Part shown: positions 1 to 33,411 of the stretch, piece after piece
How the letters are laid out: each line of letters opens with the position of its first letter
How positions within the stretch are numbered: position 1 is the stretch's first letter
Source of the DNA: Solirubrobacteraceae bacterium
Lineage (GTDB): Bacteria > Actinomycetota > Thermoleophilia > Solirubrobacterales > Solirubrobacteraceae
Reading direction: 5' to 3'
Assembly (NCBI GenBank): GCA_017882405.1
Contig: JADGPO010000102.1
Coordinates: 1 to 33,411, forward strand
DNA: 33,411 nt
Made by a program: the position numbers and the translations under genes
Notes under the pieces: model-generated
What the model saw: only the letters and a program-made list of their open reading frames with translations
The model's database searches: none
What the model was told of the DNA's origin: nothing

Positions 1-465
1 GTGCTCCGCGGACCTGACGGCGAGCGGGTGGTGGCGATGGACAAGTTCCACATCGGACCGTATGTGACCGCCGTCGCCGACGGTGAGCTGCTGACCGAGG
101 TGCGTATCCCGCTGCGGCCTGGGGGCGGCTCGGCGCACGAGAAGACCGAGCGCCGAGCCGGCGACTGGGCGATCGCCGCCGCCTCGGCCGCGCTGTGGAT
201 CGACGGGGGCACGATCGCCGATGCTGGGATCGCGCTCTCCGCTGTGGGCCCGACGACCGTCGAGCTGACCCGTGCGCAGGAGCTGCTGCGGGGGGCCACC
301 CCCTCGGAGGAGCTGTTCGCCCAGGCCGGCCAGATCGCCGCTGAGGACTGCAGCCCGTCGGCGGACGGCCGGGGTCCCGTCGACTACAAGCGCCATCTCG
401 CCGGCGTCATGACCCATCGTGCCCTGCGCCGCGCCGCGGCCCGCGCGCTCAAACAGGAGGCCTGA
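1..465 (+). CDS. coxM: CO dehydrogenase medium (FAD) subunit, C-terminal part
   Basis: This is the 3' part of the flavoprotein subunit of aerobic CO dehydrogenase, which passes electrons from the CoxS iron-sulfur clusters through FAD to the respiratory chain. The 154 visible residues match the C-terminal domain of the CoxM/xanthine dehydrogenase FAD subunit: a segment reading TEVRIPL, an AHEKTERRAGDWAIAAASAA stretch, and an end in which VDYKRHLAGVMTHRALRRA is typical. Family members are about 280-300 residues, so roughly half is missing beyond the window edge. The GTG at base 1 is therefore probably an internal codon, not the start. It lies 8 nt upstream of coxS in the M-S-L order known from Oligotropha-type cox operons. 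Identification rests on these motifs and on the coxS-coxL context. Confidence 0.9.
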   Translation: MLRGPDGERVVAMDKFHIGPYVTAVADGELLTEVRIPLRPGGGSAHEKTERRAGDWAIAAASAALWIDGGTIADAGIALSAVGPTTVELTRAQELLRGATPSEELFAQAGQIAAEDCSPSADGRGPVDYKRHLAGVMTHRALRRAAARALKQEA

Positions 466-473
466 GAACCAAA

Positions 474-953
474 GTGCAAGTCACCATCAACGTCAACGGC
501 GAGCCCGTCTCGCGCGACGTCGCGCCGCGCACGCTGCTCGTCCATTTCATTCGCGACACCCCGGGGCTGACCGGCACCCACTGGGGCTGCGACACCTCCA
601 ACTGCGGCGCCTGCGTGGTGCTGATGGACGGACAGCCCCTGAAATCCTGCACCGCGCTGGCGGCGATGTGCGAGGGCCACGAGATCGCCACCGTCGAATC
701 GCTGGAGGTCGACGGCGAGCTGGACCCGATCCAGCAGGGCTTCCACGAGCTGCATGCGCTGCACTGCGGGTTCTGCACGCCGGGGATGCTGATGACCTGC
801 CGGGCGCTGCTCAACGAGAATCCGGACCCGTCCGAGCACGAGATCCGCACCGCGATCAGCGGCGCGATCTGTCGCTGCACCGGCTACAAGAACATCGTCG
901 CCGCCGTGCGCTGGGCGGCCGAGCACGAAGCTTCGATCCAGCAGGAGGCATAG
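474..953 (+). CDS. coxS: CO dehydrogenase small subunit, two [2Fe-2S] clusters
   Basis: This is the iron-sulfur subunit (159 aa) carrying electrons from the molybdenum site of CoxL to the FAD of CoxM. An N-terminal ferredoxin-like cluster is ligated by C39, C44, C47 and C59 (GCDTSNCGAC motif). A second cluster in the helical domain is ligated by C98, C101, C133 and C135 (HCGFCTPG and CRCTGY). All eight ligands are present and the length is normal for the family. The GTG start at 474 follows an AGGAGG ribosome binding site at 455-460, which lies inside the end of coxM. The stop is 2 nt before the coxL start, so the three structural genes are coupled in the order M-S-L. Confidence 0.96.
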   Translation: MQVTINVNGEPVSRDVAPRTLLVHFIRDTPGLTGTHWGCDTSNCGACVVLMDGQPLKSCTALAAMCEGHEIATVESLEVDGELDPIQQGFHELHALHCGFCTPGMLMTCRALLNENPDPSEHEIRTAISGAICRCTGYKNIVAAVRWAAEHEASIQQEA

Positions 954-955
954 GC

Positions 956-3336
<2,381 letters not shown>

Positions 3337-3340
<4 letters not shown>

Positions 3341-4266
3341 CAGAACGGGTCACCGGTGAGGAATTGGATCCCGCCCACCCGATCCGCCACCTCGTCCCCG
3401 ACGTGGAGACGCTCGCCCAGCGGCTGGCCTCCGTCGACTACCTGGTCGACGAGGGGCTGGCCACCGCGATCTTCCTCAGCCTGCGCCTGCCCCAGCCGCT
3501 GCTGCTGGAGGGGGAGGCGGGAGTCGGCAAGACGGAGGCCGGCAAGGCACTGGCGCGGGTGCTCGACACTCCGCTGGTGCGCCTGCAGTGCTACGAGGGA
3601 ATCGATGCCGCCGAGGCGCTGTACGAGTGGAACTACGCCCGCCAGCTGCTGTCGATCCGCTTGGCCGACAGCCACGGGGATGCGCTGTCCGAGGATGACC
3701 TGTTCGGCCCGGACTACCTGACGGCACGGCCGCTGCTGCGCGCCCTGCAGCATCCCGGACCGCGTCCCGCGGTGCTGCTGATCGACGAGATCGACCGGGC
3801 CGACGACGACTTCGAGGCGTTCCTGCTGGAGCTGCTCGCCGAGGCGACGGTCACGATCCCCGAGATCGGCACGATCACGGCCACCTATCCACCGGTGATC
3901 GTGCTCACCTCCAATCGCACCCGCGACCTGCACGACGCCGTCAAGCGCCGCTGCCTGTATCAGTGGATCGACTACCCGAGCGCCGAGCGCGAGGTGGAGA
4001 TCATCCGCCGCCGCGTTCCCCGCGCGGCAGCCACGCTGGCCGTCCAGGTGGCCGACGCCGTGTCGTCGATGCGCGCTTCGGACATCCAGAAGCCGCCCGG
4101 AATCGCCGAGGCGATCGACTGGCTGGCGGCGCTGGACCTGCTGGGGATCGCGGAGCTGGACGAGCCCGCCGTGCAGCGCACGCTGGGCTCCGTGCTCAAG
4201 TACCGCGAGGACCAGGACGTCGTCCGGGCCGCCGGCCTGGCCACGCTGCCGCCAGAGGGTGCCTGA
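3337..4266 (+). CDS. coxD: CoxD-type AAA+ ATPase (MoxR family)
   Basis: This is a 309-aa MoxR-type AAA+ ATPase. In Oligotropha, CoxD is a membrane-associated ATPase needed to build the [CuSMoO2] cluster in apo-CO dehydrogenase. Walker A is GEAGVGKT at residues 59-66 and Walker B is VLLIDE at about 146-151, followed by a sensor region with LTSNRTRDLHDAVKRRCLY. The ATG at 3337 overlaps the coxL stop (ATGA), which fixes the start and implies translational coupling. It is followed immediately by a VWA-domain gene, the usual CoxD-CoxE partner pair. Order and domain content support coxD over a generic MoxR. The maturation role is taken from the known family and is not shown by this sequence. Confidence 0.93.
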
Positions 4267-4270
4267 CCCG

Positions 4271-5644
4271 ATGGCCGACTTTCGCGTCCGCACCGTTGTG
4301 CTCGACCTGCCGCCGCTGGTCGGGGCGTTCGCCCGTCGGCTGCACGCCGCGGGCGTGCCGGTGAGCGCCGAGCGCGCCGCCCGCCTGGCCGAGGCGCTCG
4401 CCCTCGTGCGACCGGTCGCCCGCCGCCGGCTGTACTGGACGGCCCGCTCGGTGCTGGTGTCCGAGCAGTCACAGGTGAAAGCGTTCGACGCCGTGTTCGC
4501 CGAGATCTTCGGGTCGGGCACCGCGCCCGAGATCCTCATCGAGGATGTGCGCCAGGTACCGGCGCAGCCCGATGAGCGCCCACCCTCGCAGCGCGAGCTC
4601 GACGCCGACGCCTCTCCCGACGAGTGGTCGGCGGGTGGCACGCCGGCGCCCTCGCGCGAGCCCGGCGCCACGTTGGAGGCACGCGAGCTGCCGGTGCCGA
4701 CTGTCGCCTCCGACGAGGAGGTGCTGCGCGCCAAGCGCTTCGACGCGCTGGAGCCCGACGAGCTGGCCGCCCTGTACGCGCTCATGAGCCGGCTGTCCTT
4801 GGCCACCCCGCGACGACAGACGCGACGATACGAGCGCGGGCGCCACGGTGCGCGCGTCGATCTGCGGCGCACGCTGCGCGGGAGCCTGCGAACCGGATCA
4901 GAGCCGATCCGCCTGGCTCGCCGGCGACGGCGCTCAGAGCGCCGGCGGATGGTGCTGCTGTGCGACATCTCGGGCTCGATGGAGCCCTACGCGCGTGCCT
5001 ATCTGCAGTTCCTCACCTGCGCGGCGGCGAGTAGCGGAGCCCACCCACCCAACGAGGCGTTCGTGTTCGCCACCCGCCTGACCCGGCTGACGCGGGCGCT
5101 GCGATCGCGGCGCCCCGAGCGGGCGATCGCCCAGGCGGCCCGCACCGCCCCGGACTGGTCCAGCGGCACGCGGATCGGCGAGGCCCTGAAGGCGTTCAAC
5201 GACCGCCACGGCCGGCGGGGAATGGCTCGCGGCGCGGTGGTGGTGATCCTGTCCGACGGCTGGGAGCGAGGTGACCCGGGGCTCGTGGGTCGCGAGATGG
5301 AGCGTCTGGCTCGCCTGGCCTATCGGATCGTGTGGGTCAACCCGCGCGCGGCCGCCAGCGGCTTCGCTCCACGGGCCGGCGGGATGGCAGCGGCGCTGCC
5401 GCACTGTGACGCGCTCGTCTCGGGCCACAGCCTGGGGGCGCTGGACGAGGTCGTGGAGGCGATCGGCGCGGAGCGTGGAGACGATCGCGCCCCGGAAACC
5501 ACGTGGCGTCCGCCCGAGCCCGAACCCCTGCCGGCGCAGGACTCGTGGGCGAGTGCCACTCCGGTACCCGGCAGCTCGGTGGCGATGCCCTCCGGCTACG
5601 GCCCCAGCCGCGGGCGCACGACGCCCGGATGGAGCCTCGGATGA
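4271..5644 (+). CDS. coxE: CoxE-type VWA-domain protein
   Basis: This 457-aa protein has a variable N-terminal half rich in acidic, Pro and Ala residues, and a C-terminal von Willebrand A domain. The metal-binding MIDAS motif DISGSM starts at D232, and a later SDGWERGD segment contains D329. CoxE acts with the CoxD ATPase in the late step that inserts copper and sulfur at the molybdenum site. The chosen ATG at 4271 lies 4 nt after the coxD stop. An alternative GTG at 4259, overlapping the coxD stop, would add four residues and cannot be excluded. The C-terminal tail after the VWA domain (about residues 415-457) is Pro/Gly/Ser-rich and low in complexity. The stop overlaps the next gene by ATGA. 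Confidence 0.92.
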   Translation: MADFRVRTVVLDLPPLVGAFARRLHAAGVPVSAERAARLAEALALVRPVARRRLYWTARSVLVSEQSQVKAFDAVFAEIFGSGTAPEILIEDVRQVPAQPDERPPSQRELDADASPDEWSAGGTPAPSREPGATLEARELPVPTVASDEEVLRAKRFDALEPDELAALYALMSRLSLATPRRQTRRYERGRHGARVDLRRTLRGSLRTGSEPIRLARRRRRSERRRMVLLCDISGSMEPYARAYLQFLTCAAASSGAHPPNEAFVFATRLTRLTRALRSRRPERAIAQAARTAPDWSSGTRIGEALKAFNDRHGRRGMARGAVVVILSDGWERGDPGLVGREMERLARLAYRIVWVNPRAAASGFAPRAGGMAAALPHCDALVSGHSLGALDEVVEAIGAERGDDRAPETTWRPPEPEPLPAQDSWASATPVPGSSVAMPSGYGPSRGRTTPGWSLG

Positions 5645-5823
5645 GCTCCGGCACCCGTTCGGTCAAGTTGTGCATCTATCCGGGCTGCGATCGCCCGGCC
5701 GTGGCGCCGCACCTGCTGGGCGGGCCCCAGCCCAGCTTCTGCGACCTGGAGCAGCACAACGTGCTCACCGCCCATCAGGAGCGCCAGCGCCTGGCGCAGT
5801 CAGACAACGAGGAAGGGGAGTGA
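5641..5823 (+). CDS. Small Cys/His protein in the cox cluster
   Basis: This 60-aa protein is not recognised. Its ATG overlaps the coxE stop (ATGA), and it ends 2 nt before the next gene, so it is placed as a genuine member of the operon. It contains CIYPGC (C11, C16) and later FCDLEQH (C34, H39), a C-x4-C...C-x4-H pattern that could bind one zinc or another metal ion. The tail is charged and acidic (DNEEGE). No signal peptide or membrane segment is visible. In this context it may help metal delivery or maturation of the [MoSCu] enzyme, but that is inference only. The reading frame is supported by perfect stop-start packing on both sides. Confidence 0.72.
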   Translation: MSSGTRSVKLCIYPGCDRPAVAPHLLGGPQPSFCDLEQHNVLTAHQERQRLAQSDNEEGE

Positions 5824-5825
5824 CG

Positions 5826-6281
5826 ATGGCCAACGAGGCCTATCGCGCGGTGTTCCTGCGCATTCACCCGACGGGCAAGATGGTGCTCAGCCTGACCACC
5901 GAGCCCGACGGTCACGAGGCCGACTACGCCGGCCAGGTGGCCGACCAGCTCGGCGTGCCGGCGCTCGACGTCAAGGTCGTGCCGGCCGACACCGACCGAT
6001 TCGGAAACGGCCACGGCTACAACACCACTCCTTCGTCCGGCACCCAGGAGGCGATCACTTCGGCGACCGGCAAGATCCTGGCCAAGGCGCAGCTGCTGGC
6101 CGGCGTGGTGCTCGACAGCCCGCCCGACAGCGTGAAGTGGTCAGACGGCGCGTTCGCCACGGCCGAGGATCCCGGCGACGGCAAGACGATCGCCGCCCTC
6201 GCGATGTACGCCCACGGGACCGGAGCGCTGCCGCCGGGCGTGGAGGGCGGGCTGGATGCCCAGACCGTCTACCGAGACTGA
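5826..6281 (+). CDS. Stand-alone relative of a CoxL internal segment
   Basis: This 151-aa protein aligns along nearly its whole length with residues about 487-635 of the CoxL encoded at 956-3340. Shared landmarks are R-x-HP-x-GK near the N-terminus, a GHE segment, a GDTD/ADTD segment, and an end reading GVEGGLDAQTVY beside GMEGGLDGQVIY in CoxL. The cofactor-binding stretch QTQGQGHE of CoxL has become TTEPDGHE, and the TYGSRSTPVSG loop has become GYNTTPSSGTQ. The AYxCSFR loop and the catalytic Glu segment are absent, so it cannot be a CO dehydrogenase by itself. It has its own strong ribosome binding site (GGAAGGGGAG, 5811-5820) and ATG, so it looks maintained, not debris. Function is unknown; a scaffold or assembly role is a guess. 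Confidence 0.82.
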   Translation: MANEAYRAVFLRIHPTGKMVLSLTTEPDGHEADYAGQVADQLGVPALDVKVVPADTDRFGNGHGYNTTPSSGTQEAITSATGKILAKAQLLAGVVLDSPPDSVKWSDGAFATAEDPGDGKTIAALAMYAHGTGALPPGVEGGLDAQTVYRD

Positions 6282-6306
6282 ACTCTACGACGAAAGGAGG
6301 ACGTAA

Positions 6307-6738
6307 ATGGTTGAGCTTGATCACGCGTTTGAGACCAGCAAGCCGATCGACGACAGCTGGGGGCTGGTGCTCGATCTCGAGCGCCTGGTGCCCTGCGTGG
6401 AGGGCGGCAGCGTGCTGGAGAAGACCGACGACGAGAGCGTCAAGGCCGAGATCAAGGTCAAGATGGGCGCGATGTCGATGAAGTTCAAGGGGACGGTCGA
6501 GGTGGTCGAGTCCGATCCCGAGAGCCACAGCGCACTGCTGCGCGTCAAGGCCCGCGAGGCCGGCGGCCAGGGCCACGCCAACGCCGACGTGACGTTCACG
6601 CTGGCCAACGGCGGGGGCAACATCCACACCGCGGCGCAGATCACCGGCAAGGCGGCATCGATGGGCGAGGGCATGGTCTCCACGGTGCTGGAGGCGCTGA
6701 TCAAGGACTTCGCCGAGAAGTTCGTGGCGGCCGCCTGA
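6307..6738 (+). CDS. coxG: CoxG, SRPBCC-fold CO dehydrogenase accessory protein
   Basis: This is a 143-aa CoxG family protein with the SRPBCC (START-like) hydrophobic-pocket fold. Recognised segments are an N-terminal LDHAFETSKPIDDSWGLVLD helix region, a central VKMGAMSMKFKGTVEVVE strand pair, and a C-terminal long helix ending EALIKDFAEKFVAAA. CoxG proteins link CO dehydrogenase to the membrane, and recent work on mycobacterial CoxG supports quinone delivery to the enzyme. The protein lacks the long C-terminal membrane-binding extension of some CoxG proteins. A near-perfect ribosome binding site AAAGGAGG at 6293-6300, 6 nt before ATG, is the strongest in the cluster, which suggests the product is needed in quantity. 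Confidence 0.93.
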   Translation: MVELDHAFETSKPIDDSWGLVLDLERLVPCVEGGSVLEKTDDESVKAEIKVKMGAMSMKFKGTVEVVESDPESHSALLRVKAREAGGQGHANADVTFTLANGGGNIHTAAQITGKAASMGEGMVSTVLEALIKDFAEKFVAAA

Positions 6739-6749
6739 GGTATCTGGAC

Positions 6750-7025
6750 ATGGTCGTCCGCCCAATGCGCGCCGTGGAACCCGGCGAGGTGCCGCTCGAC
6801 GGCGGCACCGCCGTGCAGGAGCAGCCCGACCGCCCGGTGTTCAAGGGCAACGGGGAGTACGACTACGTGTGCGTGGAGTGCGGCAGCCTGCTGGCGGCGG
6901 GGATGGACCCGCAGCTCATGACCCGGCGCGTGCGGATCCGCTGCGGCCGCTGCCGGACGGTCAACATCGCGGCCGAGCTGGCGGTGCAGGGCGCCCGCCG
7001 CAGCCGGGAGCCACGGTCTCCGTGA
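6750..7025 (+). CDS. Zinc-ribbon protein in the cox cluster
   Basis: This 91-aa protein is not recognised by name. It carries two Cys pairs, CVEC (C41, C44) and CGRC (C65, C68), in a classic zinc-ribbon spacing; the residues around the second pair (VRIRCGRCRTVN) resemble rubredoxin/zinc-ribbon knuckles. The N-terminal 35 residues are polar and proline-rich, and the C-terminus is basic (ARRSREPRS). The start is either ATG 6750 or ATG 6765, and both are close to the coxG stop. The last codon overlaps the GTG start of the downstream coxL (GTGA at 7022-7025), so the two are coupled. A role in metal handling or protein assembly is an inference from position. Confidence 0.75.
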   Translation: MVVRPMRAVEPGEVPLDGGTAVQEQPDRPVFKGNGEYDYVCVECGSLLAAGMDPQLMTRRVRIRCGRCRTVNIAAELAVQGARRSREPRSP

Positions 7026-9373
7026 CCGGCGTCGACGTCGGGTTCGGCCGTCTGCGGCGCAAGGAGGACGAGCGCTTCATCCGCGGCCAGGGCCGCTACC
7101 TCGACGACGTGCTGCTCCCGGGGATGCTGCACGGCGCGATGCTGCGCAGCCCCGTCGCCCACGCGCACGTCCTCTCGATCGACACCTCGGCGGCACTCGC
7201 CCATCCCAAGGTGCACGCCGTGATCACCGGCGCCGACCTGGAGGCGCGCGGCTGCGCCTGGATGCCGACGATGTCGGGCGATGTGCAGGCGGTCCTGGCC
7301 ACCGACAAGGTGCGCTTCCAGGGCCAGGAGGTCGCCTTCGTGATCGCCGACGGCCACTACTCGGCTCACGACGCGCTGGAGCTGATCGACGTCGAGTACG
7401 CGCCGCTGGCTCCGGTGGTCGACCCTCGACGGGCACTGGACGAGAACGCGCCGCTGATCCGCGACGATCAGCCGGACCGCTACGACAACCACATCTTCGA
7501 CTGGGAGTCCGGGGACCGCCGGGCGACCGAACGGCTGATCGCCGGCGCCGAGGTGGTCGCCGAGCGGGAGATGGTGTTCCCGAGATCACACCCGGCGCCG
7601 ATGGAGACGTGCGGAGCCGTGGCCGAGCTCGACCGGGTCAGCGGGAAGCTGACGATGTGGTCGACCACCCAGGCGCCGCACGCCCACCGCACGCTGTACG
7701 CGCAGATCCTCGGTCTCTCCGAGCATCGCGTCCGGGTCATCTCTCCCGATGTCGGCGGCGGCTTTGGCAACAAGGTGCCGGTCTATCCAGGCTACGTCTG
7801 CGCCGCGGTCGGGGCGATGACCGTCGGGCGCCCGGTCAAGTGGGTCGAGGATCGCTCCGAGAACCTGATGGCCTCAGGCTTCGCCCGCGACTACGCGATG
7901 CGCGGGCGGATCGCGGCGACGGCCGCCGGGAAGATCCTTGCTGTCGACGTCGACGTACTCGCCGATCACGGCGCGTTCAACACGGCCGCCCAGCCGAGCC
8001 GCTATCCGGCCGGTTTCTTCCACGTCTTTACCGGGTCCTATGACCTGGCCGCGGCCCACTGCCACGTGCGCGGCGTCTACACCAACAAAGCGCCGGGCGG
8101 GGTCGCCTACGCCTGCTCGTTCCGAATCGCCGAGGCCGTCTACCTGATCGAGCGGCTGATCGACGTCCTCGCCCGCGAGCTGGGCGTCGACCCCGCCGAG
8201 TTGCGCTTTCAGAATCTGATCGCGCCCGAGCAATTCCCGTATGAGTGCAAGACCGGCTGGGTGTATGACTCCGGCGACTACGCCACTGCGCTGCGCAAGG
8301 CGCTGGACGTGGCCGGATATGCGGAGCTGCGCGCCGAGCAGGCCGCGAAGCGCCAACGGGGCGAGCTGATGGGCATCGGGATCTCGTTCTTCACCGAGGC
8401 GGTCGGCGCCGGACCGCGCAAGCACATGGACATCATGGGCCTGGGCATGAACGACGGGGCGACACTGCGGATCTCGCCGACCGGCACCGCCCAACTGGGG
8501 ATCAGCGTGCAGACCCAGGGGCAGGGCCACGAGACGACGTTCGCCCAGATCGTCGCCCACGAGCTGGGGATCGCACCCGAGGACGTCGACGTGCTCCACG
8601 GTGACACCGACAACACGCCGTACGGGCTGGGCACCTACGGCTCGCGCTCGACCCCTGTCTCGGGGGCCGCCACGGCACTGGTCGCGCGCAAGGTCCGCGA
8701 CAAGGCCCGGCTGGTGGCCTCGGCAATGCTCGAGGTCTCCGCCGCCGATCTCGACTGGGAGCGCGGGCGTTGGTTCGTCCGCGGCGATCCCGAGCAGGGG
8801 GCCTCGATCTCCGAGATCGCCCGGGCGGCCCGCGGCTCGGTGGAGCTGCCCGCCGGCATGGAGGCCGGGCTTGACTCCGAGACCGTCTATGACCCGCCCA
8901 ATCTCACGTTCCCGTTCGGCGCCTACGTGTGCGTGGTGGATATCGATCCCGGCACGGCGAAGGTGTCGGTGCGGCGCTTCATCGCGGTCGACGACTGCGG
9001 TACGCAGATCAACCCGATGATCGTCGAGGGGCAGGTGCACGGCGGGCTCACCGACGGGGTCGGCATCGCGCTGATGGAGATGGTCGGCTACGACGAGGAG
9101 GGCAACTGCCTGAGCGCCTCGCTGATGGACTACCTGATTCCCACCGCGGTGGAGGTGCCCGAGTGGGAGACCGACTACACCGTCACCCCCTCGCCGCACC
9201 ATCCCCTGGGTGCCAAGGGGATCGGCGAGTCCGCCACCGTGGGCTCGCCGCCGGCGATCGTCAACGCCGTGTGCGACGCGCTCGCCCCCTACGGCGTGCG
9301 CCACGTGGACATGCCGTGCACGCCCGCGCGCGTATGGGACGCTATGCAAGGAAAGGCGGTACCGCCACAATGA
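7022..9373 (+). CDS. coxL: Form I-type CO dehydrogenase large subunit (second copy)
   Basis: This second full-length CoxL (783 aa) is collinear with the first and almost gap-free by eye. Its active-site loop is AYACSFR at residues 362-368, keeping the copper-ligand position (C365) but with Ala in place of the Arg before it. The cofactor stretch QTQGQGHETTFAQ begins at Q497, and the catalytic Glu of GIGE is E736. It begins with GTG 7022, overlapping the zinc-ribbon gene stop, and lacks about ten N-terminal residues found in the first copy. No coxM or coxS accompanies it, so it would have to share those of the upstream copy or have another partner. Its stop overlaps the XdhC gene (ATGA). It could be a paralogue with altered kinetics or another small substrate. 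Confidence 0.93.
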   Translation: MTGVDVGFGRLRRKEDERFIRGQGRYLDDVLLPGMLHGAMLRSPVAHAHVLSIDTSAALAHPKVHAVITGADLEARGCAWMPTMSGDVQAVLATDKVRFQGQEVAFVIADGHYSAHDALELIDVEYAPLAPVVDPRRALDENAPLIRDDQPDRYDNHIFDWESGDRRATERLIAGAEVVAEREMVFPRSHPAPMETCGAVAELDRVSGKLTMWSTTQAPHAHRTLYAQILGLSEHRVRVISPDVGGGFGNKVPVYPGYVCAAVGAMTVGRPVKWVEDRSENLMASGFARDYAMRGRIAATAAGKILAVDVDVLADHGAFNTAAQPSRYPAGFFHVFTGSYDLAAAHCHVRGVYTNKAPGGVAYACSFRIAEAVYLIERLIDVLARELGVDPAELRFQNLIAPEQFPYECKTGWVYDSGDYATALRKALDVAGYAELRAEQAAKRQRGELMGIGISFFTEAVGAGPRKHMDIMGLGMNDGATLRISPTGTAQLGISVQTQGQGHETTFAQIVAHELGIAPEDVDVLHGDTDNTPYGLGTYGSRSTPVSGAATALVARKVRDKARLVASAMLEVSAADLDWERGRWFVRGDPEQGASISEIARAARGSVELPAGMEAGLDSETVYDPPNLTFPFGAYVCVVDIDPGTAKVSVRRFIAVDDCGTQINPMIVEGQVHGGLTDGVGIALMEMVGYDEEGNCLSASLMDYLIPTAVEVPEWETDYTVTPSPHHPLGAKGIGESATVGSPPAIVNAVCDALAPYGVRHVDMPCTPARVWDAMQGKAVPPQ

Positions 9374-10311
9374 TGGCCGTGGAGCAGACCCGGGAGATCG
9401 AGCGACTCGTGGCCGAGCGCCGGCCGTTCGTGGTGGCGACCGTGGTGCGGGCCCGCCGGCCGACCAGCGTGCGTCCCGGTGATGGAGCGATCGTGCTCGG
9501 CGATGGGACGATCGAGGGCTTCGTGGGCGGTGTGTGCGCCGAGTCATCCGTGCGGCTACACGCCCTGCGGGCGCTGGAGACGGGCGACGCGCTGCTGCTG
9601 CGCCTGGTACCCGGTGATGTCGAAGGCGAGGGCGGCCCGGCGGAAATGCTCGAGGGGGCGGTGGTGGAGCACAACCCATGTCTGAGCGGCGGATCGCTGG
9701 AGATCTTCCTGGAGCCCCATCTGCCCGCCAACCGGCTCGTCGTGGTGGGCGGTTCGCCGATCGCACGGGCGCTGGCACAGCTGGCGGCGGCCGCGGACTT
9801 CGACTGCCAGCTGGGCGGCGCCTCCGACGTGGGGGCGCTCGAGGGCGCGGCCGCGGTCGTCGTGGCGTCGCACGGCAGTGGAGAGGAGGCGGTGCTGGCG
9901 GAGGCGCTGGCGGCCGGGGTGCCCTATGTGGCGCTGGTGGCCAGCCCGAAGCGTGGACGAGTCGTACGCTGCGAACTGGCGGTCGCGCCGGAGCTGGCGG
10001 CGCAGCTGCACACGCCCGCGGGTTTCGACATCGGCGCCCGCACGCCGGTGGAGATCGCGATCTCGATCCTCGCCGAGATGGTGGCGGTTCACCACGCCCA
10101 TCCCGGCTTGACGGGTGTGCGTGAGCGCTCGACCACTCCGGAGGTGGAGGTGGTGACCCCGCTGGTCACCGGGGTCGCGGTGGACCCGGTGTGCGGAATG
10201 AAGGTGGCCACCGTAGACGCCACCCCGCACCTGGAGATCGGCGGCGAGACGGTGTGGTTCTGCGGCGAGGGCTGCCGGGCCAGCTACGCGCGCGACCACG
10301 TCGTCAGCTAG
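9370..10311 (+). CDS. XdhC/CoxF-family chaperone with C-terminal YHS domain
   Basis: This 313-aa protein belongs to the XdhC/CoxI/CoxF family, which binds molybdenum cofactor and inserts or sulfurates it in xanthine dehydrogenase-type enzymes. The N-terminal domain (about 8-110) contains the family motif GFVGGVCAESSVR with C56. A Rossmann-like domain follows from about 120 (NRLVVVGGSPIARALAQLAA). Residues 271-307 form a YHS domain (VDPVCGMKV...FCGEGC) with C275, C298 and C302. YHS domains occur in copper and other heavy-metal transport proteins. The fusion therefore joins a molybdenum-cofactor chaperone to a likely metal-binding module, which would suit a Mo-Cu enzyme. The ATG at 9370 overlaps the coxL stop. 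It is the last gene of the cluster. Confidence 0.88.
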   Translation: MMAVEQTREIERLVAERRPFVVATVVRARRPTSVRPGDGAIVLGDGTIEGFVGGVCAESSVRLHALRALETGDALLLRLVPGDVEGEGGPAEMLEGAVVEHNPCLSGGSLEIFLEPHLPANRLVVVGGSPIARALAQLAAAADFDCQLGGASDVGALEGAAAVVVASHGSGEEAVLAEALAAGVPYVALVASPKRGRVVRCELAVAPELAAQLHTPAGFDIGARTPVEIAISILAEMVAVHHAHPGLTGVRERSTTPEVEVVTPLVTGVAVDPVCGMKVATVDATPHLEIGGETVWFCGEGCRASYARDHVVS

Positions 10312-10318
10312 GCGCTCA

Positions 10319-10338
10319 GCCGCCGGATCGTCGGCGGC
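10319..10338 (+). terminator. Hairpin after the cox cluster
   Basis: A 7-bp perfect stem, GCCGCCG (10319-10325) with CGGCGGC (10332-10338) and a 6-nt loop, begins 8 nt after the last cox gene stop. No T-tract follows, so it is not a standard intrinsic terminator. It may stabilise the 3' end or act with other factors. Confidence 0.35.
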
Positions 10339-10381
10339 GAACTGCTGTAATCCACCGTCAAACCCTGCCCAAGGAGCCATC

Positions 10382-10540
10382 ATGGACCGTTCCGACAGTC
10401 AGCCGGTCAAACGCCAGGATCTCGTCCAGGCGGTGCGCGACACCTACGAGGTCGTGATGGAGGCCGACATCCCCGAGCGCTTCGAACCGGCCGCGTTCGA
10501 GCTCGTCCTGCAGGAGCTGCTCGAGTACGAGTCCGAGTGA
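10382..10540 (+). CDS. Small acidic helical protein, unknown
   Basis: This is a 52-aa predicted protein starting at ATG 10382, with an AAGGAG ribosome binding site at 10371-10376 (5-nt spacing). It is acidic and probably all-helical (LVQAVRDTYEVVMEAD and FELVLQELLEYESE). I do not recognise the family. The same AAGGAGCCA-type leader precedes the 138-aa gene at 11938, which suggests the two belong to one set of element genes. The frame stays open and protein-like after its TGA stop until 10714, so the gene might once have been longer. It lies at the left side of the decayed element next to the cox cluster. Confidence 0.5.
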   Translation: MDRSDSQPVKRQDLVQAVRDTYEVVMEADIPERFEPAAFELVLQELLEYESE

Positions 10541-10573
10541 AGGCGCACCAGCGACCAGCTCGAGGCATGGCAC

Positions 10574-10714
10574 TTGACAGACGGCGAGGCTGATCTCCTT
10601 GGCGTGCCGATCCTGGCCATGGCGATCGCGCTCAGGCGCTTGGAGCAGCTCGTCTACGAGGTGCAGGCACTAGATCAGCGTCCGCGGCTTGAACGGCTCA
10701 GGGCCGCAGCATGA
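10574..10714 (+). CDS. Possible small phage-type protein or 3' gene remnant
   Basis: This is a 46-codon frame beginning at TTG 10574 and ending at a TGA that overlaps the next ATG (ATGA, 10711-10714). The sequence looks protein-like, with a hydrophobic helix (LLGVPILAMAIALRRLEQLV) followed by a basic helix (RPRLERLRAAA). The frame is open from 10541, directly after the TGA of the 52-aa gene and in phase with it. It is either a short coupled gene or the downstream half of an interrupted one. The start codon is uncertain (a GTG and an ATG lie further in). No function can be assigned; in position it resembles small genes placed before phage tail genes. Confidence 0.35.
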   Translation: MTDGEADLLGVPILAMAIALRRLEQLVYEVQALDQRPRLERLRAAA

Positions 10715-11505
10715 GCGATCTGTTCATGGCAGGCATCTACGAGCAGGTCACCCGCCAACTCAAGGACGGCAAGGCGTTCGTGCTCGAGGCGCCGGATCAC
10801 GTCCCGTCGGTCTGGGGCGAAGACGCCGACGTGATCTGGTCCGAAGGCGAGCCGCTATTCGTCGTCGGCCCGAGCGCAGCGTCTACGGACACCTCGAGCA
10901 CAGACACGTCGGCGACCGATTCCAGCAGCCAACTCGCGGACCTGCTCTCCCAGCGTCTGCAGCAGAGCGAGCTCTCGTACGCGGTCTCCCAGGCGCAGTA
11001 CGGGGTGCTTTCAGGAATGATCGGGAACCTGCCGCCGTTCGGCGGGTCGTTCCTCACGGGCGGCGTAGTCCCGGGCATGGCAGGCGAGGCGAGAACCATC
11101 ATCGCGCATGGTGGGGAAAGTGTGGTGCCGGCTGGCGGCGGTCAGGGCCACACGTTTCATGTGATCGTGCAGGATGGGGCGGTGGACGCGAAGCGCATCC
11201 AGGTCATTGCCAACGGCGAAGCGCAACGCGAGGAGGCGACGAAGCCGACGTCTGCCACCGAGATCAAGCTCGCGACCGTGCTCGACTACCAGGCCGGCAT
11301 CCTCGATGAACTCGCGGCAGCCGCGCGAGTGGCAGCTGCGATCCTCGAAACCCAGACGGAGATCGCCCGCCAGCTAGCGGGTTTGGATGAAGCCGGCGGA
11401 CGGATGATCGCCCCCGGCCGGTTGAGGGTCTGTCCCGCCCCGGACAGACCCGCTCACCGCTGCCCCTGGGAATGCCCCACGTCCCCTAGCCCGTACATCA
11501 GCTAG
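10711..11505 (+). CDS. Phage tail tape-measure-like protein, remnant
   Basis: This 264-aa protein has a mosaic build. Residues 1-55 form an unrecognised N-terminal domain. Residues 56-73 are a Ser/Thr/Asp-rich linker. Residues 117-141 contain GGVVPGMAGEARTIIAHGGE, very like the C-terminal GGxVPGpg..i.HGGExVlP motif of phage tape-measure and related tail proteins. Residues 185-230 are a long amphipathic helix. Complete tape-measure proteins are several hundred to over a thousand residues, so this is either a truncated remnant or a small tail-associated protein that shares the motif. The final 35 residues (Pro/Cys-rich) look like out-of-frame reading. It marks the region as phage-derived. Confidence 0.6.
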   Translation: MSDLFMAGIYEQVTRQLKDGKAFVLEAPDHVPSVWGEDADVIWSEGEPLFVVGPSAASTDTSSTDTSATDSSSQLADLLSQRLQQSELSYAVSQAQYGVLSGMIGNLPPFGGSFLTGGVVPGMAGEARTIIAHGGESVVPAGGGQGHTFHVIVQDGAVDAKRIQVIANGEAQREEATKPTSATEIKLATVLDYQAGILDELAAAARVAAAILETQTEIARQLAGLDEAGGRMIAPGRLRVCPAPDRPAHRCPWECPTSPSPYIS

Positions 11506-11599
11506 AACGCCCGATCCAGGTCCAGGTTGGTCAAACCTGCACATCTTTATGCAGACCTGTGGCGTACAGCGGGTACCGTCCGGCTCGCACGGACGCGCC

Positions 11600-11631
11600 G
11601 CGCGTGCCCTAGCCCCTACCATGGCACGCGC
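11600..11631. repeat. Perfect 9-bp inverted repeat
   Basis: GCGCGTGCC at 11600-11608 is matched by GGCACGCGC at 11623-11631 with a 14-nt spacer. It lies in the non-coding stretch 11506-11937 of the decayed element. It could be an operator or an RNA hairpin; no T-tract follows. Confidence 0.55.
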
Positions 11632-11705
11632 TCGCGGCCCGCGGCCCCAAGCAAGCCCCCTGCGATGGGTCGCGGGTCGCCCCTTTCCGGCAGACGCGCT
11701 GCGGA

Positions 11706-11737
11706 GGGCCCGCCCCGAGGAGGGGCAGAGCGGGCCC
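11706..11737. repeat. Perfect 8-bp inverted repeat with inner hairpin
   Basis: GGGCCCGC at 11706-11713 pairs with GCGGGCCC at 11730-11737. The intervening bases hold a smaller CCCC/GGGG stem, so a branched or competing fold is possible. It is in the same gene-free stretch as the repeat at 11600, and no U-tract follows. Confidence 0.5.
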
Positions 11738-11937
11738 GCCCGGGAACTTGCGCCCGAACCGCGTCTACCCACAGATCGTTGTTTATTTCACGCCCACGAT
11801 CGAGAAAGCGCGCTCTTTGCATCGATTCCTCAAAGTAAGCCTGAGGGCAATGCTGGTTGGACCTTTCTGCTGGTCGATTTCTTGCAGGACCGCTCTTTCG
11901 GAGCGCGGCATAGCCACGCAACCGCTAAGGAGCCAGC

Positions 11938-12354
11938 ATGGCCACCGAAGTCATCCTGAAGGACGAAGCGACATGCCGGGCAGTCGAGTACGCGCTCTGG
12001 TACCACGCATCGTGCACGGTTGAGGGCACGTTGGATGAGGAGTGCTGGAAGGCGGCCGACGAGGTCGCCGGGATCAACGAGATCGACGACGGCGCTATGC
12101 CCTCCTCGGAGCTTGCCGACGCGCGGCTGAACACCCTCGTCATCGCGCGCGCCGACCCCCTGGTCCACGTGCTCGAAGGCCTGATTCGGCTGCTCGAGGA
12201 ACGCCTGCGAGAGGCAGCACAGTACGGCCCTCTACCGATGGGCGACGTGATCGACATCGCCGCTGAGCTGCGTTGGGCAGCCGAAGAGGCAATCCGGATG
12301 CTGCCGCAGTTGGCTACGAGACTGACGCCGCGTGAGCGGAAGGCGGTGGCGTGA
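11938..12354 (+). CDS. Hypothetical protein of the integrated element
   Basis: This 138-aa acidic, largely helical protein has no recognised family. It has an AAGGAG ribosome binding site at 11927-11932, 5 nt before ATG. Visible features are an N-terminal segment with two Cys (C13 and C26 in TCRAVEYALWYHASC), an acidic middle, and a C-terminal pair of helices (VIDIAAELRWAAEEAIRMLPQL) ending in a basic tail RLTPRERKAVA. The stop overlaps the following HTH gene (GTGATG), so the two are co-transcribed. Small genes of this kind are common in actinobacterial integrative elements, but no function is proposed. Confidence 0.7.
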   Translation: MATEVILKDEATCRAVEYALWYHASCTVEGTLDEECWKAADEVAGINEIDDGAMPSSELADARLNTLVIARADPLVHVLEGLIRLLEERLREAAQYGPLPMGDVIDIAAELRWAAEEAIRMLPQLATRLTPRERKAVA

Positions 12355-12806
12355 TGGCTGTCACGATCGAGACGCGCTGCTGCAACTGCCGGGCCATCGC
12401 TGCCCGCCTGGACGAGCGGCGGCCGTGTGTCGCGAACCGCATCGGCGAGCTGCGTTACGCGGGGGCCGGAATGAGCCTGGAGGCTCTCGCCCGCAGGGTG
12501 GAGGTCGACGCGACCGAGCTGGCGTTGTGGGAGGCGGGCGCTCTACCACCGGATGAACACGCCCAGGCGATAGCTAGATCGCGGCGAGCTCCCTGCGGTA
12601 CGGGTGGGGTCTCGCCGCGTCCGCGTCCGCCAGACCGACTTCGACGCGTTCCTGGCACGGTAGCCGGCGCTGCAGCGAAAGGCAGGTCCGTTCGCGAGTC
12701 GCAAGCTCGCCCTGGAGTGGCTCGAGCACGAGGGACTCGGGTCGACGCCGAGCGACGCCGCGGACTGGGCGGCGGGGGATTCTCAGCTGTCAGTCCCGCG
12801 CAGTGA
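12354..12806 (+). CDS. HTH protein with a frameshifted C-terminus
   Basis: The 150-aa frame has a real-looking N-terminal part only. It starts with a Cys cluster (CCNC, then a Cys in RRPCVANRIG) and then an XRE-like helix-turn-helix, about residues 30-70, with MSLEALARRVEVDATELALWE as the two DNA-contacting helices. After about residue 75 the sequence becomes Arg/Pro/Gly-rich and overlaps, out of phase, an excisionase-like reading at 12577-12663. I think the original HTH protein ended or was fused near 12580, and that the rest is shadow. It could have been a small regulator of the element. An alternative GTG start at 12351 overlaps the previous stop. Confidence 0.5.
   Translation: MAVTIETRCCNCRAIAARLDERRPCVANRIGELRYAGAGMSLEALARRVEVDATELALWEAGALPPDEHAQAIARSRRAPCGTGGVSPRPRPPDRLRRVPGTVAGAAAKGRSVRESQARPGVARARGTRVDAERRRGLGGGGFSAVSPAQ
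12577..12663 (+). pseudogene. Excisionase (MerR-like HTH) C-terminal remnant
   Basis: In a frame different from the HTH gene, 28 codons read DRGELPAVRVGSRRV...TDFDAFLAR and stop at TAG 12661-12663. This is the wing and last helix of excisionase-type DNA-binding proteins (family pattern G-x-LPAxRVGxxxRxxxxDLxxFL). The first helix-turn-helix is missing: the frame is closed by TAG immediately upstream. It is therefore a truncated remnant. It sits upstream of the integrase, the expected place for xis in actinobacterial elements. The following bases in the same frame, 12664-12858, are also protein-like (for example LEWLEHEGLGSTPSDAADWA) but have no clear start. Confidence 0.55.
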
Positions 12807-12988
12807 CGTTTATTGCGCCAGATGGCACCGTGTACGGGCTCAACGGATGGGCGCTTGACCGCCTCGGCGCGGCGAAGGTCAATCCCATCGCCTTACCTCA
12901 CCCAGACGATCCAGATCGGCATCTGTCTATCGGTGACCTGGAGGCTGCCGGCCGGCGTCTCTGCGAGCGTGGCGAGGAGGAGAAGTGA
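12803..12988 (+). CDS. Small hypothetical protein before integrase
   Basis: This 61-aa frame starts at GTG 12803 and ends in TGATG, overlapping the integrase start. The sequence is well ordered (FIAPDGTVYGLNGWALDRLG, then HPDDPDRHLSIGDLEAAGRR) with an acidic Glu-rich tail. I do not recognise it. The tight coupling to the integrase suggests it belongs to the same element, perhaps as a small accessory gene. No clear ribosome binding site is visible, so the start is uncertain. Confidence 0.45.
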   Translation: MTFIAPDGTVYGLNGWALDRLGAAKVNPIALPHPDDPDRHLSIGDLEAAGRRLCERGEEEK

Positions 12989-13453
12989 TGGCTCGCCGCG
13001 GTGTGTGGCGTCCACCGCATCCCGAGCCCGCACCACCCCCGGTGGCCGACCCGACGTTTCACGAGTTCGCACCAGAATGGTGGGCCTCGAAACGGGATGA
13101 GCTCAGCCGCAAGACCCAGATCGACTACGAGTGGCAGCTGTCGAACCATCTGCTGCCGTTCTTCGCCCGGCACCGGCTCACTCAGATCACCGTCGCCGAG
13201 GTCGACCGCTACCGCAACGCGAAGGTCGCCGAGCGGGCGCTGTCAGCCGCGTCGATATGAGCTGCCGCGGGTGATGGCGATGCTCGGCCACGCCGATTCA
13301 GCGGTCACGTTGCGGATCTACGCGCACGTGATGGCCGCCGACGACGGTCAGCGTGAGCGACTAAAGGCGCTCGTTGCGGGCACTGATTGGGCACCATTGG
13401 GCACCAGCATCACTTCCGACGTACCAACGCCGTTGTTGGAGCCCCGGTCATGA
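12988..13453 (+). pseudogene. Tyrosine recombinase (integrase), internally deleted
   Basis: The N-terminal part (12988-13260) is the SAM-like core-binding domain of phage-type integrases: TFHEFAPEWWASKRDELSRK, then a YEWQLSNHLLPFFARHRL helix and ITVAEVDRYRNAKV. From about 13258, in the +1 frame, the very end of the catalytic domain follows (RVMAMLGHADSAVTLRIYAHV), with the LGH and nucleophilic Tyr region. The stretch between them, about 150-170 residues with the catalytic Arg, Lys and HxxR, is missing. An internal deletion plus frameshift has destroyed the enzyme. Its 3' end lies 38 nt from tRNA-Arg, the usual site for such integrases. The Tyr-containing tail makes the assignment secure. Confidence 0.85.
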
Positions 13454-13458
13454 AAGAG

Positions 13459-13479
13459 AAAAACCCCGCGATTGCGGGG
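13459..13479 (-). terminator. Intrinsic terminator of tRNA-Arg
   Basis: On the minus strand, a 6-bp GC stem (13464-13469 with 13474-13479, loop GATT on the + strand) is followed by a run of five T (complement of the A run at 13459-13463). It lies 12 nt beyond the tRNA 3' end and points the same way, so it ends the tRNA transcript. Confidence 0.85.
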
Positions 13480-13490
13480 CTTTCCGTGAG

Positions 13491-13563
13491 CGCGCCCGGC
13501 ACGATTCGAACGTGCGACCTTCCGCTCCGGAGGCGGACGCTCTATCCCCTGAGCTACGGGCGC
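13491..13563 (-). tRNA. tRNA-Arg (anticodon CCG)
   Basis: Read on the minus strand, 73 nt fold as a full cloverleaf: a 7-bp acceptor stem GCGCCCG/CGGGCGC, D arm GCTC/GAGC with loop AGGGGATA, anticodon stem TCCGC/GCGGA with loop CTCCGGA giving anticodon CCG (reads CGG, Arg), and T arm GCACG/CGTGC with loop TTCGAAT. The discriminator base is G, and CCA is not encoded. The decayed integrase faces its 3' end, so this is the likely integration target of the element. Confidence 0.96.
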
Positions 13564-13596
13564 TCACGATCGGGGTAGATCGCAGGCCAGCTTACC

Positions 13597-14085
13597 GTGG
13601 AGATCGCCATCGTCTCGGACACCCACCTCCCGAAGGGCTTCCGGTGCCTACCCGACGCCTGCCTGGAGCGCCTGCGGGCGGCCGATGCGATCGTGCACGC
13701 CGGGGATCTGTCGACGCTGGCCGTGCTGGAGCAGTTGCAGTCCCATGGGCGCGTGGTGGCGGTGCACGGCAACGTCGACGACGCGGGGGTGCGGGCCCTG
13801 CTGCCGCAGACCGCGACGCTCGACGCCGGGGGCTTCCGGATGGCGGTGATCCACGACGCGGGATCGTCGCGGGGGCGGCTGGAGCGGATGCGCCGGCAGT
13901 TCCCCGAGGCCGACGCGGTGATCTTCGGCCACTCCCACATCCCGTTGCACGAACGCGCCGGCGACGGCTTTCAGATCTTCAACCCCGGCAGCCCGACGGA
14001 GCGCCGGCGCGCGCCGCGCCACACGATGGGGATCTGCCGGGCGGGTGACGGCAGGCTCACGTTCGAGCTCATCGACCTAGATTGA
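13597..14085 (+). CDS. YfcE/MJ0936-type metallophosphoesterase
   Basis: This 162-aa calcineurin-like phosphoesterase belongs to the small YfcE/MJ0936 family, cytosolic enzymes that hydrolyse phosphodiesters with two divalent metal ions. The metal-binding motifs are in order: DTH (residues 8-10), GD (about 36-37), GN (about 58-59), a His in VIHDAG, and GHSH (about 112-115). The length is normal for the family. The GTG start at 13597 gives the family N-terminus MEIAIVSDTHLP. It is transcribed away from tRNA-Arg, with only 33 nt between them. The physiological substrate cannot be named from sequence. It is not part of the integrated element by motif or codon use. Confidence 0.9.
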   Translation: MEIAIVSDTHLPKGFRCLPDACLERLRAADAIVHAGDLSTLAVLEQLQSHGRVVAVHGNVDDAGVRALLPQTATLDAGGFRMAVIHDAGSSRGRLERMRRQFPEADAVIFGHSHIPLHERAGDGFQIFNPGSPTERRRAPRHTMGICRAGDGRLTFELIDLD

Positions 14086-14118
14086 GGCCATCGGGCACGC
14101 CCCGGAACTGAGGCCGGC

Positions 14119-14173
14119 GGGCGCAAACATCCAGATTGCGGCAGCCGCGAGCGCGACGCGGTCGTTTGCGCCC
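14119..14173. repeat. Perfect 10-bp inverted repeat before RNase Z
   Basis: GGGCGCAAAC (14119-14128) and GTTTGCGCCC (14164-14173) are perfect reverse complements separated by 35 nt, in the 198-bp gap between the phosphoesterase and RNase Z genes. A partial third copy of the core, GACGTTTGCC, occurs at about 14221-14230. It could be a regulator site or the base of an RNA stem; no T-tract follows. Confidence 0.6.
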
Positions 14174-14283
14174 GTGAGGGACGCATACGTCCAGAGCAGA
14201 TCGGCTGACGGATCGATGCGGACGTTTGCCGACAGCGAACCGATCCCGGGGCCGCCGCGACGGGGTGGCAGACTGAAACCGAC

Positions 14284-15282
14284 ATGGACCTGTCGATTTT
14301 CTTCGCCGGCACCGCCGGCTCGGTGCCCAGCGCGCGCCGCGGCCTGCCGTCGATCCTGGTGCGCCGGGGCGGCGATCGGATCCTGTTTGACTGCGGGGAG
14401 GGCACGCAGCGCCAGCTGGTCAGCTCGGTCGGCCTCGCGGACCTGACGGAGGTGTTCCTCACCCACTTTCACACCGACCACTGGCTGGGCCTGCCGGGGA
14501 TGCTCAACACGTTCAACCTGCGAGGCCGCGAGCGTCCGCTGACCGTGCACGGGCCGGCCGGCCTGCGCGAGCTGATGGGCGTGGTCGCGCGGATCAGCGG
14601 CCGGCCCAGCTTCGAGCTGCACGTGGTCGAGGTCGAGGCCGGTGACGTGCTGGAGCGCGACGGATACCGGATCGCGCCCATCGCCGTGGACCACCGCGGG
14701 CCCGGCCTCGGCTACGTGATGTTCGAGGACGAGCGACCGGGAGTGTTCGATCCGCGGGCGGCGGCCGAGCGCGGGCTGACGCCCGGCCCCGAGTTCGGCC
14801 GCATGCAGCGGGGGGAGACGATCCGCGGCGTGACGCCCGAGCAGGTGATGGGCCCGCCGCGGCCGGGTCGCAAGTTCGTGCTCTCGGGCGACACCCGGCC
14901 GTGCGACGCGATCCGGGTGGCCGCCCATCGCGCCGACGTGCTCGTGCACGAGGCCACGTTCGCCGACGAGGAGCGCCAGCGAGCGGCCGACAACGGGCAC
15001 TCGACGGCGCGCCAGGCGGCGGAGATCGCCCGCGACGCCGAGGTCTCGATGCTGGCACTCAACCACGTCTCGACGCGCCATCCGCTGGGCCTGCTGCGTG
15101 ACGAGGCCCGCTCCGTGTTCCCCTCGACGGTCGTGCCGCGTGACTTCGACACGATCGAGATCCCGTTCGCCGAACGCGGCGAGCCGAGGCTCGTGCGCTG
15201 GGATGGCGCCGCCGCCCGGGCCGACGTCCAGGCCGATGTGCGGGCCGACGCGCAGCCCGCGGGTCAGCCGACCGCCGCGTGA
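14284..15282 (+). CDS. rnz: Ribonuclease Z (tRNA 3' processing)
   Basis: This 332-aa metallo-beta-lactamase-fold endonuclease cuts tRNA precursors after the discriminator base. The zinc motif HFHTDH is at residues 61-66, preceded by the N-terminal FAGTAGSVPSARRGLPSILV strand region typical of RNase Z and LFDCGEGTQRQL (substrate-binding). Later motifs are SGDTRPC, HEATF and a C-terminal ALNHVSTRH. The flexible-arm region (about 140-200) is present. The last 20 residues are a low-complexity Ala/Asp/Val tail. Encoding RNase Z fits the nearby tRNA, which lacks an encoded CCA and needs such processing, but the two are not one transcript. The ATG at 14284 has no clear ribosome binding site. Confidence 0.94.
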   Translation: MDLSIFFAGTAGSVPSARRGLPSILVRRGGDRILFDCGEGTQRQLVSSVGLADLTEVFLTHFHTDHWLGLPGMLNTFNLRGRERPLTVHGPAGLRELMGVVARISGRPSFELHVVEVEAGDVLERDGYRIAPIAVDHRGPGLGYVMFEDERPGVFDPRAAAERGLTPGPEFGRMQRGETIRGVTPEQVMGPPRPGRKFVLSGDTRPCDAIRVAAHRADVLVHEATFADEERQRAADNGHSTARQAAEIARDAEVSMLALNHVSTRHPLGLLRDEARSVFPSTVVPRDFDTIEIPFAERGEPRLVRWDGAAARADVQADVRADAQPAGQPTAA

Positions 15283-15288
15283 TCGTCG

Positions 15289-15825
15289 ATGAGGGCGATC
15301 GTGCCCGAGCGGGTGGAGACCGATCGCCTGGAGGGGGTTCGTCTGCGCTCCGACCACGAGCCGGAGGTCGCCCAGCTCGGGCTGGACCCGCGCGTGTATG
15401 TGACGCTGTGGCCGTTTCCGGATCCGCCGACGCTCAAGGACGTGCGCGACAGCCTGCACCGCCAGCTGGACCACTGGCAACGCTACGGCTTCGGCCTGTG
15501 GCTGCTGCGTGACCGCGCCGGGGAGATGGTGGGGCGCGGCGGGCTGCAGTACACCGATGTCCTCGGCGGCCTGGCCGTCGAGGTCGCGTGGGCGATCGTG
15601 CCCGAGCGCTGGGGGCAGGGCCTGGCCACCGAGCTGGCCCACGCCGCGGTGGCAGCGGCCTCCGCTGACCTTGGCCTGGCCGAGGTGGTGGCGCTGACGT
15701 TGCCCCACAACGCGGCGTCGCGCCGGGTCATGGACAAGGCCGGCTTCGCCTACGACCGCGAGGTTCTCCACGCCGGCCTGCCGCACGTCCTGTACCGCCT
15801 GCGGCGCCCGCCCGGCGGGGCCTGA
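15289..15825 (+). CDS. GNAT N-acetyltransferase, RimJ/RimL type
   Basis: This 178-aa protein has the GNAT fold of the RimL-like group that acetylates protein N-termini or small amines using acetyl-CoA. Visible elements are an early ETDRLEGVRLR strand, the central GRGGLQYTDVLGGLAVEVAWAI strands, and the acetyl-CoA loop PERWGQGLATELAHAAV. A later stretch reads VALTLPHNAASRRVMDKAGF, a classic NxxSxxVxxKxGF signature. It starts 6 nt after the RNase Z stop and may be co-transcribed with it. The substrate is unknown. It ends just upstream of the pyrR promoter region. Confidence 0.88.
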   Translation: MRAIVPERVETDRLEGVRLRSDHEPEVAQLGLDPRVYVTLWPFPDPPTLKDVRDSLHRQLDHWQRYGFGLWLLRDRAGEMVGRGGLQYTDVLGGLAVEVAWAIVPERWGQGLATELAHAAVAAASADLGLAEVVALTLPHNAASRRVMDKAGFAYDREVLHAGLPHVLYRLRRPPGGA

Positions 15826-15873
15826 GCCCGCCCGCCCGCGGGGCCTGAGCGCGGAGCCTGCCGGGGCCGCTGC

Positions 15874-15879
15874 TAGGCT
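15874..15879 (+). promoter_or_regulatory. Possible pyr operon -10 element
   Basis: TAGGCT at 15874-15879 fits a TAnnnT -10 element and would place the transcript start near 15886, giving a leader of about 55 nt before pyrR. No good -35 is visible 16-18 nt upstream, so this is a weak call that rests on the position before the PyrR-binding hairpin. Confidence 0.35.
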
Positions 15880-15901
15880 CCGCGTCACTAAGTCGCCAGC
15901 C

Positions 15902-15934
15902 CCTTTAACCCGGTCCCGTGAGGCCAGGAAGGAG
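15902..15934 (+). promoter_or_regulatory. PyrR-binding leader hairpin masking the pyrR RBS
   Basis: The leader can fold as a lower stem CCTT (15902-15905) with AAGG (15929-15932), a middle CC/GG pair, and an upper stem GGTC (15912-15915) with GGCC (15922-15925). The loop is CCGTGA. This matches the PyrR-binding loop of pyr leaders (GUCCcGuGAGGCC-like). The lower stem covers the first bases of the AAGGAG ribosome binding site (15929-15934) of pyrR. In mycobacteria, UMP-loaded PyrR bound to such a hairpin represses translation of the first gene. The same mechanism is inferred here, because no terminator is present. Confidence 0.8.
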
Positions 15935-15939
15935 CAGAG

Positions 15940-16509
15940 TTGGAACCGCAGACCACGGTCGTCCTGGGCCGGGACGACATGCGCCGCACACTGGTGCGGA
16001 TCGCCCACGAGATCGTCGAGAAGAATCCCGAGGGGGCGGTCGCGCTGGTTGGCATCCACCGGCGGGGCGCGTATCTGGCCCGCCGCGTCCACGCATTGAC
16101 CAGTGAGCTGCTGGACGCGCCCGTGCCGCTGGGCTCGGTCGACATCGCGTTCTACCGCGATGACCTGAGAACCCATCCCGAGTTCCCGGTGGTGCACGCC
16201 ACCGAGCTGGACTTCTCCGTCGACGCGCGGACGATCGTGATCGTCGACGACGTTCTCTACACCGGCCGCACCGTGCGCGCCGCGATCGACGTCGTCTTCG
16301 ACTACGGCCGGCCGGCCAAGATCCAGCTGGCCGCCCTGGTCGACCGTGGCCACCGCGAGCTGCCGATCCGGCCCGACTACGTCGGCAAGAACATCCCCAC
16401 CTCGCAGGACCAGCGTGTCAACGTCCGCGTCGAGGAGGTCGACGGCGTCGACGAGGTGACGATCGGACCGGGTGGGCGGGGGATGGTCCGGAGGATCGAA
16501 GCCGCATGA
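15940..16509 (+). CDS. pyrR: PyrR, pyrimidine operon regulator
   Basis: This 189-aa member of the PyrR family is an RNA-binding regulator that senses UMP/UTP and often keeps uracil phosphoribosyltransferase activity. The PRPP-binding loop IVIVDDVLYTGRT is at about residues 96-108, and the N-terminal LVGIHRRGAYLARR segment is also typical. The start is a TTG at 15940 with AAGGAG 5 nt upstream; the weak start codon and the overlapping hairpin would both limit expression. The stop overlaps the pyrB ATG (ATGA), so repression at pyrR could spread down the operon by coupling. The C-terminal tail is longer than in Bacillus and glycine-rich (IGPGGRGMVRRIEAA). Confidence 0.96.
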   Translation: MEPQTTVVLGRDDMRRTLVRIAHEIVEKNPEGAVALVGIHRRGAYLARRVHALTSELLDAPVPLGSVDIAFYRDDLRTHPEFPVVHATELDFSVDARTIVIVDDVLYTGRTVRAAIDVVFDYGRPAKIQLAALVDRGHRELPIRPDYVGKNIPTSQDQRVNVRVEEVDGVDEVTIGPGGRGMVRRIEAA

Positions 16510-17438
16510 ACGAGCATCGCCTCCACCACCTGATCTCGATCGACGACCTGGACCGGGCCGGGATCGAACGGATCCTGGACCGCGCCGAGTCCTTCGCCGA
16601 GGTCTCGGGCCGCGAGATCAAGAAGGTGCCCGCGCTGCGCGGGCGCACGATCGTCAATCTCTTCTACGAGGCGTCCACGCGCACCAGCTCCAGCTTCGAG
16701 CTGGCCGCCAAGCGCCTGTCGGCTGACGTAGTCAGCATCCGCTCGGCCGGCTCCAGCGTCGACAAGGGCGAATCGCTCAAGGACACCGTGCAGACGCTCT
16801 CCGCGTACGACCCGGCGGCGATCGTGATCCGCTCCCCGCATGCCGGCGCCGCCCAGCTGGTGGCCGGCTGGACCAGTGCCGCCGTGGTCAACGCCGGCGA
16901 CGGCAAGCACGAGCACCCCACGCAGGCCCTGCTCGACGTCTTCACGCTGCGTCGCCGCCTGGGCTCACTCGACGGCGTCAACATCTGGATCGTCGGCGAC
17001 GTCACCCACTCCCGGGTGGCGCGCTCGAATATCCTCGCCTTCACCCGGATGGGCGCTCGGGTCACCGTCGCCGGTCCGCCGACGCTGATCCCGCGTGACA
17101 TCGAGGCGCTCGGCTGCGAGGCGACGGCCACCCTGGACCGCCTCGACGAGGCCGGGGTGGTCTATGTGCTGCGCATGCAGCACGAGCGCATGAGCCAATC
17201 GTTCGTGCCCTCGCTGCGCGAGTACGCCGCCTGCTACCAGATCAACGACCGGCGGCTGTCACCGAGCCAGCTGGTGATGCACCCCGGACCGGTCAACCGC
17301 GGCGTCGAGATGTCGGCGGCGACGATCGACTCGCCGCAGGCGCTGATCGGCGACCAGGTCAAGGCCGGAGTGGCAGTGCGGATGGCGGTCCTCTACGAGC
17401 TGCTGGTCGGCTCGCCGAGCCTGGCGGCGGTGGCGTGA
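16506..17438 (+). CDS. pyrB: Aspartate carbamoyltransferase, catalytic chain
   Basis: This enzyme joins carbamoyl phosphate and aspartate to carbamoyl-aspartate, the first committed pyrimidine step (310 aa). The carbamoyl-phosphate loop STRT is at residues 57-60 inside FYEASTRT. HPTQALLD follows, and the aspartate-domain HPGPVNRG segment is near the end. No regulatory chain PyrI is encoded nearby, so control is probably through PyrR alone. The ATG at 16506 overlaps the pyrR stop, and the stop overlaps pyrC (GTGATG). All catalytic motifs are intact. Confidence 0.97.
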   Translation: MNEHRLHHLISIDDLDRAGIERILDRAESFAEVSGREIKKVPALRGRTIVNLFYEASTRTSSSFELAAKRLSADVVSIRSAGSSVDKGESLKDTVQTLSAYDPAAIVIRSPHAGAAQLVAGWTSAAVVNAGDGKHEHPTQALLDVFTLRRRLGSLDGVNIWIVGDVTHSRVARSNILAFTRMGARVTVAGPPTLIPRDIEALGCEATATLDRLDEAGVVYVLRMQHERMSQSFVPSLREYAACYQINDRRLSPSQLVMHPGPVNRGVEMSAATIDSPQALIGDQVKAGVAVRMAVLYELLVGSPSLAAVA

Positions 17439-18793
17439 TGAGCACGGCGCGGCTTTTCGCCGCCTTCCGGCCGCCCGCGGATCTGCTGATCCGCGGCGCG
17501 CACGTCCTCGACCCCCGCACCGGCCTGGACGAGCCCAGCGACGTCCTGATCCGCGACGGTGAGATCGCCGAGATCGGTGCGACGGACATGCTGGACGGTC
17601 CCGACGGCGTCGAGACCCTGGACGGGCGCGGATTGCACCTGTTCCCGGCGTTCACCGACCCCCACGTGCATCTGCGCACCCCCGGCCAGGAGTACAAGGA
17701 GGACATCGCGACCGGCACCGCGGCCGCCGCCGCCGGCGGGTTCTGCCAGATCGTGGCGATGCCCAATACCGTCCCCACCGTCGCCACCGCCTCGGTGCTG
17801 GGCTCGCTGGTCAGCCGCGCGAGCGCTGAAGCGCAGGTGCCGACCGGCTTCTTGGCCTCGATCACGCACGGCCTCAAGGGCGACGAGCTGACCGAAATGG
17901 CCGACCTGCGCGGGGCCGGCGCGATCGGCTTCACCGACGACGGCAAGCCGGTCACCTCGGCCGGGATGCTGCGCAAGGCGCTCCAGTACCAGCGGCTGTG
18001 CGGGGGGATCATCGCGCTGCACGAGGAGGACCCCGCCCTGTCACAGGACGGCGTGATGCACGAGGGCGCGGTCTCGGCGCGGCTCGGAATGGCGGGGATC
18101 CCCTCGGTATCGGAGTCCACGATGGTCGCCCGCGACGGAGCGCTGGCGCGGTTCGAGGACGCGCGGGTGCACTTCCAGCATCTGTCATGCGTCGAGTCGG
18201 TGCAGGCGCTGGCCGCCGCCAAGGCCGATGGCGCGCGCGTCAGCGGCGAAGTCTGCCCGCATCACCTCACCCTCACCGACGACGCGGTCCGGACGCTCGA
18301 CAGCCGTTTCAAGATGAACCCGCCGCTGCGCACCGAAGCCGACCGCCAAGCGCTTGTGCGGGGCCTCAAGGACGGCACGATCGACTGCGTGGCCACCGAC
18401 CACGCCCCCCACGCGGTGCACGAGAAGGAGGTCCCCTTCGAGCAGGCGCCGATGGGCACCACCGGCCTGGAGACGGCGTTCGCGGCGCTCCACACCGACC
18501 TGGTCGGGACCGGCGAGCTGCCGCTGGCGATCCTGATCGAGCGGATGACCGCCGGCGGTGGTCTGTACGGCCTGCCGATCCCGCGGATCGAGCCCGGCGC
18601 AACGGCCAACCTGTGCCTGATCGATCTTCAATCGCGCTGGACGGTGGGAGAGGACGGCTACGCCAGCCGCTCATCCAATTGCGCGTTTCACGGACGCACG
18701 CTCAGCGGCCGGGTGGTGCTGACGGTGGCCGGCGGAGCGATCGCCCACCGCCGCCCGCTGCTTGTGCAACCGATCCCCGCCCGCCGTCGATGA
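17438..18793 (+). CDS. pyrC: Dihydroorotase
   Basis: This 451-aa zinc amidohydrolase closes carbamoyl-aspartate to dihydroorotate. The metal motif HxH is H76 and H78 in DPHVHLRTPGQE. The middle shows TDDGKPVTSAGM and, later, the ATDHAPH segment with the catalytic Asp. The length and the N-terminal small beta domain (residues 15-70) match the class I bacterial type found beside pyrB. The start is ATG 17438, sharing a base with the pyrB stop; a GTG at 17435 would add one residue. The stop overlaps the carA start by ATGA. Confidence 0.95.
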   Translation: MSTARLFAAFRPPADLLIRGAHVLDPRTGLDEPSDVLIRDGEIAEIGATDMLDGPDGVETLDGRGLHLFPAFTDPHVHLRTPGQEYKEDIATGTAAAAAGGFCQIVAMPNTVPTVATASVLGSLVSRASAEAQVPTGFLASITHGLKGDELTEMADLRGAGAIGFTDDGKPVTSAGMLRKALQYQRLCGGIIALHEEDPALSQDGVMHEGAVSARLGMAGIPSVSESTMVARDGALARFEDARVHFQHLSCVESVQALAAAKADGARVSGEVCPHHLTLTDDAVRTLDSRFKMNPPLRTEADRQALVRGLKDGTIDCVATDHAPHAVHEKEVPFEQAPMGTTGLETAFAALHTDLVGTGELPLAILIERMTAGGGLYGLPIPRIEPGATANLCLIDLQSRWTVGEDGYASRSSNCAFHGRTLSGRVVLTVAGGAIAHRRPLLVQPIPARRR

Positions 18794-19955
18794 GCAACGC
18801 TGCACCGGCCACCGCCTACGTCCTGCTGCAGGACGGCACCCGCTTGGACGGGATCGCCTGCGGCGCCGACGAGAGCGCGGTGGGGGAGATCGTGTTCACC
18901 ACCTCGATGTCGGGCTATCAGGAGGCGATGACGGACCCCAGCTACGCCGGCCAGCTGATCACCTTCACCTTTCCGCAGATGGGCAATTACGGCGTCAGCG
19001 CCGAGGCGATGGAGTCCGACGGCATTCATGCCCGCGCGGCGATCATGCGCGCCGGGACCGACCGCGAGACCCGGACCCCGCCCGGGCGGGGTCGGATCAG
19101 GGGCGGCTGGCTGACCTGGCTGGCCGACGGCGGCGTGCCCGCGATCACCGACCTCGACACCCGCGCGCTGGTCCGCCACATCCGCGAGCGCGGCTCGATG
19201 CGCGGCGGGCTCTTTCCGATGGCGGTGTCCGAGGCCCAGGCGCGGGAGATGATCGCGGCCGAGCCGGAGATGACCGGCCGCGACCTGGCGCGCGGGGTGT
19301 CCCCGCGCCAGACGGCGATCCTCGAGCCCACCCACGGCGCGGCGACCCTGCGGATCGCGATGATCGACACCGGCGTCAAGCAGTCGATCATCGCCAATCT
19401 CCGCCGGCGCGGGGTGACCGTCGAGCTGCATCCCTGCACCGACACGCCGGCGCAGCTGACCGCCAACGACCCCGACGCGATCTTCCTCGCCAACGGCCCC
19501 GGCGACCCGGCGGCGCTGCGCTACATCGTCGACACCGTTCGCCAGCTGGTCGGCAAGCTGCCGGTGTACGGCATCTGCCTCGGCCACCAGCTGCTCTGCC
19601 AGGCGGTCGGCCTTGAGACCTACAAGCTGCCCTTCGGCCACCACGGCGCCAACCACCCCGTCAAGAATCTGGCCACCGGCCAAACCGAGATCACCAGTCA
19701 GAACCATGGGTTTGCGGTGCTGGGACCGGGCGGCGCACGGACGATCGACACCGACGAGCCGGTGCGCTGGGAGACCGACTTCGGGACCGCCGAGCTGACC
19801 CACATCAACCTCTATGACCGCACCGTGGAGGGGTTGACGCTGTGCGACGTCCCCGGGGCGACGGTGCAGTACCACCCCGAGGCCGGCCCCGGCCCGCACG
19901 ATGCCCAGTACCTGTTTGACCGTTTCGTCTCCGAGATCGAGAGGGCCGCCGCCTA

Positions 19956-19956
<1 letters not shown>
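18790..19956 (+). CDS. carA: Carbamoyl-phosphate synthase small chain
   Basis: This glutaminase subunit (388 aa) supplies ammonia to CarB for carbamoyl phosphate, used in both pyrimidine and arginine synthesis. The N-terminal half is the CarA-specific domain with [20 protein letters not shown], and the C-terminal half is a class I glutamine amidotransferase. The nucleophile is C263 in GICLGHQ, and the catalytic pair is H362 and E364 in YHPE. The ATG at 18790 overlaps the pyrC stop. The stop TAG shares its last base with the GTG start of carB. Confidence 0.97.
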
Positions 19957-23059
<3,103 letters not shown>

Positions 23060-23063
<4 letters not shown>

Positions 23064-23881
23064 GCGCGATCGGCGTCGAGGAACGCGTGCATGCCCCGTT
23101 CGGGCGTCGCGTGGTGGCGATCACCGCCCGCACTCAGCACGGACCCTACGTCGTCGTGAGCTGCGTCGATCCCGACGGCCCCCGGCCGCAAGCCGGCCAG
23201 TTCTACATGCTGAGCGCCGCCCGGCGCTGGGGCGGCGGCCAGGACGAGCGCCCGTTTCTGCCACGCGCGTTCAGCGTGCTGCGCGCGCCCGCCGGCTTCG
23301 ACGAGCTGCAGTTCATGCTCGAGGACGTCGGTCCCGGGACCCGCCGTCTGGGCGAGCTGCAGCCCGGCGACGAACTGCTGCTGGTCGGACCCCTGGGCAA
23401 CGGATTCGCCGCCCCGCGTGAGGGGCGCCGTGCGCTGCTCGTCGGTGGCGGCGTGGGGACCGCGCCGCTGGCGATCCTGCAGGACCAGCTCGACGACCCC
23501 CGCGCGAGCGTGCTGCTGGGCTTCCGAGATGCCGAGCACGCCGCGGGGGCTCAGCTGCTCGCCGAGCCGCTGGTAGCCACCGATGACGGGAGCGTCGGCC
23601 ATCACGGCCTCGTGACCGAGCTGCTCAAACGGACGCTCGACGCTACCGGCACCGACGACGGCGACGCCGAGATCTACGCCTGCGGACCGCCGGCGATGCT
23701 CGAGGCCGTGCGGGCGCTTTGCGACGAGCGCGCGGTGCCCGGCCAGCTGGCGCTGGAGTCCGGGATGGCGTGCGGCTATGGCGCGTGCTTCGGATGCGTC
23801 GTCCCGACCCGCGACGGCTACCTCAGGCTCTGCGTGGACGGGCCCGTGCTGAAGGCCGCGCAGCTGGAGCGCATCGAGTGA
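23060..23881 (+). CDS. pyrK: Dihydroorotate dehydrogenase, electron transfer subunit
   Basis: This 273-aa FAD and [2Fe-2S] protein moves electrons from PyrD to NAD+. It has the ferredoxin-reductase layout: an N-terminal FAD barrel with RAFSVLRAP, an NAD-binding domain starting [15 protein letters not shown], and a YACGPPAML motif. The iron-sulfur cluster near the C-terminus has ligands C238, C243, C246 and C258 (CGYGACFGC then LC). The GTG start at 23060 overlaps the carB stop, and the stop overlaps pyrD (GTGA). Its presence shows that PyrD is the class 1B, NAD-dependent enzyme. Confidence 0.95.
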
Positions 23882-24750
23882 GCGCCGATTTCTGCGGCCT
23901 GGAGCTGGCCCACCCGATCATCAACGCCTCGGGCACGTTCGACGCGATCGCCGGCCGGCGAGCCTTCGGCGAGGAGCTGATCGAGCGCTTCCCGTTCTCG
24001 GCATTCGTCTCCAAGACGGTCACGCTGGCCCCTCGCCAGGGCAATCCGCCGCCCCGGCTGTGGGAGCTACCCGCCGGCTTGATGAACTCGATCGGGCTGC
24101 CCAACAAGGGGCTGGAGGGCTATCTCGCCCACGACCTGCCCGAGCTCGCTCGGCTGCCCGTGCCGCTGATCGTCAACGTGATGGGCTTCAGCCGCGACGA
24201 GGTGGCGCGGCTGGTCTCGGCGTTCGCCGCCCGCGACGAGGTGGCGGCGCTGGAGCTCAACGTCTCCTGCCCCAACGTCGAGACCGGTCTGGTGATGGGC
24301 ACCGACCCGGATGAGGTGGCGCGCCTGCTCGCCGCGGTAAGACCGCTGACCGCCAAGCCGCTGATCGTCAAGCTGACCCCCAACGCCTCCGACGTGGCGG
24401 CGGTGGCCCGCGCCGCCGAGCAGGCCGGAGCGAGCGCCGTCTCGCTGATCAACACGATCAAGGGGATGGCGTTTCACCCGCTGACCGGCGAGCCCTGGCT
24501 GGGCGGCCACACCGGGGGCGTGTCCGGGCCGGCCGCCCGCGCGATCGCCCTCGCGCAGGTGCACGCCGTGTCCGCGGCCGTCTCGATCCCCGTGATCGGC
24601 ATGGGAGGGGTGCAGAGCGGGCGCCATGCGGCCGATCTGAGGCGCGCCGGCGCGACGCTGGTGGCGGTCGGCACCGAGAGCTTCCGAGACCCGGCGGCGG
24701 GCCTTCGCATCGCCGCCGAGATCCACGCTTTCAGCTACGACGCCCCGTAA
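23878..24750 (+). CDS. pyrD: Dihydroorotate dehydrogenase, class 1B catalytic subunit
   Basis: This FMN enzyme (290 aa) oxidises dihydroorotate to orotate. It has the class 1 catalytic cysteine (C131 in LNVSCPNVE), where class 2 enzymes have Ser. Other motifs are NASGTFDA near the start, SKTVTLAPRQGNPPPRLWE, MNSIGLPN and the phosphate loop IPVIGMGGVQSG. It pairs with PyrK to form the cytosolic heterotetramer. It begins with GTG 23878 overlapping the pyrK stop. It is the last gene of the pyr operon here; no pyrF or pyrE follows before mihF. Confidence 0.95.
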   Translation: MSADFCGLELAHPIINASGTFDAIAGRRAFGEELIERFPFSAFVSKTVTLAPRQGNPPPRLWELPAGLMNSIGLPNKGLEGYLAHDLPELARLPVPLIVNVMGFSRDEVARLVSAFAARDEVAALELNVSCPNVETGLVMGTDPDEVARLLAAVRPLTAKPLIVKLTPNASDVAAVARAAEQAGASAVSLINTIKGMAFHPLTGEPWLGGHTGGVSGPAARAIALAQVHAVSAAVSIPVIGMGGVQSGRHAADLRRAGATLVAVGTESFRDPAAGLRIAAEIHAFSYDAP

Positions 24751-24800
24751 CTCGGTGTGTAAGCGAAGCTACCGCAATTGGCACAAAACATCCTGCAAAA

Positions 24801-24812
24801 CCCAATATTGGG
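24801..24812. promoter_or_regulatory. 12-bp perfect palindrome upstream of mihF
   Basis: CCCAATATTGGG is a perfect palindrome about 75 nt upstream of the predicted mihF promoter, inside an AT-rich gap of 160 nt between pyrD and mihF. It has the form of an operator for a dimeric regulator. The regulator is unknown. Confidence 0.5.
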
Positions 24813-24874
24813 CGCAACCAGGCTCGACGATGCTCAAGCTCTAGCTGAGGTGTAGTCGAATATCGGGATTTGCC

Positions 24875-24902
24875 TTGATCGCCCGGGCGCACGATATATA
24901 GT
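24875..24902 (+). promoter_or_regulatory. mihF promoter, likely giving a leaderless mRNA
   Basis: TTGATC (24875-24880) and TATAGT (24897-24902), spaced by 16 nt, resemble a main sigma factor promoter. The transcript would begin about 7-9 nt after the -10, at or next to the ATG at 24911. No ribosome binding site precedes that ATG, which fits leaderless translation. Confidence 0.65.
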
Positions 24903-24910
24903 TGCCGCCC

Positions 24911-25255
24911 ATGCCGCCGGTCAGTGAGTCGTATCCCAAGTCCCTTGCCGCCCCCGAGCGCTCGCTCGTGCAGCGGATGGAGGCGTTGCAACGAGCCAAC
25001 GACATCCGCAGCCGACGGGCTCAGCTCAAGCGCGACCTCAAGGCGGGTCGCCAGCCGATCCACGAGCTGCTGCTCGACCCACCAGATTATCTGCAGACCG
25101 CCAAGGTGTTCGACCTTCTGCTGGCCGTGCCCAAGTACGGCCGCGTGAAGGTCAACAAGATCCTGTCGCAGTGCCGGATCTCCCCGAGCAAGACCCTCGG
25201 CGGCCTGTCCGAGCGCCAACGGGGCGAGCTCGTGGCGCTCCTGCGACGTCGCTGA
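24911..25255 (+). CDS. mihF: Integration host factor, actinobacterial type (mIHF)
   Basis: This 114-aa nucleoid-associated protein is specific to actinobacteria. It bends and compacts DNA through a helix-two-turn-helix fold with an H2TH loop contacting the minor groove. Typical features are a long N-terminal helix (ERSLVQRMEALQRANDIRSR), the KRDLKAGRQPIHELL stretch, and the H2TH core VPKYGRVKVNKILSQCRISPSKTLGGLSERQRGEL, given here only as the family-defining region at about residues 74-108. I chose ATG 24911 because the promoter TATAGT ends 8 nt before it; a TTG at 24902 would add three residues. The gene order mihF-gmk-rpoZ-coaBC is conserved in actinobacteria. Confidence 0.94.
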   Translation: MPPVSESYPKSLAAPERSLVQRMEALQRANDIRSRRAQLKRDLKAGRQPIHELLLDPPDYLQTAKVFDLLLAVPKYGRVKVNKILSQCRISPSKTLGGLSERQRGELVALLRRR

Positions 25256-25283
25256 TCAAGCGCCGTCGGCCCACCGCCTCGCC

Positions 25284-25895
25284 GTGGCCGCCAGAGTGTT
25301 CGTCATCACCGGCCCCTCCGGGGTCGGCAAGGGAACGCTGATCCGCGGGCTGCTGGAGCGCGTCCCCGAGCTGGAGCTGTCGGTGTCCGCCACCACGCGC
25401 GAGCCGCGCCCGGGTGAGCGCTCCGGGGTCGACTACCACTTCCTGGACGCCAACGAGTTCGAGCGCCGGGCCCGCGCAGGGGACTTCGTCGAGCACGCCG
25501 ACTACTCCGGACGGCGGTACGGCACGCTGCGCTCAGAGCTCGAGCGGCGGCTGGCCGACGGCGCGCCGGTCGTGCTGGAGATCGAGGTTCAGGGCGCGCG
25601 CCAGGTACGCGAGGCGCTGCCCGACGCGGTGCTGGTGTTCATCGCGCCTCCGTCCACCGAGGCTCTGCGCGCCCGGCTGGTGGGACGGGGCACTGACGCC
25701 GGCGAGCAGATCGAGCAGCGGCTGCGCACGGCCGAGCGCGAACTGGAGGCGCGTCCCGAGTTCGCCCACGTGGTGGTCAACGACCGCCTCGAGCAGGCGA
25801 CCGACGAGCTGGCGGCGATCGTGCAGGCGGCACTGGCGGAGCGCCGGGGCCGTACCGCTAACCTGAAGGCTCCCGACGAAAGACCGACTCCGTGA
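25284..25895 (+). CDS. gmk: Guanylate kinase
   Basis: This 203-aa kinase phosphorylates GMP to GDP with ATP. The P-loop GPSGVGKG is at residues 10-17. The GMP-binding segment SVSATTREPRPGERSGVDYHF follows at about 36-56, with the signature EHADYSGRRYGT and then VLEIEVQGARQV. The length is normal. Its GTG start is at 25284, 28 nt after mihF, and the stop overlaps the rpoZ GTG (GTGA). It probably shares the mihF transcript. Confidence 0.96.
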   Translation: MAARVFVITGPSGVGKGTLIRGLLERVPELELSVSATTREPRPGERSGVDYHFLDANEFERRARAGDFVEHADYSGRRYGTLRSELERRLADGAPVVLEIEVQGARQVREALPDAVLVFIAPPSTEALRARLVGRGTDAGEQIEQRLRTAERELEARPEFAHVVVNDRLEQATDELAAIVQAALAERRGRTANLKAPDERPTP

Positions 25896-26119
25896 TCTCT
25901 CCCCGTATCGACAAGCTCCTGGAACACGTCGACTCCGACTACGCCAGCGTGCTCGTCGCCGCCAAGCGCGCTCGCCAGATCAACTCCTACTACCACAACC
26001 TCGGCGAGGGCACGTTCGACGAGTTCCCGCCGCCGATGGTCGACACGCGCTCCAAGAACTACCTGACGATCGCCCTCGAGGAAGTCGCTCAGGGCAAGAT
26101 CAAGTACCACTACCGCTAG
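25892..26119 (+). CDS. rpoZ: RNA polymerase omega subunit
   Basis: This is a 75-aa omega subunit that helps fold and stabilise the beta-prime subunit of RNA polymerase. Family features are ISPRIDKLLEHVDSDYASVLVAAKRARQIN at the N-terminus (residues 2-31), a short acidic loop GEGTFDEFPPPMVD, and the SKNYLTIALEEVAQGKIKYHY segment near the end. It is shorter than many actinobacterial omegas, which are over 85 residues. GTG 25892 overlaps the gmk stop. The coaBC gene starts 25 nt later. Confidence 0.94.
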   Translation: MISPRIDKLLEHVDSDYASVLVAAKRARQINSYYHNLGEGTFDEFPPPMVDTRSKNYLTIALEEVAQGKIKYHYR

Positions 26120-26144
26120 GGCCTCGCCCGCAGGGCAATCCCCC

Positions 26145-27467
26145 GTGTCGCGGTTGCTGATCGGCGTCACCGGCGGGATCGCCGCCTACAAGGCACTGGA
26201 GACCGTCAGGCTGGCGATCAAGGCCGGCCACGCCGTGCGCGTCATCCAGACGCCCACCAGCCAGAAGTTTGTGGGCGCGGCGTCGTTTGCGGGCATCACC
26301 GGAGCACCGGTGCTGGTCGACGAGTTCGAACCCGATCCGCTGCGCGGGGCCTACCCGGGCGAGCCGCTGCCCGAGCGCGCGCCGATCAGCCACCTGGCAC
26401 TGGTGCAGCGCGCCGACCTGTATCTGATCGCACCGGCTAGCGCCAACACGCTGGCCAAGCTCGCCCACGGCCACGCCGACAGCCTGGTGACCACGGCCGC
26501 GCTGGCGGCTGGCGGGGTGGGCGGGATTCCTGTTCTCGTGGCGCCGGCGATGAACGACCGCATGTATCGCCACCCGTCCACGCAGGCCAACCTGGAGCTG
26601 CTGACCGCGCGCGGGGTGACGGTGGTGGGCCCCGGAACGGGCGGGCTGGCCTCGCACGGCGAGCACGGGATCGGCCGCTTGTCCGAGCCGGCCGAGCTGC
26701 TGGCCGCCGCCGAGGCACGCCTGCAGGCCATCGATCAGCCTGCCGATTCCTCGTGGTTTCACCGGCGCGTGCTGGTAACCGCCGGGGGCACGCGCGAGCC
26801 GATCGACAGCGTGCGCTACATCTCGAACCGCTCGTCGGGACGGATGGGATTCGCGCTCGCCGCGCGGGCCGCCGCCCGCGGAGCGCAGGTCACCCTGGTG
26901 GCCGCCAATGTGTCGCTCGCCCCGCCACCGGGCGTGCGTCTGGTAACGGTGTCCACGGCCGCCGAGCTGGGCGACGCCTGCGAGCGCGAGTTCGAGACCT
27001 CCGACGTCCTGCTGATGGCCGCCGCGGTCGCCGACTTCCGCCCGGCCAACCCGGCCGACCACAAGCTCAAGAAAACCGAAGACCCACCCACCCCAATGAC
27101 GATCGAGCTCGAGCCCACGGTCGACGTGATCAGCGCCCTGGCGGCGCGCCGGCGCCCGGGCCAGGTGGTGGTCGGCTTCGCGGCCGAGCACGGCGACCGG
27201 GCGCTGGCCTACGCGCGCGACAAGCTCGAGCGCAAGCGTCTGGACGCGATCGTCGTCAACGACGTCTCGCAACCCGGGATCGGGTTCGACGCTCCCGACA
27301 ACGAGGTCACGGTGGTCACGGCGGGCGCCGAGCGCCTGCTCCGCAAGGCTGGGAAGGACGCGATCGCCGATGGCGTCCTGGAAGAGGTGCAGCAGCTTTT
27401 GAGCACTCTCAAGGAGAGCGACGATCGAGCCATCCGAGCCAACTGGAACCGCGCCGCAGGAGTTTGA
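26145..27467 (+). CDS. coaBC: Bifunctional CoaBC (coenzyme A synthesis)
   Basis: This 440-aa protein joins cysteine to 4'-phosphopantothenate (CoaB, C-terminal) and decarboxylates the product with FMN (CoaC, N-terminal). The CoaC part (1-185) shows GVTGGIAAYKALE, PASANTLAKLAHG and VAPAMNDRMY. The usual ACGxxGxGR flap motif reads ASHGEHGIGR, so the expected Cys is Ser. The CoaB part (200-440) has LVTAGGTREPIDSVRYISNR, MAAAVADFRP, the HKLKK lysine segment and VGFAAE. GTG 26145 is taken as the start. The C-terminal tail after the last helix overlaps the upstream coding extension of moxR. Confidence 0.94.
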   Translation: MSRLLIGVTGGIAAYKALETVRLAIKAGHAVRVIQTPTSQKFVGAASFAGITGAPVLVDEFEPDPLRGAYPGEPLPERAPISHLALVQRADLYLIAPASANTLAKLAHGHADSLVTTAALAAGGVGGIPVLVAPAMNDRMYRHPSTQANLELLTARGVTVVGPGTGGLASHGEHGIGRLSEPAELLAAAEARLQAIDQPADSSWFHRRVLVTAGGTREPIDSVRYISNRSSGRMGFALAARAAARGAQVTLVAANVSLAPPPGVRLVTVSTAAELGDACEREFETSDVLLMAAAVADFRPANPADHKLKKTEDPPTPMTIELEPTVDVISALAARRRPGQVVVGFAAEHGDRALAYARDKLERKRLDAIVVNDVSQPGIGFDAPDNEVTVVTAGAERLLRKAGKDAIADGVLEEVQQLLSTLKESDDRAIRANWNRAAGV

Positions 27468-27516
27468 GGCGTTCGCCGCCGTCGGGCGCGCGCTGCAGGC
27501 GAACATCAATCTGGCG

Positions 27517-28389
27517 GTGCAGGTCAAGCAAGAGACGTTGGGTCACCTGCTGGTCGCGTTGCTCGCCGAGGGCCATGCGCTCGTCGAGGATTACCCGGGG
27601 GTCGGCAAGACGGCGCTGGCGCGCGCCCTGGCGCGGTCGATCGATTGCCAGTTCGCGCGCGTCCAGTGCACGTCGGACCTGCTGCCGGCCGACGTCGTCG
27701 GCACAAACGTCTACGACCAGCGAGAGCAGCGCTTCGAGTTTCGCCCGGGACCGGTGTTCGCCAACGTGGTGCTGATCGACGAGATCAACCGGGCGTCGCC
27801 CAAGACGCAGTCGGGGCTGCTGGAGTGCATGCAGGAGCGTCGCGTCACCGTCGACGTGCACACCCACGAGCTGGCCCGTCCGTTCCTGGTACTGGCCACC
27901 CAGAACCCGATCGAGTACGAGGGCACGTACCCGTTGCCCGAAGCCCAGGTCGACCGCTTCATGGTCCGCCTGTCGCTGGGCTATCCCGACCGCGCGGCCG
28001 AGGCGGGGATGCTGGCCGCGCACGAGACCGGCGACCAGGTGCTGGCCCTGCGGCCGGTGGTCACCGCCGCCGAGGTGCTGGCCGCCCAGGACGCGGCGGC
28101 CCGGGTGCGCGCCGCTCCCCCGCTGCGCGACTACATCGTCAGGCTGCTGTGGCGTACGCGCGAGGATCCGCGCGTCGACCTGGGAGCCAGCCCGCGCGCG
28201 GGGCTGATGCTGCTGCGCGCCGCCAAGGCGCACGCGATGATGGCCGGCCGCGACCACGCGTTGCCCGATGATGTCCAGGCCCTGGCCGTGCCGGTGCTCG
28301 CCCACCGACTGGTGCTGGCGCCCGAGACGCCCCGCGCGGCCGCCGGTGACGTGATCCAGGACGCCGTCGCCAACACCCGGGCGTTGTAA
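27517..28389 (+). CDS. MoxR-family AAA+ ATPase
   Basis: This MoxR-type ATPase (290 aa from GTG 27517) contains Walker A GVGKT at residues 28-32, Walker B VVLIDEINRAS, the sensor NPIEYEGTYPLPEAQVDRF and the C-terminal lid. These proteins act as chaperone-like ATPases with the DUF58 and VWA proteins encoded beside them. The frame continues upstream without a stop to 27403 and codes for a plausible N-terminal helix (EFEAFAAVGRALQANINLAV), which family members have. The natural start may therefore lie about 27424, inside coaBC, where an AAGGAG sits 7 nt before an ATC codon. The GTG is the conservative choice. It is followed by DUF58, transglutaminase and TPR genes. Confidence 0.92.
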   Translation: MQVKQETLGHLLVALLAEGHALVEDYPGVGKTALARALARSIDCQFARVQCTSDLLPADVVGTNVYDQREQRFEFRPGPVFANVVLIDEINRASPKTQSGLLECMQERRVTVDVHTHELARPFLVLATQNPIEYEGTYPLPEAQVDRFMVRLSLGYPDRAAEAGMLAAHETGDQVLALRPVVTAAEVLAAQDAAARVRAAPPLRDYIVRLLWRTREDPRVDLGASPRAGLMLLRAAKAHAMMAGRDHALPDDVQALAVPVLAHRLVLAPETPRAAAGDVIQDAVANTRAL

Positions 28390-28391
28390 CC

Positions 28392-29630
28392 ATGTCCGCC
28401 GGACCGGGTGGTGGGGCGGGTGGGGGGTTCAGGATCATCGCCCGGCGAGCCATCGGGGTGGCGCTCTCCGGCTTGGCCCTGATCCTCGTCGCGTTCGTGT
28501 TCGACGCGTCGCCGCTGTTCGTGCCCGGCGTCGCGCTCGCAGCGATCGGCGTGCTGTCTCCCGCCTGGGTGTTGACCTGCGCGCGGGGGGCCGACGCCCA
28601 GCGCGTGCTCAGCGCCGAGCGGGTCGTCGAGGAGCAGCCGCTCGAGGCCAGCATCGAGGTCCGCCGTGGCCGGCTCGGTCTGCCGGGCGCCGAGATCATC
28701 GATCCCTTCACCGGTTCCCGGCTGGACCTGGCTGGTCCGCTGTCGACCCTGCGCGGCGACCGGCGGGCGAGCGTGCGGGTGATCACGCACTTCTCGCGCC
28801 GCGGGATGCAGACGCTCGCGCCGCCCTCGCTGGTCGTCTCAGACCCGCTCGAGCTGGCTCGCGTGCAGACCGAGAGCCACGCGCCGCCGCAGAAGCTCCT
28901 GGTGCTGCCGCGCACCGAGCCGGTGCGCTGGCTGACGGCCGCGGGCGGGCGGCGCTTCGATCAACCGGACGGCCACGCCTCATCGGAGGCGCAGGCGGCC
29001 GTCGACATGGACGGCCTGCGGCCCTACCGGCCCGGCACCCCAGCCAGCCGGATCCACTGGCCGGCGGTCGCCCGCGGCGCCGGTCTGATCGAGCGGCGCC
29101 TGCAGGCCGACGGCGACTCACGACCGCTGATCGTGCTCGACGCTCGCAACCCGGATCCCAACGCCCCGCCCGAGCTGCTGGACGCCGCCGTCCGCGCGGC
29201 CGCCTCGCTGGCCCTTGACCTCGCCCGCCGCGGGGGCTGCGGGCTGCTGCTGCCCGGCGAGCAGCGCGCCACCGCGATCGACCGCGAGCTGATCAGCTGG
29301 CCGGCGGCCTACGCGCGGCTGGCAATGGTGAGCGGTGGGACGGGATCTCGCGCCCCGAACCTCGGTTTCGCCGCGGGACGTCAGGGCGCGACGATCTACG
29401 TAGTCGCAGCGCCCACGGCTCGGCTGGCGGCGATGCTCACCGGAGCGGGCCGGGGGCCGGGGCCCGCCCCCTCGATGCTCGTCGTGCCCCATCAGCAGCT
29501 GTCCGGCGGCCGGCCACGGGGCATGCGCGGGCGGATGCTGGCCACCCTGGACGTCAGCGGCTGCCGCGGCTTTCGCCTCGGGGTCGTGCGGGACCTCCAA
29601 CGCCCCGTGCCGGAGAGCTCCGTCGCATGA
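28392..29630 (+). CDS. DUF58 membrane protein
   Basis: This 412-aa protein has two N-terminal membrane helices (about residues 18-40 and 42-62) and the DUF58 domain. The DUF58 signature is LRPYRPGTPASRIHWPAVARGAGLIERR (about 212-239), near the family pattern R-x-Y-x-x-G-D-x-x-R-x-I-x-W-x-x-x-A-R. A VWA-like fold follows (LIVLDARNPDP). DUF58 proteins are linked to MoxR ATPases and to peptidoglycan or sporulation-related proteins, but their biochemical job is not known. It begins 2 nt after moxR and its stop overlaps the transglutaminase start by ATGA. Confidence 0.9.
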   Translation: MSAGPGGGAGGGFRIIARRAIGVALSGLALILVAFVFDASPLFVPGVALAAIGVLSPAWVLTCARGADAQRVLSAERVVEEQPLEASIEVRRGRLGLPGAEIIDPFTGSRLDLAGPLSTLRGDRRASVRVITHFSRRGMQTLAPPSLVVSDPLELARVQTESHAPPQKLLVLPRTEPVRWLTAAGGRRFDQPDGHASSEAQAAVDMDGLRPYRPGTPASRIHWPAVARGAGLIERRLQADGDSRPLIVLDARNPDPNAPPELLDAAVRAAASLALDLARRGGCGLLLPGEQRATAIDRELISWPAAYARLAMVSGGTGSRAPNLGFAAGRQGATIYVVAAPTARLAAMLTGAGRGPGPAPSMLVVPHQQLSGGRPRGMRGRMLATLDVSGCRGFRLGVVRDLQRPVPESSVA

Positions 29631-31897
29631 GCGCCGGCGCGCACACGATCCACGTGCCGGCGCGCTTTGACCGCGCCCGGACTCGCGAGTCGACCGAAGC
29701 CAGTCCCCGGCGGACCGTGGTCCGCCTGGCGACGTTCGGCGCGCTGAGCCTCTACGGGACCGAGCGCTGGACAACGCTGATGCGCCACTCGCCCGGCTGG
29801 CGGCTGATCGGCCTGTGCGCGCTCGCGACGGCGCTGGCGGGCGTGGTCCCGCTGGTGCGCCGGCGCAGCGGCGTGGTCGCCGCCGCGGTCGGGCTGGCGC
29901 TGGTGCTGGCCGCGTTTCCGATGGCGGGCCTGCGCTGGCATTGGGTGGTGCACCTGAAGATCGCGCACAGCGCCGACCGCATCGGCGCCGGGCTGCAGGC
30001 GCTGCCCAACGCGCTCGTGCCCTACCTGGGCTCCAACCACGGCGTGCGCCTGGTGCTCGTCCTGGGCGCGGCCGTGCTGCTGCTCGACGCGGCGGCGGTG
30101 ATCGCGTTCGCGCCGCGGACGTTCGGCGACGGGCGGCGCGCCGCCGCCGCCCTGCCGCTGCTGGCACTCGCCGTCGTGCCGTCGACGCTGGTGCGGCCCC
30201 AGCTGCCCTACCTCCAAGGGTTCGTGCTGTTCGCGCTGCTCGCGGGCTTCATGTGGGGCGAGCGGCTGCGTCGCGACGGGGCGGCCACGGCGCTGGCGGT
30301 GGCCGCCGTCGCCGGCCTGGTCGGCGCCCTGGTGGCCCCGCAGATCGACACCCACAAGCCGTGGATCGACTATCGCTCGTGGGCCGGCACGCTGGTCAAG
30401 ACCCATGTCGACAGGTTCAACTGGAACCAGACCTATGGACCTCTGCGCTGGCCGCGATCGGGTCACCAGGTGCTGACGGTCGGAGCGCGCAGCGCCGACT
30501 ACTGGAAGGCCGAGGACCTCGACAGCTTCGACGGGCGCGCCTGGGTGCTCTCCGACGGGGTCAACGATCCGCAGCCGCTGCCGGCTCTCGACCGCGCGGC
30601 GCTGGGGCGCTGGAGGCAGAGGATCACGGTCTCGATCACCGGGATGCAGACGCTTGACGTGATCGGCGCCGGCTACACCTCGCCGCTCAGCGGGCTGGAC
30701 GGCGCCACCGTCCCCGGCTCGGACCCGGGTACGTGGGTGGCTCGCCATACGCTGGGCCCGGGCACCACTTACTCGGTCTTGAGCTACTCCCCCCATCCGC
30801 AGGCGGCGCAGCTGCGGGCCGTCGCAGCCAGGGCCTACCCGGACCTCGCCACCGCCCCGTATCGCACGCTGACGATGCCGGAGACCGGCCCCGGTCAGGG
30901 CAGGGTCAGCACGCAGATCGAATTTCCGACCTGGCATGCCGGCGGGGCCTTCGGTCAGCAGGTGGTGCGGGCATCGCCGTACGCCCGGACGTACGCCCTG
31001 GCCCAGCGGCTGGCCGGCCAGGCTCGCACCCCCTATGACTTCGTGGCCAGCGTCAAGCGCTATCTGTCGCGCGGCTACACCTACGACGAGCACCCGCCGG
31101 CGGCGCGCTTCCCCCTGGAGAGCTTCCTGTTCACGCACAAGGTCGGCTACTGCCAGCAGTTCTCGGGCGCGATGGCGATGCTCCTGCGGATGGGCGGGAT
31201 CCCGAGCCGGGTCGCCGCCGGCTTCACCCCGGGAGCGTTCCAGAACGAGAATCACACCTGGCGGGTGTCCGACACCGACGCCCACTCGTGGGTCGAGGCG
31301 TGGTTCCCGCGCTACGGCTGGGTGCGCTTTGACCCGACGCCAGTGTCCGCGCCGGCCCGCGGGGGCAACGCCGCCGACCCGATCATCAAGAGCCTCATCG
31401 GCGTCAGCGGCTCTGACACGACCGCCGCGCCGCGCCACGAGATCGGGGTCAACGCCACCCCGACCAAGACGGTGTCGGGGGCCGGGGGCTCGGGCCTCAG
31501 TCCCTGGCTGGCGCTGCCCGGTCTGCTGGTGCTGGCGGCGCTCGGGAGGCTGCTGTGGATCCTGCTGCATCCCGCCGGAACCACCGAGCAGCTGCTGTCC
31601 GAGCTTCGCCGGGCGATGGCTCGCACCGGACGGCCGCTGTCTGACGACGTGACCCTGGCGATGCTCGAGCAGCGCTTCGCCGACTCGCCGGCCGCCGTCG
31701 GCTACGTGCGGTCGCTGCGTCTGGCCCGCTACGGCGGCGTCCCCGATCCCCCGACGCCGGCGCAGCGGCGCGCGCTGCGCCGCCATCTGGCCTTCGGGCT
31801 GGGCACGATCGGACACCTGCGCGCTCTGTGGGCGCTGCCGCCGCGGCCGCGCGCCTCGCGACCGCACGGCCTCGGTAGACGCCCCCGCGGCGCCTAA
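29627..31897 (+). CDS. Membrane transglutaminase-like protein
   Basis: This 756-aa protein has about six N-terminal membrane helices (residues about 55-245), an extracytoplasmic transglutaminase-like domain, one more membrane helix (about 623-645) and a cytoplasmic C-terminal DUF4129-like tail. The catalytic triad is visible: C509 in GYCQQFSGAMAMLLR, H553 in DAHSWVEAWF and D569 in WVRFDPTP. These proteins sit in moxR-DUF58 clusters and are thought to act as thiol proteases or cross-linkers at the cell surface. The extracytoplasmic stretch before the triad (about 260-450) is long and unrecognised. It is coupled to DUF58 by ATGA and followed, 11 nt later, by a TPR gene. Confidence 0.92.
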   Translation: MSAGAHTIHVPARFDRARTRESTEASPRRTVVRLATFGALSLYGTERWTTLMRHSPGWRLIGLCALATALAGVVPLVRRRSGVVAAAVGLALVLAAFPMAGLRWHWVVHLKIAHSADRIGAGLQALPNALVPYLGSNHGVRLVLVLGAAVLLLDAAAVIAFAPRTFGDGRRAAAALPLLALAVVPSTLVRPQLPYLQGFVLFALLAGFMWGERLRRDGAATALAVAAVAGLVGALVAPQIDTHKPWIDYRSWAGTLVKTHVDRFNWNQTYGPLRWPRSGHQVLTVGARSADYWKAEDLDSFDGRAWVLSDGVNDPQPLPALDRAALGRWRQRITVSITGMQTLDVIGAGYTSPLSGLDGATVPGSDPGTWVARHTLGPGTTYSVLSYSPHPQAAQLRAVAARAYPDLATAPYRTLTMPETGPGQGRVSTQIEFPTWHAGGAFGQQVVRASPYARTYALAQRLAGQARTPYDFVASVKRYLSRGYTYDEHPPAARFPLESFLFTHKVGYCQQFSGAMAMLLRMGGIPSRVAAGFTPGAFQNENHTWRVSDTDAHSWVEAWFPRYGWVRFDPTPVSAPARGGNAADPIIKSLIGVSGSDTTAAPRHEIGVNATPTKTVSGAGGSGLSPWLALPGLLVLAALGRLLWILLHPAGTTEQLLSELRRAMARTGRPLSDDVTLAMLEQRFADSPAAVGYVRSLRLARYGGVPDPPTPAQRRALRRHLAFGLGTIGHLRALWALPPRPRASRPHGLGRRPRGA

Positions 31898-31908
31898 GCT
31901 TTTAAGCC

Positions 31909-32286
31909 ATGGAGGACGTCTACGACCTGTACCGGCGCGGCACCGAGCTGCTGGAGGCCGGGCACAACCACCAGGCGGCGATCCCGCTGGCGCGCGCCTG
32001 CGAGCTCGCCCCCGACAAGACCTCGGTGCGCGAGGCGCTGGGCCGCGCGCTGTTTCACATACAGCGTTACGAGGAGGCCGCCGAGGAGTTCCGCGCCGTC
32101 GTGGAACGGGCGCCGACCAACGACTTCGCGCTGTTCTGCCTGGGCCGCTGCCTGCAGCTGCTGGGCCGCCACGCGGAGGCTCGCCACCCCCTTGCGCTGG
32201 CCGCCTGCCTGCAGCCGGGGCGCCGCGATTACCGGCTGTATCGCGATCGCGCAAGAGCGCGTGCAGCCCAGGCTTCCGGCGGTTAA
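31909..32286 (+). CDS. TPR-repeat protein
   Basis: This 125-aa helical protein is built of about three tetratricopeptide repeats. The repeat units begin YRRGTELLEAGHNHQAAIPL, VREALGRALFHIQRYEEAAE and ALFCLGRCLQLLGRHAEARH. TPRs bind other proteins; the partner is unknown but may be the membrane proteins encoded upstream. The ATG at 31909 has no ribosome binding site. A TAAGCT (31895-31900), overlapping the transglutaminase stop, could be a -10 giving a nearly leaderless mRNA, although no -35 is obvious. The tail is Arg/Ala-rich. Confidence 0.85.
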   Translation: MEDVYDLYRRGTELLEAGHNHQAAIPLARACELAPDKTSVREALGRALFHIQRYEEAAEEFRAVVERAPTNDFALFCLGRCLQLLGRHAEARHPLALAACLQPGRRDYRLYRDRARARAAQASGG

Positions 32287-32292
32287 GCAGTG

Positions 32293-32320
32293 TTGAACTG
32301 CCCCACGGCGGTGCTACCCT
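32293..32320 (+). promoter_or_regulatory. Promoter of the rimP-nusA operon
   Basis: TTGAAC (32293-32298) and TACCCT (32315-32320), spaced by 16 nt, fit a main sigma factor promoter. The transcript would start near 32327-32329, about 60 nt before the U-tract of the leader terminator and about 83 nt before the rimP GTG. Confidence 0.7.
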
Positions 32321-32337
32321 GAGGGCACAGCTTTCCG

Positions 32338-32354
32338 GCCGGGCGGGTCCCGGC
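32338..32354 (+). promoter_or_regulatory. First leader hairpin before rimP
   Basis: GCCGGG (32338-32343) pairs with CCCGGC (32349-32354) around a 5-nt loop. Bases 32340-32347 of this hairpin can instead pair perfectly with 32374-32381, part of the downstream terminator stem, so the leader has two competing folds. Confidence 0.6.
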
Positions 32355-32366
32355 GCAGTGCAGAAA

Positions 32367-32389
32367 GTGGGCGCCCGCCCGCTTTTTTT
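32367..32389 (+). terminator. Intrinsic terminator inside the rimP leader
   Basis: A 6-bp stem, GTGGGC (32367-32372) with GCCCGC (32377-32382) and a 4-nt loop, is followed by seven T (32383-32389). The rimP start lies only 21 nt further on, so rimP-nusA transcripts have to pass through it. This points to transcription attenuation more than to a plain end of the upstream TPR gene. Confidence 0.8.
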
Positions 32390-32410
32390 ATGAGATTTAT
32401 GGAGGAGACC

Positions 32411-32836
32411 GTGAGTGCCCTACAGACCGAGATCGAAGCCCGCCTCGCCGGCGTCGAGCCCGAGGTCGAGGTGCTGCTGGCGGAGGTAACGGCCCCACCC
32501 GCCCCGACCCTGCGTCTGTTCATCGACCATCCCGACGGGGTGACCCTGGCCGTCTGCGAGCGCGTCTCCGGTCATCTGAGCGATTACCGCGAGCGCTTCT
32601 CGCTGGAGGTCTCGTCCCCCGGCCAGGACCGTCCGCTCACCAAGCCCCAGCACTACTCACGCTTTCTGGGTCGCCGCGCGCGCGTGCGGCTGCGCGAGGC
32701 CGCCGAAGGCCACAGCCAGCTGACCGGCGAGCTCGTCGGCGCCTCTGACTCAGAAGTCACGATCGCGGCCGGCGACGGGATCCTCACGATCCCCTACGAG
32801 CAGATCGTCCGCTCCAACCTCGTCCCCGGAGACTGA
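32411..32836 (+). CDS. rimP: Ribosome maturation factor RimP
   Basis: This 141-aa protein assists late assembly of the 30S ribosomal subunit. The two-domain layout is clear: an N-terminal alpha-beta domain with the signature SLEVSSPGQDRPL (about residues 58-70) and a C-terminal SH3-like barrel (RVRLREAAEGHSQLTGELVG). I chose GTG 32411 because GGAGGAG lies at 32401-32407, 3 nt before it. ATG 32390 and ATG 32399 are in frame but lack a ribosome binding site, and the first touches the leader U-tract. It is placed directly before nusA, the standard order, 3 nt apart. Confidence 0.92.
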   Translation: MSALQTEIEARLAGVEPEVEVLLAEVTAPPAPTLRLFIDHPDGVTLAVCERVSGHLSDYRERFSLEVSSPGQDRPLTKPQHYSRFLGRRARVRLREAAEGHSQLTGELVGASDSEVTIAAGDGILTIPYEQIVRSNLVPGD

Positions 32837-32839
32837 TCC

Positions 32840-33411
32840 ATGTCCAAGGAGATCGTCGAGGCCGTACGCGGCCTCGCAGCGGAAAAGAACATCTCATCCG
32901 ACAAGCTGATGGAGGCGCTCGAAGACGCGCTGCTGTCGGCCTATAAGAAGACCCCCGGATCGGCTCCCTACGCCAAGGTGGAGATGGACCGCGACAGCGG
33001 CGACTTCATCGTGTGGGAGCTCAAGATCCCGCCGGAGCTCGAGGAGCAGCTGCTCGTCGAGGCCACCGAGGACGCGCAGCCGACGGTCGACCCCGAGACG
33101 GGGGAGATGCGTGAGGCGCCCGAGCCCGAGATCGATCTGGAGAAGCTCAAGGAGTACGAGCACGAGATCGAGACCGAGGACGTCACCCCCCACGACTTCG
33201 GGCGGATCGCCGCCCAGACGGCCAAGCAGGTGATCCTGCAGCGGATCCGCGAGGCCGAGCGCGACATGATGTTCGAGGAGTACCGCGACCGCGTCGGTGA
33301 GCTGATCACCGGGATCGTGCAGCAGTCCGACTCGCGTTACACGCTCGTGCAGCTGCGCGAGCGCGTCGAGGCGCTGCTGCCCAAGTCCGAGCAGGTCGAC
33401 GGCGAGCGCTA
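32840..33411 (+). CDS. nusA: Transcription factor NusA, N-terminal part
   Basis: The first 190 residues of NusA are visible; the gene continues past the window edge with no stop. NusA binds RNA polymerase and modulates pausing, termination and antitermination. The N-terminal domain begins IVEAVRGLAAEKNISSDKLMEALEDALLSAY and later has the conserved PHDFGRIAAQTAKQVILQRIREAERD (shown here only as two family landmarks near residues 4-34 and 115-140). Between them is an acidic Glu-rich stretch, about residues 64-112, longer than in many NusA proteins. The ATG at 32840 follows rimP by 3 nt. NusA could itself act at the rimP leader terminator, as in other bacteria, but that is inference. Confidence 0.95.
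   Translation, partial: MSKEIVEAVRGLAAEKNISSDKLMEALEDALLSAYKKTPGSAPYAKVEMDRDSGDFIVWELKIPPELEEQLLVEATEDAQPTVDPETGEMREAPEPEIDLEKLKEYEHEIETEDVTPHDFGRIAAQTAKQVILQRIREAERDMMFEEYRDRVGELITGIVQQSDSRYTLVQLRERVEALLPKSEQVDGER

Follow-up and report, generated by a model that had tools for sequence, protein, structure and literature searches.

Atmospheric CO is oxidised by some aerobic bacteria, which jointly consume about 250 teragrams of it a year (PMC6794299). For the CO dehydrogenase of O. carboxidovorans, the available sections of PMC4240915 describe CoxD and CoxE as maturation factors for the [CuSMoO2] site and report that coxE is essential for CO utilisation. CoxE of that organism comprises 399 aa with the VWA domain at the C terminus, and it has been proposed in the same sections to hold CoxF at the membrane for copper insertion. 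CoxD and CoxE form one of the pairs of MoxR AAA+ and VWA proteins, as do NorQ/NorD and CbbQ/CbbO, and the available portion of PMC9976466 proposes that NorD (VWA) acts as an adaptor between the MoxR AAA+ ring (NorQ) and its target. In the available text, neither PMC9976466 nor PMC4240915 mentions a third MoxR/VWA partner that is copied from a domain of the target enzyme.

In the window, i.e. the whole stretch of 33,411 nucleotides of Solirubrobacteraceae DNA analysed here, a cluster of genes runs in the order coxM (3' part), coxS, coxL1, coxD, coxE, orfX, mini-CoxL, coxG, orfZ, coxL2 and coxF/xdhC-like (Table 1). Mini-CoxL, which is conserved in certain soil bacteria, lies in the coxD-coxE part of this cluster and is probably a hitherto undescribed accessory protein involved in the assembly or operation of CO dehydrogenase. 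Together with a C-terminal extension of CoxE and the small protein orfX, it is rated here as an undescribed accessory module found in clusters for form I CO dehydrogenase. Literature searches among open-licence papers, restricted to top-ranked matches, did not turn up any account of a short or truncated CoxL in such clusters, and none appears in the available text of PMC4735515, PMC13203968, PMC7761526, PMC6794299, PMC4240915 and PMC9976466.

Table 1 Features of the CO dehydrogenase cluster in the window
Feature	Position	Strand	Basis or remark
coxL1, form I (AYRCSFR), mini-associated lineage	956..3340	+	TIGR02416 1226.7 bits; tree
coxL1 segment homologous to mini-CoxL (CoxL1 residues 492-633)	2429..2854	+	sequence alignment
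coxD (AAA+ ATPase)	3337..4266	+	PF07728 and related AAA models
coxE (VWA protein, 457 aa)	4271..5644	+	PF05762, 201.5 bits
Conserved motif in CoxE C-terminal tail (CoxE residues 424-454)	5540..5632	+	predicted disordered region
orfX, 60-aa Cys/His protein, overlaps coxE stop	5641..5823	+	no Pfam or NCBIfam match
Purine-rich stretch (gaggaaggggag) before mini-CoxL, fits ribosome-binding site	5809..5820	+	direct reading
mini-CoxL, free-standing 151-aa paralogue of first half of CoxL MoCoBD_2	5826..6281	+	without cofactor motifs
coxG	6307..6738	+	PF06240, 59.5 bits
orfZ, small zinc-ribbon-like protein	6750..7025	+	matches below Pfam cut-offs
coxL2, second form I CoxL (AYACSFR)	7022..9373	+	TIGR02416 1276.1 bits; tree
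coxF/xdhC-like maturation factor	9370..10311	+	NF045664, 74.6 bits, below cut-off 350

Two full form I CoxL genes of different lineages are present in one operon, and a single coxS/coxM set was found in the window. OrfZ also occurs in many related clusters.

Mini-CoxL, a conserved protein derived from a CoxL subdomain

The mini-CoxL gene runs from an ATG to a TGA codon and starts 2 bases past the stop of the preceding small ORF. A preliminary description had given it a ribosome-binding site of its own, which the purine-rich stretch fits, and had placed it between coxE-side and coxG genes. This placement stands, although the gene directly upstream is orfX and not coxE. The collinearity with CoxL noted there was also borne out, with mini-CoxL residues 11-149 aligning to CoxL1 residues 492-633 (window sequences) instead of the approximate 487-635 given earlier. 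Pfam places the protein in MoCoBD_2 (PF20256; 51.2 bits against a gathering cut-off of 27) as a partial domain covering only profile positions 49-183 of 283. The CoxL model TIGR02416 matches at positions 478-619 of 770 with 86.5 bits, below the curated cut-off of 991. The closest relative of solved structure is CoxL of M. smegmatis (8uem chain A, E 3.9e-27), and this same chain is the top Foldseek match of the AlphaFold2 model (mean pLDDT 82.9; TM 0.82 by query length, E 1.9e-12), in which the MoCoBD_2 fold is predicted to be retained.

Compared with CoxL (TIGR02416; PDB 8uem, 1n5w), mini-CoxL is homologous and of the same fold, but it represents a single subdomain (CoxL residues ~492-633) without QGQGHE, YGSRSTPVSG or the AYXCSFR active-site loop found in both CoxL1 and CoxL2. 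XdhC domains gave no match in Pfam or NCBIfam, and by domain the protein is not an XdhC/CoxF chaperone. In nicotinate dehydrogenase, split Mo-subunit chains jointly form one active site. A MoCoBD-type domain is found there on a separate chain (3hrd_B, 330 residues; Foldseek E 3.8e-6), whereas the window encodes both complete CoxL chains and a mini-CoxL that lacks the cofactor motif. One database protein, P0122 (206 aa), is a mini-CoxL with an internal insertion or partial duplication of about 55 residues.

Mini-CoxL is a genuine, strongly conserved protein. The 121 sequences compared measure 149-153 aa and have long invariant blocks in common, and in a tree of 101 rows (38 mini-CoxL and 63 CoxL segments) the 38 free-standing proteins form one clade (support 100/99), derived from one CoxL alpha/beta subdomain. 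Under the GY94 model (one ratio shared by every site, fast tree search, 15 to 33 loci per set), dN/dS was 0.075 for mini-CoxL (33 close loci), next to 0.045 for coxD, 0.048 for coxS, 0.062 for orfX, 0.064 for coxG, 0.106 for coxE and 0.120 for yceI. A Nei-Gojobori median omega of 0.527 was disregarded, as its set was mixed with CoxL (57 rows against 33-38) and synonymous sites look saturated under strong GC bias. The preliminary description had proposed a maintained gene and named a dN/dS near 1 or a lack of orthologues in other cox clusters as signs of a decaying duplicate. The ratio is far from 1 and orthologues are present at the corresponding place elsewhere, so that maintenance is supported; decay is rejected on the ratio together with the fixed length and the single clade. 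The broader reading, in which mini-CoxL is a decayed copy or an annotation artefact, i.e. a CoxL fragment, has the naming of many JGI entries as CoxL in its favour, yet it retains virtually no probability, as none of the 17 free-standing matches in 249 Thermoleophilia genomes contains an internal stop and the ratio, clade and length point the same way.

These names come from the best 120 matches in each of two protein-database searches, whose totals (7604 and 7417) may include CoxL fragments and are not counts of mini-CoxL. Among the matches listed, NCBI names are mostly molybdopterin-dependent oxidoreductase or molybdopterin cofactor-binding domain-containing protein. As many JGI entries label mini-CoxL as CoxL, surveys of coxL by name could miscount.

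CoxL1 carries QTQGQGHE at residues 507-514 and PYGLGTYGSRSTPVSG at 543-558, and mini-CoxL has TTEPDGHE (24-31) and DRFGNGHGYN (57-66) at the matching places. Both changes, already pointed out for the window copy, are real and not private to it but family-wide: in the alignment, the QTQGQGHE and YGSRSTPVSG stretches are lost in all 38 mini-CoxL rows and kept in 58 of 63 CoxL rows, the 58 having been picked for QGQGHE and YGSRS, so that invariance within both strings is by selection. When the 38 were compared with these 58, residues nearly invariant in CoxL around the cofactor helix and loop were variable, replaced or deleted in mini-CoxL, while fold residues were retained (several glycines and prolines, Trp 105, helix alanines). 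Other residues are (nearly) invariant and specific to the 38 mini-CoxL proteins, namely R58, F59, G60, H63 and Y128. The start YRAV is likewise invariant or nearly so; the compared CoxL rows are cut before that point, and window CoxL1 reads MNDGADLRV there, with no resemblance. Judging by structures of the xanthine oxidase family, the QTQGQGHE and YGSRSTPVSG stretches of CoxL bind the molybdopterin cofactor. The pattern of changes suggests that the domain no longer binds the cofactor in mini-CoxL and has come under a different constraint, in support of the earlier idea of a repurposed domain.

Derivation from a cofactor-binding domain might also suggest a carrier or store of molybdopterin cytosine dinucleotide. 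Such a role is highly improbable, as both cofactor stretches of the subdomain are lost family-wide, the other cofactor-binding parts of CoxL are absent and an XdhC-like protein is already encoded. A copy of a CoxL domain with the predicted CoxL fold could, alternatively, serve as a decoy or assembly regulator that competes with CoxL folding, dimerisation or cofactor loading. However, residues invariant in CoxL round the cofactor helix (HETTFAQI and neighbours) vary in mini-CoxL, which is thus not apparently selected to replace the native CoxL segment, and a regulator-like context was not seen, all of which makes this role very unlikely.

Co-inheritance with an extended CoxE and orfX

Unlike CoxE of O. 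carboxidovorans, CoxE in the window continues for about 58 residues after the VWA domain. This tail is predicted to be disordered (pLDDT <50 at residues 405-431 and 435-457, with the last predicted helix ending at 399) and contains the conserved motif WASATPVPGSSVAMPSGYGPSRGRTTPGW. A search with the single tail sequence was weak, hitting 21 of 249 genomes at E<=0.01, many by chance; instead, a profile of 19 rows built from tails of loci with mini-CoxL was used. Genome searches covered 249 genomes of the class Thermoleophilia and 396 of the phylum, with the best 9 to 31 candidates scored per genome. Free-standing mini-CoxL was found in 17 of the 249 class genomes, as 12 strong and five divergent matches (open frames of 153-177 aa), and the tail profile matched the same 17 at E 2.4e-11 or better, the next matches lying near 1e-3. 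Nine further class genomes with CoxL matches at E<=1e-25 had neither. The Fisher p for this co-occurrence, 3.2e-7, is computed as if genomes were independent, which they are not. In the phylum sample, mini-CoxL and the tail occurred in the same four of 396 genomes (an extra tail match at 8.7e-4 was judged noise), and since all four also belong to the class sample, neither was found beyond the class at these thresholds.

At the level of single loci the association is also seen. A contig search returned 32 loci, of which 31 (L001-L031) hold mini-CoxL, all in the order coxE-orfX-mini-CoxL with the three genes running in the same direction; in L032 the tail is present and the contig ends just after orfX, before the position of mini-CoxL. 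After six duplicates (L033-L036, L049, L051) had been dropped, 38 loci with mini-CoxL were used (the window, L001-L031, L037-L041 and L050). The tail is part of CoxE in 36 of them, counting L031 with its shortened tail, and lies in a separate, frameshifted ORF in the remaining two. Among 27 fetched loci without mini-CoxL, 8 show no CoxE, and the profile, itself built from mini-locus tails, found no tail in the 19 that do. Among the clusters compared, the extra tail was thus confined to those with mini-CoxL. A resemblance of the tail to the CoxL loop STPVSGAAVAV was considered as mimicry and rejected: 67 of 500 shuffles reached or exceeded the best local match against whole CoxL1 and 22 of 500 that against the segment alone, and given these results and its absence from divergent tails the likeness is treated as chance.

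Locus labels are mostly Solirubrobacterales, Solirubrobacteraceae, Thermoleophilia or Solirubrobacter, all within the class Thermoleophilia, and records of Solirubrobacter taibaiensis, S. phytolaccae and S. soli contain mini-CoxL. Wider labels were Actinomycetes (L009, L020) and Actinomycetota (L027, L028, L032), and protein P0113 is labelled Pseudonocardiales; going by these labels, whose exactness is uncertain, an occurrence outside Thermoleophilia is not excluded.

The gene between coxE and mini-CoxL, orfX, encodes the conserved pattern CIYPGC...FCDxxxHNxLxAHxER. It was found in 16 of the 17 Thermoleophilia genomes with mini-CoxL and in none of the other 232. Of its 1444 database matches at E<=0.001, those with names among the best 120 are all hypothetical proteins. 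Five divergent clusters have no orfX between coxE and mini-CoxL. In four divergent genomes with mini-CoxL and orfX, the latter lies upstream of coxM, away from mini-CoxL, and in the most basal cluster (L038/G046) it was not detectable.

CoxL1 of clusters with mini-CoxL forms a clade of its own in the 101-row tree (26 rows, support 95/81), and the mini-CoxL and CoxL1 trees agree in their broad branching order: L038 splits off before the group of L037 and L039-L041, which in turn precedes the remaining loci. Mini-CoxL is accordingly inherited with one CoxL1 lineage of Thermoleophilia and with a CoxE that carries the tail; orfX accompanies them in 16 of the 17 genomes sampled. As mini-CoxL, tail and CoxL1 lineage share one origin, their co-occurrence is to be read as one evolutionary event and not many. 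In that case mini-CoxL and the tail might simply have become fixed together in the ancestor of one lineage and have separate functions. This hitchhiking would explain the similar branching by a single event, but the tail motif is conserved across divergence where mini-CoxL proteins share just 46-53% identity, orfX was retained after relocation, and mini-CoxL was retained after inversion in L037; on balance, fixation without a functional link is improbable, though not negligible.

In the same 101-row tree, CoxL2 of the window groups with CoxL of two clusters without mini-CoxL (L043 and L045). CoxL1 of the lineage with mini-CoxL reads NGNQAPN (window 1628-1648). In the 35 other CoxL rows the second residue of this stretch is always Thr, and the third is either Thr or Ser. 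This site lies near the glutamine that contacts Mo, and the change may mark an altered active-site surrounding in CoxL1.

On the other side of mini-CoxL, a coxG match occurs in 34 of the 38 loci, 29 to 2695 bases away in 33 of them and about 7 kb off in L038. A YceI-like gene (PF04264 in L001, L001:8475-9050) lies between mini-CoxL and coxG in 31 of these 34; there is none between them in the window, L019 and L038, and the window lacks any YceI match. In 23 of the 31 loci the YceI-like gene is on the strand opposite to mini-CoxL, so that mini-CoxL and coxG are probably not one transcript there, and mini-CoxL often appears as the last gene of a coxE-side unit, apart from coxG. The frequent neighbourhood of coxG and yceI could nonetheless indicate that mini-CoxL stays with the mature enzyme as a small subunit, or assists its electron transfer, in concert with CoxG and the YceI-like protein on the membrane or quinone side. 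In PMC4240915, CoxG is indeed suggested to recruit CO dehydrogenase to the membrane so that electrons can be transferred. Yet the distance to coxG varies widely, the intervening gene is mostly on the opposite strand, the window keeps mini-CoxL without a YceI match, and 13 of the 27 fetched loci without mini-CoxL have coxG as well, while the one-to-one companion of mini-CoxL is the CoxE tail. A subunit or accessory of this kind is unlikely, though it deserves consideration.

A putative adaptor in CoxD/CoxE maturation

The preliminary description had listed a decoy, a scaffold or an assembly factor as possible roles. That mini-CoxL occurs together with the CoxE tail suggests an involvement in maturation by CoxD and CoxE, which narrows this list toward an assembly factor or adaptor without settling it. 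On the genomic side, mini-CoxL is encoded with coxD and coxE and co-inherited with the tail of CoxE. On this evidence, we consider the chances about even that mini-CoxL, a copied CoxL subdomain that no longer carries the cofactor motifs, now serves as a partner of the CoxE tail during CoxD/CoxE maturation. The more specific version, in which a cofactor-dead subdomain of the client serves as a substrate-derived adaptor and third component of a MoxR AAA+/VWA system, recruited by the new tail and accompanied by orfX, is put forward more tentatively, as falling somewhat short of an even chance.

In such a scheme, the disordered tail of CoxE would hold mini-CoxL through its conserved motif. Mini-CoxL would mimic the cofactor-contacting domain of CoxL without binding cofactor itself; as a docking aid or placeholder, it would help to dock or position the CoxD (AAA+)/CoxE (VWA) machine on apo-CoxL1 during the sulfuration of Mo and the insertion of Cu. 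Perhaps orfX is a third, metal-binding component. CoxL1-specific residues were examined for a docking patch and no clear one was seen.

Several observations count against this tail-partner role. The single origin of mini-CoxL, tail and CoxL1 could reflect hitchhiking, and L031 keeps mini-CoxL although its tail motif lacks the last part (...GSSVPMPYGRVK). OrfX is undetected in L038/G046 and does not lie between coxE and mini-CoxL in the five divergent clusters, mini-CoxL of L037 lies on the strand opposite to coxE, and CoxL2, whose relatives elsewhere lack mini-CoxL, shares the operon in the window. In addition, the available sections of PMC4240915 state that the active site is freely accessible to thiols larger than CO, which is said to challenge a chaperoning of the apo-enzyme by CoxD. 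This free access and the alternative role of CoxE proposed in the same sections weaken the case for a remodelling machine docked on the enzyme.

Missing maturation factors of CO dehydrogenase are named as an open challenge in the available part of the O. carboxidovorans study (PMC4240915). Mini-CoxL, the CoxE tail and orfX provide a defined set of candidates for such factors. If the proposed role is true, Thermoleophilia with this cluster would possess a lineage-specific maturation module of CO dehydrogenase with an adaptor derived from its own substrate enzyme.
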